NCBI RefSeq assembly: GCF_000296815.2
Contig: NZ_CAIT01000009.1
Coordinates: forward strand, 1,116,001 to 1,180,000
Source of the DNA: Fibrisoma limi BUZ 3
Lineage (GTDB): Bacteria; Bacteroidota; Bacteroidia; Cytophagales; Spirosomataceae
Direction of reading: 5' to 3'
DNA length: 64,000 bases
Shown: in pieces, positions 1 to 64,000 of the stretch
How positions within the stretch are numbered: position 1 is the stretch's first letter
Layout: each line of letters begins with the position of its first letter
Notes under the pieces: model-generated
What the model was told of the DNA's origin: nothing
Database searches by the model: none
What the model saw: the letters and a program-made list of their open reading frames with translations, nothing else
Made by a program: the position numbers and the translations under genes

Positions 1-481
1 GGCTGATCTGGTGCAGATTTTTGATTCGTGGGCGGGCATTCTCTCGCCAGAGCAGTACCGCACATTTTCGCTGCCGTACATTCAGCAGATTTGCGACGCG
101 CTGGGCAGCGAAGTCCACGACGGCATTGTCGATCATGCACCGGTGCCCGTCACTGTTTTTGCCAAAGGCGCATTTTTTGCCCGGCACGAGATTGGTCAAC
201 TGAGTTGCTCGGTGGTTGGTCTGGACTGGAATATGGACCCGCACGAATCCCGGGCGTTAATACCGAACAAGGTCTTACAGGGTAACCTAGACCCCTGTGT
301 GCTCTATGCTGACTTTGCCCAGATACGTACGGAAGTGAAACAGATGCTGAGCGCCTTCGGGCATCAGCATTACATCGCCAACCTCGGGCACGGTATCTAT
401 CCGGACACCGACCGGGATAAGGCCCGGTGCTTTATTGATGCGGTGAAGGAACTGGGTGTTGCTCCAGGCGTCAGTGTGTGA
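1..481 (+). CDS. hemE: Uroporphyrinogen decarboxylase, C-terminal part (5' end outside window)
   Basis: HemE removes four carboxyl groups from uroporphyrinogen III to give coproporphyrinogen III in cytoplasmic haem synthesis. The frame is already open at base 2, reading [12 protein letters not shown], so the GTG at base 11 is internal and the gene starts upstream of the window. About 159 residues of a protein that is usually near 340 residues are present. Family landmarks seen are [22 protein letters not shown] and, near the end, [11 protein letters not shown], which is the typical C-terminal active-site region. The stop is TGA at 479-481. A strong hairpin follows, so the gene probably ends its transcript here. 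Confidence 0.95.
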
Positions 482-512
482 CGCTGCGAATTTACTAGAA
501 TCGTACATGTAG

Positions 513-534
513 AGGGGGCCTACTGCCCCCTTTT
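513..534 (+). terminator. Rho-independent terminator after hemE
   Basis: A perfect 7-bp stem (AGGGGGC at 513-519 and GCCCCCT at 525-531) with a five-base loop is followed by TTTT. It starts 31 bases after the hemE stop, in the right orientation to end that transcript. Confidence 0.8.
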
Positions 535-643
535 GCATTGTATGTCATCTAAAAGGTTGATTAACTTCCTTAAAACAACTCATGCTATATCTCGTTATAT
601 ACAAGAAAATTATATATTTATTACTAATTAAACCTGCCTTACT

Positions 644-1783
644 GTGAAAACTTTACTGATTGATCTTTTCCGGGCTTCAGTACCCCTGTTTTTCCTCTCC
701 CTGGTGGCTTTAGCGTGTCCAAGCTGTCAATCAACGCCTACCGAGGAGCAGATGATCGTCATGGGCGACTTAACCGATACGCATTCTTACCTGGAGGGAA
801 AGACACTCTATCTGGAAGACCTCGAAACAGCGCGTGCACTGGATTCCTCGGTAGTTAAACAAGGCAAGTTCAAATTCACCGTCAACTCTGGCAATGATTA
901 TACACCCGTCAGAGTCCGAATTGGCCATGAAACCGGTAACCCCACATCACCTTATCAGGTACTTGGCTACACTAACCCTTTTCTTGAGCGAACCTACGAG
1001 AGTATTTTTTACCTTGAGCCGGGTACTACGTATCTGGAAAGAGATCCTGCAGTAGGTCCGCATGGTTTGGTTAAACTGGGGCTTCGGTTTGTAGACGTTA
1101 AGCCACAAACGGCTGTGGCATTCAAACACCTGCGTTTCAGCAGCAAGCCGGTGAAAGCGCAATCGCCCGAAGAACACAATCGCGCCCTTGTTCGTCGCTA
1201 TCCGTATTCAGTTTATTTACTAAACACACTAAATGAAAGCAAGTACAGCCTGACCTCGTCCGAAGTAACAGAACTCCTGTCGCTATTTGATGAGCGTTTG
1301 CATACTATCTCTGTCTATCAAGACCTGCAAGCCTATGCCACCTATAAAAAATCCGGATCGGATTTTCCGGCTGATGTTGTCCTGAAAAAAGCGGACAATT
1401 CGTTAACGTCCGCCATCATCCATCCGGCGAAGTACAACCTGGTCGTATTCTGGGCTAGCTGGTGCGGCCCTTGTCGCCGGGAGATCCCGCACATTAAGGC
1501 ACTCTACGAGGCAAATAAAGACAAACTTGCTATATCGAGTATTTCCATTGACAAGCGGGAAGATCACTGGCGCAGGGCTTTGCAGCAGGAAGCCATGCCT
1601 TGGGAACAATATCTGGTTAACCAGGGGACATCCTTTGCCAGACTGGATCGGAAATACAGGCTAAATGCGGTGCCGCTCTGGTTGCTGTTCGACTCAGGTA
1701 CCAAACTACTTGATTACGGGCTGGGTACAGAAGAAGGCAAGGATGCCATTGACAAACGGGTGGCGGCTGTGATCAGTAAGTAA
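644..1783 (+). CDS. TlpA-like thioredoxin-fold lipoprotein
   Basis: This is a thiol-disulfide oxidoreductase-type protein predicted to sit outside the cytoplasm. The N-terminus has a hydrophobic stretch ending in ALAC (Cys25), which fits a lipoprotein signal, although a second Cys (Cys28) is close by. Residues about 35-240 are a variable domain of the kind found N-terminal to TlpA domains in Bacteroidota. The C-terminal thioredoxin fold carries WASWCGPC, with the redox pair Cys274 and Cys277, and a cis-Pro-type AVP segment further on. The start is GTG at 644; no better ATG lies near the signal sequence. The gene stands alone between the hemE terminator and the uvrA fragment. Family assignment is firm; the substrate is unknown. 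Confidence 0.85.
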   Translation: MKTLLIDLFRASVPLFFLSLVALACPSCQSTPTEEQMIVMGDLTDTHSYLEGKTLYLEDLETARALDSSVVKQGKFKFTVNSGNDYTPVRVRIGHETGNPTSPYQVLGYTNPFLERTYESIFYLEPGTTYLERDPAVGPHGLVKLGLRFVDVKPQTAVAFKHLRFSSKPVKAQSPEEHNRALVRRYPYSVYLLNTLNESKYSLTSSEVTELLSLFDERLHTISVYQDLQAYATYKKSGSDFPADVVLKKADNSLTSAIIHPAKYNLVVFWASWCGPCRREIPHIKALYEANKDKLAISSISIDKREDHWRRALQQEAMPWEQYLVNQGTSFARLDRKYRLNAVPLWLLFDSGTKLLDYGLGTEEGKDAIDKRVAAVISK

Positions 1784-1952
1784 TCAGCTATACTCTCTGG
1801 GCACGGCAACCTATTCTACCGCTTTCCTGCGCTCAACACGTACCAGTTTTCGGTCGGGTATATGACCGGTAATGACACCATCGCGCAACAACCGCGACAC
1901 GAGTGTTCTGCGACTTCACTACCACCCGAACTCGACTTGTCTTAGCCCTCTA

Positions 1953-2273
1953 TCAGTTGGACCGGCGTTGGGCTTCGGCGTAGAGGGTACCGAAAGCCAG
2001 GGATGATTTACCGGAACCGGAGATGCCCGTAAACACCACCAGGGCATCCCGAGGAATGGCTACGTCGATATTTTTAAGATTATGCTGTCCGGCTCCGCGC
2101 ACGCGGATGAAGCCCTCGTGGCCCTGTTCAGACGAAGAATTCACTAGGATTATAGATGGCTTTCCTTGTGTAACCGCTGCTGGTTCGTGGTTGTTAGTTA
2201 GCGAATCGAGTTTCTGATCCGGCATAGGGTTGCAACGTTTGCTATTCAAGTCAGAAGTAGCTGTACTAGTCAT
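1953..2273 (-). pseudogene. Truncated UvrA-type ATPase (N-terminal fragment)
   Basis: The 106-residue frame contains the start of an excinuclease ABC subunit A family protein: [16 protein letters not shown], then the Walker A region [19 protein letters not shown], then AQRR and an immediate stop. Full-length UvrA proteins exceed 750 residues, so almost all of the protein (zinc fingers, signature motifs, second ATPase) is missing. Homology stops abruptly at AQRR. The sequence from there to the TlpA-like gene shows no further UvrA motif. About 45 residues precede the conserved part and are low-complexity. The ATG lies inside one arm of a 19-bp inverted repeat. It is most likely a deletion remnant of a UvrA2-like paralogue and not the house-keeping uvrA. 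Confidence 0.75.
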
Positions 2274-2306
2274 TCTGCACAGAGTCGGAATGACTAGTAC
2301 AGCTAC
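2257..2306. repeat. Perfect 19-bp inverted repeat at the uvrA fragment start
   Basis: GTAGCTGTACTAGTCATTC at 2257-2275 is repeated exactly in reverse complement at 2288-2306, with a 12-base loop. The ATG of the uvrA fragment (2271-2273 on the minus strand) is part of the left arm, so the fragment's first codons form half of the stem. No poly-T follows either arm. It could be the relic of a mobile-element end, an operator or a recombination scar; the sequence does not decide. Confidence 0.85.
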
Positions 2307-2373
2307 ACTGGTTTAGAATTTACTCCTTATAAGAAGGTTGGTAACCCGCCTTATACAAGAGTCTAACCGGCTA

Positions 2374-3537
2374 TTACGGAGCAAACACAACCCGCATGGT
2401 TTCTTTCTTATTGAATAGATCGTAGCCTGTCATGCCCTCATCGAGCGACATTTTGTGCGTTAGTAAAAAGCCTGAATTAAGCTCTCCTTTTTGCAGATGT
2501 TCCAGCAACCGGGGAATATACCGCTGCCCGTGTTGCTGACCCATCCGGAAGGTCAGGGCTTTATTCATGGCCGCACCCATCGGGATGCTGTCTACCAAAC
2601 CGCCATAAACACCGATAATCGAAACGGTTCCGCCTTTCCGACAGGCCAGGATGGCTTCCCGCAGTACAATCGGCCGATCGGATTCCAGCCGGACAAACTG
2701 CTTGGTTTTATCGTAATAATAATCCAGCCCTTCGCTGACCGCTTCCATGCCCACGCAGTCGATGCAGCGGTCGGGGCCACGCCCACCGGTCATCTCACGC
2801 AACGCTTCCTGAATATCGACTTTCGAGAAATCCAGCACTTCGGCTCCACTGATGTCTTTCGCCATTCGCAGCCGGTCGGGTTCACGGTCGATGGCAATCA
2901 CGCGGGACGCGCCCAGCAGAAACGCACTTTGAATGGCCATCTGGCCAACTCCTCCGCATCCCCAGATGGCCACCACGTCGCCCGGCTGGATGTCGGCTAA
3001 ATCAGCCGCCATAAAGCCCGTCGGGAGGGCATCCGAGGCAAACACAGCGGCTTCGTCGGGCAAGCCTTCGGGAATGACAAAGCAGCCCCGGTCGGCATAC
3101 GGCACGCGAATGTAATCGGCATGCGAACCGGCATAGCCGCCAAAGGCATGGGAGTACCCGAAAATCCCGGCTGGCGAATCCCCGTAGGCTTTTTCTGGTA
3201 TCCAGGCGTGGGGATTGGAGTTGTCGCAGAGTGAAAATTGCGTACTCTGGCAATATTGACACTCGCCACACCCCAGAATCGAGCACACCACGACGCGGTC
3301 GCCTTTTTTCAGATTCTTCACCTCGGAGCCTATTTCGACGACTTCGCCCATAAACTCATGGCCAATGATGTCGCCTTCGCGCATCGTTGGCACGTAGCCA
3401 TTGAGCAGGTGCAGGTCGGAGCCGCAAACCGATGACAGAATAACCCGCAGAATCGCATCTTTGGGGTTGATGATGGTTGGGTCGGGAACCCGCTCTGTGC
3501 GCAGGTCGCCAACACCATTATAACATAGCGCTTTCAT
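2374..3537 (-). CDS. Zinc-dependent alcohol / formaldehyde dehydrogenase (MDR family)
   Basis: This is a medium-chain dehydrogenase resembling glutathione-independent formaldehyde dehydrogenases. Catalytic zinc ligands are Cys38 (SVCGSD) and His60 with Glu61 (GHEF). The structural zinc lobe has Cys90, Cys93, Cys96 and Cys104. The NAD(P)-binding Rossmann motif GCGGVG is at 193-198. The length of 387 residues is normal for the group. The ATG lies inside the 3' end of the upstream SRPBCC gene (20-base overlap), so the two are co-transcribed and probably translationally coupled. A homologous enzyme closes the other end of this cassette at 6856-8016. The aldehyde or alcohol used is not evident from sequence. 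Confidence 0.88.
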   Translation of the reverse strand: MKALCYNGVGDLRTERVPDPTIINPKDAILRVILSSVCGSDLHLLNGYVPTMREGDIIGHEFMGEVVEIGSEVKNLKKGDRVVVCSILGCGECQYCQSTQFSLCDNSNPHAWIPEKAYGDSPAGIFGYSHAFGGYAGSHADYIRVPYADRGCFVIPEGLPDEAAVFASDALPTGFMAADLADIQPGDVVAIWGCGGVGQMAIQSAFLLGASRVIAIDREPDRLRMAKDISGAEVLDFSKVDIQEALREMTGGRGPDRCIDCVGMEAVSEGLDYYYDKTKQFVRLESDRPIVLREAILACRKGGTVSIIGVYGGLVDSIPMGAAMNKALTFRMGQQHGQRYIPRLLEHLQKGELNSGFLLTHKMSLDEGMTGYDLFNKKETMRVVFAP

Positions 3538-4372
3538 GTTTTTCGTCTACTTTAGCGTGTTCAGATACAGGTTTCTTACCGGATTGTTGCTCACTTTTTC
3601 GACCGGACGGCTGCCCTTCAATGGTCGTAATTTCGCCGGTTTCCAGCAATTGCTTGAACCGGCGCAGGTCCTGCTTGATCATTTGCTCAAAAGCCGGGTT
3701 AAACAGTTTCATGATCGCACCGCCCAATTGCCCGGCTGGTGGACGGTACTTGATAACCGCGTGCACTTCCGTACCCTGACCATTGGGCGCATCGACAAAA
3801 CGGACTTCACCCGCGTTGTCAATCCGGGCGTCGGCGACTGATTTCCAGACCAATCGCTCGTTTTTTACCTCTTCCAGGATCTCCGCATCCCACTCTACCG
3901 TTCCCAGCGTTTTAGCAAGGAGACTATCCGAGAGCTTCGCTACCCAATGCGACCGTTTGTTATCGAGTTGTCGAACCTCGCTCAGGTGAAACATAAACCG
4001 GGGCAGGTTCTCCAGTTGCCGCCAGTAGGCGTATACCTCTTTGCGCGGTTTGTTGATCGTCAGGCTTTTGGCGATTTCAATCGAATCCATCGACTTGTCT
4101 TCAGCGGTTGGCTCGGCCGTATTTCGCCCCACCGCCTGGTTCATGGGGCAATAGCCCGACGCCCCCCGATAGACCATAAATCCGCCCAGTGTGGCCAGTA
4201 CTAGCCCGCTAAACGAACCCCGCCGTAAGCCGTACGTGGCTAACAGCGCTCCACCTGCCACCGACCAGATCCGCTCCGTATTGCCAACATTGATTTGACT
4301 GGAACCACTGGTGTCTGGTTCAACCTGTCCCATGCCCAGTACACTCGACACGGGCTGCTTTTTGTTTGCCAT
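3518..4372 (-). CDS. DUF2892-SRPBCC fusion membrane protein
   Basis: Residues about 28-75 form a hydrophobic DUF2892-type hairpin (GGALLATYGLRRGSFSG and the following segment, with the family-typical YCPMNQAVG just after). From residue about 97 a START/SRPBCC cyclase-dehydrase domain follows, opening with AKSLTINKPRKEVYAYW, a typical first strand. The C-terminal 40 residues are charged and low-complexity. SRPBCC folds bind hydrophobic ligands; the ligand here is unknown. The gene overlaps the alcohol dehydrogenase by 20 bases. Membrane-anchored SRPBCC proteins of this build commonly sit next to MDR dehydrogenases in stress-related clusters, which fits this neighbourhood, but a function cannot be assigned. 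Confidence 0.8.
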   Translation of the reverse strand: MANKKQPVSSVLGMGQVEPDTSGSSQINVGNTERIWSVAGGALLATYGLRRGSFSGLVLATLGGFMVYRGASGYCPMNQAVGRNTAEPTAEDKSMDSIEIAKSLTINKPRKEVYAYWRQLENLPRFMFHLSEVRQLDNKRSHWVAKLSDSLLAKTLGTVEWDAEILEEVKNERLVWKSVADARIDNAGEVRFVDAPNGQGTEVHAVIKYRPPAGQLGGAIMKLFNPAFEQMIKQDLRRFKQLLETGEITTIEGQPSGRKSEQQSGKKPVSEHAKVDEKHESAML

Positions 4373-4421
4373 AGTTTTAGAAAGATATAAGGTTTGTTTA
4401 CCTGCTTAACCACCTATTTCA

Positions 4422-4445
4422 CTCGCCAGCCCCGCTCAATCCAGG
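4422..4445. repeat. 24-base exact copy of part of the 6299-6844 gene
   Basis: The 24 bases at 4422-4445 are identical to 6406-6429, inside the 181-residue gene downstream on the map. Read on the minus strand both copies encode the peptide SWIERGWR or PWIERGWR. In the spacer copy the peptide frame reads A-C-Q-S-W-I-E-R-G-W-R-V-K and then stops. It looks like a gene remnant or a small conversion tract between the yellow-like and SRPBCC genes. Confidence 0.8.
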
Positions 4446-4463
4446 ACTGGCAAGCCCCCCCTC

Positions 4464-5495
4464 TTAGGTATCAGGCAACTTCATCCGGTAAATGGCATAC
4501 GGGGTAGTTCGTTTGTTTTCACCTTCGTTGTAATCGGGCTGCTTGTTGATCTGGGAGCAACTGATGTACAAATAGTTATCCGTCGAAATGGAATAACTAT
4601 CCGGCCAGATCAGCCTTTCATCGGCCACGACATCTTCCAGCTTGTGTTCAGGCGTTATTCGGACCAGTTTGTAGTTCTGGTAATCGCCCAGGTACAGGTT
4701 GCCGTTAGTGTCGAAGATCATCCCGTCCGTGACCGCAAACCTGCCCAAATCTTCCACCGCAGCCTCCCGTTGATCGTCCGGCAATGCCTCGTCCCGCAAA
4801 TAGTCCGTCTGGATGCGGTAGAGCTTGTTGTCGGTGAGCGGTTTGTAATACAGCCATTCGCCATCCGGTGTTAAGGCAATGCCATCGGATTGAAGGTGTA
4901 CCGGCTGCCCCTGCTTTTTAAATTCCTTCCCGTCCACAATCAGGGTAAAGGAAGGGTCGTGTTTTACCGACGGATGGTTGTGCAACACCTCCCGGATTGT
5001 TCCCGTCTCCAGATTAACCACCACAATGCCCCCTTCATTGGAGTTGGTTAAATATGCTACGTTTCTACGGGTATCGACCCGCACATCGTTGATATAGCTT
5101 TTGTTGCTCAGTACGCCCTCAAACCGGTACACATCTTCGATGCTGTCGGTAGCCAGATTGAACTTGACCAGCTTAAAACTAGTGTCATACACCTGTTCCA
5201 TGTTCGGGCAGGCTGGGTCCACCACCCACAAGTTGTTCTCATTATCAACGTACACGGCCTGCACACAAACCCATTTGTTCGTTCCGTCGTCCCCTTCCTG
5301 CCAACTGTTCCATTGCTCATCCGGATACGGTTTCACCCGGTTATTGGGGAAGATTTCAACAACACTGTACCGATGGGGCCCGGGCCATAATGGATAACAG
5401 CTAAACAAACGACCGTCTTTGGCAATCGCCACACCGGTTAACTGGTAGATATCGTCGGAAAAGACTGGTTCCAGTTGATGACTGCTTGTACTCAT
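4464..5495 (-). CDS. Yellow / major royal jelly-like beta-propeller protein
   Basis: The 343-residue protein matches the MRJP/yellow family, whose bacterial members are often annotated as L-dopachrome tautomerase-related or gluconolactonase-like. Visible features are repeated propeller blades with NLWVVDPACPN, YINDVRVDTRRNVAYLTNS, SDGIALTPDGEWLYYKPL and DGMIFDTNGNLYLGDYQ. No signal peptide is evident, so it may be cytoplasmic. The gene is third from the 3' end of the dehydrogenase cassette and lies 91 bases upstream of the SRPBCC gene. The spacer holds the 24-base duplicated segment. The chemical role is unknown; family membership is clear. Confidence 0.82.
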   Translation of the reverse strand: MSTSSHQLEPVFSDDIYQLTGVAIAKDGRLFSCYPLWPGPHRYSVVEIFPNNRVKPYPDEQWNSWQEGDDGTNKWVCVQAVYVDNENNLWVVDPACPNMEQVYDTSFKLVKFNLATDSIEDVYRFEGVLSNKSYINDVRVDTRRNVAYLTNSNEGGIVVVNLETGTIREVLHNHPSVKHDPSFTLIVDGKEFKKQGQPVHLQSDGIALTPDGEWLYYKPLTDNKLYRIQTDYLRDEALPDDQREAAVEDLGRFAVTDGMIFDTNGNLYLGDYQNYKLVRITPEHKLEDVVADERLIWPDSYSISTDNYLYISCSQINKQPDYNEGENKRTTPYAIYRMKLPDT

Positions 5496-5537
5496 GATTG
5501 GATCGGTTTAATTGACATGGTACAGGTAAACCCGATC

Positions 5538-6176
5538 CTATGCCAAGCTATTCTTAATGGAATGACCCGTCTCGTTGATCTTTTTTTCACTTGCTCTGGG
5601 CAGGGCGAAATAGACGTATAGTAACAAAACAGGTATAATACTGAAAGGAACACTCCACAGACAAATGATCAAGGCCGCCAGGTGCAGCCCAGGGACAATT
5701 GCATATTCTTTTGTAAGGGAACGAATGAGCCGCTTATCTGTGCCATCTTCCAACAGTTCATCCTTTCTAATTGCGTACCACCAGACACAATTGTAAAAGA
5801 ATGTCATCAACAACAGTGTAGCATGATAGATCAAGGCTGCCGTACGCTCGTCTGGTTTGCCTACATGCTGTGCTAATAAGCCGGTGGTAAACGACTGCAG
5901 TGTCACGAAGATCAAAAACAGAGTATTCAGGATGAGCAGGTACTGATCCGTCTGCCTGATGTAAATAAATATGTTGTGATGGTTAGACCAGGCAATGCAG
6001 ATAAACAGGAAAGACGCAGCAAAGGCAGCATACGATGGCCATTCTTTGGCGACGGCCTGCAGCAAGCCTGTTTCTGTTTCGGGTTTCGGCAATTCGGTAG
6101 CAAGCAATGTTGCTGCGATAGCCAGAATAGCATCACTAAAATATTCGAGCCGGTCGGTTGGCCGATGATTGTGCAT
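5538..6176 (-). CDS. TMEM175-type (DUF1211) potassium channel-like membrane protein
   Basis: The N-terminal motif RLEYFSDAILAIAATLLATEL matches the RxxxFSDxxxAIxxTLL signature of bacterial TMEM175 proteins, which are potassium-selective channels. About six hydrophobic segments are visible over 212 residues, the usual length. The last segment is near 190-205 (PFSIIPVLLLYVYFAL). It is in line with the neighbouring genes (123 bases from the next start codon), so it may be part of the same transcript. An ion channel inside a dehydrogenase cassette suggests a stress or membrane-potential role, which is inference. Confidence 0.85.
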   Translation of the reverse strand: MHNHRPTDRLEYFSDAILAIAATLLATELPKPETETGLLQAVAKEWPSYAAFAASFLFICIAWSNHHNIFIYIRQTDQYLLILNTLFLIFVTLQSFTTGLLAQHVGKPDERTAALIYHATLLLMTFFYNCVWWYAIRKDELLEDGTDKRLIRSLTKEYAIVPGLHLAALIICLWSVPFSIIPVLLLYVYFALPRASEKKINETGHSIKNSLA

Positions 6177-6298
6177 AAAGCCTGTTTAAAATTCTACGTT
6201 CCTACACAACAGAAGGATTCAAAAAGGATCAACCCAAACGTGTTCAGTGAATACCAACTTCTGGGTTGATCCAATTAAGGCGACCTGCTGGCTACAAC

Positions 6299-6844
6299 CT
6301 ACTTCCGTTTGCTTTCCCGTTTCAGCAGCATAAGACCGGCCGTGATCAGCAGGGCCGTAGTCGCTGCCTTTCGGACAAAAGCAGGGCGATTGTGCTTCCA
6401 TTCCGCTCGCCAGCCCCGCTCAATCCAGGGGTTGGGAAGAATGCCGTGTCTTAAGTCATCGAGCTTGCCCTCAATGGCATTGATCCGGTCGGCCAGTATG
6501 AGCGTCATCCAGTGCGTAGCGGTCGCTTCGCTATACTTGTAGGCGTAGCGACGGATAGCTCCACTCAGACCCGAAGGCGGTGTTGACGTACCAAAGACCC
6601 GGGTAACGCCCGGTCGCTCCACCGAATGAAAGACCTCGATGTCGATGCGCTGCTGGGGGGCTTTTTTATAATTGAGCCGCTCGTGGTCCGCCCCGTTCCA
6701 ATGTTTCATGGGGTAGGTGGGGTCATTTTCCGGATCGGCATCCATGCCCCAGCCGGGGATGTCTTTGACGCGGTTATTTAGGTTTCGGTCCGCAATCTTG
6801 CGGTCCTGAAATTCGTCGATTCTATCTTCTAATACGGGTTGCAT
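6299..6844 (-). CDS. Conserved hypothetical protein with C-terminal membrane anchor
   Basis: The 181-residue product has a hydrophilic N-terminal two thirds (GWGMDADPENDPTYPMK, then SVERPGVTRVFGTSTPPSG) and one hydrophobic segment near 163-175 (AATTALLITAGLMLL) followed by a basic tail. A tail-anchored membrane protein is likely. I do not recognise a named domain. It lies only 11 bases downstream of the second dehydrogenase, so the two are co-transcribed. A 24-base piece of this gene, encoding WIERGWR, is duplicated at 4422-4445. Confidence 0.7.
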   Translation of the reverse strand: MQPVLEDRIDEFQDRKIADRNLNNRVKDIPGWGMDADPENDPTYPMKHWNGADHERLNYKKAPQQRIDIEVFHSVERPGVTRVFGTSTPPSGLSGAIRRYAYKYSEATATHWMTLILADRINAIEGKLDDLRHGILPNPWIERGWRAEWKHNRPAFVRKAATTALLITAGLMLLKRESKRK

Positions 6845-6855
6845 ATGATAAGGGG

Positions 6856-8016
6856 TTAAATCGCATTGGCGCGTGGCGGAATCAATAAAGGTTTGACTAT
6901 GTGGTCCAGCTTACTGGAAAACATGCGGTAGGCATCCGACACCTCTTCCAGCGGCAGCCGGTGTGTAATGATTTCCTTGGGATTGATTCGGCCGCTCATT
7001 ATGTGATCGATCAGCTTGGGCAGCAGCCGTTTGACCGAGGCCTGGTTGGCCCGTACGGTAATCCCTTTGTTCATGAGACTCCCAATGGGTGCCAGATTCC
7101 AGGGAGGACCGTAAACCCCGATAATAGAAACGATGCCGCCTTTTTTGACGGAGTTAATCGCCCAGTGCAGCGCGGTGGCATTGCCGGCCTGCAGCATCAG
7201 TCCCTTGCCGGTAATCTCCTGCAGGAGACCGCCGGAGGCATCGCAGCCTACCGCATCAATACATACGTCGGCGCCAAAGTAATCGGTGGCTTTTTTCAGG
7301 AACAGGACCGGGTCTTTCATTTCCCGGAAGTTGTAAGCCTCGGCAAAGGCAAACCGGCGGGCAAACTCCAGGCGGTAGTCGACATGGTCGATCACAATGA
7401 CGCGGGTAGCTCCGAAAAACCAGGCAAAGCGGGCGGCCATCAGACCCACCGGGCCAGCGCCAAACACCACTACGGTATCGCCTTTCTGGATGCCGCCCTG
7501 CTCGGCAGCCTGGTAGCCGGTCGGCACGACGTCCGTCAGCAGGACGGCATTCTCCAGGTCCATTCCGTCGGGAATTTTAGTGGGGCTCACATCGGCGTAT
7601 GGTACCCGAACGTATTCGGCCTGTCCGCCGTCATAACCACCGGCTGTGTGGGCATAGCCAAAAAAGCCGCCGACGGCGGTAGCTTCCGGGTTTGACTCAT
7701 GGCAGTTGCCGTAGAGTTCCTGCTTGCAATGCGGGCAGGTGCCGCAGGCGATGTTAAACGGCACCAGCACGTGGTCACCCACTTTCAGTTTCTGTACGCC
7801 CGAGCCTACCTCTTCTACGATGCCGGTAAATTCATGACCAAAGGTCATGCCCACCCGGGTATCGGGCACCCGGCCGTGGTACAGGTGCAGGTCTGAGCCG
7901 CAAACCAGGGATCGGGTAACCCGGACAATGGCATCATAGGGATGCTTGATCTCTGGCTCGGGCTTGTTACGGTCTACCCGGATTTGCCGGGGCCCGCGAA
8001 AATTCATGGCCAACAT
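6856..8016 (-). CDS. Zinc-dependent alcohol / formaldehyde dehydrogenase (MDR family), second copy
   Basis: This is homologous to the dehydrogenase at 2374-3537 but clearly diverged. Catalytic zinc ligands are Cys39, His61 and Glu62. Structural zinc ligands are Cys91, Cys94, Cys97 and Cys105. The nucleotide motif GAGPVG is at 186-191. The start used gives MLAMNFRGPR; the ATG three codons inside is equally possible. It is the first gene of the minus-strand cassette, so the promoter should lie just above 8016. Two divergent enzymes of one family bracketing four membrane or ligand-binding genes argue for a single functional module, perhaps for aldehyde detoxification. Confidence 0.88.
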   Translation of the reverse strand: MLAMNFRGPRQIRVDRNKPEPEIKHPYDAIVRVTRSLVCGSDLHLYHGRVPDTRVGMTFGHEFTGIVEEVGSGVQKLKVGDHVLVPFNIACGTCPHCKQELYGNCHESNPEATAVGGFFGYAHTAGGYDGGQAEYVRVPYADVSPTKIPDGMDLENAVLLTDVVPTGYQAAEQGGIQKGDTVVVFGAGPVGLMAARFAWFFGATRVIVIDHVDYRLEFARRFAFAEAYNFREMKDPVLFLKKATDYFGADVCIDAVGCDASGGLLQEITGKGLMLQAGNATALHWAINSVKKGGIVSIIGVYGPPWNLAPIGSLMNKGITVRANQASVKRLLPKLIDHIMSGRINPKEIITHRLPLEEVSDAYRMFSSKLDHIVKPLLIPPRANAI

Positions 8017-9311
8017 AGTAACTTGGGGTTAAGCGTGAGGAAACGAATCGACTGAAGTCACAAGCTATCGTGCCGTCTTTAGACCAGCCTCAGCGCTTAG
8101 CACAAGGCCTAAATGAGTCCTTCAGCAACAATATCTTGTTAAGACACCTACCTGAAGCGTAGGTTAAAAGGCGAAAAATCAACCAAGAAGTTTTTCCCTA
8201 ACAAGCATCCACACCCGCGCTTATCGAGCGACGCGGTTGGGTTCTCAGAAGGAAATGTCGTACGTACGGGGCAAACCAGTCACCCCCTTACGAATCGTTC
8301 CTTCAGGCTGAGCCAAATCATCCCACCGTAAGCTTGATGAATCAACCTGTCGTGTCGGTTGTCAACAAGCCCATTCACCTTGTCGCCCTACAGCAGAAGG
8401 GTCATCCTTCTGCAGGCTGCACAGTGTTGTTCTGATAGGGGACTATCAGCATCGTCCAGGCGGTACCAGCAAGTCTTTTAAAGGTTTACTTAACGAGCGA
8501 GCCGCATCGGTCAAGCCCTCGACCTGTCTGCAAGAGACTCTTTTGTCCTAAAGGCAGTTCGCAAAATGAATAGAGAATGAGGTAATGGCCCTGCCTTGTG
8601 GGTCAGAAAATTTAATCATCAAAAAGCCCGCTGGCTAGGCCACAGCATGAAGGGAAGATGCTGTTTTGCTCCGGCGTAGAGGCCGTTGCAGCCAAATTGT
8701 TCGAAGGAAATTCAAATCATTTGAATCCGCTAATTCGGCTCATGCTAGGCGTAAACCATTTTCTTTTAAACGGGTAATTGATGCAGGGGCGCGCCTGCCT
8801 ACACGCGTTTGAAGAGATGAAAGGTCAATTTGTCAAAATAGTACTTTACCGCTAATCAGGAAAGTAAAAGATTACAAACTCTCCGATTCTCTAATTTGCA
8901 TTTTCCAACGTAAGCGCGTGAAAAGCGCAACGGCTTCGTGAACGCTTTTTCCAATCAACAGCAATGGTTGAGTTCCTTCATCAAGAAACAGGTGACATCC
9001 AATTGGTGAAGCGTTTATGAGAGACAAGGGCTAGCCTATCAATTGCTCAGGCTGGTCGAGCAAATTCCTGAGCAGTTTTGTTAGTGCCGCCACGCTGAGC
9101 TGGAGCAGGAACTGATACCAATCCCGACTTTCTCTGAGGAAGCTGTCATCTGTTTGCTGCTGTATCTCCCTGAGTGGATAAGGATGGGGTCTTGCGATTG
9201 CTCCTCCATAAGAAAATAGATTATATAGGCTCAAAACTAAGTCGTCTCTTAACTGTTTAGGGGGTTCGGGTTTAAACTGGTTTAAGGTAGAGAGCTACTT
9301 GAATTTGTTAA
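8017..9311. other. 1.3-kb region without a recognisable gene
   Basis: No frame longer than 67 codons occurs, and none of those shows a family motif or sensible composition. The stretch lies between the promoter end of the dehydrogenase cassette and a truncated transposase. It holds several small dyads: CTGATAG/CTATCAG at 8432-8449, ACAGCAT/ATGCTGT at 8642-8664, and ATTCAAA/TTTGAAT at 8710-8726. Its base composition is more even than the coding DNA around it. I read it as decayed insertion-related DNA, possibly with a small RNA; no tRNA, RNase P or tmRNA feature was recognised. Confidence 0.6.
8642..8667 (+). terminator. Terminator-like hairpin in the gene-free region
   Basis: A 7-bp perfect stem (8642-8648 and 8658-8664) has a nine-base purine loop and is followed by TTTT. 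Nothing recognisable is encoded upstream on the plus strand, so it may end a small RNA or be the remnant of a lost gene's terminator. Confidence 0.35.
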
Positions 9312-9992
9312 ACGCCCCGTACTCAAGACCGTCTGAAAGGGTTTGGCATTGCCATAAGCAACGTAGTGGCTGATGCAGATTATTGTCCGGGAGAGAACTA
9401 CGAGCAACTTGAAAATCGCGGACTGAACGGCTTTATTCCCCCTCATGGCAAGTACAAAGACGAGCGCTCCAACTTTACTTACGATGCACCTAGTGACAGT
9501 TGTACATGTAGCCAAGGTAAACAACTGGCCTTTGGGGATCGACTGGTAGTCGATAAGCCAAGCAATCCTAAGAAGCGCTATCTGGCCAAGGCATCCGATT
9601 GTAAGGACTGCCCCATTCGTGAGCATTGTAAGGGTAAAAAGGCTAAGGAAAAGCGCTTGCATCATACCTACTACAAAGCCCAATACGAGCGAATGTTGAA
9701 GCGCTTATCGAGTCGGCTCGGCAAGCGCATGATGCGAATCCGTTCGGCAACGGTGGAGCCCGTCTCAGGAAGCCTGATCAACTACTATGGCTTGCATCAA
9801 ATCAACACTCGGAGCCGAGAAGCCGCGACCAAAGTGATGTATGTGGCAGCTATGGCTTACAATCTAAAGAAGTACTTACGCTTTACTTCAGTTGAGCAAG
9901 GCGGAATGGTAATTGCCCTACCAATACCTGATCAGTTTTATTATATACTGATTTACTTTTGCAACAGCCACAAGCTAAAACTTAAGCAATAA
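9312..9992 (+). pseudogene. 5'-truncated IS1182-type transposase
   Basis: The frame is open from 9312 (after an in-frame TAA) and reads TPRTQDRLKGFGIAISNVV-ADADYCPGENYEQL. The GTG at 9366 is therefore internal and not a real start. The remaining 220 or so residues match the C-terminal half of IS1182-family DDE transposases: the DADYCPGENYE strand, a Cys pair CKDCPIREHC, and the late YYGLHQINTRSREAATKVM helix containing a conserved Arg and Glu. The N-terminal half and the left end are missing. The frame runs past the usual end into CNSHKLKLKQ and overlaps the convergent kinase gene by 18 bases. CTTTTGCAACAG at 9956-9967 could be the right terminus of the element. It cannot encode an active enzyme. 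Confidence 0.8.
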
Positions 9993-10982
9993 CTTCTCCT
10001 TAGCTTCTTCTTTCAATTGGGCCTTATCAATCGGCACGACGCCTACCGATTCGCAGACCAGGCCACCGCCGAGGTTCGATAAGCCCGCAATGACGTGGGG
10101 CGGCTGCTTCAGGGCCACGCAGCAGGCGGCAATGCTGATCACCGTATCGCCCGCGCCCGATACGTCGGAGATTTGCCGAACGTGGGCCGGAAGCAGGTGC
10201 TGTTCGCCGTTATAGTCGATAAACACACCCCGCTCCGACAACGTAATGAGCGCCCCTTTCAGATTCAATTGTTCCTTCAACTGGTTAACTGCCATCTGAA
10301 ATTCATCGGCATTATCGACCTCAAAATCGAGCTTAAGCCCTTCGCGCAGTTCTTTCAAATTTGGTTTGAACAGCGTGGTGTTGTGGTACGCCAGAAAGTT
10401 TCGCTTCTTGGGATCAACAACCGTTGGGATGCCTTTCTCGTTGGCAAAGTCGGTTATTTCGGCAATAACGTCCCTGCTCAGTACCCCCTTGTCATAATCC
10501 TCAAAGATGATAACATGGCAGGTCGGAATCAATTCTTTGGCCTTCGCCACCAGCTTCGCCTGCTCTTCGGCAGTGATAGTCTTATCCGTTTCCGTATCGA
10601 CGCGCACAACCTGCTGCGATCCGGCGATAATGCGTTCTTTGATCGTCGTAATGCGAGAATCGGACCGGATTAGGCCGTCGCAGTTCAGGCCCCGGTCGCA
10701 AAGCTGGCCTTCCAGCATATCGCCCGGCCCATCGGTGCCAATCACTGAGCATATGATGGCTTCGGCTCCCAATGCCTGTACGTTCAGCAGTACGTTGCCC
10801 GCCCCACCCAGCCGCAGCTCCCGGCGCTGAACCGTTACGACCGGCACGGGCGCTTCGGGCGAAATCCGTTCGACACGACCCCATACGTACGAATCGAGCA
10901 TCACATCACCAATAATCAACACACGCAGGGAATCGAACTGGTCGAACAGTTCATCGATAGTCATGTCCAGCACCGGACTCAT
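9975..10982 (-). CDS. rfaE1: PfkB-family D-glycero-D-manno-heptose-7-phosphate kinase (RfaE1/HldA type)
   Basis: The protein matches the kinase half of HldE/RfaE, which phosphorylates heptose-7-phosphate on the route to ADP-heptose for lipopolysaccharide core. Landmarks are VLIIGDVMLDSY near 21-32, RLGGAGNVLLN near 57-67, IFEDYDKGVLS near 159-169, and the PfkB signature SDVSGAGDT with the catalytic Asp at about 279. At 335 residues it contains only the kinase domain; the cytidylyltransferase half must be a separate gene. The ATG at 10982 is followed by a normal N-terminus. Its 3' end is abutted by the transposase remnant. It is divergent from xylB. Confidence 0.85.
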   Translation of the reverse strand: MSPVLDMTIDELFDQFDSLRVLIIGDVMLDSYVWGRVERISPEAPVPVVTVQRRELRLGGAGNVLLNVQALGAEAIICSVIGTDGPGDMLEGQLCDRGLNCDGLIRSDSRITTIKERIIAGSQQVVRVDTETDKTITAEEQAKLVAKAKELIPTCHVIIFEDYDKGVLSRDVIAEITDFANEKGIPTVVDPKKRNFLAYHNTTLFKPNLKELREGLKLDFEVDNADEFQMAVNQLKEQLNLKGALITLSERGVFIDYNGEQHLLPAHVRQISDVSGAGDTVISIAACCVALKQPPHVIAGLSNLGGGLVCESVGVVPIDKAQLKEEAKEKLLLKF

Positions 10983-11152
10983 ACGGGTAAAAACACTTGT
11001 TCAGACCACAAAGAAACGAAAACCAGAAAAGCTTTCCGCAGTGCCCGAAAGAGTTCGAGGGAGTGGCCGATGCGGAGGTCTGTACCGGATTGCGTATTTT
11101 GCAATCGGTTTGTGGCCTCTTGAATGCTGTACTCACTGTTCGCTGCACTCAA

Positions 11153-11175
11153 CCGTAAACCAAAACCTGTAAACC
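11153..11175 (+). repeat. GTTTACAG-family spacer repeat upstream of xylB
   Basis: These 23 bases match 36333-36355 (rpsB-tsf spacer) at 21 of 23 positions and begin CCGTAAACCAAAACC. The copy here ends 9 bases before the xylB ATG. A related inverted version lies at 21498-21523, just before accD. The shared sequence sits close to gene ends each time, so it belongs to the set of dispersed spacer repeats. Confidence 0.6.
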
Positions 11176-11184
11176 TTCTTGCCA

Positions 11185-12693
11185 ATGTATTTCCTTGGAT
11201 TCGATCTGGGCAGTTCATCCGTGAAAGCCTGCCTGTTAGACGCCGAAACCGGCACAGCCGTAGCCTCTGCTTTTTTTCCTGAAACCGAAATGGCCATCGA
11301 CGCCCCGCAGCCGGGCTTCGCCGAACAAAACCCCGAAGCCTGGTGGAAAAACGCCTGTCAGGCTTCTAAAGCGGTGATCCAGCAGGCTGGCGTAGCACCG
11401 GAGGCTGTCAAGGCCATCGGTATCTCCTATCAGATGCACGGTCTGGTTGTGGTGGATAAAAATTTCAACGTACTGCGTCCATCCATTATCTGGTGCGACA
11501 GTCGGGCCGTACCCTACGGCAACCGGGCATTCGACGCACTTGGCCACGACCGTACGCTCCGGCATCTGCTCAATTCGCCCGGCAACTTTACGGCCGCCAA
11601 ACTGGCGTGGGTGAAAGCCAACGAACCGGATGTCTATGCGCAGGTCGATAAGTTTATGCTCCCCGGCGATTACCTGGCGGCCCGCATGACCGGCGAGATT
11701 GTAACGACCGCATCGGGGCTGTCGGAAGGTATTTTCTGGGATTTTCAGCAGAGTCAGCCCGCCGATTTTCTGCTCGATTACTACGGCTTCGATTCGTCGC
11801 TTATCCCAACGATTCGCCCTACGTTCGCTGAGCAGGGTCAACTGAGTGCAGAGGCTGCCGCCGAACTGGGACTGGCGGCCGGTACGCCCGTTACGTACCG
11901 CGCCGGCGATCAGCCTAACAACGCGTTCTCGCTCAACGTCCTTGAACCGGGTGAAATTGCTGCTACGGCTGGTACGTCGGGGGTTGTCTATGGTGTCAGC
12001 GACAAGGCCGAGTACGATGCGCAGTCGCGGGTCAATACGTTCCTGCACGTCAGCAGTACGCCCGAAGCCGCGCGGTATGGCGTATTACTGTGCGTTAACG
12101 GTACGGGTATCCTGAACAGTTGGCTGCGCAACCAGCTCCTCCGCAACTCGGTGAGCTACGCCGACATGAATACCATTGCCGCCCACGCGCCGGTAGGTGC
12201 CGACGGACTCGTTTGCCTGCCGTTCGGTAACGGAGCCGAGCGGGTACTCGAAAACCGCGACCTGGGTGCTTCGTTCCACGGCCTCCAACTGACCCGCCAC
12301 GGTCTGCCGCACCTGGTTCGGGCCGCGCAGGAGGGCATTGTGTTCGCGCTGTACTACGGCATCAAGGTGATGGAGCAGGTCGGAGTCGGCCTCAAAACCA
12401 TCCGGGCCGGAGAAGCCAACATGTTCCTGAGCCCCCTCTTCCGCGATACGTTAGCAACGCTGACCGGCGCTGAAATTCAACTTTATAACACCGACGGCGC
12501 GCAGGGAGCCGCCCGGGGAGCCGGCCTGGGGCTGGGTTATTACAAAAACCGCGACGAAGCGTTCGTGGGCCTGCACGTAACGAAAACGATCGATGCCGAC
12601 ATCCGGGATCAGGCCCGGTTCACCGATGCGTACGAACGGTGGCTGGAAAAATTGATGGCCAATACTACAGACATAACACCGGTACTATCATGA
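11185..12693 (+). CDS. xylB: Xylulokinase
   Basis: XylB phosphorylates D-xylulose to xylulose-5-phosphate, the second step of xylose catabolism, in the cytoplasm. The FGGY-family start MYFLGFDLGSSSVKACLL contains the ATP-binding phosphate-1 motif. QMHGLVVVD (near residue 80), an xylulokinase hallmark, and the WCDSRA segment follow. The conserved ATPase region (GDQPNNAF and TAGTSGVVYG) lies near 240-275. I use the ATG at 11185; a TTG two codons upstream is less likely. The stop overlaps the next gene's start by four bases (ATGA), so translation is coupled. With xylA 0.6 kb downstream this is a xylose operon. Confidence 0.93.
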   Translation: MYFLGFDLGSSSVKACLLDAETGTAVASAFFPETEMAIDAPQPGFAEQNPEAWWKNACQASKAVIQQAGVAPEAVKAIGISYQMHGLVVVDKNFNVLRPSIIWCDSRAVPYGNRAFDALGHDRTLRHLLNSPGNFTAAKLAWVKANEPDVYAQVDKFMLPGDYLAARMTGEIVTTASGLSEGIFWDFQQSQPADFLLDYYGFDSSLIPTIRPTFAEQGQLSAEAAAELGLAAGTPVTYRAGDQPNNAFSLNVLEPGEIAATAGTSGVVYGVSDKAEYDAQSRVNTFLHVSSTPEAARYGVLLCVNGTGILNSWLRNQLLRNSVSYADMNTIAAHAPVGADGLVCLPFGNGAERVLENRDLGASFHGLQLTRHGLPHLVRAAQEGIVFALYYGIKVMEQVGVGLKTIRAGEANMFLSPLFRDTLATLTGAEIQLYNTDGAQGAARGAGLGLGYYKNRDEAFVGLHVTKTIDADIRDQARFTDAYERWLEKLMANTTDITPVLS

Positions 12694-13166
12694 ATGCTGT
12701 TTTCCAGAAACTGAACTTAAAAAATCAGACTGAGGTAGCCGTCTTTAATGCGCCGGATGAATTTCTGCCCGTGCTGGAAGATGTAAAGCCGATGGTCTCG
12801 ATTTGCAACGACCCTGAGCAAATCCAGGAGGGGCAGTTTATGCTCGCTTTCGTAAAAACTCAGAAGCAACTGGATGAGTTGGTACCGGTTCTCGCTGAAC
12901 GGCTGCAGGGCGACGGGTTGCTTTGGTTCGCGTATCCAAAGGGGTCGTCTAAAAAGCACAAGTGCGACTTCAACCGGGATACGGGCTGGCGGGAACTGGG
13001 CAAACTCGGGTTCGAGGGCGTCCGACAGGTTGCCATCGATGAAGACTGGAGTGCAGTCCGGTTTCGCCGGGTTGCGTATATCAAAAAAATGACCCGTCAG
13101 GATAGCCGCGCCCTGAGCGAACAAGGTAAAATCAAAACGAAGCCTACCGGCACAACAGCTCCGTAA
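12690..13166 (+). CDS. DUF3052-like conserved protein
   Basis: This 158-residue protein is of a family common in Bacteroidota and related to DUF3052. The core motif LLWFAYPKGSSKKHKCDF is followed by RDTGWRELGKLGFEGVRQV and then AIDEDWSAVRFRRV. The C-terminal 30 residues are basic and disordered-looking. The ATG at 12690 overlaps the xylB stop by four bases; longer upstream versions of the frame would run inside xylB and are not needed. No enzymatic role is known to me. Its position between xylB and xylA suggests co-transcription and not necessarily a role in xylose use. Confidence 0.8.
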   Translation: MNAVFQKLNLKNQTEVAVFNAPDEFLPVLEDVKPMVSICNDPEQIQEGQFMLAFVKTQKQLDELVPVLAERLQGDGLLWFAYPKGSSKKHKCDFNRDTGWRELGKLGFEGVRQVAIDEDWSAVRFRRVAYIKKMTRQDSRALSEQGKIKTKPTGTTAP

Positions 13167-13242
13167 AGAAACTTCCTGTCCGACTTATGAGTAAAGGGAC
13201 TAATTTCACCGCCTTAATACCCTAAAATTTCCGCTGAATACC

Positions 13243-14589
13243 ATGTCAGACATCAAGCTTACCCTGGGCCAGAAGACCTACTTCCCCTTTGTCGACAAGC
13301 CCATCGCCTTCGAGGGACGTGACTCCGACAACCCTCTCGCCTTCAAGTTCTACCAGGCCGACCGAACCATCCTGGGCAGGCCCATGAAGGACCTCTTCCG
13401 ATTCGCCGTCGCCTACTGGCACTCCTTCTGCGGCACCGGCAACGACCCCTTCGGACCCGGCACCAAACACTTCCCCTGGGATGAGCTGGCCACCTCCGAC
13501 CCCCTGGCGGCCGCCCACCACAAGATGGATGCCGCCTTCGAGTTCATCACCAAGATGGGCATCGAGTTCTACTGCTTCCATGATGTCGATGTCGCCCCCG
13601 AGGGTAAGTCTAACGCTGACTTCGAGCGCAACTTCCGCGCCATCGTCGACTACGCCAAGCAGAAGCAGACCGCCAGTGGCGTCAAGCTGCTGTGGGGCAC
13701 GGCCAACCTCTTTTCGCATGAGCGCTACATGAACGGGGCCTCGACCAACCCTGACTTCCACGTGCTGGCCCATGGAGGCTGGCAGGTCAAGAACGCCATC
13801 GATGCCACCATCGAGCTGGGCGGCTCAGGCTACACCTTCTGGGGAGGTCGGGAAGGCTACATGTCGCTGTTGAACACCAACATGAAGCGGGAGACCGAGC
13901 ACCTGGGGCGCTTTTTGCAGATGGCCCGGGACTACGCCCGCCAGCAGGGCTTTCAGGGGGCCTTCTACATCGAGCCCAAGCCTATGGAGCCCTCCAAGCA
14001 CCAGTACGACTTTGATGCGGCTACGGTGGTGGGCTTTCTCAACCGGCATGGGTTGCAGGATGACTTTGAGCTGAACATCGAGACCAACCACGCCACGCTG
14101 GCCAACCACACCTTTGCCCATGAGCTGCAGGTAGCGGCCGATGCTAACATGCTGGGTTCGATCGATGCTAACCGGGGTGACTACCAGAACGGCTGGGACA
14201 CGGATCAGTTCCCGATGGATCTCTATGAGCTGACCGAAGCGATGCTGGTGATCCTGGAAGCGGGTGGTCTGAAGTCGGGCGGGGTGAACTTTGATGCCAA
14301 GACGCGGAGGAACTCGACCGATCTGGAGGACTTGTTCATTGCCCACATTGGTGGGATGGACGCTTTTGCGCGGGCCGCGATCGTGGCGGAGGCCATCCTG
14401 GAGAAGTCGCCGTACCGCAAGTTGCGGTCGGATCGGTATGCGAGCTATGACAGTGGTGAGGGGGCACGTTTTGAGCGGGGCGAGCTGACGTTGGCCGACC
14501 TGCGTCAGTACGCAATGGACAATGGCGAGCCCAAGCAGATCAGCGGCAAGCAGGAGCTGTTTGAGACCATCATCAACCAGTATATTTAA
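13243..14589 (+). CDS. xylA: Xylose isomerase
   Basis: XylA converts D-xylose to D-xylulose using two divalent metal ions. Motifs present are [12 protein letters not shown] (catalytic His and Asp), GGREGY, the metal-binding [28 protein letters not shown] and GSIDANRGD. The length of 448 residues is normal for the class II enzyme. The gene lies 76 bases after the DUF3052-like gene. Its codon use is unlike any neighbour. The first half uses almost only C-ending codons plus AAG and GAG. The second half shifts to G-ending codons. Adjacent genes freely use GAA, AAA, TTT and ATT. This points to acquisition from a GC-rich source or unusually strong codon selection. Confidence 0.96.
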
Positions 14590-14606
14590 GCAACTAACGC
14601 TTAGCT

Positions 14607-14650
14607 GAAAATAGGTTTACCAGATTTACCGTCTGTGTAAACCTATTTTC
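14607..14650 (+). terminator. Terminator after xylA
   Basis: GAAAATAGGTTTAC (14607-14620) pairs perfectly with GTAAACCTATTTTC (14637-14650). The inner bases CAGAT/GTCTG can extend the stem with one G-T pair. The A-rich left and T-rich right flanks allow termination in either direction. It starts 17 bases after the xylA stop. Confidence 0.8.
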
Positions 14651-14701
14651 GTTTGTATAACCCTTATCCTATCTTGAGTTTTATTCCTGATCAATCACTT
14701 T

Positions 14702-14920
14702 ATGGAGCTATTCATCGGATTGGGTGATATCGAGCTAACTGTGCTGTTGGCTGTCATCGGGTTTTTCGTCCTACTGCCGCTCATTGCACTCATCGATGCC
14801 CTTCGCAGTTCATTCCGTGAGAGCAACGATAAGCTTGTTTGGGTATTAGTTATTTTATTTTTCCCTTTTTTGGGGGCCATCTTATACTTTGTCATGGGCC
14901 GTAACCAACGCATTTCATGA
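14702..14920 (+). CDS. PLDc_N-type small membrane protein
   Basis: The 72-residue protein has two hydrophobic helices. The first begins LTVLLAVIGFFVLLPLIALI and the second is LVWVLVILFFPFLGAILYFV, followed by MGRNQRIS. This matches the phospholipase D N-terminal transmembrane domain found alone in many small Bacteroidota proteins. LVWVLVILFFPFLG is the family signature. It overlaps the next start by four bases (ATGA at 14917-14920), so the pair is translationally coupled. The role is unknown. Confidence 0.75.
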   Translation: MELFIGLGDIELTVLLAVIGFFVLLPLIALIDALRSSFRESNDKLVWVLVILFFPFLGAILYFVMGRNQRIS

Positions 14921-15375
14921 AAGCCATTCTACTCCTGGTTAATCTCTTTATCTGTTCAGTAGCTATCGCCCAATCGGGGGAAGAACAAGCCGTTCGCGCC
15001 ACCATCACCCGAATGTTCGACGGTATGCGCAAATCAGATACGACCTTGTTTAAATCTGTTTTTGCGCCAAACGCTACGTTGCAGAGCATCGCTAAAAATA
15101 AGGAAGGCGTCGTGTCGGTCCGGCAGGATGCCATTCCCGGCTTCATTACGTCGGTGGGAAAACAAACACCGGGCTCCCTCGATGAGCGGCTGTCGGGTAT
15201 GGAAATCAAAATTGACGGCGAACTCGCTACGGTCTGGACGCCCTACACGTTTTACTACAACCAGAAAAAGAGCCACTGCGGGGTTAATGCCTTCACGCTG
15301 GTCAAACTGGACGGCAACTGGAAAATCCAGAGCATCATCGATACCCGTCGGCGCGAGAACTGCCCGGATTTGTAG
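14917..15375 (+). CDS. Secreted NTF2-like (lumazine-binding-like) protein
   Basis: A clear signal peptide (MKAILLLVNLFICSVAIAQS, cleavage after AIA) precedes an NTF2-like fold of about 130 residues. Typical elements are the first helix QAVRATITRMFDGMRKSD, the FAPNATLQS strand, VWTPYTFYYN, and the C-terminal strand GNWKIQSIIDTRRR. This resembles the Lumazine_bd_2/SnoaL-like group, which is common in Bacteroidota and mostly uncharacterised. It is coupled by ATGA overlap to the upstream small membrane protein. The 3' end is three bases from the convergent enoyl-CoA hydratase stop. Confidence 0.78.
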   Translation: MKAILLLVNLFICSVAIAQSGEEQAVRATITRMFDGMRKSDTTLFKSVFAPNATLQSIAKNKEGVVSVRQDAIPGFITSVGKQTPGSLDERLSGMEIKIDGELATVWTPYTFYYNQKKSHCGVNAFTLVKLDGNWKIQSIIDTRRRENCPDL

Positions 15376-15378
15376 CCG

Positions 15379-16197
15379 CTACTGGCCGCTCCACCGGGGC
15401 GAACGTTTTTCCAGAAAAGCGGCCATACCCTCTTTCGCATCGGCCGTTTGCTGGATCTCCTGAAACTGCTCGTACAAAAAAGCCTGCTGCTGATCTGGTG
15501 GCAGGCTTTTTAATTGCTGATATGCCCGCAAACCGAATTGCATGGCCGTTGGGGAATACTGCTTCAACTCGCCGACCAGCTCTTGTACGGCATTATCAAG
15601 TTGATCGGGGGCTACTACGCTAGTGGCTAACCCCACTTCCAAAGCGTCGGCGGCCGTCAGCGTTCGGGCTCGCAGACAAAGATCAAGCGCCGTTCGGGCG
15701 GGCATGATGTCCAGCAGCACTGCCAGCACCTGAAACGGAAACAATCCGCGCTTCACCTCGGGCAGACTGAACGTAGCCCGTTCCGAAGCAACGACGTACG
15801 TACTACCCCCAACCAACAAAAAGCCACCGGCATACACCGGCCCCTGCACCCGGGCAATGCAGGGTTTGTGCAGACCCGCCATCAATTCGCCCAACCGAAC
15901 GGGTCCGGACGGTGGCGGGACGGTAGGCGACTCCTGCTCGCCCACAGACAACGCTTTCAGGTCCATACCGGCGCAAAACGTATCGCCCGCGGCCCCCAGC
16001 ACCACCATCCAGATCTCGCTGTAGTAGTGTGCGTAGTGTAGAGCAAAAGCCAGTTCGTTGAGCAGGGTCGGGTTGAGGGCGTTCTTCTTTTCCGGCCGGT
16101 TGAGCGTAACGGTTAATACGTGGTCGTTACGTTCGACCAGGAGGTGACGAAAACCGGCAGCGGGTAATTCAGCCACCTGAGCGGATGTATAAAGCAT
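15379..16197 (-). CDS. Enoyl-CoA hydratase/isomerase family protein
   Basis: This is a crotonase-fold protein acting on CoA thioesters. Motifs are VTLNRPEKKNALNPTLLNEL, GDTFCAGMDLKAL (oxyanion-hole region), and KPCIARVQGPVYAGGFLLVG. The catalytic Glu pair of classical hydratases is not obvious (PEVKRGLFP is present but the first Glu position reads GG), so the reaction may differ. The open frame extends upstream to 16338, into the AraC gene. The ATG at 16197 (MLYTSAQVAELP) is the most sensible start, and 16221 is possible. It follows the AraC regulator by about 58 bases on the same strand. The physiological substrate is unknown. Confidence 0.8.
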   Translation of the reverse strand: MLYTSAQVAELPAAGFRHLLVERNDHVLTVTLNRPEKKNALNPTLLNELAFALHYAHYYSEIWMVVLGAAGDTFCAGMDLKALSVGEQESPTVPPPSGPVRLGELMAGLHKPCIARVQGPVYAGGFLLVGGSTYVVASERATFSLPEVKRGLFPFQVLAVLLDIMPARTALDLCLRARTLTAADALEVGLATSVVAPDQLDNAVQELVGELKQYSPTAMQFGLRAYQQLKSLPPDQQQAFLYEQFQEIQQTADAKEGMAAFLEKRSPRWSGQ

Positions 16198-16255
16198 AGC
16201 AAGGGTATCGTAAAACGGCATAATTCGGCTATGAGGCAGCGCCATCGCAACGGCA

Positions 16256-17170
16256 CTAATTAAACGACTGTCGGAATTCCAGCGGAGAAAAAGTCGTTTT
16301 TGCCTTGAATAACTTACTAAATGACTGAGGGTGCTCAAAGCCTAAACCGTACGCAATCTCCCCAACAGATAAATCTGTGGTAGACAATTGCTCCTTGGCT
16401 TTTTCAATCAGCTTATTGTGAATATGCTGCTGCGTCGTCTGGCCCGTTATGGCTTTCAGTAATTCGCTTAAATAAGTCGGAGATAAATTGAGTTGGTCGG
16501 CCAGTTGCCCCACAGTAGGCAGTCCTCTGCTCAACAGATCATCGCTGTTGAAATAGTCGTTCAGCAACTCCTCGAGACGATTCAGTACCTGGTGGTTGGT
16601 TATCCTGCGCGTAACGAACTGGCGTCGATAGAACCGTTCCGCATACGTAAGCAAGGTCTCAAGCTGTGAAACAAGAATGGGCTGACTGAACGAGTCAATG
16701 TTCGACTGATATTCTTGCTCCATTGTCAGCATAAGATTAGTAATCGTCGTTTCTTCCTTCTCTGATAAGAACAACGCTTCGCACACGGAGTAATTAAAGA
16801 ACTCGAATTGCTTGATGGTTCTGGCCAAAGAGGTGTTCCACAGCAGATCTGGATGAACCAGCAGTAGCCATCCTGAATGATTCAGCTGTTCGTTCGTCTC
16901 AACAGTCAGTATCTGCCCCGGTGCTATAAAGACCATGATGCCTTCGTCGAAATCATACGGCTGTTGACCGTACTTAAGCTTACCCGTAAAATTTCGCTTG
17001 AGGGCGATGGCGTAAAAGTTGTTAACCAGGCTTTGCGACGTATGGGCTACGGGGCGTTGCATGGCCTCAAAACGGACAACGCTGATGAGGGGGTGTTGCG
17101 GTTTGGGAAGCCCCACCAACTGGTGATACTCGGCGATGGTGTTATTGCGGTAGATTGACTCGTTTGACAT
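16256..17170 (-). CDS. AraC-family transcriptional regulator
   Basis: This is a 304-residue DNA-binding regulator. The N-terminal 180 residues form a cupin-like sensor (DFDEGIMVFIAPGQILTVE). The C-terminal AraC domain runs from about 195 to the end, with the first helix-turn-helix in VGQLADQLNLSPTYLSELLK and the second in LSVGEIAYGLGFEHPQSFSK, which is the family signature. It is flanked downstream by the enoyl-CoA hydratase and upstream by an NmrA-like oxidoreductase, both on the same strand. It may control one of them. The inducer is unknown. Confidence 0.9.
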   Translation of the reverse strand: MSNESIYRNNTIAEYHQLVGLPKPQHPLISVVRFEAMQRPVAHTSQSLVNNFYAIALKRNFTGKLKYGQQPYDFDEGIMVFIAPGQILTVETNEQLNHSGWLLLVHPDLLWNTSLARTIKQFEFFNYSVCEALFLSEKEETTITNLMLTMEQEYQSNIDSFSQPILVSQLETLLTYAERFYRRQFVTRRITNHQVLNRLEELLNDYFNSDDLLSRGLPTVGQLADQLNLSPTYLSELLKAITGQTTQQHIHNKLIEKAKEQLSTTDLSVGEIAYGLGFEHPQSFSKLFKAKTTFSPLEFRQSFN

Positions 17171-17225
17171 GCTGTATTTCTATGATGGTCAGGCTTCGGC
17201 TGGCGACCGAAGCCTGATGACCTGT

Positions 17226-18086
17226 CTATAACAAAAACAACGATTTTAAACCGTCCCTGAGCGAAGTCGGCTTTCGCCCCAATATCCTTTCCAGGTCCGT
17301 GCTTACGCCGGCTTCCTGCCCATTTTTTATGTCGGTCATAAAGTTAATGATTCGCTGTATCATGCCTTCTGGTATGCCCCGCTGCTTCATCTGGCTCTGA
17401 AAGGCAGACGCATCAACCGGTGTGTAGGTAACCGTTTTATCAGACAGGTCGGTTAAGACCGACGCTACGTCCCCGAACGAGTATGCTTGAGTGCCGGTAA
17501 AATCATAGACCTGGTTTTTACAGGGAGCATCTACCAGTACGTTAGCCATGGCTTCGCCCATCTCGGCGCGCAGGGCAAAGGCTACTTTCCCCTGACCAGC
17601 AGGCAGAAAAATACCACTATCCAGGACAGATGGTCCTAAAAAAACAGGCAGCGTATCCATGTACAAGATATTGCGAAACAGCACGTAGTCGAGTCCGCTG
17701 GCTTTGATGTAATCTTCGGTTTCAAAATGGCGGGTCATTAACCCATTGGCCAGCGAGCTGGGATCTTGCATCGATCGGCTGGAGTAAGCGATACACGATA
17801 CGTTCGCTTTTTTTGCCGCATCGACCACATGGTAATGTTGCTGAAGACCGTTGTCGGCATCACCCCCTGAAATAAGCAGTACCTTTTCGATACCCTGCAT
17901 GGCTCTGTCGAGCGAGTTGGTATCATCGTAGTGGCCAATGCGTAGATCAACGCCCTTCTCGACTAAGTACGCAGCTTTGTTCTCATCCCGCACGAGGGCG
18001 GCAATCTGGTCGGCGGACGTTTTTTGCAGCAGTTGTTCAATGACGGCTTTCCCCAACTGGCCGGTAGCTCCGGTTACTAAAATCAT
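17226..18086 (-). CDS. NmrA-like / SDR family NAD(P)H-dependent oxidoreductase
   Basis: The protein begins MILVTGATGQLGKAVIEQLL, a Rossmann dinucleotide motif, and continues with the NmrA/QOR2-like pattern (YDDTNSLDRAMQGIEKVLLISG). The typical catalytic Tyr-x-x-x-Lys of classical SDRs is not evident. This fits NmrA-type proteins, which sense or use NAD(P)H. At 286 residues from the ATG at 18086 it has the expected size. The frame stays open for 51 codons upstream, but that part has no family similarity. A redox sensor or quinone reductase role is possible. Confidence 0.8.
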   Translation of the reverse strand: MILVTGATGQLGKAVIEQLLQKTSADQIAALVRDENKAAYLVEKGVDLRIGHYDDTNSLDRAMQGIEKVLLISGGDADNGLQQHYHVVDAAKKANVSCIAYSSRSMQDPSSLANGLMTRHFETEDYIKASGLDYVLFRNILYMDTLPVFLGPSVLDSGIFLPAGQGKVAFALRAEMGEAMANVLVDAPCKNQVYDFTGTQAYSFGDVASVLTDLSDKTVTYTPVDASAFQSQMKQRGIPEGMIQRIINFMTDIKNGQEAGVSTDLERILGRKPTSLRDGLKSLFLL

Positions 18087-18437
18087 GGCTGTGTCCTGTT
18101 TTGTTTCGACAAAGGTCCGCAGCCGCAAAAGATTCGGCGTAGGTGAATCCGGGTTTGTTGTAGTCGAAACCAGGGTACGTGACGTATCGGGTACTGAATT
18201 CTGAATCAACATTCCCAATAGCAGCAAATGCGCCAACAAGGTTGGTATAAACTTCGCTCAGGCCGTCGGCTGACAGTCCGGCGTAAGCGGTTTTAAGGGA
18301 TTTTCGCAGTGATACGCGTGGGTAAAACTACCGCTTAATAAATTTAGATAAGTAGCCTATTATGCAGTATATGTGTATGTGTGCTTTTCCTGTTAGGAAT
18401 CTGAAAGCCAGCAATTCATCCTTCTCTCCTAGCCGTT

Positions 18438-19559
18438 ATGAAACCCTTTACCTGTCTGTGCCTGGTGCTCATGAGCGTCCAGACATACGCTACCCATATC
18501 CTGGGTGGTTACGTTCAGGCGAAACGCATCTCTCCCACATCACTTCAATACGACATCATTGTAACGTTGTATTTAGATGAGGTTTACGGCCGGGCGGCAG
18601 CCGACGATGCAAATACCATACAGCTATGTTTTGGCGACGGCACTACGGGTACCGTCACCCGGGCTACCCGGCAGTTTGTTACTGGTCGTATTGCCAGCCT
18701 GAACGTGTACCAGATTAAGCACACCTACAACGGACCAGGTACGTTTGTCATCACAACCAACGTTCTTAATCGCACCGAGGCCCGTAATCTACCCCAGGCG
18801 GATCAGTTGCCATTTACGCTCAGTACAACGCTGTTAATTAACAATCAGCTCACCAATCAAACCCCTACCCTGGTTATACCAGAAACTAGTTTTCGACTGG
18901 CCGCCCGGCAACGCGCCACGGTTAACCTGCAGGCAACGGATGCGGAAGGTGATAGCCTGGTGTATGGGCTTGTCCGTCCGCTTACATCCACCACAATGCA
19001 GTCATGTGAACAGCGAACCGCTACTGCCTACCAGTTTCCAAACGATGCCACCCGGCAGGGTACCTACAAACTAGATAGCCGCACCGGCACCCTGGTCTGG
19101 GATGCCCCCGTTGACCCTGGCCGTTACGTTATCGTGGTCAGTATTGACGAATGGCGTAATGGCGTATCCATTAGCCGTACGATTCATGAAATTACCATGT
19201 TTGTGGAGGATAGGCCCGGTACGCCCACGCCTATACCGCCCTACGAACCTGCTATCGAAGGCATATTTAGTGGCATCGTCACGGCACTGCCCGAATATAC
19301 GGATGCCGACGTAGAGGTAATCGTCTTTCCAAATCCGGTAGAGAGTCGTTTGCAGGTAGCCATCCGGAGTCGTAGGATCGTTACACCGGTTGTGCAGCTT
19401 CGGGATACCAATGGGCGTCTGATCCATGAACTGCGGTTTAGACGACCCGCCCGTCAGCATGAGCAGTTAATTGATATGGAAAGCCTCTCGGCTGGTACGT
19501 ACATACTGCATACAGAGGTAAATGGCCGGTCGATAACGGAGAAAATTCTGAAGAAGTGA
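18438..19559 (+). CDS. Secreted protein with type IX secretion C-terminal domain
   Basis: A signal peptide (MKPFTCLCLVLMSVQTYA) leads to THILGGYVQAKRIS, a start typical of gliding-motility-associated Bacteroidota surface proteins. The middle contains a PKD- or cadherin-like segment with VNLQATDAEGDSLVYGLV and GTLVWDAP (Ig-like fold). The last 85 residues are a T9SS type A sorting domain: VIVFPNPVESRLQVAI, LRDTNGRLIHE, LSAGTYILH and the basic end ITEKILKK. The protein is therefore exported to the cell surface and probably attached there after tail removal. Its ligand is unknown. It is convergent with the radical SAM gene. Confidence 0.85.
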   Translation: MKPFTCLCLVLMSVQTYATHILGGYVQAKRISPTSLQYDIIVTLYLDEVYGRAAADDANTIQLCFGDGTTGTVTRATRQFVTGRIASLNVYQIKHTYNGPGTFVITTNVLNRTEARNLPQADQLPFTLSTTLLINNQLTNQTPTLVIPETSFRLAARQRATVNLQATDAEGDSLVYGLVRPLTSTTMQSCEQRTATAYQFPNDATRQGTYKLDSRTGTLVWDAPVDPGRYVIVVSIDEWRNGVSISRTIHEITMFVEDRPGTPTPIPPYEPAIEGIFSGIVTALPEYTDADVEVIVFPNPVESRLQVAIRSRRIVTPVVQLRDTNGRLIHELRFRRPARQHEQLIDMESLSAGTYILHTEVNGRSITEKILKK

Positions 19560-19564
19560 AGGCG

Positions 19565-20542
19565 TCAGAATAACTGCTTCCACATACCCTTCACCCGATT
19601 GTATTTGAGCGTACTGGGCAGGGCTTTCCACCAGTATTTGTTGATTTCAACAGCAAACGACGGCTGCATATAGCAGTTGATGGCGCAGCCTTCGCAACCG
19701 GGCAGACGACCTTCCAGGGCTACCAGTTTCTGGACCTCATCGGAGCGATAGAGATTGTACAGATTCCCATCGATAGCGAAATCTTTCAGGCCAAGATGGT
19801 AGCAGGGCAACACCAGCTTGTTTTCCGGCGAAATCACCAGCGTTGTGCTACCTGCGCGGCAAACCGGGTTGTCGACGTGGTTACCACCATCGCGACGAAG
19901 CTGGATAAATGCATCGTTGAGGTACACGTTTTTCTGCCGGCCCCACCAGGTCATCTGCTGGAGCGTTGCTTCCGAAAACTGCTCTCCGGTATCAACAGAA
20001 TTGTACTCGAACACCGGGTTTAGAATAAGCACCAGGTTGTTGGGCAAACAGATTTCCTCGTGTAGTTGCTTGATCTGACCAACGTTGTGTTCAAACACGG
20101 TAAACAGTATATCCGGCCGTTCGCCGAGTTGCCGGGCAACGCCAATGGATTCCATCACCTTATCGAAGCAGGTTACACCCCGCGACCGGTCATGTTCTTC
20201 GGCAATGGGTGAGTCGAGCGAAAAGTGCAGCATATCGACCAGTCCACGTAACCGGTCAGCATACTTCGGGTAAAGTAACCCGTTGGTTGTGATGGTTGTG
20301 ATAAAGCCAAGTTGCTTGGCTTCAGCCAGCAGATCGGGTAGCTGGCGGTGTAGCAGGGGCTCTCCACCGGTAAAATCAATGACCCGAACACCCAGCCGTT
20401 TCAGGTCCCGCAGGTTTTCCCGTACGTTTTCAGGGGTGACGTAGGGCGAGGGCCGCTCCCATATATCGCAAAAACTACAGGTCGCATTGCAGCGGTAGGT
20501 CACGTAGTAATTACACAGAACCGGATGGGAGACAAGGCGCAT
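19565..20542 (-). CDS. Radical SAM protein with SPASM/twitch-type C-terminus
   Basis: The iron-sulphur motif CNATCSFC (CxxxCxxC) is at residues 18-25 and is followed by FTGGEPLL, which binds S-adenosylmethionine. The C-terminal part carries further Cys residues (CRAGSTTL, LPCYHLG, CEGCAINCYM) consistent with an auxiliary cluster of the SPASM or twitch type. The length is 325 residues. The ATG lies 16 bases after a 32-bp perfect hairpin that fills the gap from accD. No peptide substrate gene is seen next to it, so the reaction is unknown. Confidence 0.85.
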   Translation of the reverse strand: MRLVSHPVLCNYYVTYRCNATCSFCDIWERPSPYVTPENVRENLRDLKRLGVRVIDFTGGEPLLHRQLPDLLAEAKQLGFITTITTNGLLYPKYADRLRGLVDMLHFSLDSPIAEEHDRSRGVTCFDKVMESIGVARQLGERPDILFTVFEHNVGQIKQLHEEICLPNNLVLILNPVFEYNSVDTGEQFSEATLQQMTWWGRQKNVYLNDAFIQLRRDGGNHVDNPVCRAGSTTLVISPENKLVLPCYHLGLKDFAIDGNLYNLYRSDEVQKLVALEGRLPGCEGCAINCYMQPSFAVEINKYWWKALPSTLKYNRVKGMWKQLF

Positions 20543-20558
20543 GGTGAAAGGAGAAAAG

Positions 20559-20640
20559 GGAGAAACGGGAGGAGGGAGGAAAGGAGAAAGGATTGCTAAT
20601 AGCGTGTTCTTTCTCCTTTCCTCCCTCCTCCCGTTTCTCC
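20559..20640. repeat. Perfect 32-bp gene-junction hairpin (AGGA family)
   Basis: The arms 20559-20590 and 20609-20640 are exact reverse complements over 32 bases with an 18-base loop. The left arm is almost pure purine (GGAGAAACGGGAGGAGGGAG and on). The right edge is 3 bases from the accD stop and the left edge 16 bases from the radical SAM ATG, so it occupies the whole spacer. No T-tract follows it on the minus strand. It resembles 60598-60682 and 27519-27585 in sequence. Confidence 0.95.
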
Positions 20641-20643
20641 TTC

Positions 20644-21486
20644 TTATTGCAACATCTTAAACAAGCTCGATAGCTTGTCCTTCAGGTCTTTTCGATCGAC
20701 GATGAAGTCGAGGAAGCCATGTTCGAGTACAAATTCCGCGCTCTGGAACCCTTTGGGCAGGTCCGTACCGATCGTTTCGCGAATTACACGCGGCCCCGCA
20801 AAACCAATCAGCGCACCAGGCTCGGCAATGTTGAAGTCGCCGAGCATAGCATACGATGCCGTTACGCCCCCAGTAGTAGGATCGGTCAGCAACGAAACGT
20901 ACGGTAGTCCAGCCTCCGACAGCAACGCCAGCTTGGCCGACGTTTTAGCCATTTGCATCAACGAGAAACCAGCTTCCATCATCCGGGCGCCACCCGACCG
21001 CGAAATCATCAGAAACGGTGTCTTATGCTGCAACGCATGGTCGATGGCGCGGGCGATCTTCTCTCCCACTACCGATCCCATTGAGCCGCCGATGAAACCA
21101 AAGTCCATACAGGCTATTGTTACGGTCGTTTCATTAATGGGACCGTACGCTGTCCGAACCGCATCTTTCAGGCCGGTTTTGTTGATGGTGGTCCGCAACC
21201 GGTCCGGGTAGGGTTTGGTATCGGTAAACTTCAGCGGGTCCGCCGACGTCATATTTTCATCCAGTTCAACGAATTCATTCTCATCGAACAGAATGGAGAA
21301 ATAGGCATCGGAGCCGATTTTCTCGTGGTAGTTACAGTGGACGCAGGTGTACGCGTTCAGCTTATGCTCCCGCGTATGCATGATTTTTTTACAATTCGGA
21401 CATTGGTACCACAACCCATCGGGAGCTTCCCGCTTCATTTCGGTTGGGGTCTGAATACCCTTATCTTTTCGGACGAACCAAGACAT
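20644..21486 (-). CDS. accD: Acetyl-CoA carboxylase carboxyltransferase subunit beta
   Basis: AccD transfers the carboxyl group from carboxybiotin to acetyl-CoA with AccA, the first step of fatty acid synthesis. The N-terminal zinc ribbon is visible as CPNCKK and CVHCNYH (CxxC pairs about 19 residues apart). The crotonase-like core has [20 protein letters not shown] and [17 protein letters not shown]. The length of 280 residues is normal. It lies upstream of the radical SAM gene, separated by a long hairpin. A GTTTACAG-family repeat lies just before its ATG (21498-21523). Confidence 0.96.
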
Positions 21487-21497
21487 TTGCCAGCTTT

Positions 21498-21523
21498 CAG
21501 TTTGTGGTTTACAGCTTACGGTT
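21498..21523. repeat. GTTTACAG-family spacer repeat before accD
   Basis: On the minus strand this reads AACCGTAAGCTGTAAACCAC and on into CAAACTG. It is related to the copies at 11153-11175 and 36333-36355 and to the junction at 28691-28775. It lies 11 bases upstream of the accD ATG. No long perfect pairing partner is present, so it may be a half-site of the hairpin type. Confidence 0.5.
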
Positions 21524-21579
21524 CACTGACCGGATCTGTAAATGACCGGTAAAGATACTAAGAAAAAACTGTCGGGTGG

Positions 21580-22278
21580 TCACAGTGTGAGATAGTAACG
21601 TCGGCGAACCGGCTCGTAGCGTTCAATCGCATAGCGGAGAGCCGTTCGGGGGAGTTGCCGAATATGGTCGTGTAGAAACTCGTCGAGAGCGTCGGCGTTA
21701 CGTTTACCTACTTCGCGCAGCATCCAGCCGATAGCCTTGTGAATCAGGTCATGCTTATGGCCAAGCAGCAGTTCACCAATTGCGAACGTATCGGCAAACT
21801 GCCCTTTTCGAATAAACGTGAGGGTAGATACCATCGCAATTCGCTGGCTCCAAAGATGGTCCTGAGCAGCCAGATCATACAAAAGTGATCGATCCTGCGT
21901 AAGCAACGTTTCGCCAACGATGGTCGGACACGACGAGTCGACCAGGTCCCAGTTGTTAACAAACAGACGGTTAGCGAGATAGCGCTCCAGGATTTGCTGC
22001 CGTTGCACGCTCCCCGCCCGACGTATCTGGTAGACCCAGATCAGCAACCCAACCATCCTGCACTCGTGGAAGGGGTCCTGCACCAGCATTTCGGTTTCGT
22101 TGATTGGCAACGCGACGTACTGCCGGGCCAGGGCATGCTGTTGAGGCATTGATAAGCCAAGGAATTGGTCGCCAGCCCCGTACTCGCCCGGTCTGGTTTT
22201 AAAGTATCGAGCCACAAACGACGCCCGTTCGGGCTGTTCCAACGCCAGCAGCGCTTCTTTTACCTGATCGGCGGTCAT
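21580..22278 (-). CDS. DNA alkylation repair protein (AlkD family)
   Basis: The product has the HEAT-like alpha-helical build of AlkD glycosylases, which excise 3-methyl and 7-methyl purines. Signature stretches are ARYFKTRPGEYGAGDQFLGL, LVQDPFHECRMVGLLIWVY, NNWDLVDSSCPTIVGE (the conserved NWDxxD region), HKHDLIHKAIGWMLREVGKR and ALRYAIERY near the end. The length of 232 residues matches the family. It is unrelated in function to its neighbours accD and ftsZ. A 24-bp hairpin fills the spacer just before its ATG. Confidence 0.9.
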   Translation of the reverse strand: MTADQVKEALLALEQPERASFVARYFKTRPGEYGAGDQFLGLSMPQQHALARQYVALPINETEMLVQDPFHECRMVGLLIWVYQIRRAGSVQRQQILERYLANRLFVNNWDLVDSSCPTIVGETLLTQDRSLLYDLAAQDHLWSQRIAMVSTLTFIRKGQFADTFAIGELLLGHKHDLIHKAIGWMLREVGKRNADALDEFLHDHIRQLPRTALRYAIERYEPVRRRYYLTL

Positions 22279-22292
22279 GGTATATTGGCAAA

Positions 22293-22348
22293 GGGCGTGG
22301 GGCTAAGGGCAAGGGGTTATTAATCCCCTTGCCCTTTGCCCCACGCCC
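22293..22348. repeat. 24-bp gene-junction hairpin (GGGCGTGGGG family)
   Basis: The arms 22293-22316 and 22325-22348 pair over 24 bases with one mismatch, around an 8-base AT loop (TTATTAAT). The left arm begins GGGCGTGGGGC. The hairpin starts 15 bases from the ftsZ stop and ends 14 bases from the alkD ATG. It resembles the element at 55664-55744. Confidence 0.9.
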
Positions 22349-22363
22349 AGAAAATTGATGACA

Positions 22364-23812
22364 TTAGTCGTTTAGCCGCGCCCGAATGAACTCGTGTTCG
22401 GGCAGCATCGGCGTTTGATACAATTGTGTCTTATTCCGCAGATACGTCGGCGAGTCGAGGTCGTTGCTGTTGTATTGCCCCTTCACGAACATGTCAATCG
22501 TACGCTTGATCAGGTCCGCATCGTCCGGCCGCTCGTCGTCAAGAAGCTCCAGCGTATCGACATTGACCTCCGGTGTCAGGCGCTGACCATTCGACTGGTC
22601 GGGCCGGATGATCGTCTGTTCGGTGGTGTATCCGGTTTCCCAGCGTACACTCTCGCTTTGCGGACTAACCGCCACTGGCGTTGGTGCTATCGGCTCCGGT
22701 TCCACCTCCACCAGTTCCGGCTGTTCCTCTTCGACATCGAGGATATTGTCAACCGACTCGGTTTCCACCTCATCCTCCACCGGTTCGTCTTCCTTTTCCT
22801 CGGTCTCGATCGGCAGGCCCGAAGACAGCGTTTCGCCCAGGTTATTGGTTGTTTCAAACCCGGCGGCAATGATCGTTACCCGTAGTTTTTTGCCCAGTTC
22901 CTTATCCGTGATAGCACCGAACTTAAACATCCGGGCTTCGGTGCCAATTTTGTTGACGATGTATTCCGAAATGAGCGTTTGCTCGTCCAGCAGCATATCG
23001 TGCTCCGGGCTCGACGCAATGGTCAGCAGTACCCGCTTGGCCCCCCGAATATCGCGGTCGTTGAGCAGCGGTGAATTAAGCGCGGCTTCAATGGCCAGTA
23101 ACGCCCGGTCTTCCCCATCAGCCTCCGCCGACCCCATCACGGACTGTCCGGCTTTATCAAGCACTTTCTTTACGTCGGCAAAGTCAGCGTTGATATCGCC
23201 CTGGGTTGTGATGATTTCGGCAATACTCTTCACCGCATTGGCCAGTACGTTATCGGCGTGGGCATAGGCTTCTTTCCACCGAAGTTTACCGTGCAGTTCA
23301 GCCAGTTTATCGTTCAGCACCACCAGTACCGTATCGCAGCTCTTCTTGAGCTTTTCGATACCCCGCATGGCCTGTTCTTTCTTGTCGGTACCTTCGTATT
23401 TGTAGGGTGCCGTCACGACTGCTACCGTCAGCAACCCCATTTCGCGAGCCACTTCGGCCACAACCGGAGCCGCACCCGTTCCCGTACCGCCCCCCATCCC
23501 GGCCGTGATGAACACCATCTTAACCGGTGGAGCCAGCAGATGCCGGATCTCCTCAATACTGGCGCGAGCGGCCTTTTCCCCTTCGTCCGCATCGGTGCCG
23601 GCCCCCAACCCATCGCCTAACTGCAGTTTAATGGGTACTGGGTTGCTCGTAAGCGCCTGTCGGTCAGTGTTGCAGACGGCAAAGTTAACGTCCTGCACAC
23701 CCATCTTAAACATGTGCTTGACCGCGTTACCCCCTGCACCCCCTACACCAATTACCTTGATGATCGTGGGATTATCGTCCGGTATTTCAAATCTATATCC
23801 CTGACTATGCAT
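22364..23812 (-). CDS. ftsZ: Cell division protein FtsZ
   Basis: FtsZ is the tubulin-like GTPase that forms the division ring. KVIGVGGAGGNAVKHM opens the core and the tubulin signature GGGTGTGAAPVVAEVA is present. After the core (to about residue 330) an acidic linker rich in Glu, Val and Pro leads to a conserved C-terminal tail (DSPTYLRNKTQLYQ and on). I start at the ATG at 23812 (MHSQGYRFEIP), giving 482 residues. The 17 codons upstream are basic and unlike FtsZ. A small hairpin sits in the leader at 23866-23885. It is last of the dcw genes in transcription order, after ftsA. Confidence 0.97.
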   Translation of the reverse strand: MHSQGYRFEIPDDNPTIIKVIGVGGAGGNAVKHMFKMGVQDVNFAVCNTDRQALTSNPVPIKLQLGDGLGAGTDADEGEKAARASIEEIRHLLAPPVKMVFITAGMGGGTGTGAAPVVAEVAREMGLLTVAVVTAPYKYEGTDKKEQAMRGIEKLKKSCDTVLVVLNDKLAELHGKLRWKEAYAHADNVLANAVKSIAEIITTQGDINADFADVKKVLDKAGQSVMGSAEADGEDRALLAIEAALNSPLLNDRDIRGAKRVLLTIASSPEHDMLLDEQTLISEYIVNKIGTEARMFKFGAITDKELGKKLRVTIIAAGFETTNNLGETLSSGLPIETEEKEDEPVEDEVETESVDNILDVEEEQPELVEVEPEPIAPTPVAVSPQSESVRWETGYTTEQTIIRPDQSNGQRLTPEVNVDTLELLDDERPDDADLIKRTIDMFVKGQYNSNDLDSPTYLRNKTQLYQTPMLPEHEFIRARLND

Positions 23813-23865
23813 ATTGTCCTTGGGTGGAATCTTCTTTTTATGTCTAGAATCTGCCTGATACACGT

Positions 23866-23885
23866 AACCGGCCTGACAGCCGGTT
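23866..23885. repeat. Small hairpin in the ftsA-ftsZ spacer
   Basis: AACCGGC at 23866-23872 pairs with GCCGGTT at 23879-23885, loop CTGACA. It lies in the 90-base gap between ftsA and ftsZ, 54 bases above the ftsZ ATG, and could affect mRNA processing or stability. No T-tract follows on the minus strand. Confidence 0.5.
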
Positions 23886-23901
23886 CATACGGTGCGAATC
23901 A

Positions 23902-25305
23902 TCAATAGGTGTCGGTTTCACTGCCACGAATGGGCCGGACTGCTTTCTTGAGCCAGGCCAGTAGCCCGCTGCTTTCAGGTTCTTTCTCAGGAGCTTTCTC
24001 TCGTTCGCGTTCACGCTCCCGTTCCCTTGTAGCGGTTGGAGCCGGCGGGCTATAAGCAGGCCGCATGGGCGCGGGTTCTTCATTATAGACCGAACGTCCT
24101 GGATCACTGATGAACGATATACGGTTGTCGATGGTCTTGTAGCCAGCCCACACCAGGCCGACGGCCGTTGCGTAGGCCGGATCGCCTACCAGATCGGCGC
24201 GGGGGTTTGGCTCCAGGTGTTCAGGGTAGCCAACCCGCACTTCTTCCATACCCGTCACGCGTTGGAATATCTGCTCGACACCCGGAATCAGCGCCGACCC
24301 TCCGGTCAGCACGATACCGCCAAGCAACTTTCCGTCGTAGCCCGACCGAGTGATTTCGGCCTGTACCAGGGCAGCAATTTCGCGCAGGCGGTCTTCGATG
24401 ATAACCGCTACGTTTTTCAACAGTACATCTTTCGGCTTACGGTTGCTCAGGCCCGGCACTGCCACCACCTCGTTGATTTTATACTCGCCGGGGTTTGCGT
24501 TACCGAATTTCCGTTTCAACTGCTCAGCCTGCTGCGGCAGCACTTTGCAGCCACTCTGAATGTCGGACGTCACGCTGTTGCCCGCCCAGGGGAACACCGC
24601 TACGTGCCGCAATACATTCCGGTGGTAAATGGCCATTTCGGTGGTGCCACCGCCGATGTCGACAAGGGCCACGCCCGCGTATTTTTCTTCGTCCGTCAGC
24701 ACGGCCAGCCCCGACGCCAGCGCCGAGAGCATCATGGTGTCCTGCGTCAGGTTATTGCGCGAAATGCACTTCCGTACATTACGGGCTGCGTTAGCCTGGG
24801 CAATAATTAACTGAAAATCGGCGCCCAGCTTAACGCCGTTACGTCCAACTGGCTGTTGTACGTTGGTTTCTCCATCGACAACAAAGTCCATTGGTAACGC
24901 ATGAATTATCTCCTTGTCAGCCGGAATGGTGGTGCGGTACATATCGCTCAGCAGGTGGTCGATGTCTTCCATCTGCACCTCATCGCCCGATGAGCTACGT
25001 GTGATACTGCCGCTCGACTTCACCGACGTTACGTGCGAGCCACTGAAACTGACGTTAACGAGATGGATGTTGAGGTTCGACTGGTTGGAAGCCTCCCGAA
25101 CCGCCCGCCGGATGGCCTCAACCGTGTTATTTACGTTGACGACGGACCCTTTGGCAACCCCGTCGGCCAGAAATGTTTCACCCACGCCCAGCACTTCGAG
25201 CGTTTCGTGGTCTTTATGACGTAATATACGGCCTGCTACAGCGCATACTTTCGTGCTGCCAATGTCAAGCCCCACCACTATCTTGTCATCAATGCCTGTC
25301 GTCAT
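23902..25305 (-). CDS. ftsA: Cell division protein FtsA
   Basis: FtsA is an actin-like ATPase that anchors FtsZ to the membrane. The actin fold starts IVVGLDIGSTKVCAV. The SHS2 insert region follows (FSGSHVTSVKSSG). The phosphate-2 and adenosine motifs VDIGGGTTEMAIY and VLTGGSALIPGV are present. After residue about 400 there is a Pro-rich linker and an Arg-Glu dipeptide run, then LLAWLKKAVRPI, which fits an amphipathic membrane-targeting helix. The start is the ATG at 25305, overlapping the ftsQ stop by four bases (ATGA), so translation is coupled. Confidence 0.96.
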   Translation of the reverse strand: MTTGIDDKIVVGLDIGSTKVCAVAGRILRHKDHETLEVLGVGETFLADGVAKGSVVNVNNTVEAIRRAVREASNQSNLNIHLVNVSFSGSHVTSVKSSGSITRSSSGDEVQMEDIDHLLSDMYRTTIPADKEIIHALPMDFVVDGETNVQQPVGRNGVKLGADFQLIIAQANAARNVRKCISRNNLTQDTMMLSALASGLAVLTDEEKYAGVALVDIGGGTTEMAIYHRNVLRHVAVFPWAGNSVTSDIQSGCKVLPQQAEQLKRKFGNANPGEYKINEVVAVPGLSNRKPKDVLLKNVAVIIEDRLREIAALVQAEITRSGYDGKLLGGIVLTGGSALIPGVEQIFQRVTGMEEVRVGYPEHLEPNPRADLVGDPAYATAVGLVWAGYKTIDNRISFISDPGRSVYNEEPAPMRPAYSPPAPTATREREREREREKAPEKEPESSGLLAWLKKAVRPIRGSETDTY

Positions 25306-26072
25306 TCGCACACTATTTGGTTACGGTACTGCACACTTACCCGACTGTATCGCTCCCAGCCCTTCAGAGGAAGCACCTTAGTATAAAATAATTTTAGTTT
25401 CTTCAGTTTAGCGTCCAGATCGACCGGCGGTCCGAATTCGATCCGGTGTTTTCCAATCTGAGGCCACATAGTCACCTCGCCCTGGTCATTGACGGATAGT
25501 TCGGCAATCTGCGCCCGCCAGAACGTATCCTCATAAACGGCCTTCAGCAGGTTCAGCAGCGGCCGGTTTCGTTCGCTCGACAGCGACCGGTTTTTCTCAA
25601 AATAGCTACCGGTCAGAATAGGCACCCGTGCCGTGTAATTCATCGACACCGGAAAAATTCGTCCCTCTTCACTAACATACTGACCTGACACGACCCCTCC
25701 GTCGCGATACGTCATTAACCGAGCCAGCGGCCGGGGCTGCTCGACCGTCACGATCAGGTTTCCTTCCAGATCGCGGGCAATCTGACAGCTTTTCACCAGG
25801 CCATGCTGAAGTAATCGTTGCTCCAGTCGTCGAAAATCAACGTCTGAGTAATCTTTGCCGCTGATTGGATCTGCCCCCTGATTGGTCAGGTACCCCGTTA
25901 CGTCGCGTCGCGTCAGAAACCGGTGTCCATCAATCTCGTTCAACCGAACAAAGACCGACTGCACCCGCTTCTGCCCGTGCCGAACTTCCGTGAAAGCGAT
26001 CAATCCGAACAGCAAAAATAGCCCTCCAGCGATCACCAGCCATTTTTTGGTTGAATTAAAGGTAGAAAACAT
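25302..26072 (-). CDS. ftsQ: Cell division protein FtsQ
   Basis: FtsQ is a bitopic divisome protein linking FtsL-type proteins to later steps. A short cytoplasmic N-terminus is followed by one transmembrane helix (WLVIAGGLFLLFGLIAF) and then a POTRA-like domain beginning VFVRLNEIDGHRFLTRRDV. The order ftsQ-ftsA-ftsZ supports the call since the sequence itself is weakly conserved. I use the ATG at 26072 (MFSTFNSTKKW); the ATG at 26099 would add nine residues. It lies 37 bases after murC. The stop overlaps the ftsA start. Confidence 0.85.
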   Translation of the reverse strand: MFSTFNSTKKWLVIAGGLFLLFGLIAFTEVRHGQKRVQSVFVRLNEIDGHRFLTRRDVTGYLTNQGADPISGKDYSDVDFRRLEQRLLQHGLVKSCQIARDLEGNLIVTVEQPRPLARLMTYRDGGVVSGQYVSEEGRIFPVSMNYTARVPILTGSYFEKNRSLSSERNRPLLNLLKAVYEDTFWRAQIAELSVNDQGEVTMWPQIGKHRIEFGPPVDLDAKLKKLKLFYTKVLPLKGWERYSRVSVQYRNQIVCE

Positions 26073-26109
26073 CTGGAAATAAGCTATCTGAGCATACAAA
26101 TATTTTTAT

Positions 26110-27510
26110 TTATTGGCCTTGTAACGCGCTTTTTAATGCTGGCAACAGTTGATCAATGTCTCCAGCCCCGATGGTAACAAGTAAAGATGGCTGCGTTTGC
26201 TGTACTAAATTAACCAATTCTTCTTTGGTACACTGCCGTTTCGACGGAGCCTGCACATTTTGCAGAATCAAGTCCGACGTAACGCCTTCGATCGGCAATT
26301 CACGGGCGGGGTATATGTCCAGCAAAACCACCTGATCGGCCAGCGACAGGCTCTCGGCAAAGCCATCGGCAAAGTCACGCGTTCGGGTATACAGGTGCGG
26401 CTGAAACACCGCCATTAACGTACGATCGGGATACAAGGCTTTCACCGACGACAGGAAGGCCTTCACCTCGGCAGGGTGATGTGCATAGTCATCGATCAGA
26501 ACGGCCTGATCGGTTTTTAGTACGTACTCGAAACGCCGTCTGACACCCCGGTAACTGTTCAGCGCCGACCGGATAGCTCCCGGCTCAACGCCCAACTGCA
26601 ACGCAACGGCACCGGCGGCCACCGCATTTTCAACATTATGAAACCCTGGCACCAGTAACTGAATATCGGAGATAACGCCCTGCGGATACACCAGGTCAAA
26701 CACGAAACAGGCATTCTCGATCCGCAGGTTCTGGCTGTGATAATCGCCTTCCGTAAGCGAATACTGACGAACGGTCGCTTTTGTTTTATCCTTCAGCGAT
26801 AATCCTTTCTTCATGAACAGAACGCCAGGCTCGCCGACTTGATCCGGCTCAATCTGACTCACGAACTGCCCGAATGACTCCAGAACAGCGTCGTGTGCTC
26901 CATAAATATCGAGGTGGTCGGCATCAGTCGATGTCACGATTGCCAGGTGCGGAAACAGGGTCAGAAACGAACGGTCGAACTCATCCGCTTCCACGACGCA
27001 GACCACCGACCGGATGTCGTCGGCGGGTTCGTTGAGCAGGAAGTTGGTACCGTAATTGTTGGTAATACCGCCCAGAAAAGCCGCGCAGTTTACGCCCGCA
27101 TCCCGCAGGATATGCGCTATCATCGATGAGGTCGTGGTTTTACCGTGTGTTCCTGCCACCGCCACCGTTGTCATCTGCCCGGCCAGCAGGCCCAGCACCT
27201 GCGAACGCTTCTGGATGGTGAAGCCATTTTCCAGCAGAAAGACGTACTCCTTGTGATCTTTCGGTACGGCGGGCGTGTAGATCACCAATGTCTCGGCCGG
27301 ATTTTCGCGAAATGCCACCGGGATTGACTCGACAGACTCCAGAAAATGAATCGCCATGCCTTCCGACTGCAGCGCGTTCGTCAGAGACGTTGGTGTTTTG
27401 TCATACCCGGCCACTTCGTATCCGTTGATGCGAAACCAGCGGGCCAGGGCACTCATGCCGATTCCCCCAATACCAAGAAAATAGATGTACTTAAACTTGT
27501 CTAAGGTCAT
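26110..27510 (-). CDS. murC: UDP-N-acetylmuramate--L-alanine ligase
   Basis: MurC adds L-alanine to UDP-N-acetylmuramate in the cytoplasm, using ATP. The N-terminal motif YFLGIGGIGMSALARW binds the UDP sugar. The ATP loop is AVAGTHGKTTTSSMIAH. The central region has DADHLDIYG, and LIDDYAHHPAEVKA is the highly conserved C-terminal domain motif. The length of 466 residues is normal. The ATG at 27510 lies 8 bases beyond a low-complexity hairpin that fills the spacer from murG. Confidence 0.97.
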   Translation of the reverse strand: MTLDKFKYIYFLGIGGIGMSALARWFRINGYEVAGYDKTPTSLTNALQSEGMAIHFLESVESIPVAFRENPAETLVIYTPAVPKDHKEYVFLLENGFTIQKRSQVLGLLAGQMTTVAVAGTHGKTTTSSMIAHILRDAGVNCAAFLGGITNNYGTNFLLNEPADDIRSVVCVVEADEFDRSFLTLFPHLAIVTSTDADHLDIYGAHDAVLESFGQFVSQIEPDQVGEPGVLFMKKGLSLKDKTKATVRQYSLTEGDYHSQNLRIENACFVFDLVYPQGVISDIQLLVPGFHNVENAVAAGAVALQLGVEPGAIRSALNSYRGVRRRFEYVLKTDQAVLIDDYAHHPAEVKAFLSSVKALYPDRTLMAVFQPHLYTRTRDFADGFAESLSLADQVVLLDIYPARELPIEGVTSDLILQNVQAPSKRQCTKEELVNLVQQTQPSLLVTIGAGDIDQLLPALKSALQGQ

Positions 27511-27518
27511 AAGTGTGA

Positions 27519-27585
27519 GGGAGGAGAGGAGGAAAGGGAGGAGGAAAGGGAATACATAAACCTTCTCCTTACCTCCTCTCCTCCC
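27519..27585. repeat. Imperfect gene-junction hairpin (AGGA family)
   Basis: GGGAGGAGAGGAGG at 27519-27532 is the exact reverse complement of 27572-27585. The inner 20 or so bases pair imperfectly in the same register, and an alternative register is possible because the arms are built of GGA/GGAAA units. It fills the murG-murC spacer: 8 bases from the murG stop and 8 from the murC ATG. The family resembles 20559 and 60598. Confidence 0.8.
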
Positions 27586-27593
27586 TTTCCTCC

Positions 27594-28685
27594 TTATTTT
27601 TTCAATTTAATTACTTCTTCTGCAATTTCCCGGGCAGCATTGGGTCTGGCCAGCGTCCGGATTTGGGTACTTAGTTGTGTTCGTTTGGCGGCATCGTTGA
27701 GCAGGTTCAACGTAGTCGTTATTAATTCACTGCGGGCTGCCTGGTCCCGAACCAACAGGGCCGCATTACGTTCTACGAGGCTCATTGCGTTTTTGGTCTG
27801 GTGATCTTCCGAAGCCGCCGGAAATGGTACCAGAATGGCCGGTCGCCCGACCAGGCACAGCTCCGACACCGACAACGCTCCCGCACGGGACACCACGACG
27901 CTGGCCACGGCATAGGCCTTGTCCATGTCATAGATAAAATCGTACGCTTTCACAAGGGGCGAGTTTACAGCGGCAACGGCGGCTCTGGCCCGTTCAATGA
28001 ACGCCGGTCCTGTCTGCCAGACGACCTGCACCCCTGCATCGACGAACCGTTGCAAGGCCGGCTCCATGCTTTCGTTCAAGGTACGGGCGCCCTGGCTCCC
28101 ACCAATCACCAGCACTGTCGGGCGGTTACCCTCCAGGTCGAAAAGCGTCAATCCGGCGTCAAGCTGCTGGTCAGCAAACTGTATGTCTTTCCGAACCGGA
28201 TTTCCCGTCATGCGGATTTTTTCGGCGGGAAAGAACGCTTCCATGCCCGGATACGCCACACAGATTCGCTCCGCCCAGCGGGCCAGCACTTTGTTGGTTA
28301 GGCCCGCGTATGAATTCTGTTCCTGGATCAGAGCCGGGATACCTTTGAGTGATGCCGCCAGCAAGAGGGGGCCGCTGGCATACCCACCCACACCAACCGC
28401 TACGTCGGGGCGGAAATCGCGCACAATTTGCTGCGCCTTGATCAGGCTCCGGCCCAGTTTTAGCGGAAAAGCCAGATTATCGAGTGTCAGTTCCCGTTTA
28501 ATACCGACCACTGGTAGCCCGACGATAGAGTAGCCAGCCCGGGGCACTTTCTCCATTTCCATCTTACCTTCGGCCCCTACGAACAGAATATTCGTAGTCG
28601 GGTCCATTGCTTTCAACTCGTTGGCAATGGCTATGGCCGGGTAAATGTGGCCGCCGGTTCCACCCCCGCTAATAATTACATTCAT
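27594..28685 (-). CDS. murG: UDP-N-acetylglucosamine--N-acetylmuramyl-pyrophosphoryl-undecaprenol transferase
   Basis: MurG converts lipid I to lipid II at the inner face of the cytoplasmic membrane. The N-terminal glycine loop IISGGGTGGHIYPAIAIANE is unmistakable. GVGGYASGP and the donor-binding VIGGSQGARTLNE loop follow. VVSRAGALSVSEL and PAILVPFPAASEDHQTKNA form the UDP-GlcNAc binding region. The length of 363 residues is normal. The gene is enclosed by two spacer hairpins, at 27519-27585 and 28691-28775. Confidence 0.97.
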   Translation of the reverse strand: MNVIISGGGTGGHIYPAIAIANELKAMDPTTNILFVGAEGKMEMEKVPRAGYSIVGLPVVGIKRELTLDNLAFPLKLGRSLIKAQQIVRDFRPDVAVGVGGYASGPLLLAASLKGIPALIQEQNSYAGLTNKVLARWAERICVAYPGMEAFFPAEKIRMTGNPVRKDIQFADQQLDAGLTLFDLEGNRPTVLVIGGSQGARTLNESMEPALQRFVDAGVQVVWQTGPAFIERARAAVAAVNSPLVKAYDFIYDMDKAYAVASVVVSRAGALSVSELCLVGRPAILVPFPAASEDHQTKNAMSLVERNAALLVRDQAARSELITTTLNLLNDAAKRTQLSTQIRTLARPNAAREIAEEVIKLKK

Positions 28686-28690
28686 TCGGT

Positions 28691-28775
28691 TTGTGGTTTG
28701 TAGTTCGTAGTTTGTGGTTAGTTGATGCGCGGGTACCTTTACTCAACCCAACTACAAACTACCCACTACGAACTA
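28691..28775. repeat. Imperfect gene-junction hairpin (GTTTGTAG family)
   Basis: TAGTTCGTAGT at 28701-28711 pairs exactly with 28765-28775, and the inner GTTTGTGGTTAG and ACTACAAACTAC segments pair with gaps. Both arms are degenerate copies of GTTTGTGGTTTGTAG units, so several foldings are possible. The right edge is 2 bases from the ftsW stop, and the left repeat reaches within about 5-15 bases of the murG ATG. Confidence 0.75.
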
Positions 28776-28777
28776 AC

Positions 28778-29905
28778 TTAAATTTTACTTTCATCCACCT
28801 CTTCCCGACTGACACTCAGCACAATGCCTATGGCCAGGCCGGTGAAGATCAGCGACGTACCACCCATACTCAGTAACGGGAGCGGCTGTCCCGTTACCGG
28901 GGCTAAGCCGACTGCTACGCAAATACTGGCAAAGGCCTGAAACACAATACTGAATGTCAGGCCGGCCGACAGTAGCCCCCCAAACGGTCGGGTTGTTTTC
29001 TGGATGGCTTTCATGCCACGCCACAAAAACCAGAGGTAGGCCATAATGACCGGTAGGCCACCAAACAGCAGCCCGTATTCCTCAACGATGATGGCAAAAA
29101 TGAAATCGGAGAATGGGTTAGGCAACGTATTCCGCTGGTGACTGTTGCCGGGCCCCTGCCCTGTCAGTCCACCGTTGGCCAGGGCGATATACGACTGCTC
29201 TACCTGATACACGATGGTGTCGGAGTCCATGAAATTTTTCATCCGGTTCGTAGCCGTACCGAGTCGTTGACCCACGGCCAGCGCAATGCCGCCAACCACG
29301 ACGCAGAATACGACCATGCTCGTCAGGTAGCGCACCGGCACCCGCCCGATGTACATCAGCAGGAAGCAGGTTGCACCGAGCAGTAGCGCCGTTGACGTAT
29401 TGGAGAGGATAATCAGGGCACAGATCACCCCAATCCAGATGATCAGGTTGACCAGTACGCTTGGATCATGCATAAATCGTTGGCGCTTGGCCAGCATGGC
29501 TGCCAGATTCGAGATGAGGGCCAGCTTCGCCAAGTCGGATGGCTGAAACGTCTGGTTGATGATCGGGATAGTTACCCAGCGGGATGCGTCGTTTAACGTG
29601 GAGCCTTTGAAAAACGCCCACAGCAGCAGTGGAATCGATAACCACAGCCCAAACTTTGATAATCGGGCGTAGTAGATGTAGTTGATCTTGTGCGCAAAGT
29701 ACGTACAGACCAACCCCAGCATCAGCAGGGAGCCGTGCTTAAGCAGAAAGACTTCCGTGTTGCCGTCGAGTTCGCGAAACGCTTTGGTACCTGTTGCACT
29801 GTACACAACCAGCACACTCATGATAGACAGGTATAATACGATCCACCAGATTTGCCGGTCACCTTTGAGGTTGTTCCGTATCCAGTCGCGAATTGAAAAG
29901 GTCAT
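28778..29905 (-). CDS. ftsW: Peptidoglycan glycosyltransferase FtsW
   Basis: FtsW is a SEDS-family polytopic membrane enzyme that polymerises glycan strands at the septum with FtsI. About ten hydrophobic segments are visible over 375 residues. SEDS hallmarks are GSTLNDASRWVTIPIINQTFQPSDLAKL and, towards the C-terminus, SHQRNTLPNPFSDFIFAIIVEEYG and LPLLSMGGTSLI, each conserved across FtsW/RodA. Placement between murD and murG is the standard dcw order and favours FtsW over RodA. Confidence 0.95.
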   Translation of the reverse strand: MTFSIRDWIRNNLKGDRQIWWIVLYLSIMSVLVVYSATGTKAFRELDGNTEVFLLKHGSLLMLGLVCTYFAHKINYIYYARLSKFGLWLSIPLLLWAFFKGSTLNDASRWVTIPIINQTFQPSDLAKLALISNLAAMLAKRQRFMHDPSVLVNLIIWIGVICALIILSNTSTALLLGATCFLLMYIGRVPVRYLTSMVVFCVVVGGIALAVGQRLGTATNRMKNFMDSDTIVYQVEQSYIALANGGLTGQGPGNSHQRNTLPNPFSDFIFAIIVEEYGLLFGGLPVIMAYLWFLWRGMKAIQKTTRPFGGLLSAGLTFSIVFQAFASICVAVGLAPVTGQPLPLLSMGGTSLIFTGLAIGIVLSVSREEVDESKI

Positions 29906-29942
29906 GGTTCTATCAATAAATCGTCGCTGAATTAGCTATTCC

Positions 29943-31298
29943 TTACTGCTGACTATTCACCAGCGCCTGCACCGCGGCCTTGAACTGGTTGCCACGGTCT
30001 TCGTAATTTTTGAATAAATCGAAGCTGGCGCAGGCCGGCGACAGCAACACGACATCGCCCGGCTGGCCCAGCGCCAATCCTCTTGCAACAGCGTCCTGAA
30101 CGCGCTGCGTTTCATAAATCACGGGCACTTTACCCTCGAAATATGCTACCAATTTATGATTATCTGCGCCCAGACACACCAGTGCTTTTACCTTCCGGCG
30201 TACCAGTTCTTCAATCTGACTGTAATCGTTGCCTTTGTCCAGCCCGCCCGCAATCCAGATCGTCGGGGACGTCATACTCGACAGGGCATAAAAGACGGAA
30301 TCAACGTTGGTTGCTTTGGAATCATTGATGAACTGAACTCCGTTGATGGTACCGGCCGGTTCGAGTCGGTGTGGGGCGTTCTGAAAGGTTCGTAACCCCT
30401 CAGCGATCGCTTCGTCACCCACCCCAACTGACAATGCCGCCAGCACAGCCGCCAGCATATTGATCGCGTTGTGCGGCCCACGCAGTGGCGTTTCGTCTTG
30501 AGCGATCTGAAACGTGCGATTGTCGCACTGCGCTGTTAACTGGCCGTCGCGCAGATAGCCCCCCGGCACCGGCTGCGTCTCGAGCGAAACAGGTAGTCGA
30601 CGTACTGACGGCCCGCGTTTCGTCAACCCGTCAAGAATGGGTTGGTTTTCCTGAAAGAATATGAAAGAGCTGTCCGGCTGCATGTTCTGCAAAATCCGGA
30701 ATTTAGAGTCGACGTAGTTCTGAAAGTTGTACCCGTAGCGGTCGAGGTGATCCGGCGTAATATTAAGCAGAACAGCCGTGTCGAGCCGGGTTTGGTACAT
30801 ATCGTCCAGTTGAAAGCTGCTTAACTCAAGTACGTAGTAATCAAACGTATCATTGATAACCTGCTCGGCGAAGCTATCGCCAATGTTGCCGGCAAGTCCT
30901 ACATTCAGACCGGCCGTTTTCAGCAGGTGATAAATCAGCAGCGTGGTAGTGGTTTTTCCGTTGCTACCGGTGATGCCAATCAGCCGGGCCCGGGTATAGC
31001 GAGCGGCAAATTCAATCTCCGAAATAACAGGCGTTCCCTGGTCCTTTAGTTTCTGTACCAGCGGTACCGTACCCGGAATGCCCGGACTTTTTACAACCTC
31101 GGTAGCATCCAGAATACGCTCTTCCGTATGTTGTCCTTCTTCAAACGGGATACCGGCCGCCTGTAGCGTAGTGCGGTAGTCTTCTTTCAGGCTTCCCCGA
31201 TCCGACAGAAACACTTCATACCCTTTTGCCTGCCCCAGCAGGGCCGCTCCAACACCACTTTCTCCTCCACCCAGAATTACCAGTTTCTTTGCTGCCAT
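29943..31298 (-). CDS. murD: UDP-N-acetylmuramoyl-L-alanine--D-glutamate ligase
   Basis: MurD adds D-glutamate to UDP-MurNAc-L-Ala. The N-terminus KLVILGGGESGVGAALLG binds the uridine nucleotide. The ATP loop is GITGSNGKTTTTLLIYHLL. Further motifs are LELSSFQLDD, LNITPDHLDRYG, and FINDSKATNVDSVFYAL, which is typical of MurD. The length of 451 residues is normal. It starts the second part of the split dcw cluster, after the mscL terminator. The spacer to ftsW is 37 bases and has no hairpin. Confidence 0.97.
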   Translation of the reverse strand: MAAKKLVILGGGESGVGAALLGQAKGYEVFLSDRGSLKEDYRTTLQAAGIPFEEGQHTEERILDATEVVKSPGIPGTVPLVQKLKDQGTPVISEIEFAARYTRARLIGITGSNGKTTTTLLIYHLLKTAGLNVGLAGNIGDSFAEQVINDTFDYYVLELSSFQLDDMYQTRLDTAVLLNITPDHLDRYGYNFQNYVDSKFRILQNMQPDSSFIFFQENQPILDGLTKRGPSVRRLPVSLETQPVPGGYLRDGQLTAQCDNRTFQIAQDETPLRGPHNAINMLAAVLAALSVGVGDEAIAEGLRTFQNAPHRLEPAGTINGVQFINDSKATNVDSVFYALSSMTSPTIWIAGGLDKGNDYSQIEELVRRKVKALVCLGADNHKLVAYFEGKVPVIYETQRVQDAVARGLALGQPGDVVLLSPACASFDLFKNYEDRGNQFKAAVQALVNSQQ

Positions 31299-31336
31299 AC
31301 GTAGTTATTACCAGTAGCAAAGTAACGCATAAATAA

Positions 31337-31365
31337 AAAAGCCCCGGCTACAAACCGCGGCTTTT
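31337..31365 (-). terminator. Terminator between mscL and murD
   Basis: AAAAGCCCCGG (31337-31347) pairs with CCGCGGCTTTT (31355-31365) with one mismatch and a 7-base loop. On the minus strand it is followed by T-rich sequence, so it ends transcription coming from mscL. It implies murD has its own promoter between here and 31298. Confidence 0.7.
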
Positions 31366-31386
31366 CATTCAGCTTTATCCGTCTGA

Positions 31387-31719
31387 TTATTCTTTGGCCG
31401 CTAATGAATTCGAAAAACGAAGCCGATTGGCAGCCTTAACAATCAGAAAGATAACCCAGGCGATAACCAGAAACTGAATCAGAACATTCAGGAAATTTCC
31501 GTAGCGAATGGCCACCTCCGGCGTTGTTCCAACGGCTTCTTTCAGCACGATTTTCAACTGGCTGAAATCAATCCCCCCAATGATAAGACCCAATACCGGG
31601 TTAATAATGTCTTCGACGAGCGATGTCGTGATTTTACCAAAAGCCGCCCCGATGACGATACCAACGGCCAGATCAAGAACATTTCCCTGAGCAATAAACG
31701 TGCGAAATTCGTTAAGCAT
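31387..31719 (-). CDS. mscL: Large-conductance mechanosensitive channel
   Basis: MscL opens at high membrane tension to release solutes after osmotic downshock. Residues 1-50 contain the first helix with [23 protein letters not shown], the conserved gate region. The second helix is near 79-96 ([17 protein letters not shown]). At 110 residues it is shorter than typical homologues near 130-140 and seems to lack most of the cytoplasmic helical bundle, ending in NSLAAKE. It is the last gene of the insert between mraY and murD. A terminator follows. Confidence 0.93.
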
Positions 31720-31800
31720 ATACGGTTTGTTTAAGTGAATATTGACTTGAAAAGCTACTGAAAGTTCTTGTTAATATATGTCGAATCAATGATTTAACGT

Positions 31801-32760
31801 TTACTTCTCTTTCTTCCGGAACGTACTGACGTTGTACACTAATCCGACTGCCAGCGTCTGCTGGACTTGAAGATTCGTGCTGAAGTCCTCGTCGTACAGC
31901 GCAATGAAGCCAAACGTCGTAGTGAGGTACCGGTTGATTTTAGCCGTTATGAGTACGTCCAACCGGTGATCAATGGCATCAAGCTGCTGGTAGTTAGCAA
32001 AGAGTTGATATCGGGTGTTGATGCTGATGTTCTCCGAGAGATTGCGGTTCAACGAAGCCTGCAACTGCAACGCCAGCCATTCCGTTCGCACCGATCGACC
32101 CGGCTCCACGCCATAGGCCACCGCGTTCGGGTTACGAACCGGTATGCCGTTCACCTCACTGAACCGAACCTCATTGTCGGCCAGGAATGTGAATCGGGGT
32201 GCAAAGGGACTAAGCCGGACGGCAATCCACTCGTTCGGTTTAAGGGCCAATCCCCAGGCAAGCGTAAGTTGTCCGGGAGCCAGAAAATTGGAGATCTTGA
32301 ACCGCTCCTGCCCGGGACCAAGCTTATCGTAGCGATACCCTGTTGTGAAAAACGAATTGAACGTCCCCGACATAAACAGGTCCAGTTTCGGTGAAATTTT
32401 ATACCCTGCCACCGAATTCAGGAAAATCTGGTCGGCCGACTTCCGTGTCGTACCCGTCTGTGTGACGTACCCCAATTGAAGATCAGCCGTGTTGTCCCAC
32501 GACCATCTCGCTTTTTCGTACAAAGCCCGGGCTGCAACCACAGCCCCGATAGCAAAGGAATTGGTGCCCCCACCGGTCCAGTTGCTGAATGAAGCCTGAT
32601 TAAAATTGATCCCACCACTGAAGGATTTCTGCCAATACGTAGTGTCTTTCAGAACGACAGCGACTGTGTCTTTGAAGTTAGTTGTGACAACGGTAGAATC
32701 CTGCGCCATAGCAAGGCTACCGCTCGCCCAGGCAAGGAGCAGCCAGATAAACTTTTTCAT
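31801..32760 (-). CDS. DUF3078 outer-membrane-like protein
   Basis: A signal peptide (MKKFIWLLLAWASGSLAMAQ) precedes a beta-rich protein with the DUF3078 opening WQKSFSGGINFNQASFSNW and alternating hydrophobic strands typical of outer-membrane barrels (KLDLFMSGTFNSFFTTGY, LGYVTQTGTTR). The length is 319 residues. The family is widespread in Bacteroidota and uncharacterised. It lies between the MscS-like gene and mscL on the same strand, with 57 and 81 base spacers, suggesting shared transcription with envelope or osmotic-stress genes. Confidence 0.82.
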   Translation of the reverse strand: MKKFIWLLLAWASGSLAMAQDSTVVTTNFKDTVAVVLKDTTYWQKSFSGGINFNQASFSNWTGGGTNSFAIGAVVAARALYEKARWSWDNTADLQLGYVTQTGTTRKSADQIFLNSVAGYKISPKLDLFMSGTFNSFFTTGYRYDKLGPGQERFKISNFLAPGQLTLAWGLALKPNEWIAVRLSPFAPRFTFLADNEVRFSEVNGIPVRNPNAVAYGVEPGRSVRTEWLALQLQASLNRNLSENISINTRYQLFANYQQLDAIDHRLDVLITAKINRYLTTTFGFIALYDEDFSTNLQVQQTLAVGLVYNVSTFRKKEK

Positions 32761-32817
32761 GATGTAGTTGTAGCGAATGGAGGTTGAACCGTCAGCTAAC
32801 GTACTGATAAATACCGT

Positions 32818-33645
32818 TTAATCAAATACCTCTACTTTTTTCATCTGTAAAGCCTGAAGCGGAATAATGGTGGTAGTCTCGCCTGTCCGAAGAGTCATTG
32901 ACGTACTATCAATCTTTATGATCTGCCCTTTTACTTCGTCGATCTGAATGGTCTGCCCTTCTTTGAAGCGGTTTTTCGAATAAAATGATGAAAGAATATT
33001 AGCCATCACGTCGCGTGAAGCCAGACCGTAACCGGCGGCAAATGCAAAGATGATACCGCCAATAATCAGGTTAAAACTTGACTCCAGCAGTTCGGTGTTC
33101 AACCCGGCCTGCCCAAGGGCGTTGATGAGCGTAATGATCAGGAAGAAGAAAAACACGAGCGTTCCCAGCATTCGTCCACCGCTGATGTTGAAGGAGTTGC
33201 AGAGACCGATTACAAACTTTTTTAAGCCTTCTGAAATGAACAGCCCCACAACCAGCATCAGCCCGGCCACAATTAGTTTTGGAATCAGGTTTGTAATGCC
33301 CAGCACCAGATCAGTCAGTGCTGCTACGGCCAGCATCTCGGCGGCTGCCGTAGCGAAGATCAACACGATAAAAAAGTACAACACCTGCGCCAGCGCACGA
33401 CTGACTTTAATGTCGGTGTTCATGCGCCGGACAAGATCGATGTCGTTCAATTGCTCCCCTATCTTATCGATGCCTATTTTTCGTAACACCGTTTGCACCA
33501 GATTACGAACCAGTCGGGCAATAAGCAACCCCAGCAACAGGATCACGATGGCGCTGATCAGCCGGGGAATGAAATTGACTAACTGATTGATCAGGCCAAC
33601 GGCAATATTGGATAGAATTTCCTGCAGATTGGGTATGTTGTTCAT
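32818..33645 (-). CDS. MscS-like mechanosensitive channel family protein
   Basis: The ATG at 33645 gives MNNIPNLQEILSNIAVG, a 275-residue protein. Hydrophobic helices are at about residues 17-45 (FIPRLISAIVILLLGLLIARLV), 80-110 and 150-200, with the cytosolic beta domain at the end (EGQTIQIDEVKGQIIKIDST and TTIIPLQALQMKK). This arrangement matches small MscS-type channels of Bacteroidota that carry the TM-helix repeat. The longer frame from 33732 overlaps the preceding 64-residue gene and is less likely. The cytoplasmic vestibule domain is short, so the gating properties are uncertain. Confidence 0.8.
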   Translation of the reverse strand: MNNIPNLQEILSNIAVGLINQLVNFIPRLISAIVILLLGLLIARLVRNLVQTVLRKIGIDKIGEQLNDIDLVRRMNTDIKVSRALAQVLYFFIVLIFATAAAEMLAVAALTDLVLGITNLIPKLIVAGLMLVVGLFISEGLKKFVIGLCNSFNISGGRMLGTLVFFFFLIITLINALGQAGLNTELLESSFNLIIGGIIFAFAAGYGLASRDVMANILSSFYSKNRFKEGQTIQIDEVKGQIIKIDSTSMTLRTGETTTIIPLQALQMKKVEVFD

Positions 33646-33658
33646 GATTGAGGGGACA

Positions 33659-33853
33659 TCACTGGGGTTGGTTTTCGTTCGGTAGGAGTTCGCACACGAA
33701 AACGGTAAAGGCCGCAAAAATGTCGTAGGCATACACCTCTACGACCTGAAGAGAATTTCGGATCATGTCAATCTCCGAAATCACTTCCTGCTTCAGGTAA
33801 GGCGGACAGGATGCATCCGGCTCCAATGCTTTAAAGGGATTTGTATTTTCCAT
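33659..33853 (-). CDS. 64-residue protein downstream of the sigma factor
   Basis: The small open frame MENTNPFKALEPDASCPPYL and so on fits exactly between the sigma factor (12 bases) and the MscS-like gene (13 bases), which is why I accept it as real. The sequence has an acidic, Pro- and Cys-containing N-terminus and a mildly hydrophobic C-terminal half (VEVYAYDIFAAFTVFV). No family is recognised. Its position directly after an ECF sigma factor, where an anti-sigma gene often sits, makes an interaction with the sigma factor worth testing. That is inference. Confidence 0.6.
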   Translation of the reverse strand: MENTNPFKALEPDASCPPYLKQEVISEIDMIRNSLQVVEVYAYDIFAAFTVFVCELLPNENQPQ

Positions 33854-33865
33854 GGGGTTAGCAAC

Positions 33866-34471
33866 TCAACGAAAAGGCCATTTAACGGATAATACGGCCT
33901 TCAAGGCCAGCAGCAACCAGAATACGGCCCCTTCCAGGTAGTACTTGCGCAACTTATCCCGCGTCCGTTTGAGCCGCATCTTAATGGCGCTCTCGGTCGT
34001 TTGATGCATGTCGGCGATGTCACGAATACTGAAATCGTCCTGGTACTTCATCATCAGTATACTCTGCTCCTCGGGTGTCAGTTGATTCATGGCCCGTTGC
34101 AGTTGCTGTACCTGCATTTCAGCAAGCTCGGTCGTATCCTCGTCGTCGCTTACGTCGACCAGTTCCCACCCCTCATCCATATACACTTCATGGCGATGTT
34201 GGGATGACCTAACCTGATCCACGCAGTAGTTGTACGTGATAGAATACAGCCAGGTCGAAAACTTTGCCTGCCTCTGGTAGCTGCCGAGTTTGATAACCAG
34301 GCGGAGAAAAATATCATGCGCCATATCCTCGGCGCGCATGGGGTCTTTGGTAAATGACAGACACTTACGATACACCTTGTCGCAGTAGCGCTCATACAAC
34401 GCTTCAAAATAAGCGTTCCGCTGCGTTTCGATGTACAGGCTGACTAGCTCTTCGTCGGCAATCCCTTTCAT
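33866..34471 (-). CDS. ECF RNA polymerase sigma factor with hydrophobic C-terminal tail
   Basis: Region 2 reads YCDKVYRKCLSFTKDPMRAE-DMAHDIF then KFSTWLYSITYNYCVDQVR, which are classical sigma-70 region 2 features. Region 4 reads LTPEEQSILMMKYQDDFS, then IRDIADMHQTTESAIKMRLKR, the helix-turn-helix. Beyond region 4 the last 20 or so residues are strongly hydrophobic (AVFWLLLALKAVLSV) and end with a basic PFR, a tail absent from its paralogue. It may tether the protein to the membrane. It is followed by the 64-residue gene, with 12 bases between. Confidence 0.9.
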   Translation of the reverse strand: MKGIADEELVSLYIETQRNAYFEALYERYCDKVYRKCLSFTKDPMRAEDMAHDIFLRLVIKLGSYQRQAKFSTWLYSITYNYCVDQVRSSQHRHEVYMDEGWELVDVSDDEDTTELAEMQVQQLQRAMNQLTPEEQSILMMKYQDDFSIRDIADMHQTTESAIKMRLKRTRDKLRKYYLEGAVFWLLLALKAVLSVKWPFR

Positions 34472-34562
34472 TCAGTACAAGTGATTGAGATTAAGACAGG
34501 AAATCAACGGAAAGTAACGGATTCGCTCAATCAGCCCTAAAAGAAATCTCTTACTGAAAGAA

Positions 34563-34585
34563 AAGCCCGGCACAAAGCCAGGCTT
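34563..34585 (-). terminator. Terminator after the second ECF sigma factor
   Basis: AAGCCCGGC (34563-34571) and GCCAGGCTT (34577-34585) form a 9-bp stem with one G-T pair and loop ACAAA. On the minus strand the stem is followed by a T-rich run, so it ends the transcript of the 34650-35201 gene before the next sigma gene. Confidence 0.75.
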
Positions 34586-34649
34586 CTGCTACTCTATACG
34601 GTGGTATAATCAGTCGCTTCAAGGCGCGTACCTGTTATCTACGTGGCAT

Positions 34650-35201
34650 TTAGCGCTCAATTTCCATAAAGTATCGTCTCAATTTGTCCCGAGAGCGCTT
34701 GAGTCGCATCTTCACAGCACTTTCCGTAAGCGACTGCTTGTTGGCAATTTCGCGAATGCTGATGTCTTCCTGATACTTCAGCAGAAGCAATGTCTGCTCC
34801 TCGGGGGCCAGCCGTTTCAGCGCCTGCCTTACCTGTTGATCCTGTATCTCCAACTGATCGGCCGTAGTATCGTCAGGATTACTTGATAAGTGTTCCCAAC
34901 CCTCATCCAGCAACACTTCGTGGCGCCAGTTCGGAACCCGGATGTGATCGGCGCAGTGATTGTACGTAATGGTATATAACCAGGTGGAGAACCGAGCCTG
35001 TTGCCGGAAGCTGCTCAATTTACTGATAAGCCTTAGGAAAATATCGTGGGTTAAATCTTCGGCTCTGACTGGATCTTTTATAAACGACAGGCACTTGCGG
35101 TAAACTTTACCACTGTATCGCTCATATAAACGTTCAAAATAAGCGTCACGGTGCGTTTCAAGATATAGACTAACTAACTCTTCGTCGGTGAAGTGCTTCA
35201 T
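34650..35201 (-). CDS. ECF RNA polymerase sigma factor
   Basis: This is a close paralogue of the sigma factor at 33866-34471: both begin with a DEELVSLY-ET-RDAYFE pattern, share KVYRKCLSF and KDP-RAED, and end region 4 with ESAVKMRLKRSRDKLRRY. I use the ATG at 35201 (MKHFTDEELVSLYLETHRD), giving 183 residues. The frame could start at 35219. It lacks the hydrophobic tail of its neighbour. No recognisable anti-sigma gene accompanies either copy. It has its own terminator and lies after the tsf terminator, so it is probably a single-gene transcript. Confidence 0.9.
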   Translation of the reverse strand: MKHFTDEELVSLYLETHRDAYFERLYERYSGKVYRKCLSFIKDPVRAEDLTHDIFLRLISKLSSFRQQARFSTWLYTITYNHCADHIRVPNWRHEVLLDEGWEHLSSNPDDTTADQLEIQDQQVRQALKRLAPEEQTLLLLKYQEDISIREIANKQSLTESAVKMRLKRSRDKLRRYFMEIER

Positions 35202-35283
35202 TCCAAACGTATATAACAACCGTTATATGAAGGTTTGTCATATAAACGAACCGGTTTTTCGTTTGGATTTCTCCAAACACAAA

Positions 35284-35309
35284 AATGCCCGGCCAAACAG
35301 CCGGGCATT
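35284..35309 (-). terminator. Terminator after tsf
   Basis: AATGCCCGGC (35284-35293) pairs perfectly with GCCGGGCATT (35300-35309) over 10 bases, loop CAAACA. The minus strand continues into TTTTTG, giving a standard rho-independent terminator 28 bases after the tsf stop. Confidence 0.85.
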
Positions 35310-35336
35310 CATTGAATGGTACTAAATTCTATGGGA

Positions 35337-36170
35337 TTAACCGATTGCAACCCGTTTGAAAGCGGAAACCGTCAGGCCTTTGCTGGTTTTATCGAGAAGC
35401 TGAGCGATCGTCAGTGAATTATCTTTCACAAACTCCTGGTTCAGCAGTGTGTTCTCTTTGTAGAACTTGTTCAGCTTACCCATGGCAATCTTCTCAAGCA
35501 TAGCCTCCGGCTTACCCTCCTGACGAGCCTGCTCTTTACCAATCTCAATTTCACGCTCGATAACGGATGCGTCAACACCGTCTTTGTCCAGCGCGATCGG
35601 CTTCATAGCGGCAATCTGCATGGCAACATCGCGGCCTACTTCCGTTACGTCAGTGCCGTTCGTGTTATCCAGGCCAACCAGTACGCCCAGTTTACCGTTT
35701 GAGTGAATGTATGATACCACCTTATCGGCAGAGACGTTCTCGTACGAAACCACGTCAATTTTTTCACCGATTTTACCCATCAGGTCAGTGATGTGTTCCT
35801 GCAACGTCCGGCCATCAGCCTGGGGAGTCGACAACAGCGTTTCTTTGCTTTCGGCATCGGTCGTTACGGCGGTGCTCATCACAGCCATCGCCAGGTTCTG
35901 GAAGTCGGCAACTTTAGACACAGGCTCCGTTTCACAAGCCAGTGCAATGATTTTACCATTCGTTCCTTCCGTATTGACGTGCGCCAGCACGACACCCTCA
36001 GCGGTGGTGTTGTCGGCCCGCTTGTCAGCGATCTTCTGGCCTTGCTTGCGCAGAATCTCTTTTGCTTTTTCGAAATCGCCGTCGGCTTCGGTCAGGGCTT
36101 TTTTGCAGTCCATCATGCCCGCTCCGGTCTCTTGCCGAAGCTTGTTGACATCAGCAGCAGTAATTGCCAT
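35337..36170 (-). CDS. tsf: Elongation factor Ts
   Basis: EF-Ts recycles EF-Tu by exchanging GDP. The N-terminal UBA-like domain reads VNKLRQETGAGMMDCKKAL and continues FEKAKEILRKQGQKIADKR, the strict family signature. The core domain follows, with HSNGKLGVLVGLDN. The length of 277 residues is normal. It follows rpsB in the usual rpsB-tsf order, but the 189-base spacer contains two hairpins (36240-36270 and 36287-36349), so tsf level may be set separately. Confidence 0.97.
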   Translation of the reverse strand: MAITAADVNKLRQETGAGMMDCKKALTEADGDFEKAKEILRKQGQKIADKRADNTTAEGVVLAHVNTEGTNGKIIALACETEPVSKVADFQNLAMAVMSTAVTTDAESKETLLSTPQADGRTLQEHITDLMGKIGEKIDVVSYENVSADKVVSYIHSNGKLGVLVGLDNTNGTDVTEVGRDVAMQIAAMKPIALDKDGVDASVIEREIEIGKEQARQEGKPEAMLEKIAMGKLNKFYKENTLLNQEFVKDNSLTIAQLLDKTSKGLTVSAFKRVAIG

Positions 36171-36239
36171 AAAAAGGGTGGTTGTAAGTTAAATTCGCCA
36201 AAAAATATTTGGTACTTAATGAAATGTCTGTTGAAATGG

Positions 36240-36270
36240 AATAGCCCATAGCGGCTGGCTACGGGCTATT
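36240..36270 (-). terminator. Strong hairpin in the rpsB-tsf spacer
   Basis: AATAGCCCATAGC (36240-36252) and GCTACGGGCTATT (36258-36270) form a 13-bp stem with one G-T pair and a 5-base loop. On the minus strand it is not followed by a clear T-tract (reads AATAGCCC then ATTCCATTTCAAC), so it may be a partial terminator, attenuator or processing site between rpsB and tsf. Confidence 0.6.
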
Positions 36271-36286
36271 TCGGTGCTTTAGTTTT

Positions 36287-36355
36287 CAGTTTTCTGTTCA
36301 CAGGGCGTCACGGTTATGACCCGGTATAACCACCGCAAACCAAAAACTGTAAACC
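36287..36355. repeat. GTTTACAG-family imperfect inverted repeat after rpsB
   Basis: CAGTTTTCTGTT (36287-36298) pairs with AACCAAAAACTG (36338-36349) at 10 of 12 positions. The bases at 36333-36355 match the repeat before xylB (11153-11175) at 21 of 23 positions. The right edge is 4 bases from the rpsB stop. It belongs with the dispersed spacer repeats. Confidence 0.6.
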
Positions 36356-36359
36356 GGTT

Positions 36360-37205
36360 TTACTCGTCGCGGTCTTCTTCAGCAATGGCAGCGGGCGAAG
36401 ACGTAGCTTCGGCACCTTCTTCCAGTTTGCTTTCGTCCTCAGCCCGGGCTTGTACCAGGTCTTCGGCCCGCTTAGCCTCTTCCTCCTCCTGCAAACGCTG
36501 ATCGTCTTTGTCCTGCTTACGCTCCAGCAGACCTTCTTCGATGGCCTTACCGATAGCGAGCGTAATCAGCGAAATCGACTTGTAAGCGTCGTCATTAGCC
36601 GGAATGGCAAAATCAACCTCATCAGGATTCGAGTTCGTATCGCACATAGCAAACACCGGAATACCCAGGCGCTTGGCTTCTGACACGGCGATATGTTCCC
36701 GTTTTACGTCTACTACAAACAGGGCGGCCGGCAGGCGAGTCAGGTCAGATATACCACCCAGCACACGCTCTAATTTTTCTTTTTCCCGCGACAGCGTCAA
36801 CCGCTCACGCTTAGCCAGGTTGCTGGCCGTGCTTTCGTCCTTCAGCATTTTATCCAGCGTCTGCATTTTCTTCAGCGACTTCCGGATTGTAGCGAAGTTA
36901 GTCAGCATACCACCCAACCAGCGGTCGGTAACGAACGGCATTTTCAGGCGACGTGCTTCTTCTGAAACAATTTCCTGAGCCTGCTTTTTGGTCGCAACGA
37001 ACATTACCTTCCGACCCGAGCGCACAATGCCTTTGATGGCGTTTTGGGCTTCTTCGAGAGCGGCCTGGGTCTTGTTCAGGTCAATAATGTGGATGCCGTT
37101 CTTCTCCATGAAGATGTACGGAGCCATCCGGGGATCCCACTTGCGCGTAAGGTGGCCAAAGTGCACACCAGCGTCCAAGAGGTCTTTATATTCGATCTGT
37201 GCCAT
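36360..37205 (-). CDS. rpsB: 30S ribosomal protein S2
   Basis: The ATG at 37205 gives [20 protein letters not shown], the standard S2 start; the longer frame from 37253 adds 16 residues that do not belong. Conserved stretches are [48 protein letters not shown] and [16 protein letters not shown]. Core S2 is about 230 residues. Here roughly 50 extra residues form a Glu- and Ala-rich acidic tail ending EEDRDE. It is co-directional with rpsI, rplM and tsf. Confidence 0.97.
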
Positions 37206-37388
37206 TTCTGGTTTTGAAATTTTAATAAAAGTTGGTTGGGCAATCAGACACATTACCCGTGTGTGTTCTACGCAGCACTACGCATCGGCATCATCTAAGC
37301 GTAGTCTGGACGATTGGTACGGGGCTGGAGCATGGGGCAAAGGGTGATCAAAACAACCCCAGGCCCTAAGCGCTTTGCCCTTCGCCAA

Positions 37389-37775
37389 TTAACGTTTCGA
37401 GAACTGGAACCGACGACGTGCTTTCCGGCGACCGTATTTCTTACGCTCTACCATGCGGGAGTCACGCGTCAGGAAGCCTTCCTTCTTCAGTGCCGGACGG
37501 AACTCAGCGTTCATCTCTACCAGCGCACGGGCAATGGCCATGCGCGTTGCTTCGGCCTGACCAGCTACACCACCGCCCCGAACGTTGACTTTCACGTCGT
37601 AAGCACCGGCACCGTTAACCGTCGCGAACGGTTGGTTCAGAATGATTTGCAGCACTTCGGTGGGGAAATATTGCTTGTAATCTTTCCCGTTCACCTGAAT
37701 GGCACCGCTGCCGGCCGACAGATACACGCGGCTGATGGCAGTTTTACGGCGACCAATGGTATTAACTCGTTCCAT
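37389..37775 (-). CDS. rpsI: 30S ribosomal protein S9
   Basis: S9 (128 residues) contacts the P-site tRNA through its C-terminal Lys/Arg tail. The N-terminal RVNTIGRRKTAISRVYL and the end KYGRRKARRRFQFSKR are canonical. It follows rplM by 19 bases in the standard rplM-rpsI pair. The spacer to rpsB (about 180 bases) holds G-rich imperfect repeats of the GGGCGTGGGG type near 37320-37380. Confidence 0.97.
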   Translation of the reverse strand: MERVNTIGRRKTAISRVYLSAGSGAIQVNGKDYKQYFPTEVLQIILNQPFATVNGAGAYDVKVNVRGGGVAGQAEATRMAIARALVEMNAEFRPALKKEGFLTRDSRMVERKKYGRRKARRRFQFSKR

Positions 37776-37794
37776 GTGTTAGTTCGCGCCTGAC

Positions 37795-38238
37795 TTAGAA
37801 TTTGATTTCTTTCGGTTGCTGAGCAGCATGTGGGTGCTCGCTGCCTACATATACGTGCAGGTTGGTAAACAACCGCCGACCCAACCGGTTTTTGGGCAGC
37901 ATACCCCGTACGGCATGCTCCAGCACGCGCTCCGGGCGCTTTTCCAGCAACAACCGGGGGGTTGCAAAACGTTGACCGCCGGGATAGCCCGTGTGGCGGA
38001 CGTAAATCTTGTCGGTCATCTTCGAGCCGGTCAGGCGCACCTTTTCGGCATTGATGACAATTACGTTGTCTCCGCAATCGACGTGCGGGGTGAAGTTGGT
38101 TTTGTGTTTGCCGCGAATCAGACGAGCAATCTGGCTGGCCAGCCGACCCAGCACCTGCCCCTGAGCGTCAACCACAACCCAATCCTTCTGCACGGTCTCG
38201 CTATTGGCAGAGATGGTTTTGTAACTGAGCGTATTCAC
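37795..38238 (-). CDS. rplM: 50S ribosomal protein L13
   Basis: L13 (147 residues) binds 23S rRNA early in assembly. Typical motifs are [40 protein letters not shown] and [13 protein letters not shown]. It opens the rplM-rpsI-rpsB-tsf transcript. A well-formed TAnnTTTG promoter is visible upstream, at 38313-38343, overlapped by the terminator of the preceding mraY gene. Confidence 0.97.
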
Positions 38239-38283
38239 TGTTATGTAGTACTAATTGGTTGATTTCAAATGATTTGCTTACGC

Positions 38284-38311
38284 AAAAAAACTCCCGTCCG
38301 AAAACGGGAGT
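38284..38311 (-). terminator. Terminator upstream of rplM
   Basis: On the minus strand ACTCCCGT (38311-38304) pairs with ACGGGAGT (38297-38290), an 8-bp stem with a 6-base loop followed by TTTTTTT. It lies about 130 bases beyond the mraY stop and would end that transcript. Its 5' arm touches the rplM promoter -7 box. Confidence 0.85.
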
Positions 38312-38312
38312 G

Positions 38313-38343
38313 CAAATATACGGTGTAAAAATCTGAAAGACAA
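38313..38343 (-). promoter_or_regulatory. Bacteroidota-type promoter for the rplM operon
   Basis: On the minus strand TTG (38343-38341) is followed after 20 bases by TATATTTG (38320-38313), a full match to the TTG-N19/20-TAnnTTTG consensus. Initiation would fall near 38306, inside the 5' arm of the mraY terminator, so the new transcript would lack the bases needed to form that hairpin. Confidence 0.6.
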
Positions 38344-38441
38344 GCGAGTGCTTGGTTTTGATACGGGTCAAGGGCTTCATGTACAGGGTTAGGGCATCCT
38401 TGTTTCACGCTAAACCTGAGGCCCTGAACGGACAACCTTAC

Positions 38442-39650
38442 CTAACGGAGCTTCAACGTAGCGAGTGTAAGTACGGCCAGAATAATACCGACAATCCAGA
38501 ACCGGGTCACGATTTTAGCCTCATGATAGCCTTTCTTCTGAAAGTGGTGGTGTAAGGGTGCCATCAGGAAGATCCGACGGCCCTCACCGTATTTTTTCTT
38601 GGTGTACTTAAAGTAGCTGACCTGGATAATTACGGAAATATTTTCGGCGAGGAAAATACCGCACATGGATGGGATCAGCAGTTCTTTTCGGATAGCGAGG
38701 GCCAGCACGGCTATCACCCCTCCGAGCATCAGACTGCCCGTATCACCCATGAATACCTGCGCCGGATACGAGTTGTACCACAAAAACCCGACGCAGGCCC
38801 CCACAAAGGCGGCACAGAAAATTACCAGTTCCCCCGCATTAGGAATGTACATGATGTTGAGGTACTGCGAAAACACTTTGTTCCCCGACAGATAGGCCAG
38901 CACGGCAATGGTCAGCGCAATGATAATCGACGTTCCGGCTGCGAGGCCGTCGATACCGTCCGTAATGTTAGCCCCGTTCGACACCGCCGTAATGATGAAA
39001 ATGCAAACCAATACGTATACAATCCAGGTATAACTGTCGGGCAGCAACCCAAACAGGAGCGAACTGTAATCAAACTCATTGTTTTTAACAAAAGGAACTG
39101 TAGTAAGGGTGGACTTAATGTCGGTGTATACGTCGGGGACATTGGACGTGCTCAGTAACCTTGGCGCATACACCCGAATCTTGACGTAGTCATTGAAGTA
39201 CAGCGTCAGGCCGACGATCATCCCCAGCCCAATCTGACCGACTACCTTAAATTTCCCCTGAAGCCCTTCCTTATTTTTCTTAAATACTTTGATGTAGTCG
39301 TCCAGGAAGCCAATCATGCCCGTCCAGACTGTCGATACCAGGGCCAGCACAACGTAGACGTTGGACAGTTTGGCAAACAGCAGCGCCGGAATCAGGAGGG
39401 CCGCCAGAATAATGAAGCCGCCCATGGTTGGCGTACCGCGCTTCTGCATCTGCCCCTCCAGCCCCAGATCGCGGATGGATTCGCCGATCTGTAGCTGGCG
39501 GAGTTTGTCGATGATCCGTCGGCCAAACACCGCTCCAATAATCAGCGACGTAGCAACGGCTCCAAGGGCCCGGAACGAAATGAACTGAAATACCCCGGCA
39601 CCGGGAAAATTGTAACGCTCGTCGAGAAACTGGAAAAGGTAATAGAGCAT
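38442..39650 (-). CDS. mraY: Phospho-N-acetylmuramoyl-pentapeptide transferase
   Basis: MraY makes lipid I by moving phospho-MurNAc-pentapeptide onto undecaprenyl phosphate in the cytoplasmic membrane. It is polytopic (402 residues) with the family motifs [56 protein letters not shown] and [20 protein letters not shown]. The ATG at 39650 lies 6 bases beyond a low-complexity hairpin (39657-39725). It ends the first part of the split dcw cluster. Confidence 0.97.
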
Positions 39651-39656
39651 GTTTCA

Positions 39657-39725
39657 ATTAGCGAATGAGTAAATGAGTGAATAAGCGAATAGTGAGCGGT
39701 TTTACACATTCACTCATTCGCTAAT
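39657..39725. repeat. Gene-junction inverted repeat (GAATGAGT family)
   Basis: ATTAGCGAATGAGTAAATG (39657-39675) pairs with 39707-39725 over 19 bases with one mismatch. The loop and right flank contain more GAATGAGT and GAGTGAAT units, allowing other foldings. The left edge is 6 bases from the mraY ATG; the right edge is 25 bases from the murE stop. Confidence 0.85.
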
Positions 39726-39750
39726 TCACTCATTCAGCAATTGGGCAAAG

Positions 39751-41238
39751 TTACTGATTTCCGGCATTGGCAAAAGCTTCTCGCAATACCTCTCGATCAT
39801 CAAAATCATATTTTACGCCTTTGATCTCCTGGTAGGTTTCATGGCCCTTTCCGGCCACCAGGATAATGTCGTGCGGCTGGGCCAGCAGAACTGCCTGCAA
39901 AATAGCATCGCGCCGATCTTCAATTGTCAGGGTTTTCTTAAAATCAACGGGGGGAATTCCGGCCTGCATCTGTTCCAGAATGGCCATGGGGTCTTCGTTG
40001 CGGGGGTTATCGGACGTCAGGATAACCCGGTCGCTCAGTTTGCAGGCAATTTCGGCCATGATCGGGCGCTTGGCCGCATCGCGATTACCTCCGCAGCCTA
40101 CTACGGTTATGACTTGTGGGCGGTGTCCAGCTTCGTCGCCATGCCGTATTCCATCAATGGTTTCCAGTACGTTCTGCAAAGCATCGGGGGTGTGGGCGTA
40201 ATCAACAATCCCTACAATGTTGCTGTCGGATATAACCTGCTCGAAGCGGCCCGGTGGGGGGGTTAGTCCGGAGAGCTGGGTCAGTACTTCCTCTGCCTCC
40301 TCGCCCAACAGAACAGCGGCACCGTAAACAGCCAGGAGATTATAGGCGTTAAACCGACCAATAAGCTTAAACCAGACTTCGCGGTCATCGATCTGCATGT
40401 TCAGCCCGAACAGACTATCGGCCAGAACTTTTCCTTTATACGTAGCCAGCGTCTGGAGCGAGTAGCTTTCCTTCCGGGCAACCGTATTCTGTAACATAAC
40501 CAGCCCGCGTTTATCATCGACGTTGGTCAACGCAAAAGCGGTTAAGGGAAGCTGATCGAAAAAGCCCTTCTTGGCTTTGATGTAATTATCAAACGTACCG
40601 TGAAAGTCGAGGTGATCGTGCGTAATATTTGTAAAAATGCCACCGGCGAATATTAGTCCGGCGATACGCTCCTGCACCACCGCATGTGAACTGACTTCCA
40701 TGAACACATGGGTACATCCCGCTTCGAGCATTCGGATCAACAGCTCGTTGATAGTCACCACATCCGGCGTCGTGTGCGTAGTTGGAATAACCTGATCGTC
40801 AATCTGGTTCTGCACCGTCGACAACAGTCCGCACCGGTAGCCCAGCCCACGAAAGAGCCGGAAGAGGAGCGTTGCGACGGAGGTTTTACCGTTCGTACCC
40901 GTCACGCCCACGAGCTTGAGCTTTTGCGATGGCTGTTCATAGAAGCTGGCAGCAATCAGGCCCAGCGCCCGGGCTGAGTTCTGCACCTGAATGTAAGCGA
41001 CCTGATCAACCGTAGTGGCCGGCAACTCTTCGCACAGAATGGCCGAGGCTCCCTGCTGAATAGCCGTATCAATGAAGGTATGCCCATCCGTGACGGAGCC
41101 GCGGATAGCCACGAACAGACTGCCGGGGCCGGCCCGACGCGAGTCCATTGTCAGGTTGGTAATCTGGGCATCCATGCTACCGGACGTTGCCAGCAGCGAA
41201 ACTTTATACAGGAGGTCTTTGAGTGATTTCGGCATCAA
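39751..41238 (-). CDS. murE: UDP-N-acetylmuramoyl-L-alanyl-D-glutamate--2,6-diaminopimelate ligase
   Basis: MurE adds the third stem-peptide residue to UDP-MurNAc-dipeptide. The ATP loop is VGVTGTNGKTSVATLLFRLF. The region RPIMAEIACKLSDRVILTSDNPRNEDP contains DNPR, the motif linked to meso-diaminopimelate specificity. The carbamylated-Lys region and ITHDHLDFHGTFDNYIKAK are typical. The length of 495 residues is normal. The gene is 43 bases after ftsI. Confidence 0.97.
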   Translation of the reverse strand: MMPKSLKDLLYKVSLLATSGSMDAQITNLTMDSRRAGPGSLFVAIRGSVTDGHTFIDTAIQQGASAILCEELPATTVDQVAYIQVQNSARALGLIAASFYEQPSQKLKLVGVTGTNGKTSVATLLFRLFRGLGYRCGLLSTVQNQIDDQVIPTTHTTPDVVTINELLIRMLEAGCTHVFMEVSSHAVVQERIAGLIFAGGIFTNITHDHLDFHGTFDNYIKAKKGFFDQLPLTAFALTNVDDKRGLVMLQNTVARKESYSLQTLATYKGKVLADSLFGLNMQIDDREVWFKLIGRFNAYNLLAVYGAAVLLGEEAEEVLTQLSGLTPPPGRFEQVISDSNIVGIVDYAHTPDALQNVLETIDGIRHGDEAGHRPQVITVVGCGGNRDAAKRPIMAEIACKLSDRVILTSDNPRNEDPMAILEQMQAGIPPVDFKKTLTIEDRRDAILQAVLLAQPHDIILVAGKGHETYQEIKGVKYDFDDREVLREAFANAGNQ

Positions 41239-41281
41239 TCAATGTATGACGGGTTGGCCGGCAAAGTTAGCAGCCTCTCCG

Positions 41282-43387
41282 TTAATTCAACGTCAGCGTA
41301 ATCGGCGTGTTGGCTACCAGTTGCGCACCCGGCTCCAGCGATTGGTTCTTCACTTTACCCTGCCCCTCCACGGCAACGCGCAGGCCCCGGTTTTCGAGCA
41401 GGAACAACGCATCCCGTAGTGTCAGGCCGCGCACATCCGGTACGCGGTCGGTCCGGGTTGGCCGGGATTTCCAGCGGCCGGCTGGCGTAGCTTCTACCCA
41501 CCCCTCGGTCGACGGCTCACTTTTCAGATTTAAGACCGCACTGATCGTATGCAGATCGTCGGAGTAGCCGGCCAGTAAACCGTCGGATGACGAAGGCTGC
41601 TGACTGCCCGGGCGAATGGGGGCGTGCATCCGAACGTCGTAGGCCACAATCCGGTCGGCTACCTCCCGGAACACAGGCGCGGCTACGGCTCCGGCGTAGA
41701 GCAAATCGATGTTGTCGCCCTGGGGCGAATCCACCACCGTGATACAACTGTATTTTGGTCGGTCGGCGGGGAAATACCCGATAAACGACGTATAATATTT
41801 ACCCACCTGATAGCGTCCGTTGATAATCTTCTGGGCCGTACCGGTCTTACCCGCAATGGTGTAGTACGGATTATCAATATGCCGGGCGGTTCCTTTCTTT
41901 ACAACACCCCGTAGCAATTCCCTCGCCTTGCGGGCCGTTTCGCGGGAGCAGATCGGCTCAGGCACTACATAGGGCTTGAATTCCTCAACGACTTCTTCTG
42001 CTTTCTTGATCTGCTTGACAATCATCGGGCGGACCCACTTGCCGTCGTTCGCTACGGCGTTGTAGAAGGTCAGCATCTGCAACGGGGTGATCTGCATTTC
42101 GTAGCCGTATGACATTGACGTCAGCGACACTTTACTCCATCCTTTCATGTCGGGATTCCGCACCACCGGGGTAGCCTCGCCTTTCATGTGAATACCCGTG
42201 GGTTGGGTGAGCCGGAACCGACGCAGGTACTGGCAGTATAGATCCGGGCGTTTGTAAAAATAGCTTCGCATCAACAGATGCGTCCCTACGTTCGATGACT
42301 TTTCGAATACCTGCCGGGCCGTAATCGTACCGGCTCCGCCCCGCTTGGCATCGTGTATACCCAGGCCATTGTAGGTCATCGACCCGCCACCGGTAGCTAC
42401 CATCTGATCCAGCGAAATGGCTTTTTCTTCCATTAATGCCATCATCGTAGCGAGCTTGAAAGTAGAGCCGGGATCAGTTCGGCCCGCCAGCGCATGGTTG
42501 AAGTTTTCGACGTACTGATCTTTTTTACGGGTCAGGTTGGCCATCGCCTTGATTTCGCCGGTAGCCACTTCCATCACAATGACGCACCCTTTGGCGGCAT
42601 TATACTTCTCCAGGGCCGAACGTAAGGCGGTTTCGGCCATGTCCTGAAAGTTGACGTCGATGGTCGTATACAGATCCATGCCCGACTCCGGCTTCATGTC
42701 CGGGCCATCGTTGACTGGCTTGCGGATACCCCCCGCCAGAACTTCAACCAGGCCCACCGCGTTTTTACCGGCCAGTCGCTGCTGGAAACTGGCCTCCAGG
42801 CCAATTAGTCCACGACCCGTTTTCGCATCCAGGTCACCAATGGTACGCTTGGCCATGTTGCCAAACGGATGATACCGTTCGTAGTGTGGACGTAATACCC
42901 CTCCCCGAGCAGCCACTTTCACCGAAGACCGGAAGAACGGCCACTTGATCATCATCTGCCGCTCCTGGAACGTAACCCGCCGACGGTTCAGCAACACGTA
43001 CCGGCGCTTTCGGGCGCGGGCATCCCGTACCATATCAGCGTAGTCCTGCGCGGAACGGTCGCGGAAGATGCGCGAGAGCAGTATGCCCAGGGAGTCTACT
43101 TTTTTGGTAAAATAATCTGGTTTGGCAACAGTTGGGTCCAGGCCGACTACGTAGGTAGGCAGCGACGTAGCCAGCAGACTACCGTCGCTGGCGTAAATGT
43201 TACCCCGCATGGCCCGGATCGTATCCCGCTGAATGACGGCAGCCGCCACCCGGTCGCGCCAGAACTTACCCTTGAACGTCTGAAAATATTGTACGTACAC
43301 CAACCGGCCGATCACGCAGGCCGCCAGCACGATCACGATGTAGGTGACGTGGCTCGCCCGCTGTAAGATGTCCTGCTTAATGTTCAT
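41282..43387 (-). CDS. ftsI: Septal penicillin-binding protein with C-terminal PASTA domain
   Basis: This is a class B PBP that cross-links septal peptidoglycan with FtsW. One transmembrane helix near residues 12-30 (VTYIVIVLAACVIGRLVYV) is followed by a dimerisation domain. The transpeptidase domain has STFK (catalytic Ser), SSN and KTGT. A PASTA domain forms the last 65 residues (VPDVRGLTLRDALFLLENRG). The length of 701 residues is at the long end because of the PASTA tail. The ATG overlaps the ftsL-like stop by 11 bases, so the pair is coupled. Confidence 0.95.
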   Translation of the reverse strand: MNIKQDILQRASHVTYIVIVLAACVIGRLVYVQYFQTFKGKFWRDRVAAAVIQRDTIRAMRGNIYASDGSLLATSLPTYVVGLDPTVAKPDYFTKKVDSLGILLSRIFRDRSAQDYADMVRDARARKRRYVLLNRRRVTFQERQMMIKWPFFRSSVKVAARGGVLRPHYERYHPFGNMAKRTIGDLDAKTGRGLIGLEASFQQRLAGKNAVGLVEVLAGGIRKPVNDGPDMKPESGMDLYTTIDVNFQDMAETALRSALEKYNAAKGCVIVMEVATGEIKAMANLTRKKDQYVENFNHALAGRTDPGSTFKLATMMALMEEKAISLDQMVATGGGSMTYNGLGIHDAKRGGAGTITARQVFEKSSNVGTHLLMRSYFYKRPDLYCQYLRRFRLTQPTGIHMKGEATPVVRNPDMKGWSKVSLTSMSYGYEMQITPLQMLTFYNAVANDGKWVRPMIVKQIKKAEEVVEEFKPYVVPEPICSRETARKARELLRGVVKKGTARHIDNPYYTIAGKTGTAQKIINGRYQVGKYYTSFIGYFPADRPKYSCITVVDSPQGDNIDLLYAGAVAAPVFREVADRIVAYDVRMHAPIRPGSQQPSSSDGLLAGYSDDLHTISAVLNLKSEPSTEGWVEATPAGRWKSRPTRTDRVPDVRGLTLRDALFLLENRGLRVAVEGQGKVKNQSLEPGAQLVANTPITLTLN

Positions 43388-43778
43388 TTAGATTGACGAC
43401 GATTTTGTGTGGAGGAGTTAAACTATCGGTCAGGCCGAGTCCGGAAACTCGTTTACTAAGCTCGGATTGTTTGCCGCTTTTCATGAAATCGGCCTCCAGT
43501 GTGGTAGCCTGCGCCCGGAGTTCATCTACCTGGGTTTTGCTCCGCTGAATCCGGCGGACAAGTCGCTCGGCATTGTGGTTCAGCCCAATATAAATGATCA
43601 GCAGCAGGGTAACCCAGAGAATTCGGTCAATGTGCCGGATAGGCCAGGCGTTATCTTCGCCAAAAAGGCGATCCAGGCCAATGACGTCATTGATCCAGAG
43701 CGTCAGGCGGTTTTTGCGCTTCTGTTTTTTTTGTCTGGCAACGATGCGTTCGGGTTGCCGAAAGGTATTCTGAGCCAT
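43377..43778 (-). CDS. ftsL: FtsL-like divisome protein
   Basis: The 133-residue product has a basic N-terminus rich in Lys and Arg (VARQKKQKRKNRL), one transmembrane helix (ILWVTLLLIIYIGL) and a short coiled-coil (LVRRIQRSKTQVDELRAQATTLEADFM). This matches FtsL, which is poorly conserved in sequence; the overlap with ftsI is the deciding evidence. The ATG at 43778 is preferred to 43814. mraZ and mraW, which usually precede ftsL, are absent from the window. Confidence 0.75.
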   Translation of the reverse strand: MAQNTFRQPERIVARQKKQKRKNRLTLWINDVIGLDRLFGEDNAWPIRHIDRILWVTLLLIIYIGLNHNAERLVRRIQRSKTQVDELRAQATTLEADFMKSGKQSELSKRVSGLGLTDSLTPPHKIVVNLNEH

Positions 43779-43984
43779 GAGGAACCAATGTGAACGTAGT
43801 CCGTCCGCTTGCACAAAGAAACGAAAAGCTCTGTACGGAATCTAGTCAGGCGATAAGAGATATAATGCCCGTTTGGTAAAATGAGACCACTGATTACGCT
43901 AAACAGACAGCGAGTCGGCTCAGAACTGACTCTTCATTAAGCTTTGCTGGCCGCACCCGAGCTTTATGGCCGGGCGCTGCCAGT

Positions 43985-45535
43985 TTACTCCTTCCACCGC
44001 CACTCGTTGGCAATCTGGAGGGGTGTCCGTAGTCCCTGCGCTACGAGGTAATCGCGGGTTTTGGAATCGTTCAGCCGGCGGGTCGGAATATCGTCGGCGT
44101 CGGCGAGGGCGTAGAGTAACATGGATGTATAGCGAACCGTATTTTTCAACTGCTCTTCATTGACGAGGTTGATCCGGTCGCAGTTGGCGTGGTAGCAGTC
44201 CAGCACCTCTTTCGACAGGTGCCCACTCATCCCGACAACGGGAACGCCTTCGAGCATAAACGGCTGATGATCGCTGTGCAAACCGGCCTGATTCATCATC
44301 TGATTGGCAAACGCCGGTTCAGCCCGCTTTATGGCCTCACCCACTTCGTTCAGAAACGGTAGCATATCATTCCGACCGAATGCATTCAACCCGGTGGGGT
44401 CGTTTGTCATGTCGAGGTTCATCATACACCGAACGTTGTCGAGCTGGCCGCTTTGTTTCAGCGCCTGCACCATGCTTTTTGAGCCCAGCAGCCCCTGTTC
44501 TTCGCCCATAAACAGGACAAATTCGATAGTCCGTTTGGGTTTGAGTTTCAGCGCACGGAATGTACGGGCGATGTCCATAACCGCAAATGACCCTATGCCA
44601 TTATCGATGGCCCCGGTCGCCAGGTCCCACGAATCGAGGTGGCCGCCGATAATGATTTTCTCGTCGGGGTATTTGGCACCGGGCAACGTAGCGACTACGT
44701 TACGAGCGCGGATTTTACGGCTCTTGTTGCTCATGTCGATCATGGCGTGCAGCGGGCTTCGTTCCTCCTGCATCCACTGCCGTAGCTGCTGTCCGCTTTC
44801 CAGCGAAATGCAGACCGACGGAATGGGGATCAGCTTACCCGTAACGGAGGCCGTTCCGGTAAGCAGGACGTTACCCGGCACCAGATTCACCATGATTACG
44901 CCTTTTGCACCGTGCTGAATAGCCAGGGCCGTTTTCTCGGAGCGGTGCAGATTGCGGGCACCCTGAGCCGGAGCCGCTATGCCGATATTGACCAGCGCGA
45001 CCTTTCCTTTCAGTTTGTGTTTAACGGCCGCAAAATCGCCTTCCAGCCCGTTGCCGACATCCACAATCTCACCCTGTACGTGCGCTTCGACCGGCGAATG
45101 CGCCAGCGCCACGACCGGCACCTCCCGGAAATTGTCGCTTTTGCTGGGCACGATGGACAAGGTCACCGTATCGCGCATCCAGGCTTCTACCTCAAACGGC
45201 TCATACCGTAGTTCTTTGAAACCGTACGACTTAAGCAAATCGTACGCATATGCTTCAGCCCGGGTACCATTGGGACTACCGGTCAGCCGATGACCAACCG
45301 ATTTAGACGCATCAGCCAGGGTTTCGTAGGCCCGGCTCCGCTGCATCACTTCATTGTTGATACGGGAAAACGCTTTCTCGAGGGAGGGCTTCTGAAGGCT
45401 GAAGGCCATGAGTGTACCGGCAGTGCCAGCACAAATCAGAACAAACCGCACCGCATGAACCATGCCCGCCGGCCGCCCGGCAGACAAGACCGGCTGACGG
45501 GCAGACCGGCAATATGCGTAAAACTTTCGGTGCAT
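43985..45535 (-). CDS. M28-family metallopeptidase with PA domain
   Basis: This is a zinc aminopeptidase/carboxypeptidase-type enzyme, predicted to be exported. The N-terminus contains a hydrophobic stretch (FVLICAGTAGTLMAFS); the alternative ATG at 45463 (MVHAVRF) would place it as a tighter signal peptide. A PA (protease-associated) domain occupies about 150-280. The metal-binding set is GGHLDSWD (His, Asp), GAIDNGIG, GEEQGLLG (catalytic Glu and Glu), NLDM and CYHANCD (His). All M28 ligands are present, so it should be active. It stands where mraZ-mraW would be expected, upstream of ftsL on the same strand. Confidence 0.88.
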   Translation of the reverse strand: MHRKFYAYCRSARQPVLSAGRPAGMVHAVRFVLICAGTAGTLMAFSLQKPSLEKAFSRINNEVMQRSRAYETLADASKSVGHRLTGSPNGTRAEAYAYDLLKSYGFKELRYEPFEVEAWMRDTVTLSIVPSKSDNFREVPVVALAHSPVEAHVQGEIVDVGNGLEGDFAAVKHKLKGKVALVNIGIAAPAQGARNLHRSEKTALAIQHGAKGVIMVNLVPGNVLLTGTASVTGKLIPIPSVCISLESGQQLRQWMQEERSPLHAMIDMSNKSRKIRARNVVATLPGAKYPDEKIIIGGHLDSWDLATGAIDNGIGSFAVMDIARTFRALKLKPKRTIEFVLFMGEEQGLLGSKSMVQALKQSGQLDNVRCMMNLDMTNDPTGLNAFGRNDMLPFLNEVGEAIKRAEPAFANQMMNQAGLHSDHQPFMLEGVPVVGMSGHLSKEVLDCYHANCDRINLVNEEQLKNTVRYTSMLLYALADADDIPTRRLNDSKTRDYLVAQGLRTPLQIANEWRWKE

Positions 45536-45639
45536 ATAACGGGAATAAATTCTGGGCTAAATATAGAGAAAAGGCTGTTCATTTCAGGCCCGTCCGATTA
45601 GACACCAAAAATGGAGTAAGCGTTCGGCTGAATCGTAAC

Positions 45640-45647
45640 TAAATTTG
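45640..45647 (+). promoter_or_regulatory. Probable -7 box for the oligopeptidase B gene
   Basis: TAAATTTG fits the TAnnTTTG -7 consensus of Bacteroidota. It is 51 bases before the ATG at 45698. No clear TTG stands at the usual spacing upstream, so the call rests on one element. Confidence 0.4.
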
Positions 45648-45697
45648 CGTAATGGTTTGTAAGTTCGCCCATGCTCCCGGCTTCAAACCAACCAATC

Positions 45698-47830
45698 ATG
45701 AAAAAAACCGGTTTATTTCTCATCAGCACGCTCACGCTGCATAGCATGACACACGCCCAGTTGCCAACGGCACCTAAAGCCGCCATAAAGCCGAAAGAAC
45801 TTACGATTCACGGTCAGACACGTATCGACAACTATTATTACCTCAACCAACGCGAAAATCCGGAGGTGATTAGCTACCTCAAAGCCGAAAACGAGTACCT
45901 CGAACAGGTACTGGCTCCCGTCAAGAGCCTACGCGAAAAATTGTTTGAGGAGATGAAAGGCCGGATCAAGCAGCAGGATGAATCGGTGCCCTATAAAGAA
46001 GGAACCTATTACTATTATACAAAGTACGTAACAGGTGGCGAATACCCCATCTATTGCCGCAAGAAAGGCTCGCTGACGGGTTCGGAAGAGGTTATGTTCG
46101 ACGGAAATACACTGGCTAAAGGTCACCCGTATTACAACCTCGGCGGCTACGAAATCTCGGACAATGAAGAACTGGCCATTTTTGCCGAGGATACCGTCAG
46201 CCGTCGTTTATACACGTTGCGGGTCAAAAACTTGAAAACCGGACAGATTTATCCCGAGGCCATTCCGAATACCGAAGCCGGCAGCTTTGCCTGGGCCGCC
46301 GACAATAAAACACTGTTCTACATCCGGAAAGACCCCCAGACGCTGCTCGGCTACCAGGTGTATCGGCACGTACTCGGCACCGATCCCAAGCAGGATGTGC
46401 TGGTGTACGAAGAAGCTGACAACCAGTTCTACCTCGGGCTATACCGGATGAAGTCCAAGAAATACGTCGCCATTGCATCCGACCACAACGGAGTGGCTAC
46501 TGAATACCGGCTTCTTGATGCCAAAACCCCGACCGGCCAGTTCACGGTGTTTCTGCCCCGCGAGAAAGGGCATGAGTACGACATCGTTCACTTTGCCAAC
46601 AAGTTCTATGTCCGCACGAACTGGAAAGCCGAAAACTTTCGGCTGATGGAAGTGACCGAAGGCAAAACTACCGACCGCGCGGCCTGGAAAGAGATCATCC
46701 CCCACCGCCCCGATGTGATGCTGGCCAACATGGACGTATTTGTGAATCACCTCGTGCTCGGCGAACGCAAAGCGGGGTTGACCAACATCCGGGTTATCAA
46801 CCAGAAGACCAAAGCCGACGAGTACCTCGACTTCGGTGAACCGGCCTACGTAGCGGGCATCGGCTATAACCCCGATTTTAACACCAACGTACTGCGTTTT
46901 GGCTACTCGTCGCTGACGACGCCTTCGTCTACGTTCGATTATAACATGGACACCAAACAGAAAACCTTGCTGAAACAGCAGGAAGTGCTGGGTGGTTTCG
47001 ACAAGAATAACTACGTATCGGAACGGGTGTATGCCACAGCCCGCGATGGGGTGAAGGTGCCGATTTCACTGGTATACCGCAAAGGCACCAGAAAAGACGG
47101 ATCAGCGCCGTTGCTGCAATACTCGTATGGCTCATACGGCTACTCGACCGATCCGGGTTTTAGCTCGACGCGGCTAAGCCTGCTCGACCGGGGCTTCATC
47201 TACGCCATTGCGCACATCCGGGGTGGCCAGGAGATGGGTCGGCGCTGGTACGAAGACGGTAAAATGCTGAAGAAGAAGAACACCTTCAACGATTTCGTCG
47301 ACTGCTCGGAGTTTCTTGTCAAGAATAAATATACCTCCTCCGACAAGCTGTTTGCGATGGGTGGCAGCGCAGGCGGTCTCCTCATGGGTGCGGTTATCAA
47401 CCAGGCTCCACAGTTGTACCGGGGCGTTGTGGCCGCTGTTCCGTTTGTGGACGTAGTGACGACCATGCTCGACGAAACCATCCCGCTGACGACCGGCGAA
47501 TTTGAAGAGTGGGGAAATCCCAAAGAGAAGAAATATTACGACTACATGCTGTCGTACTCGCCTTATGACAACGTAGAGAAGAAAGCGTATCCGAACCTGC
47601 TGGTGACCACCGGCCTACACGATTCGCAGGTGCAGTACTGGGAACCCGCCAAATGGGTCGCTAAGCTCCGTACGATGAAGACCAACACCAATCCCGGCCA
47701 GGAAACGCAGTTGCTGCTGCACACGAATATGGAAGCCGGTCACGGGGGAGCATCCGGCCGCTTCCAGGCGCTGAAGGAAGTAGCGCTGGAGTATGCCTTC
47801 ATGCTCAATCTGGTGGGCGTGCAACAGTAA
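45698..47830 (+). CDS. ptrB: Oligopeptidase B (S9A serine peptidase)
   Basis: This is a prolyl-oligopeptidase family member; PtrB types cleave peptides after basic residues. The ATG at 45698 gives an exported form (MKKTGLFLISTLTLHSM, cleavage near AQL). The beta-propeller gate covers about 20-420. The alpha/beta hydrolase part has HIRGGQEMGRRWYEDGK and GGSAGGLLMG with catalytic Ser557, LHDSQVQYWEP with Asp642, and AGHGGASGRF with His682. All three catalytic residues are present. The gene is 710 residues and stands alone; a perfect 24-bp palindrome follows the stop. Confidence 0.95.
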   Translation: MKKTGLFLISTLTLHSMTHAQLPTAPKAAIKPKELTIHGQTRIDNYYYLNQRENPEVISYLKAENEYLEQVLAPVKSLREKLFEEMKGRIKQQDESVPYKEGTYYYYTKYVTGGEYPIYCRKKGSLTGSEEVMFDGNTLAKGHPYYNLGGYEISDNEELAIFAEDTVSRRLYTLRVKNLKTGQIYPEAIPNTEAGSFAWAADNKTLFYIRKDPQTLLGYQVYRHVLGTDPKQDVLVYEEADNQFYLGLYRMKSKKYVAIASDHNGVATEYRLLDAKTPTGQFTVFLPREKGHEYDIVHFANKFYVRTNWKAENFRLMEVTEGKTTDRAAWKEIIPHRPDVMLANMDVFVNHLVLGERKAGLTNIRVINQKTKADEYLDFGEPAYVAGIGYNPDFNTNVLRFGYSSLTTPSSTFDYNMDTKQKTLLKQQEVLGGFDKNNYVSERVYATARDGVKVPISLVYRKGTRKDGSAPLLQYSYGSYGYSTDPGFSSTRLSLLDRGFIYAIAHIRGGQEMGRRWYEDGKMLKKKNTFNDFVDCSEFLVKNKYTSSDKLFAMGGSAGGLLMGAVINQAPQLYRGVVAAVPFVDVVTTMLDETIPLTTGEFEEWGNPKEKKYYDYMLSYSPYDNVEKKAYPNLLVTTGLHDSQVQYWEPAKWVAKLRTMKTNTNPGQETQLLLHTNMEAGHGGASGRFQALKEVALEYAFMLNLVGVQQ

Positions 47831-47848
47831 AATAAACGCTATCGAGTC

Positions 47849-47899
47849 GTAAAGCCCTCGTCAGGTTAAAGTAGGACTTTAACCTGACGAGGGCTTTAC
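47849..47899. repeat. Perfect 24-bp palindrome after the oligopeptidase B gene
   Basis: The arms 47849-47872 and 47876-47899 are exact reverse complements over 24 bases (GTAAAGCCCTCGTCAGGTTA and on) with only a 3-base loop. It begins 18 bases after the stop. No T-tract follows, so it is not a standard terminator. The arms are not low-complexity, unlike the other junction hairpins. It may be a REP-like palindrome or a termination or processing element. Confidence 0.9.
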
Positions 47900-48056
47900 C
47901 GCTTCATGTAGGACTACTGCTGCTCGCAAGCGCATATTATCTTCTTGTTAACTCACTAATTCCTGAGATTACTATCCGTAATTTTAATGTCGAATCTACG
48001 TCAGGTGCCTTCGCCTGTTTTGCGGGCTTACCGTACTCACGTTAACAGCTTGTTCC

Positions 48057-48653
48057 ATGCGTGCGCCATCCTTGTACGATTATCTGTTGCCCAGCTCCGG
48101 GCATACTCACGTACGGATCGATAAGTATGAAAAGGGAGCGTATATCTACCAACCCGGCGATGAACTCCCCCAAATCTTTCTGATCAATAAGGGAGCCGTA
48201 AAAATTGGCAGCTACTCCAACGATGGCGAACGGGTCATCTACGACGTACTCCAACCTGGCGAAATCTTTGGTAATCTGGATTACCTCAACGAAGGGGGTA
48301 TCGAATTCTTTGAGTTCGCCCGTGCTGTTACGAGTATAACTGTCATGGCGATCGACCGGGATTACTTTAAACGCATCATCGTTCATGATCCCGTGGCCTC
48401 CGAGTGGTTCAACGTAGCTGTTGTCAGGCGATGGTGGAAGGCCGAAACCCGGCTGTTGCACATGACCCGGGGCGACATTGAGGCCCGGCTCAGTGTACTG
48501 CGCAAAGAATACGACAAACCCATTCTCGATAACGCCGGGTACCGCCATAACCTCTTCAACCTGATGTCGCATCAGGACCTGGCCGATCTGACCGGAACAA
48601 CCCGGCAAACAATCTCCAAGAAGCTGAAAACTAACCTGGAGCCCAGTCTTTAG
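48057..48653 (+). CDS. Crp/Fnr-family transcriptional regulator
   Basis: This 198-residue regulator has a cyclic-nucleotide-binding-type N-terminal domain (ERVIYDVLQPGEIFGNLDYL) and a C-terminal winged helix whose recognition helix is DLADLTGTTRQTISKKLK. No Cys cluster for iron-sulphur sensing is present, so it is of the CRP subgroup and not FNR. It is monocistronic, 141 bases upstream of the Oar-like receptor on the same strand, which it could control. The effector is unknown. Confidence 0.9.
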   Translation: MRAPSLYDYLLPSSGHTHVRIDKYEKGAYIYQPGDELPQIFLINKGAVKIGSYSNDGERVIYDVLQPGEIFGNLDYLNEGGIEFFEFARAVTSITVMAIDRDYFKRIIVHDPVASEWFNVAVVRRWWKAETRLLHMTRGDIEARLSVLRKEYDKPILDNAGYRHNLFNLMSHQDLADLTGTTRQTISKKLKTNLEPSL

Positions 48654-48794
48654 TCCCGTAAAAAGAAGCGTATGTTAAGACCGCTTCCGGAAAATGAAAT
48701 TTGTGTGAATTATTAAAAGCACGTTAAATTTTAACATCTCCCTGTCCATACGCAACTGGATTTTTGTGGGTCTTTACCAACCTAAAATCGTGCT

Positions 48795-51700
48795 ATGGAT
48801 CGGTGCTTTACTGATTTTTTCAAGTTAATTTTTTGTCTAAGCTGTCTGGTACTGCTCACAACACCAGATACGTTTGGACAGGCAACAGATGCCACCATTA
48901 CGGGCGTCGTCAAAGGTACCAACGGCGATGCGCTACCGGGGGCAACCATCACGGCCCGCAACGAATCGACCGGCTTCCAGACCGGTACGGTATCCAACAT
49001 CGAAGGGCGTTTCACCATGCGGCAGGTACCCCTGGGCGGCCCCTACACCATCACGGTTACGTACGTTGGCTTTGCCAACCAGACCCGCACCGGCTACCGG
49101 CTTAATCAGGGCGACCGACTGGAGGTTAATTTCAACCTGAGCGAAAACGCGAGCCAGCTTCAGGAGATCAAAATTACGGAGAATGCGCTGAAAAGCCGGA
49201 CCGACCGGCTGGGTGCAGCAACAGCCATCACGGCTAACAACATCGCCAAACTGCCGGTCATTAACCGGGACTTCAACAGCCTGTTGACCTTGTCCCCCCT
49301 GAGCAATAGCGGGATCAGCCTGGGTGGTCAGTTACCTTCATCAACGAACTTCCTCGTCGATGGTGCCAGCGCCCGTAATAACCTGACCAGCGGTGACCTT
49401 GGCAGCGGCCCCTACACGATCTCGCTGGAAGCTATCCGCGAGTTTGAAGTATCGACCAACGACTACGACGTGACGAAAGGTCGGCAGGGGGGCGGTACGG
49501 TCAGCGTCGTAACGAAGTCGGGCACCAATACCTTCACGGGTTCCGTATTCGGTTTCCACAACGCCGATTGGCTGGCCAGTCCGCGCGACATCCGGGGCAA
49601 CATCCGGACGGTGGATTTCAGCCGGACTCAATACGGATTCAGCCTCGGTGGTCCGATCATTAAGGACAAACTGCACTTCTTTGCCGCGCTCGACCGCCAA
49701 AATGAGTCGTCGCCCTTCTACATTGCCGACATCCGTACAGACGCCGATGCCAACGCGCTACGTATCAGCAGAGGTGCCCTCGACAGCCTGATCACCATTG
49801 GCCGCGAGAAGTACGGCCTGAGCAGTGCCAAGCAGGTGGGCGAGTTCAACCGGAAGACGGTCGCCAACACGTTTTTCACCCGTTTCGACTGGCAGATCAA
49901 CAACAAACACACGCTGACGCTCCGGAATAATTTCAGCAACTGGAACAACCCGAACAGCGTCGACGACAACTCCAACATCAACCTGTTTGAGGTGTATAGC
50001 AGCTTCAGCTCACTGGAAAACAGTACGCTCATGTCGCTGCGGTCAACGTTCAAGCCGACGCTCATCAACGAGTTAAAAGTTCAGTACCAGTACTCAACCC
50101 GAAACTACGAGCCGAATGAACTGCTGCCATCAGCCAATATTCCGCGAGCGATTGTAACGGTACGGTCAACGCTGCCGAACGGTACGCTGGGGAATACACA
50201 GGTTCAGCTGGGTGGTCAGCGATTCACGCCGGAGCGCAACATGGAACGGCAGATTCAACTGGCGAACACCACGTACCTGACCAAAGGCCGTTACAACTTT
50301 GCGTTCGGTACCGACAACACGCTGACGTACCTGGATACGTACATCTCCAACGAGCAGAACGGCCGCTTCATCTTCAACAGCCTGCAGGAGTTCAACAACC
50401 TGAATCCGTCGCGCTACGCCCGTGAGGTTCCGCTCCGTGGTATTCCATCGGTGCAGCAATACGTCCTGAACGCGTCGCTGTTCGGTCAGGTGCAGTTCAA
50501 TCCGCTGCCGAACGTAACGGCGCAGGCGGGTCTGCGCTGGGACTTGACCAGTTACCTGACCAAGGCTGATTACAACCCGGTTGTTGACCGTGAGCTGGGC
50601 CTGCGGACGGATGTGAACCCGACGGACTGGAACAATATCCAGCCACGTCTGCAATTGACCTGGGACGTGCAGGGTAAAGGCCGCGACATCATCCGGATTG
50701 GTGGTGGTGCATTCTCCGCCTACGTCATCAACTACGCCCAGGTGAACAACATCCAGAACAGCGGTACGAAGGTTGCGGCCATTGATGTGACCCGCCCGTC
50801 GAACGCCAGCCAGCCGAATCTGGTACCCCGTCCGGATTTTGTGTCGTACCGGAACAATCCGGCCACGGCCCCGGGCGTACCGGCCGGTGCTCCGACCGTA
50901 TCGACCATCAACCTGAACGACCCGAATTTCCAGGTGCCGACCATCTACAAAGCCAACGTGTCGTACAACCACTTCTTCAGCGACAACTTTCGGGTAGGTG
51001 CCAACCTGCTGTATACCAATACGGTCAACAACTACGTCTACCTCGACCGCAACCTGGTCGACCAGCCGTTTTTTACGCTGACGAACGAAGCCAACCGGGG
51101 CGTATTTGTACCGGCTAACACCATTGCTACCAATAGCGGTCAAACCAACAACGTACTGGGTCGGAAAACGCAGGCGGTAGGTCGTACGCTCATGCTCACC
51201 AACGGCGCAAAACTCCGGACATTGACATTCGTGCTCGACGGCGAACTGCGCCTGCCACGTAACGGGGTGGTTGCCTTCAGCTATACCTGGAACGACGCCC
51301 GCGACAACACCTCATACAACGGTAACGTAGCCAACACCTCGACGTTCCGGCCCATCAAAAGCGACCCGCGCGATCTGAGCGAGATCAACTATTCCGACAA
51401 CCAGTTCCGCCACAAGGTGGTCCTCTACGGTACTACGCCGTCGGTACGTGGTTTTGCCCTCAGCGTGCGTTTCTCGGGCCTTGGCGGAACCCGCTACTCG
51501 CTGACGACCGATGGCGACATCAACGGCGACTTCGTGGGCGGACCAGGTACGGACAACGACCTCGCCTACATCTTCGACCCGAACAATTCGGCTACACCCG
51601 AACCCATCCGGGCTTCCATGCAGCGGGTACTGAACAACCCCGAAAACCGGGCAGCCGACTACATCCGGAACAACCTGGGTACTATTGCCGACCGGAACGG

Positions 51701-52034
51701 CGGTGAGAATCCTTTCTCGGGCACGTTCGACGTCCGCCTGATTAAAACCATTCCGACGTTCCGCAAGCAGGCCCTTGAGCTGACGATCGATGTGTTCAAC
51801 TTCGGCAACCTGCTTGGCCAGGCACTCGACGGCGTTACGTTCCGTGGGGAACAAAGCCGCTCGTCGAAAAACTGGGGCGGAAATTACAACCTCGGCAACC
51901 AGACGCTGCTGATCCCGACGGGATTCAACGCCACTACCCGCCAATACGTGTACCGGGTTAACGAGAACGTGGGCATTACGCAGAAGAATGGCACACCCTA
52001 CACCGTTCAGTTAGGGGCTCGCTACGCATTCTAA
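48795..52034 (+). CDS. Oar-like TonB-dependent receptor with carboxypeptidase-type N-terminal domain
   Basis: A signal peptide (FFKLIFCLSCLVLLTTPDTF) is followed by a CarboxypepD-type Ig-like domain at about 29-110 (ATITGVVKGTNGDALPGATI). The TonB plug then runs about 120-240 (STNFLVDGASARNNLTSGDL, REFEVSTNDYDVTKGRQGGG). The rest is an outer-membrane barrel ending in QLGARYAF with the C-terminal aromatic. It lacks a following SusD partner, so it is an Oar/OmpA-related receptor type and not a SusC-SusD pair. At 1079 residues it is full-length. The substrate is not shown by sequence. Confidence 0.92.
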   Translation: MDRCFTDFFKLIFCLSCLVLLTTPDTFGQATDATITGVVKGTNGDALPGATITARNESTGFQTGTVSNIEGRFTMRQVPLGGPYTITVTYVGFANQTRTGYRLNQGDRLEVNFNLSENASQLQEIKITENALKSRTDRLGAATAITANNIAKLPVINRDFNSLLTLSPLSNSGISLGGQLPSSTNFLVDGASARNNLTSGDLGSGPYTISLEAIREFEVSTNDYDVTKGRQGGGTVSVVTKSGTNTFTGSVFGFHNADWLASPRDIRGNIRTVDFSRTQYGFSLGGPIIKDKLHFFAALDRQNESSPFYIADIRTDADANALRISRGALDSLITIGREKYGLSSAKQVGEFNRKTVANTFFTRFDWQINNKHTLTLRNNFSNWNNPNSVDDNSNINLFEVYSSFSSLENSTLMSLRSTFKPTLINELKVQYQYSTRNYEPNELLPSANIPRAIVTVRSTLPNGTLGNTQVQLGGQRFTPERNMERQIQLANTTYLTKGRYNFAFGTDNTLTYLDTYISNEQNGRFIFNSLQEFNNLNPSRYAREVPLRGIPSVQQYVLNASLFGQVQFNPLPNVTAQAGLRWDLTSYLTKADYNPVVDRELGLRTDVNPTDWNNIQPRLQLTWDVQGKGRDIIRIGGGAFSAYVINYAQVNNIQNSGTKVAAIDVTRPSNASQPNLVPRPDFVSYRNNPATAPGVPAGAPTVSTINLNDPNFQVPTIYKANVSYNHFFSDNFRVGANLLYTNTVNNYVYLDRNLVDQPFFTLTNEANRGVFVPANTIATNSGQTNNVLGRKTQAVGRTLMLTNGAKLRTLTFVLDGELRLPRNGVVAFSYTWNDARDNTSYNGNVANTSTFRPIKSDPRDLSEINYSDNQFRHKVVLYGTTPSVRGFALSVRFSGLGGTRYSLTTDGDINGDFVGGPGTDNDLAYIFDPNNSATPEPIRASMQRVLNNPENRAADYIRNNLGTIADRNGGENPFSGTFDVRLIKTIPTFRKQALELTIDVFNFGNLLGQALDGVTFRGEQSRSSKNWGGNYNLGNQTLLIPTGFNATTRQYVYRVNENVGITQKNGTPYTVQLGARYAF

Positions 52035-52045
52035 ACGCAGAGTCC

Positions 52046-53419
52046 TTACAAGTGCAAGCCATCGGTGGGAACACCGGTGGCTTTTTCGTTTGGTTCCACA
52101 AGCCGCGGTACCCGAATTTCAAGAATGGCTACTAACAGGACGACACCGTATTCTACGGCCGTCAGCCAGAGGTTTTCCTGATAAGGGGTGGTCTGATACG
52201 TAGCGTACGAGAGTGGAATCAGCGCCGACCAGACCAGCGGATACCGGAAGCGGGTAAACACCGCAGCCGCCACGAGCGTAGTCGCGTACCAGGGGTGCAC
52301 CGTTGTCGCAAAGCCGAAATAGATGGACAGTATACCCAGGATTTGAATTGCGGGCGAAACGTTTCGCCAGCGGAAGGTGATCCACAAAATGCTCAGCGTC
52401 GTAACGACCGATAACCAGAAGCCAACGAATTCGATGGTGTTATACCCTCTGACCCAGTAGCCAATTGCCCGCAGGACGTAATAGACACTAGCGTTAAACT
52501 CAAACTTCTGGAAGTACAGATTGATACTGGAAAAGATATGTCGAACCAGTTCAATGCTGGCAAACGGTAGAAACAGGGCGATAGTGCAGAGCCCAGCCAC
52601 AACGCCGTACAGTATGCCCCGACGCCAGCCCAGCACCCGAATCGCCAATGGTATAAACAGCATCGGCACCAGCTTCGTCGCAATGGCCAGCGATAAGGCA
52701 ATCGCTGAGGCAACCATTCTGCCCGACAGGAGCCACCAGACGGCCAGCAGGCAGAAGAAAATAACGACCGCTTCGTAATGTACATTTCCCGAGAGTTCGA
52801 TAATGACCAGGGGGTTCAACCCATAGAGCAGAGCCAGATTTGGATTCAGATCAAGCCGCCGGAGCAACGTTGTCATTAGCCATAGCGAGCCGATTTCACT
52901 GAGTATAATCGGCATACGAAGTCCGACCACCGTACCCAGCAAGCTAGTTGGGGCCAGGTAGGCGGCCAGGCCAAACATAGCCTGGTTCAGGGGTGGATAT
53001 ATCGTGAAGTAATCGGGTGAGTTAAGCTGCTGAAACAGGGATTTATTCAAACCAGCCTCCAGGGCTATTGGACTATTCAGCAACTGGCGAGGCAGATAAA
53101 GGTATGGATTGTAGCCGTTGGCCAGCAGGCGACCATCCCAGATGAACCGGTACACATCGTCCGACAGGCAGGGGATGGCAAACAGCAGCAGTAGCCGGAA
53201 CAGGACCGCCAGCGTAAACAAAAATTCGTCTGGTTTTTGCCTGCGCGCGCCCGTAAACCGGTACGGCATAACAAGGAAGCCGTACCCGAAAAAAAGGGCC
53301 AGCATGAGCATAAACAGCAGACCAAAATTCTGCCGAGGCACTGTATACGCCAGCATGCAGTAGGCAGCCGCTGACGCAATCGCTACCAGCCAGTTAACAG
53401 AAAAACGAGTTTGTATCAT
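52046..53419 (-). CDS. Polytopic GT87-like (DUF2029-type) glycosyltransferase
   Basis: The protein (457 residues from the ATG at 53419, MIQTRFSVNWLVAIASA) has about ten membrane segments and the loop DDVYRFIWDGRLLANGYNPY early in the sequence. This loop is typical of polyprenol-phosphate-mannose-dependent mannosyltransferases of the GT87/DUF2029 type. Longer frames upstream overlap the preceding gene. It begins 8 bases after the glycosyltransferase at 53428-54930 and is almost certainly co-transcribed with it. The acceptor may be a lipid or surface glycan. Confidence 0.75.
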   Translation of the reverse strand: MIQTRFSVNWLVAIASAAAYCMLAYTVPRQNFGLLFMLMLALFFGYGFLVMPYRFTGARRQKPDEFLFTLAVLFRLLLLFAIPCLSDDVYRFIWDGRLLANGYNPYLYLPRQLLNSPIALEAGLNKSLFQQLNSPDYFTIYPPLNQAMFGLAAYLAPTSLLGTVVGLRMPIILSEIGSLWLMTTLLRRLDLNPNLALLYGLNPLVIIELSGNVHYEAVVIFFCLLAVWWLLSGRMVASAIALSLAIATKLVPMLFIPLAIRVLGWRRGILYGVVAGLCTIALFLPFASIELVRHIFSSINLYFQKFEFNASVYYVLRAIGYWVRGYNTIEFVGFWLSVVTTLSILWITFRWRNVSPAIQILGILSIYFGFATTVHPWYATTLVAAAVFTRFRYPLVWSALIPLSYATYQTTPYQENLWLTAVEYGVVLLVAILEIRVPRLVEPNEKATGVPTDGLHL

Positions 53420-53427
53420 GCACCCAC

Positions 53428-54930
53428 TTATCCCAACGACGGACTGCCCGGACGGCGCCCCGCGTGGATGAGCGAATATACGAACACCATGCCGAACCCA
53501 ACCATGAGCATGATGTGCAGGAAGAACATTCGAAAGTCCTGAACGTAGAAAGCCAGCGCCAGTCCACCCAGGAAATAGAGCGTCAGTAGCCCTTCTACTA
53601 CGGTCAGCCAACTGATTTGCCGACTAACGTACTTGTTGGCAGCCCAGCTATCCCGGGCCGATTTGACATTAAATTTTGGGGTACGGACAAACGGAGTTCT
53701 GCGGCCAATGTACCCCTCGACAACGGCGATGGTGTTGTGCAGCGACAGGCCCATCATCAACGACGAGTACATGGGGAAGTACCAGCCGAGCTTGGCTTTA
53801 TTTTCGTGGCTCAGCAGCCAGAAGGGGATACCGTAGAATGAAATCAGAATCAACAGGTTAACCTGAAACATATTGATTACGAAGAATACCCACTCCCACT
53901 CTGGATGGCGGCTGCGAATGTAGATTAGTGGCACACTCATGATACCCAGCACCAATACCAGAATGAACGTAGCGCTGCTGAACAGATGGACGGCAGCATG
54001 TAGCTTCATAGGCAGCGATACGCCCGGCGTTTTCAGCACCTTTACGAACAGCTTGCGGGCACACTCAGCCGCGCCCTTCATCCAGCGGTACTGCTGCGAT
54101 TTCAGCGCGTTCATTGCTACGGGCAACTCGGCCGGGGAGCCGATGTCCTCGCGGTAAACGAACTTCCAACCCCGCAGTTGAGCCCGGTAGCTCAAGTCAA
54201 GGTCTTCGGTCAATGTGTCGCTTTGCCAGCCACCGGCGTCATAGATCGCTTCCTTGCGCCAGACACCGCCCGTTCCGTTGAAATTAGCCAGGAAGCCGGC
54301 TGCATAGCGCCCACTCTGTTCGATGGTAAAATGTGCATTGAGACCAAACGCCTGGAGTTGCGTCATCAGGGAGAAATCCTCGTTCAGGTGCTCCCAGCGA
54401 GTCTGCACGATGGCTACTTTCGGATCGGCAAAATGAGGAACGGTTTTTAGCAGAAAATTGGGGTCCGGCACAAAGTCCGCGTCGAAAATGCTGACAAATT
54501 CGCCTTTGGCAAACTCCAGCCCATAAGCCAGAGCACCCGCTTTGAATCCTTTGCGCTCCGGTCGGCGGACATGCTCAATGTCAAATCCTGCTTGCTTGTA
54601 CTCATTGACCTTTGCCGCAATGATCTCTACCGTCTCGTCGGTTGAATCGTCCAGTACCTGAATCTGAAGTTTGTCTTTCGGGTAACGCAGCTTAACAACC
54701 GAATCGATCAGACGTTCCACTACGTAAAGCTCGTTGTAAACGGGTAGTTGCAGCGTTACTACGGGTAGCGCGTTCCAGTCGATCGCATCAGATGCCAGCA
54801 CGGCAGCCTTCCGTTTTCGTTCGCTACGTAGGTAGATAATAATCAGGCTCAGTTGGCCGCAGTTGTATAGGAACAGCAGCAACAGGGCCAGGCCGTACAG
54901 GACTAAGACGATGATTTCCATAGTTGACAA
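53428..54930 (-). CDS. Cellulose synthase-like family 2 glycosyltransferase
   Basis: The N-terminal helix (EIIVLVLYGLALLLLFLYN) precedes a GT-A domain with the DxD and processive motifs: VLDDSTDET, SIFDADFVP, TEDLDLSYR and QQYRWMKG (QxxRW). Several more membrane segments follow (about 320-400, 440-490). This fits a membrane glycosyltransferase of the CslA/BcsA-like branch, in which the QxxRW motif binds the growing chain. It is 500 residues. It is flanked by a GT2 enzyme upstream and the GT87-like protein downstream. Confidence 0.85.
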   Translation of the reverse strand: MSTMEIIVLVLYGLALLLLFLYNCGQLSLIIIYLRSERKRKAAVLASDAIDWNALPVVTLQLPVYNELYVVERLIDSVVKLRYPKDKLQIQVLDDSTDETVEIIAAKVNEYKQAGFDIEHVRRPERKGFKAGALAYGLEFAKGEFVSIFDADFVPDPNFLLKTVPHFADPKVAIVQTRWEHLNEDFSLMTQLQAFGLNAHFTIEQSGRYAAGFLANFNGTGGVWRKEAIYDAGGWQSDTLTEDLDLSYRAQLRGWKFVYREDIGSPAELPVAMNALKSQQYRWMKGAAECARKLFVKVLKTPGVSLPMKLHAAVHLFSSATFILVLVLGIMSVPLIYIRSRHPEWEWVFFVINMFQVNLLILISFYGIPFWLLSHENKAKLGWYFPMYSSLMMGLSLHNTIAVVEGYIGRRTPFVRTPKFNVKSARDSWAANKYVSRQISWLTVVEGLLTLYFLGGLALAFYVQDFRMFFLHIMLMVGFGMVFVYSLIHAGRRPGSPSLG

Positions 54931-54963
54931 AGCAACAATTCACAACGTTGAGTATTTACTGTG

Positions 54964-55647
54964 TTACAAGTACCTGAATATTGTCGTAATAATCTTGTAT
55001 CCAGCTAAAATCGTTCCCTTCACGGTTCCTGATATTTTAGAAAAGCCGATCCGCTTCCGGTAGCTAACGGGCACTTCAGTAATCCGTAAGCCCTGTTTGG
55101 CGGCCTTCAACTGCATCTCTACGGTCCATCCGTAGGTTAGATCCCGCATGTTCAGGGCCAGCAAACTATCAAACCGAATCGCCCGGAATGGCCCCAGATC
55201 CGTGTAACGAACTCCGTACAGCCAGCGCATGAGCGTTGTGGCCAGCCAGTTTCCAAACACCTGCTGGGGTGTCATGGAGCCGCGCTGCCGGTTGCCCAGC
55301 GCCCGCGATCCAATCACCAGATCGACCTCTCCCGCCAGAATCGGAGCCACCAGGGCTGTCATTTCGCCGGGATAATCGGAGTAATCAGCATCGAGAAAAA
55401 CAACGACATCCGGTTTTTGTTGCCGATTCTGAGCGTAGGCGATACCCCGCAGACACGCTCGTCCGTAGCCCTGAATCGGCTCATTCAGAACAGTGGCCCC
55501 GGCACGGGCCGCTTCTACAGCCGTTTGATCGTTGGAGTTATTGTTTACGACTACAATTTCATCAACTAAGCCGGTGGGTATGTCCCGCACCACATTACCA
55601 ACCGAGTTTTCTTCGTTGAAGGCGGGGATTATGACGAGAATGGACAA
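54964..55647 (-). CDS. DPM1-like family 2 glycosyltransferase
   Basis: The 227-residue soluble GT-A protein resembles dolichyl- or polyprenyl-phosphate mannose synthase: LVIIPAFNEENSVGNVV, EIVVVNNNSNDQT, VVFLDADYSDYPGEM (the DxD motif), IGSRALGNRQRGSM and DLGPFRAIR. It could supply the polyprenyl-phosphate sugar used by the GT87-like enzyme encoded downstream, which is a standard logic for such clusters but inference here. It has no membrane anchor. A long G-rich hairpin lies 16 bases upstream of its ATG. Confidence 0.85.
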   Translation of the reverse strand: MSILVIIPAFNEENSVGNVVRDIPTGLVDEIVVVNNNSNDQTAVEAARAGATVLNEPIQGYGRACLRGIAYAQNRQQKPDVVVFLDADYSDYPGEMTALVAPILAGEVDLVIGSRALGNRQRGSMTPQQVFGNWLATTLMRWLYGVRYTDLGPFRAIRFDSLLALNMRDLTYGWTVEMQLKAAKQGLRITEVPVSYRKRIGFSKISGTVKGTILAGYKIITTIFRYL

Positions 55648-55663
55648 GAGCGATGGGGTTTGG

Positions 55664-55744
55664 GCGTGGGGCTGGGGCGCGGAGCACGGGGCGAAGGGTA
55701 CGTAAAAGCCCTATGCCCCTTGCTCCACGCCCCCAGCCCCACGC
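55664..55744. repeat. 36-bp imperfect hairpin between divergent genes (GGGCGTGGGG family)
   Basis: The arms 55664-55699 and 55709-55744 pair over about 36 bases with a few mismatches and one one-base bulge, around a 10-base loop. The left arm begins GCGTGGGGCTGGGG. It lies between two divergent starts: 16 bases from the GT2 ATG (55647) and 51 bases from the DUF2520 ATG (55796). Because transcription leaves it in both directions it cannot be a terminator for either neighbour. It resembles 22293-22348. Confidence 0.9.
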
Positions 55745-55795
55745 TTTTTCACAAAGGTAACGCACGCCATACAATCAAAAGTCATATACTTGACA

Positions 55796-56599
55796 ATGGA
55801 AATATCGTTTATCGGTGCCGGAAACCTGGCCTGGCACCTCGCTCCTGCGCTGGAAAACGCTGGCCATCACATCAATGAAGTATTCAGCCGACAGTTGCAG
55901 CATGCCCGGCAACTGGTCAGTATACTGTATGATGCCCGTACACATTCGGAACTGAACTTTGCCGACAGTCCATCCAGCCTGTTCATACTGGCCGTTCCCG
56001 ACGATGCCCTCGAAGCAGTCTGCGCCCGGCTTGTGCTGCCCGAAGGCGCTACAATCGTGCATACATCAGGGAGCCAGCCACTCAGTGCGCTGGAACAATG
56101 GATGGCCGTTTACAGCGACATACCCGTCCAGACGGGCGTTTTCTATGCCTTGCAGACGTTTACGAGAGGGCAGCCACCGATGGCGTTTGACGAGATACCG
56201 CTCTGCATCGAATCCAACGACAAAGCAACCGAAACTCAGTTGGTGCAACTGGGCCAGGAACTCAGCGACGTTGTGTACCTGATTAACTCCGAAGAGCGGC
56301 AGATGCTGCACGTAGCGGCTGTTCTGGCCTGTAATTTTACCAATCATCTGATGGCTCTGGCCCGCGACCTGACCACGGCCGAAGGGCTCGAGTTTGATCT
56401 GCTACGTCCGATTATCCGCGAAACATTTCGTAAGGGTCTGGCTGCCGACAATCCGGCCGATGTTCAGACAGGCCCGGCCCGGCGGGGCGATCAGACAACC
56501 ATCAACCGCCATCTGGACTTTTTGTCAACCCGTCCGCAGTTTTACGAAGTGTATCAAGTGCTGACCGAGAGTATTCAACGGCGGTATAATTCGTTATAA
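55796..56599 (+). CDS. Rossmann-like / DUF2520 protein
   Basis: The start is MEISFIGAGNLAWHLAPALE, a dinucleotide-binding Rossmann loop, followed by FILAVPDDALEAV. The C-terminal half is the DUF2520 domain (YSDIPVQTGVFYALQTF, LHVAAVLACNFTNHLMALA and GPARRGDQTTINRHL). Proteins of this build resemble pyrroline-carboxylate or ketopantoate reductase-like folds, but no reaction is established to my knowledge. The ATG at 55796 is chosen; a TTG two codons upstream is also open. It is followed directly by the YCF48-like gene, 4 bases on. Confidence 0.85.
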   Translation: MEISFIGAGNLAWHLAPALENAGHHINEVFSRQLQHARQLVSILYDARTHSELNFADSPSSLFILAVPDDALEAVCARLVLPEGATIVHTSGSQPLSALEQWMAVYSDIPVQTGVFYALQTFTRGQPPMAFDEIPLCIESNDKATETQLVQLGQELSDVVYLINSEERQMLHVAAVLACNFTNHLMALARDLTTAEGLEFDLLRPIIRETFRKGLAADNPADVQTGPARRGDQTTINRHLDFLSTRPQFYEVYQVLTESIQRRYNSL

Positions 56600-56603
56600 T
56601 GGT

Positions 56604-57662
56604 ATGACTTCCCCATTTCGACGCAACCGCTGCGCAATTGCTTTTATTACTTTCTGTGTTTCAGGTCTTTTATTGACTTCGTCTGCTCTGGCTCAATGGC
56701 AACCGCAGAACGTAGGGACCGATGCCAGCTTCCGGGCTGTCAGTGCCGCTAACGAAAAAGTTGTCTGGATTGGGGGTACCCGCGGTACGTTCGTTCACAC
56801 CAGCAACGGCGGTCAATCGTGGGAGCAGGGCCAGGTTCCCGGCGCCGACAGTTGCGACTTCCGCGATGTTCACGCCGTCGACGATCAGACGGCCTACCTG
56901 ATGAGCGCCGGACCGGCCGAAAAAGGCCAGGCACGTATCTACAAAACTACCGACGGTGGCCGGAACTGGACGCAGTTGTACGAAACCAAACAAGCGGGTG
57001 TCTTTTTCGATGGCATGGATTTCTGGGACAAACAGCACGGCATTGTGTTCAGCGATCCTCCGGCTAATGGCAAGTGGTTTATCCTGACGACCGACGACGG
57101 TGGAAAGACCTGGCAGCCCGTTCCGCCCGAAGCCTTGCCCGCTATGCAGCCGAACGAAGCCGCGTTTGCCGCCAGCGGTACCAGTCTGGTTGTTCAGGGC
57201 AAACGAAACGTGTGGATTGCCTCCGGTGGCGGTACGGTCGGCCGGGTTTTCCGCTCCACCGATCGGGGCAAAACCTGGGCCGTGAGTAATACACCGCTGC
57301 CTGCTGGTAGCGCAACGGGACTTTTTGGCCTTCGATTTTTTAACGAGAAGAACGGTATGGCTGTGGGTGGCAATTACCAGCAAACAACCCAGACCGGCCC
57401 AAACGCAGCCATCAGCCGCGATGGTGGCCGCACCTGGCAGGCCGTTTCCCCTACCGACCCGCCTGGCCTCAAAGAAGCCGTTGCGCTGCTGCCCGGCGAC
57501 CGGCTGCTGACCATTGGCCCATCAGGCAGCAGCATTTCCGCCGACCAGGGCCAAACCTGGCAGCGGCTGGACACCGAAGGCTTCCACGCGCTGGCCTGCG
57601 TAAAAGGCACTTGCTACGCCGTAGGGGCCAAAGGTAAAGTGGCGGTGCAGCGGTTCAAATGA
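56604..57662 (+). CDS. YCF48-related / BNR-repeat secreted protein
   Basis: A signal peptide (FITFCVSGLLLTSSALAQ) precedes a beta-propeller with BNR-type Asp-box repeats: TSNGGQSW, TTDGGRNW, TTDDGGKTW, STDRGKTW, SRDGGRTW and SADQGQTW, about six in all. This is the pattern of photosystem II assembly factor-like YCF48 proteins, which in non-photosynthetic bacteria are exported proteins of unknown role. It is 352 residues and starts 4 bases after the DUF2520 stop. Family assignment is secure; function is not. Confidence 0.85.
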   Translation: MTSPFRRNRCAIAFITFCVSGLLLTSSALAQWQPQNVGTDASFRAVSAANEKVVWIGGTRGTFVHTSNGGQSWEQGQVPGADSCDFRDVHAVDDQTAYLMSAGPAEKGQARIYKTTDGGRNWTQLYETKQAGVFFDGMDFWDKQHGIVFSDPPANGKWFILTTDDGGKTWQPVPPEALPAMQPNEAAFAASGTSLVVQGKRNVWIASGGGTVGRVFRSTDRGKTWAVSNTPLPAGSATGLFGLRFFNEKNGMAVGGNYQQTTQTGPNAAISRDGGRTWQAVSPTDPPGLKEAVALLPGDRLLTIGPSGSSISADQGQTWQRLDTEGFHALACVKGTCYAVGAKGKVAVQRFK

Positions 57663-58268
57663 TCAATGGCGGGTGGCGAGTTCGCGACGGATTTTACTCA
57701 GGAATTCGGGCGTAATGCCCAGGTAGGACGCCAGCATGTATTGCGGTACCCGCTGTTCAATGAGTGGGTACCGCTGGCGAAAGTCAAGGTAGCGTTCTTC
57801 GGCCGTCTGGCTGATGGTTGAGAAAATCCGGTTCTGGAAAGCGATGAACGCCTTCTGTAATTTAACGAGGAAGAATCGTTCAAACTTCGGGACGTTGATG
57901 AACAGTTGCTCAATGTCCTTCTTCTCAATCTGCAGCAAATGCGCTTCTTCGATGGCTTCTACATATAACGTAGCAGGCTGTTCGGTCAGCAGGCTCTGAA
58001 AATCCGAAATCCACCAGTCTTCCAGCGCGAAGAGGACATTGTGCTCCTGCCCTTTTGGGTCAATGGCAAAAGCCCGAAGCGTACCCTTCACGACAAAATT
58101 CTCGAATCGGCACACTTCACCCTGTTGCACGAGATACTGCCTACGACGTAGCACACGCGGTTTGAGTATGCTCAGGAAGTACGTTTCTTCCTCCTCGGTG
58201 AGGCTGATCAACTGCTGCACATGGCTCAGAATCCGCTCGTGAGCAGCCGCGGTGTCGAACACTTGCAT
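57663..58268 (-). CDS. Crp/Fnr-family transcriptional regulator
   Basis: The 201-residue protein has a cNMP-binding-like N-terminal domain (RQYLVQQGEVCRFENFVVKGTLRAFAID) and a C-terminal region ending MLASYLGITPEFLSKIRRELA, the winged-helix recognition helix of the CRP/FNR superfamily. The Glu/Arg pocket of classical CAP is not conserved. The ATG at 58268 (MQVFDTAAAH) is preferred over an earlier TTG-type start. It is convergent with the YCF48-like gene (end to end) and co-directional with DoxX, so it may regulate that stretch. Confidence 0.85.
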   Translation of the reverse strand: MQVFDTAAAHERILSHVQQLISLTEEEETYFLSILKPRVLRRRQYLVQQGEVCRFENFVVKGTLRAFAIDPKGQEHNVLFALEDWWISDFQSLLTEQPATLYVEAIEEAHLLQIEKKDIEQLFINVPKFERFFLVKLQKAFIAFQNRIFSTISQTAEERYLDFRQRYPLIEQRVPQYMLASYLGITPEFLSKIRRELATRH

Positions 58269-58374
58269 AACCACAGACGACAGCAACCCGACAGGGCCGG
58301 GTTGCGAGTTAGTTTGCCGGTAAATATGGCAAATTACGTCTGCTTAAAACAAGTCGCTGGTAGCCGCCGGGCCT

Positions 58375-58854
58375 TTATTTCGCCAGTTTACTGTCCAGAG
58401 ACAGTTTACCCCCGCCCGATATGAGCAGCGAAACGGCCATCGCTACGATCAGCAGATGATACTCATAGCCCTCGCCCGGCTGGCTACCGTTCCAGTTCAT
58501 AAAGAAACCAATTGCTACGTGTGCTGTCAGAATGATGCCGGTGAACAGCAGACTGATCAGGACACCCACGACGCGGGTAAACAGGCCGGCAACGAGCAGG
58601 AAGGGCGAGAGAAACTCAATCAGTATAATACTAAGCGCCAGCAGATACGGCAGATTAACCGTTTCCGTGAAATACTGCATCGTTCCATCAAAGCCATACC
58701 CACCGAACCAACCGAATAGTTTCTGGGCACCGTGGGGAAACAAGACCAGCGCCAGCATCAGGCGAATCACGAGAGGTGCAGCCTCATCATTCGTGGCCAC
58801 CACCCAGCGTAGGGGAAAAACCGGCGTTTCGTCCGGTACGGTCAGCGTTTTCAT
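58375..58854 (-). CDS. DoxX family membrane protein
   Basis: The 159-residue protein has four hydrophobic helices and typical DoxX sequence: VIRLMLALVLFPHGAQKLFGWFGG, LLALSIILIEFLSPFLLVAGLF, FTGIILTAHVAIGFFMNW and YHLLIVAMAVSLLISGGGKLSLD. DoxX proteins are associated with redox and stress defence, often with a membrane quinol role, although biochemical evidence is limited. It lies 107 bases upstream of the Crp/Fnr regulator on the same strand and 41 bases after a SnoaL-like gene. Confidence 0.9.
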   Translation of the reverse strand: MKTLTVPDETPVFPLRWVVATNDEAAPLVIRLMLALVLFPHGAQKLFGWFGGYGFDGTMQYFTETVNLPYLLALSIILIEFLSPFLLVAGLFTRVVGVLISLLFTGIILTAHVAIGFFMNWNGSQPGEGYEYHLLIVAMAVSLLISGGGKLSLDSKLAK

Positions 58855-58894
58855 GCGTAATTTTTGTTAGATCCTCCACTTACTTCATGATACG

Positions 58895-59245
58895 TTATCC
58901 GGCGTAGTAAAACTTCTCGCGGATGATCCGCCCATCTTTCCATTCCTGCACCGACACGTGTTTGTACTGCTTATGCCCCCACTCGCAATGCGTGTAGTCG
59001 TACTGCCATTCGACAAACGAGTGATTCTCGCTGGCTGACGTTTTCAGTGGCACGGCCGAAAAATTTGATACGTTGGCTTCGAAGTCGGCTTCGCGCTCAT
59101 AGTTAGCCTGCTTGCCGATCATGGGTGCCTGCTCATTTTCCTGCATCACCACGTCGTCGTGGTAGTACGTATCGAAGGCGTGCAGGATGTGCCCTTGCTG
59201 AACCAGACGGTTCAGGCCCATCAGCTTTTCCAGGGTAGTTTGCAT
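58895..59245 (-). CDS. SnoaL-like (NTF2-fold) protein
   Basis: This 116-residue protein has the NTF2-fold pattern: the helix LVQQGHILHAFDTYYHDDVVM, then QENEQAPMIGKQ and the strands HSFVEWQYDYTH, YKHVSVQEWKDGRIIREKFYY. No signal peptide is present. It heads the transcript that continues into DoxX, and a strong TAGTTTTG promoter lies upstream (59277-59304). SnoaL-like proteins are often enzymes or ligand binders of unknown substrate. Confidence 0.8.
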   Translation of the reverse strand: MQTTLEKLMGLNRLVQQGHILHAFDTYYHDDVVMQENEQAPMIGKQANYEREADFEANVSNFSAVPLKTSASENHSFVEWQYDYTHCEWGHKQYKHVSVQEWKDGRIIREKFYYAG

Positions 59246-59276
59246 GATTTGTGTTGTTTTTGTTGCTTAACTGATG

Positions 59277-59304
59277 CAAAACTACCGCCCCGCCTGGGTC
59301 CAAA
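59277..59304 (-). promoter_or_regulatory. Bacteroidota-type promoter for the SnoaL-like/DoxX genes
   Basis: On the minus strand TTTG (59304-59301) is followed after 16 bases by TAGTTTTG (59284-59277), matching the -33/-7 consensus with a slightly short spacer. The start of transcription would be near 59270, about 25 bases above the ATG at 59245. Confidence 0.55.
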
Positions 59305-59349
59305 ACGATGAAGTATCTTAAGAAAAACGGTTGAACTAGATTAAGAAAA

Positions 59350-59375
59350 AGGCCTACGATCGATCGTTATAGCCT
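59350..59375. promoter_or_regulatory. Dyad-symmetric site in the divergent spacer
   Basis: The 12-bp palindrome ACGATCGATCGT (59356-59367) is flanked by AGGC and GCCT in mirrored positions, giving a 26-base dyad. It lies between the SnoaL-like gene (minus) and the HExxH-MORN gene (plus), where an operator would be expected. No regulator is linked to it by sequence. Confidence 0.35.
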
Positions 59376-59464
59376 AAAGTTGAACGGTCGCCAGCGTCGA
59401 TTTACAATGCCTGCCTAGTTCTGTTCGTTATTCTGCCGTGATGAACGATTAACCCCACCCGGTT

Positions 59465-60592
59465 ATGAACGTGAAAGCGGTTTTATACGTAACTACGCTC
59501 GTTTTAGGGGCAACCGGCTCTTTGTCAGCTCAAGCCCCGACCCGCCAGCCGATGCTGGTTTCCGAATCTTTTACCTGCAATTTCACCGGCGCGGCCGTGA
59601 ATCCGCAGGTTCTCTGTAACTACATGGCGTACACCTCCAATGGCCACGCCGAACGTGTTGTCGACCGGATCCTGAAGCCTATTGGGTTGCTGCGTAATTT
59701 TAAGATTATGGAGTGTGCCAATACCCAGAACTGCTTTGCTACGGTCGTGAAGGGGCAGCGGTTTATCATCTACGACGGTGCGTTTATGCAACGAATCGAA
59801 GATGCCACCGAAACCGACTGGTCGGCTATCAGCGTCATGGCGCACGAAATTGGCCACCACCTCCAGGGCCATACCATCGACGGAAAAGGCGGTCAACCGT
59901 TGAAAGAGATTGAAGCCGATAAGTTTTCGGGCTTTGTGCTACACCAGCTTGGAGCATCGCTTGACGAATCACTGGTAGCCATCAAGCTACTTGGTAATGA
60001 ACACGCCACCTCGACGCACCCGGCCAAACCCGCCCGTATCGAGGCAATCCGTAAAGGCTGGCTCGAAGCCGAAGAACTGTATCCGAAATGGAAATCGGCA
60101 AACAAACCGGCCGTAGCGACCGCGCCGAAACCCATTGCCGACGACGAAACTACTGTCTCAGCTCGCCCCACTACGCCTACTCGTACCAACACATCCGTCC
60201 GTACGGTTGGCTGCGTTTCCGGCGACTGTGAGGATGGCCGCGGGGTTTTCGTGTACCCCACCCGCGAGCGTTACGCCGGCGAATTTGAAGAAGGCGACAA
60301 ACACGGCGAAGGCACGGAATATTACGCCGATGGTAAGATTAAATACAAAGGCAACTTCCGCGACAACGTCCGTTCCGACTACGGTGTGTACTACTACCGC
60401 AATGGCGACCGCTACGCAGGCTGGTTCCAGAAGAACGTACCAAACGGCAAAGGCGTGTATTACTTCGCCGACGGGGACCGGTTTGTTGGCTACTTCAAAA
60501 ATGGGCAGCGCAACGGTCCGGGCATGCTTTACAACGCCGACGGCACCAAGGAAGAAGAAGGCGTCTACGAACAAGACCAGAAGGTGAGGTAA
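59465..60592 (+). CDS. Exported HExxH metalloprotease fused to MORN repeats
   Basis: A signal peptide (MNVKAVLYVTTLVLGATGSLS-A-QA) leads into a peptidase domain of the M48-like type: a membrane-proximal segment, then HEIGHH with zinc ligands His127 and His131 and catalytic Glu128, and a downstream EIEADKFSG (Glu150) as the likely third ligand. A Pro- and Thr-rich linker at about 205-250 follows. From about 255 to the end there are four or five MORN repeats (FVYPTRERYAGEFEEG, KYKGNFRDN, DRYAGWFQKNVPNGKG, DRFVGYFKNGQRNGPG). MORN repeats usually bind lipids or proteins. The pairing of a peptidase with MORN repeats is unusual. It ends 5 bases before a 37-bp perfect hairpin. Confidence 0.8.
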   Translation: MNVKAVLYVTTLVLGATGSLSAQAPTRQPMLVSESFTCNFTGAAVNPQVLCNYMAYTSNGHAERVVDRILKPIGLLRNFKIMECANTQNCFATVVKGQRFIIYDGAFMQRIEDATETDWSAISVMAHEIGHHLQGHTIDGKGGQPLKEIEADKFSGFVLHQLGASLDESLVAIKLLGNEHATSTHPAKPARIEAIRKGWLEAEELYPKWKSANKPAVATAPKPIADDETTVSARPTTPTRTNTSVRTVGCVSGDCEDGRGVFVYPTRERYAGEFEEGDKHGEGTEYYADGKIKYKGNFRDNVRSDYGVYYYRNGDRYAGWFQKNVPNGKGVYYFADGDRFVGYFKNGQRNGPGMLYNADGTKEEEGVYEQDQKVR

Positions 60593-60597
60593 AAAAA

Positions 60598-60682
60598 AGG
60601 AGAAAAGGAGGAAGGGTAGGAAAGGAGAAAGGAAACTGTAGCGGCTTCCTTTCTCCTTTCCTACCCTTCCTCCTTTTCTCCT
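60598..60682. repeat. Perfect 37-bp gene-junction hairpin (AGGA family)
   Basis: The arms 60598-60634 and 60646-60682 are exact reverse complements over 37 bases with an 11-base loop. The left arm is pure purine except one T (AGGAGAAAAGGAGGAAGGG and on). The plus strand shows eight A residues just before it, giving a T-tract for the minus direction. It separates convergent genes: 5 bases from the MORN gene stop and directly against the rocD stop. The sequence is similar to 20559-20640. Confidence 0.95.
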
Positions 60683-61930
60683 CTAAAAATTAAGAATCGT
60701 CTTTTCAATAATATCGCAGGCTTCGTGCACCTGATCTTCGTTGATAACGAGTGGGGGCGCGAACCGAATCTTGTCGCCATGGGTTGGCTTGGTCAGCAGC
60801 CCATTGTCGCGGAGTTTCAGGCAGATTTCCCAGGCGGTTTCTTTGCCATATTCCGGGCGCTCGCTGATCACAATCGCGTTCAGCAGGCCCTTGCCCCGTA
60901 CCGATTTGACCAGTTCCGTTTTCTGACTCAGGGCCGTCATCCGGCTCCGGAAAACCTCACCCATCGCCATCGCGTTGTCGGCCAGGTTTTCGTCTTTTAC
61001 TACCTGAAGCGCTTCCATCGTCACGGCGCAGGCCAACGGGTTGCCGCCGTACGTACTGCCGTGTTCGCCGGGTTTGATTGTCAGCATTACCTCATCGGAC
61101 GTCAACACGGCCGATACCGGCATCGTCCCACCCGACAGGGCTTTCCCCAGTACGAGCAGATCCGGTTTTACCTCTTCGTAATCGCAGGCCAGGCGTTTAC
61201 CCGTCCGGCCGATACCGGTCTGCACTTCGTCGGCAATGAACAGTACGTTGTATTTGGTGCATAGCTCGCGCACACCCCGCAGATAGCCTTCGTCCGGCAC
61301 CACAACCCCGGCTTCACCCTGGATTGGCTCAACCATGAAGCCCGCAATGTTCGGATCACGCTTGAAGGTCTCCTCCAGCGCAGTCAGGTCGTTATATGGA
61401 ATAATGATGTAACCCGGCAACAGTGGCCCAAAATCGCGGGTGCTGCTCGGGTCAGTGGACGAGGAGATAGCCGCCAGCGTACGGCCCCAGAAATTGCCGG
61501 CCGCGTAGACCGTTTTAGCCTGATCCTGGGGAATACCTTTCACCAGGTACGCCCATTTCCGGGTCAGCTTCAAGGCGGTTTCGCCCCCTTCGGCACCCGA
61601 GTTCATTAATAAGGCTTTGTCATAGCCAAAGTACTCACACAGGAATTTCTCGCAGATACCCGTCTTATCGTTGTAGAAAGCCCGCGAGGTTAGGGTCAAT
61701 CGCTGCGCCTGCTGGATAAACGCATTAATGATACGTGGGTGGCAGTGTCCCTGGCTAACGGCACTATAGGCTGAGAGGAAGTCAAAGTACCGTTTGTTTT
61801 CTACGTCCCAGACAAATACGCCTTCGCCCCGCGTCAGAACGACCGGAACGGGGTGGTAGTTATGAGCGCCGTAGTTCCACTCAAGTTGCATGGCCTGTTC
61901 TGTGGCCGAGATAGGCAGTGCGGTTTCCAT
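60683..61930 (-). CDS. rocD: Ornithine aminotransferase
   Basis: RocD is a class III PLP enzyme that converts L-ornithine and 2-oxoglutarate to glutamate semialdehyde and glutamate. Sequence features are [17 protein letters not shown] (PLP phosphate), [28 protein letters not shown], and LGKALSGG with Lys263 forming the internal aldimine. The N-terminal [13 protein letters not shown] is typical of ornithine aminotransferases. The length is 415 residues. It is convergent with the MORN gene. Confidence 0.93.
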
Positions 61931-62087
61931 AGCAGTACGAATAATTAGTGGTGAACAGTTGATGAAGGGGTATTAAATTATAGAACCAACCGTTTAAACA
62001 GTTCGTTCCTTTCAAAAATAGCCTGAATTAGGGAGAAGGCAAAACCCAACCTGCTTCATCTCCACAGGGTTAATACAGATATAACAT

Positions 62088-62258
62088 ATGGCATCCCACC
62101 GGAAAAATAAGAAGATTGATAGCCTCGCAGATGAAGATTACTACTATACCCCGGAAGGTTTTGTCGTTTTTACGGCCGCCTACCACTTAAAACGCGGTTA
62201 TTGTTGCAAAAACGGCTGTCGGCATTGCCCGTATGGTTTCAAAAAAGCCAAGGAATAG
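62088..62258 (+). CDS. DUF5522 mini-protein
   Basis: The 56-residue protein starts MASHRKNKKIDSLADEDYYY and continues YTPEGFVVFTAAYHLKRGYC-CKNGCRHCPYGF. The Cys-rich end CCKNGCRHCPYGF is the family landmark and resembles a metal-binding knuckle. The length is that of the family; it is too short to be found by length filters. It lies between rocD (minus) and rpmB (plus), 60 bases before rpmB on the same strand. Function is unknown. Confidence 0.85.
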   Translation: MASHRKNKKIDSLADEDYYYTPEGFVVFTAAYHLKRGYCCKNGCRHCPYGFKKAKE

Positions 62259-62318
62259 TTTGCGTAGTATCAGCCTTTTAGCTAATTTTGCGCCCTCATA
62301 CGGAAAACGAGTACGGTC

Positions 62319-62558
62319 ATGGCCAGAGTTTGTCAAATCACAGGAAAGCGGACGCGGACGGGAAATAACGTTTCTCACGCCAACAATAAAACAAAGCGTA
62401 AGTTCTACCCGAACCTCCAGAAGAAGCGTTTCTTCGTGGAGTCGACGGGCGAATGGGTCACGCTGAAAGTTGCTACGTCTGCCATCAAAACCATCAACAA
62501 AAACGGTCTGGAAGCGACCCTGCGCAAAGCACAACAGCGCGGTACGCTATCCATCTAA
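62319..62558 (+). CDS. rpmB: 50S ribosomal protein L28
   Basis: L28 (79 residues) begins MARVCQITGKRTRTGNNVSH and continues with NKTKRKFYPNLQKKRFF, both standard. In many Bacteroidota rpmB is followed by rpmG and a DUF4295 gene; neither is present here, and the gene is followed by a terminator and then an RluA-type gene. Confidence 0.96.
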   Translation: MARVCQITGKRTRTGNNVSHANNKTKRKFYPNLQKKRFFVESTGEWVTLKVATSAIKTINKNGLEATLRKAQQRGTLSI

Positions 62559-62584
62559 CGTTTTTGGGGTTATCGCATTACCAT

Positions 62585-62613
62585 AGCCTCTTCCAGTCCG
62601 GAGGAGGCTTTTT
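62585..62613 (+). terminator. Terminator after rpmB
   Basis: AGCCTCTTCC (62585-62594) and GGAGGAGGCT (62600-62609) form a 10-bp stem with one G-T pair and loop AGTCC, followed by TTTTT. It begins 27 bases after the rpmB stop. Confidence 0.85.
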
Positions 62614-62693
62614 GCATTTAGTTTGACGTTTGAGAGTAAGACCAGGACCAGTTTTGCTGCTTACCTCAACCAACGAACCTGAACAGTTTACTC

Positions 62694-63413
62694 ATGAAAC
62701 TGAACTTTGAGGATTTAATCGTTTTTGAAAACGACGACTATATATTAATCAATAAGCCGCCCCACATTGCATCGCTCGATGAGCGCACTAACGACCGGGC
62801 GCTGAGCATCATTCGGCTGGCCAAAGCCTATCATCCCGACGCGCAACTGGGGCACCGGCTGGACAAGGAGACGTCGGGTATCCTGGCGATTGCCAAACAC
62901 CCGGAAGCCTATCGACACCTGGCTATGCAGTTCGAGCACCGCGAGGTGACCAAGCGCTACCACGCCGTAACGAATGGTGTCCACGACTTCGACGGCGTTT
63001 CAGTGTACCTTCCGATCGCACCGATCAAAGACGGTACGGCCGTTCGGATTGACCGGGAGAAGGGAAAACTGGCTGAGACGATCTTCAATACATTGCAGGC
63101 TTACCGGCAGAATACCCTCGTGGAATGTCTTCCCATTACGGGTCGTATGCACCAGATCCGGGTTCACCTGATGTGTCTGAAAGCACCAATCGTCAATGAC
63201 CCGACGTACGGTGGCGAGCCACTGTTCTTGTCGGAACTCAAGCGGAATTTCAATCTGAAGAAAGACACCGAAGAATTGCCGCTGATCCAGCGGGTGGCGC
63301 TGCACGCCCATTCGCTGACGTTTGAACTACTCGACGGTGAGCGTCGGCAGTTCGAAGCGCCCTATCCGAAAGATTTTGGCGTTTTGGTTAAGCAGTTAGA
63401 AAAGTTTTCATAA
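62694..63413 (+). CDS. RluA-family pseudouridine synthase
   Basis: The protein isomerises uridine in rRNA or tRNA. The RluA catalytic motif LGHRLDKETSG carries the essential Asp57. VKNGxxxxxEPD-type elements are replaced by family variants, and PITGRMHQIRVHLMCL is the conserved C-terminal motif. The 239-residue length lacks an S4 RNA-binding domain, so the enzyme is a compact RluA/RluE-like form. The exact target is unknown. A near-perfect inverted repeat begins 8 bases after its stop. Confidence 0.88.
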   Translation: MKLNFEDLIVFENDDYILINKPPHIASLDERTNDRALSIIRLAKAYHPDAQLGHRLDKETSGILAIAKHPEAYRHLAMQFEHREVTKRYHAVTNGVHDFDGVSVYLPIAPIKDGTAVRIDREKGKLAETIFNTLQAYRQNTLVECLPITGRMHQIRVHLMCLKAPIVNDPTYGGEPLFLSELKRNFNLKKDTEELPLIQRVALHAHSLTFELLDGERRQFEAPYPKDFGVLVKQLEKFS

Positions 63414-63421
63414 ACACGTAG

Positions 63422-63495
63422 TAAGTTAGCGAGTCGGTAAATAGGTCAATACACGATATGTAATCGGCTTATGAAGCTACCGACCAGCTAACTTA
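63422..63495. repeat. 18-bp gene-junction inverted repeat
   Basis: The segments 63422-63439 and 63478-63495 are reverse complements at 16 of 18 positions (TAAGTTAGC and GTCGGTA are shared), with a 38-base loop. It lies 8 bases after the RluA stop and 12 bases before the Dabb ATG, so it shows the same spacing as the other junction hairpins. Confidence 0.7.
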
Positions 63496-63507
63496 TTACC
63501 TGATACC

Positions 63508-63807
63508 ATGTTCGTTCACACAGTTTTTTTCTGGCTCAAGCACCCCGAAAATCAGGCTGATCGCGACGCGCTCCGCGCCGGTCTGGAATCCCTCAAAGGA
63601 ATCAACGACATCACAACGGCGTACATCGGCGTTCCGGCTGATACTCGTCGGCCCGTCATTGACCACAGCTACGACTTTTCGCTCACGTTTGTCTTTGGAG
63701 ATAAAGACGCCCACGACCGCTACCAGATTCACCCGGTACACCTGGAATTCGTGTCCGAATGCAGTCACTTGTGGGAACGAGTGCAGGTCTACGACGCCGT
63801 TTCGTAG
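63508..63807 (+). CDS. Dabb-family (stress-responsive alpha-beta barrel) protein
   Basis: The 99-residue protein has the Dabb domain pattern: MFVHTVFFWLKHPENQADRD, the central SYDFSLTFVFGDKDAHDRYQ and IHPVHLEFVSECSHLWERV. These proteins form dimeric ferredoxin-like barrels and are associated with stress or polyketide-type metabolism; the role here is not known. It is transcribed after the RluA gene across a hairpin. Confidence 0.88.
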   Translation: MFVHTVFFWLKHPENQADRDALRAGLESLKGINDITTAYIGVPADTRRPVIDHSYDFSLTFVFGDKDAHDRYQIHPVHLEFVSECSHLWERVQVYDAVS

Positions 63808-63878
63808 CATTTCATCCGTTGCTCAGGAAGGTAGTTCACTCAGAATAGCTAACTTAATAAGTATTTGCTATTTTGGAC

Positions 63879-63886
63879 TACCTTTG
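63879..63886 (+). promoter_or_regulatory. Probable -7 box near the right end
   Basis: TACCTTTG matches the TAnnTTTG consensus. A TTTG at 63864-63867 is only 11 bases upstream, so no well-spaced -33 box is seen. It may serve the gene starting at 63975. Confidence 0.35.
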
Positions 63887-63974
63887 TTTATATATCAAAA
63901 CACAACCGGGCTGCAATAGTAACGGTTATTGACTCGTTTTTTGTAAGCACGTACTTTATACCACGCTGACCACA

Positions 63975-64000
63975 ATGAACAAACCATATACGTTTTGCCG
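63975..64000 (+). CDS. Possible start of a gene cut by the window edge
   Basis: An ATG at 63975 opens a frame reading M-N-K-P-Y-T-F-C to the end of the window. The promoter-like box at 63879 and the empty spacer since the Dabb gene support a gene start, but eight residues are not enough to identify it. Confidence 0.35.

Follow-up and report, generated by a model that had tools for sequence, protein, structure and literature searches.

A predicted exported M48 zinc peptidase with a C-terminal MORN domain in Fibrisoma limi and related Spirosomataceae

The closest described counterpart of the protein analyzed in this study is BepA (YfgC) of E. coli, an exported periplasmic M48 peptidase with an HExxH motif, a Glu ligand, an HPx4R plug and a TPR domain that follows the peptidase domain. 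The plug motif of BepA extends from H246, the fourth zinc ligand, to R252; the plug occupies the substrate site, and function requires it to move; the TPR domain, which has a docking role, binds the BAM complex (PMC7950410). Three E. coli sister enzymes are without TPR, and the M48 enzymes of this organism are recognized by the pattern HExxH-x(30,140)-HPx4R (PMC7950410). MORN repeats, in turn, are considered a protein-protein module according to a study of TbMORN1 (PMC7725318). Here, a gene of 375 codons plus stop (59465..60592, forward strand, as are all features of this gene given below), located in a 64,000-nucleotide stretch of the Fibrisoma limi BUZ 3 genome (the window; contig NZ_CAIT01000009.1, positions 1,116,001 to 1,180,000), was found to encode, as judged from its sequence, a zinc peptidase that is exported, belongs to the well-known M48 (BepA-like) family and ends in a MORN tail.

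The window protein resembles BepA in its predicted export, in the HExxH, Glu-ligand and HPx4R elements and in its domain order (M48, then a repeat domain), and BepA structures (6ait, 6sar) are its best fold matches. It differs from BepA in carrying MORN in place of TPR (none was detected by Pfam in the window protein), in a disordered linker without a comparable element in BepA, and in sequence, with about 19–20% identity over the aligned part. With MORN and no TPR, the window protein would thus at most function in the manner of BepA, without being BepA itself; since four further M48 genes with stronger matches are present in the same genome, where the gene itself is single-copy, it need not perform BepA's job. 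Two other comparisons cover one half of the protein each. A compact putative Zn peptidase of Geobacter (Q74D82; 3c37) shares the small M48 domain, but with 15% identity and a match limited to the peptidase domain. Eukaryotic MORN proteins (MORN1, MORN4, junctophilins, RSPH1) share the MORN fold, with up to 37% identity in the aligned repeats, but they are devoid of a peptidase and of bacterial signal-peptide export, and some have many more repeats.

The layout of the gene agrees with the first-pass annotation, which had described an exported zinc peptidase joined through a Pro/Thr-rich linker to four or five MORN repeats. A single ORF contains a predicted Sec signal peptide (residues 1–22, 59465..59530; MNVKAVLYVTTLVLGATGSLSA, with predicted cleavage before Q in the context LSA/Q), which has a plain signal-peptidase-I look and whose shape, with its AQ end, recurs in most orthologues. 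The M48 domain (approximately residues 33–208, 59561..60088; PF01435, E 1.9e-8, 34.8 bits vs. a curated cut-off of 20.3) and the C-terminal MORN domain (residues 249–375, 60209..60589; PF02493, E 1.5e-16) are the sole Pfam matches above cut-off. The MORN domain comprises about five repeats, four stretches of which are matched by PF02493, and carries a C250/C255 pair in its first repeat. The intervening linker (residues 209–248, 60089..60208) is rich in Thr, Ala and Pro (9, 6 and 5 residues, respectively) and is among the least conserved stretches, with 10–49% identity in orthologues outside the genus. A scan of NCBIfam yielded no name for the window protein or for the five relatives scanned alongside, and the neutral Zn peptidase YpfJ and LIC20035 adhesin families were rejected with scores far under cut-off. 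Downstream lies a convergent class-III aminotransferase gene, and the gap between the two genes (60598-60682) contains a perfect 37-nt inverted repeat with an 11-nt loop and arms of almost pure purine/pyrimidine. Near copies of the arm (2–3 mismatches) at two other genome sites show that this intergenic element is repeated in the genome, where it may act as a terminator.

The catalytic signature of the M48 domain is complete and strongly conserved. In an alignment of 95 relatives, the zinc motif HEIGH (59843..59857), with H127, E128 and H131 at the positions given by the first-pass annotation, is invariant, as are H132, H136 and both E148 and D152 of the EIEAD motif (residues 148–152, 59906..59920), where E148 is the probable third zinc ligand by analogy with BepA. 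The candidate active-site plug HPAKPAR (HPx4R, residues 185–191, 60017..60037) retains H185 in 94 of the 95 sequences and P186 and R191 in all of them, suggesting, again by comparison with BepA, autoinhibition of the peptidase. In other sets, HExxH is retained in 126 of 128 non-identical relatives, the HExxH-x(30,140)-HPx4R pattern is shared by the window protein and 127 of 131 relatives, and PF01435 is matched in 41 of 45 relatives. A chance occurrence of HExxH can be ruled out because the full M48 signature is conserved. Two cysteine pairs, C84/C90 and C250/C255, are kept in the MORN group (both cysteines of the latter in all 48 members of the A2 alignment with letters there), which is compatible with an oxidizing compartment.

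An AlphaFold2 model built on the 95-row alignment (pLDDT 82 overall) predicts the two domains, with most peptidase helices and MORN strands above 90 and the linker below 50 over residues 221–243, falling to about 42 at its lowest; with a pTM of only 0.55, the placement of the two domains relative to each other is not predicted. The modeled peptidase part adopts an M48 fold, as judged from its PDB matches to BepA (6ait, Z 11.5, rmsd 4.2, 167 aligned residues), followed by 6sar (Z 11.3) and 3c37 (Z 11.1), all above BlaR1 and ZMPSTE24; the same top three matches (BepA, 3c37) were obtained for a relative with a different tail. The C-terminal part combines tandem 23-residue repeats with GxG (PF02493) and, in the model, a row of beta-hairpins spanning residues 249 to 369 (pLDDT mostly above 92), and matches MORN structures with Z of 16, best of all MORN4 (6jle, Z 16.3, rmsd 1.5 over 118).

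A search for the same domain order, as proposed in the first-pass annotation, recovered the MORN fusion across Spirosomataceae and in Siphonobacter. By counts taken from the genome match table, some match was present in 103 of 150 Spirosomataceae genomes and a strong peptidase match in 99, all but one of which (98) also had a MORN match. The possibility of an assembly artefact, raised by the same annotation, is ruled out by two observations: the frame is unbroken in the window, and Fibrisoma montanum has a copy that is 94% identical. Identity drops from peptidase to MORN to linker (e.g., 86, 63 and 24% in L100), the peptidase part being under the strongest constraint. The gene is absent from several Spirosomataceae genera (g13, g17 and most of g32) and is thus dispensable. 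In a quick tree, the Spirosomataceae MORN proteins form one group (support 98) and those of Siphonobacter another (support 100); the forks between the two groups are weak, and the remaining members that fall there are weakly placed. A GCxxGxC first repeat common to both groups makes a single gain of MORN plausible for them, whereas the repeats of L041, a member of another class, are different and may reflect a separate gain; on this quick tree, one origin for all MORN fusions is not upheld. Overall, M48 and MORN form a genuine and old pairing that is conserved across a single bacterial family. Two individual loci deserve mention: in Fibrella aquatilis (L113 5980-6789), the frame breaks within the MORN part and the peptidase domain is intact, and a locus titled Flavobacterium sp. 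SUN052 (L102) encodes a protein (63% identical to the window protein) and a neighbor that are both of the Rudanella type, groups with Rudanella-like rows in the tree and is probably mislabeled.

The peptidase domain, which has received little study, is found without MORN in other Bacteroidota, Pseudomonadota and Acidobacteriota, joined to a variety of other C-terminal modules. In 30 Pseudomonadota proteins (titled "TPM domain-containing protein"), whose peptidase domain is 37–45% identical to that of the window protein and which share its motifs, signal peptide and linker, the tail consists of a TPM domain plus another conserved region; a literature search for a TPM domain with a metalloprotease found no paper. 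The commonest sister tail, a beta tail termed C2 present in 22 Bacteroidota proteins, matched small beta-barrels such as protease inhibitors, although weakly (best Z about 5). Further tails include Lcl_C, YARHG, TPR (at the MORN position in two relatives, L121 and L045), a DUF7477 domain, a Cds6_C-like domain and Cys-rich repeats. BLAST clustering resolved 23 tail clusters (a few of them cut fragments), and the tails other than MORN are mostly extracytoplasmic or repeat modules. Among individual tails, a Hyphomonadaceae relative (L119 5944-7635) carries about ten Cys-rich repeats of the form CxWANDGECDEPxLCxPGTDTxDC, and a Rhizobiaceae relative (L147 523-2622) carries four long near-identical repeats (RNIWVxIxxxxRRxxVCRxLxEGGMNVDCxP...) with no Pfam name. 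Three loci (L036, L125, L137) contain two tandem peptidase-type genes, one of which, in L125 and L137, is without the full M48 motif set, suggesting by its sequence a pseudo-enzyme partner. A phage search gave no match to the protein, so that a phage origin was set aside, and a plasmid search returned relatives of single parts, none covering 80%. We tentatively propose, as a possibility that falls somewhat short of probable, that these peptidases form a widespread, as yet unnamed branch of exported M48 enzymes, in which a plug-regulated catalytic domain is constant and the C-terminal module is exchanged by lineage (MORN, TPM, TPR, YARHG, Lcl_C, small beta-barrel and others), the tail deciding the envelope site and MORN serving as a recruiting module.

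By analogy with BepA, the window protein may be a periplasmic, plug-regulated quality-control M48 peptidase in which the MORN tail serves to recruit a protein partner; this is the likeliest of the readings considered, and we assign it about an even chance. Sec would export the protein to the periplasm, where it would fold as a compact soluble metallopeptidase, with zinc bound by H127, H131 and E148, and E128 acting as the general base. At rest, H185 of the plug would probably occupy the fourth zinc position, as H246 does in BepA, and block the cleft until substrate presentation shifts the plug. The MORN domain, held by the flexible linker where BepA has TPR, would most likely recruit an envelope partner or client, which would restrict the cleavage of unfolded or stalled envelope proteins to the places where the tail positions the enzyme. 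The recruiting role is suggested by the BepA analogy, where the TPR cavity docks on BAM, and by the presence of TPR at the same place in two relatives; the MORN domain is read as protein-binding rather than lipid-binding because of the TbMORN1 study (PMC7725318).

Other roles of the MORN tail have to be weighed against this one. The first-pass annotation had envisaged a membrane-docked protease, and a lipid-binding tail by which the peptidase docks on either the inner or the outer membrane would accord with the MORN name, which refers to membrane proximity (junctophilins), and with the binding of single phospholipids by TbMORN1. However, the study that reported this binding found that TbMORN1 bound neither membranes nor vesicles (PMC7725318), contrary to the docking proposal, and the MORN part of the window protein has a net charge of −3 and shows no surplus of basic residues that could meet lipid head groups; we therefore consider lipid docking unlikely. 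A tail that dimerizes the enzyme or caps its active site, with activity set by oligomeric state and not by a recruited partner, seems similarly improbable: MORN1 structures do pair via their C-termini (PMC7725318), MORN is C-terminal here too and MORN1 dimers are among the best MORN structure matches, but several Spirosoma orthologues (L083, L091, L093) have lost the last repeat or retain it in degenerate form, which makes a conserved C-terminal interface doubtful.

The gene neighborhood and the export signal bear on two further alternatives. An exported beta-propeller gene of the YCF48/BNR type (56604..57662, forward strand; PF14870, E 8.2e-14), identified by synteny as a possible partner only, has its counterpart in Rudanella and most Spirosoma directly upstream of the peptidase gene, in tandem and with a frame gap of about 170 bases or less, and both proteins begin with a signal peptide. 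That the peptidase is dedicated to maturing or degrading this propeller is nevertheless quite unlikely, given that three opposite-strand genes (Crp, DoxX and SnoaL) separate the two in the window and that distant orthologues (L029-L034, Siphonobacter) have no propeller neighbor within the stretch examined. Moreover, synteny within the genus spans the whole block, including the aminotransferase gene, so that it says little about a functional link, and the genes may be adjacent simply through linkage. A role as an extracellular protease, in nutrition or antagonism, is very unlikely, although export and the resemblance of the relatives' variable tails to those of secreted proteins could be cited for it. 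The window protein contains no lipobox and, by Pfam, no T9SS sorting domain, MORN running to residue 369, and the gene, single-copy in this genome, is kept across Spirosomataceae, with neither a phage nor a full-length plasmid match. The same absence of a lipobox and a T9SS tail, together with the plain signal-peptidase-I type of signal peptide, speaks against the surface localization suggested by the first-pass annotation.

The first-pass annotation did not recognize this domain combination as described. Our literature search, with most subscription journals outside its coverage, likewise found no paper on an M48-MORN protein; the peptidase, though, is an ordinary M48 enzyme, and the annotation missed this family assignment, the plug that suggests autoinhibition and the place of MORN as one among many tails. 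The plug of M48 enzymes is understood, unlike the substrate choice of most of them. With one catalytic domain naturally joined to many tails, a conserved branch of this kind makes direct tests by tail removal or exchange possible, and the bacterial MORN domain gains a concrete setting, which is a rarity.
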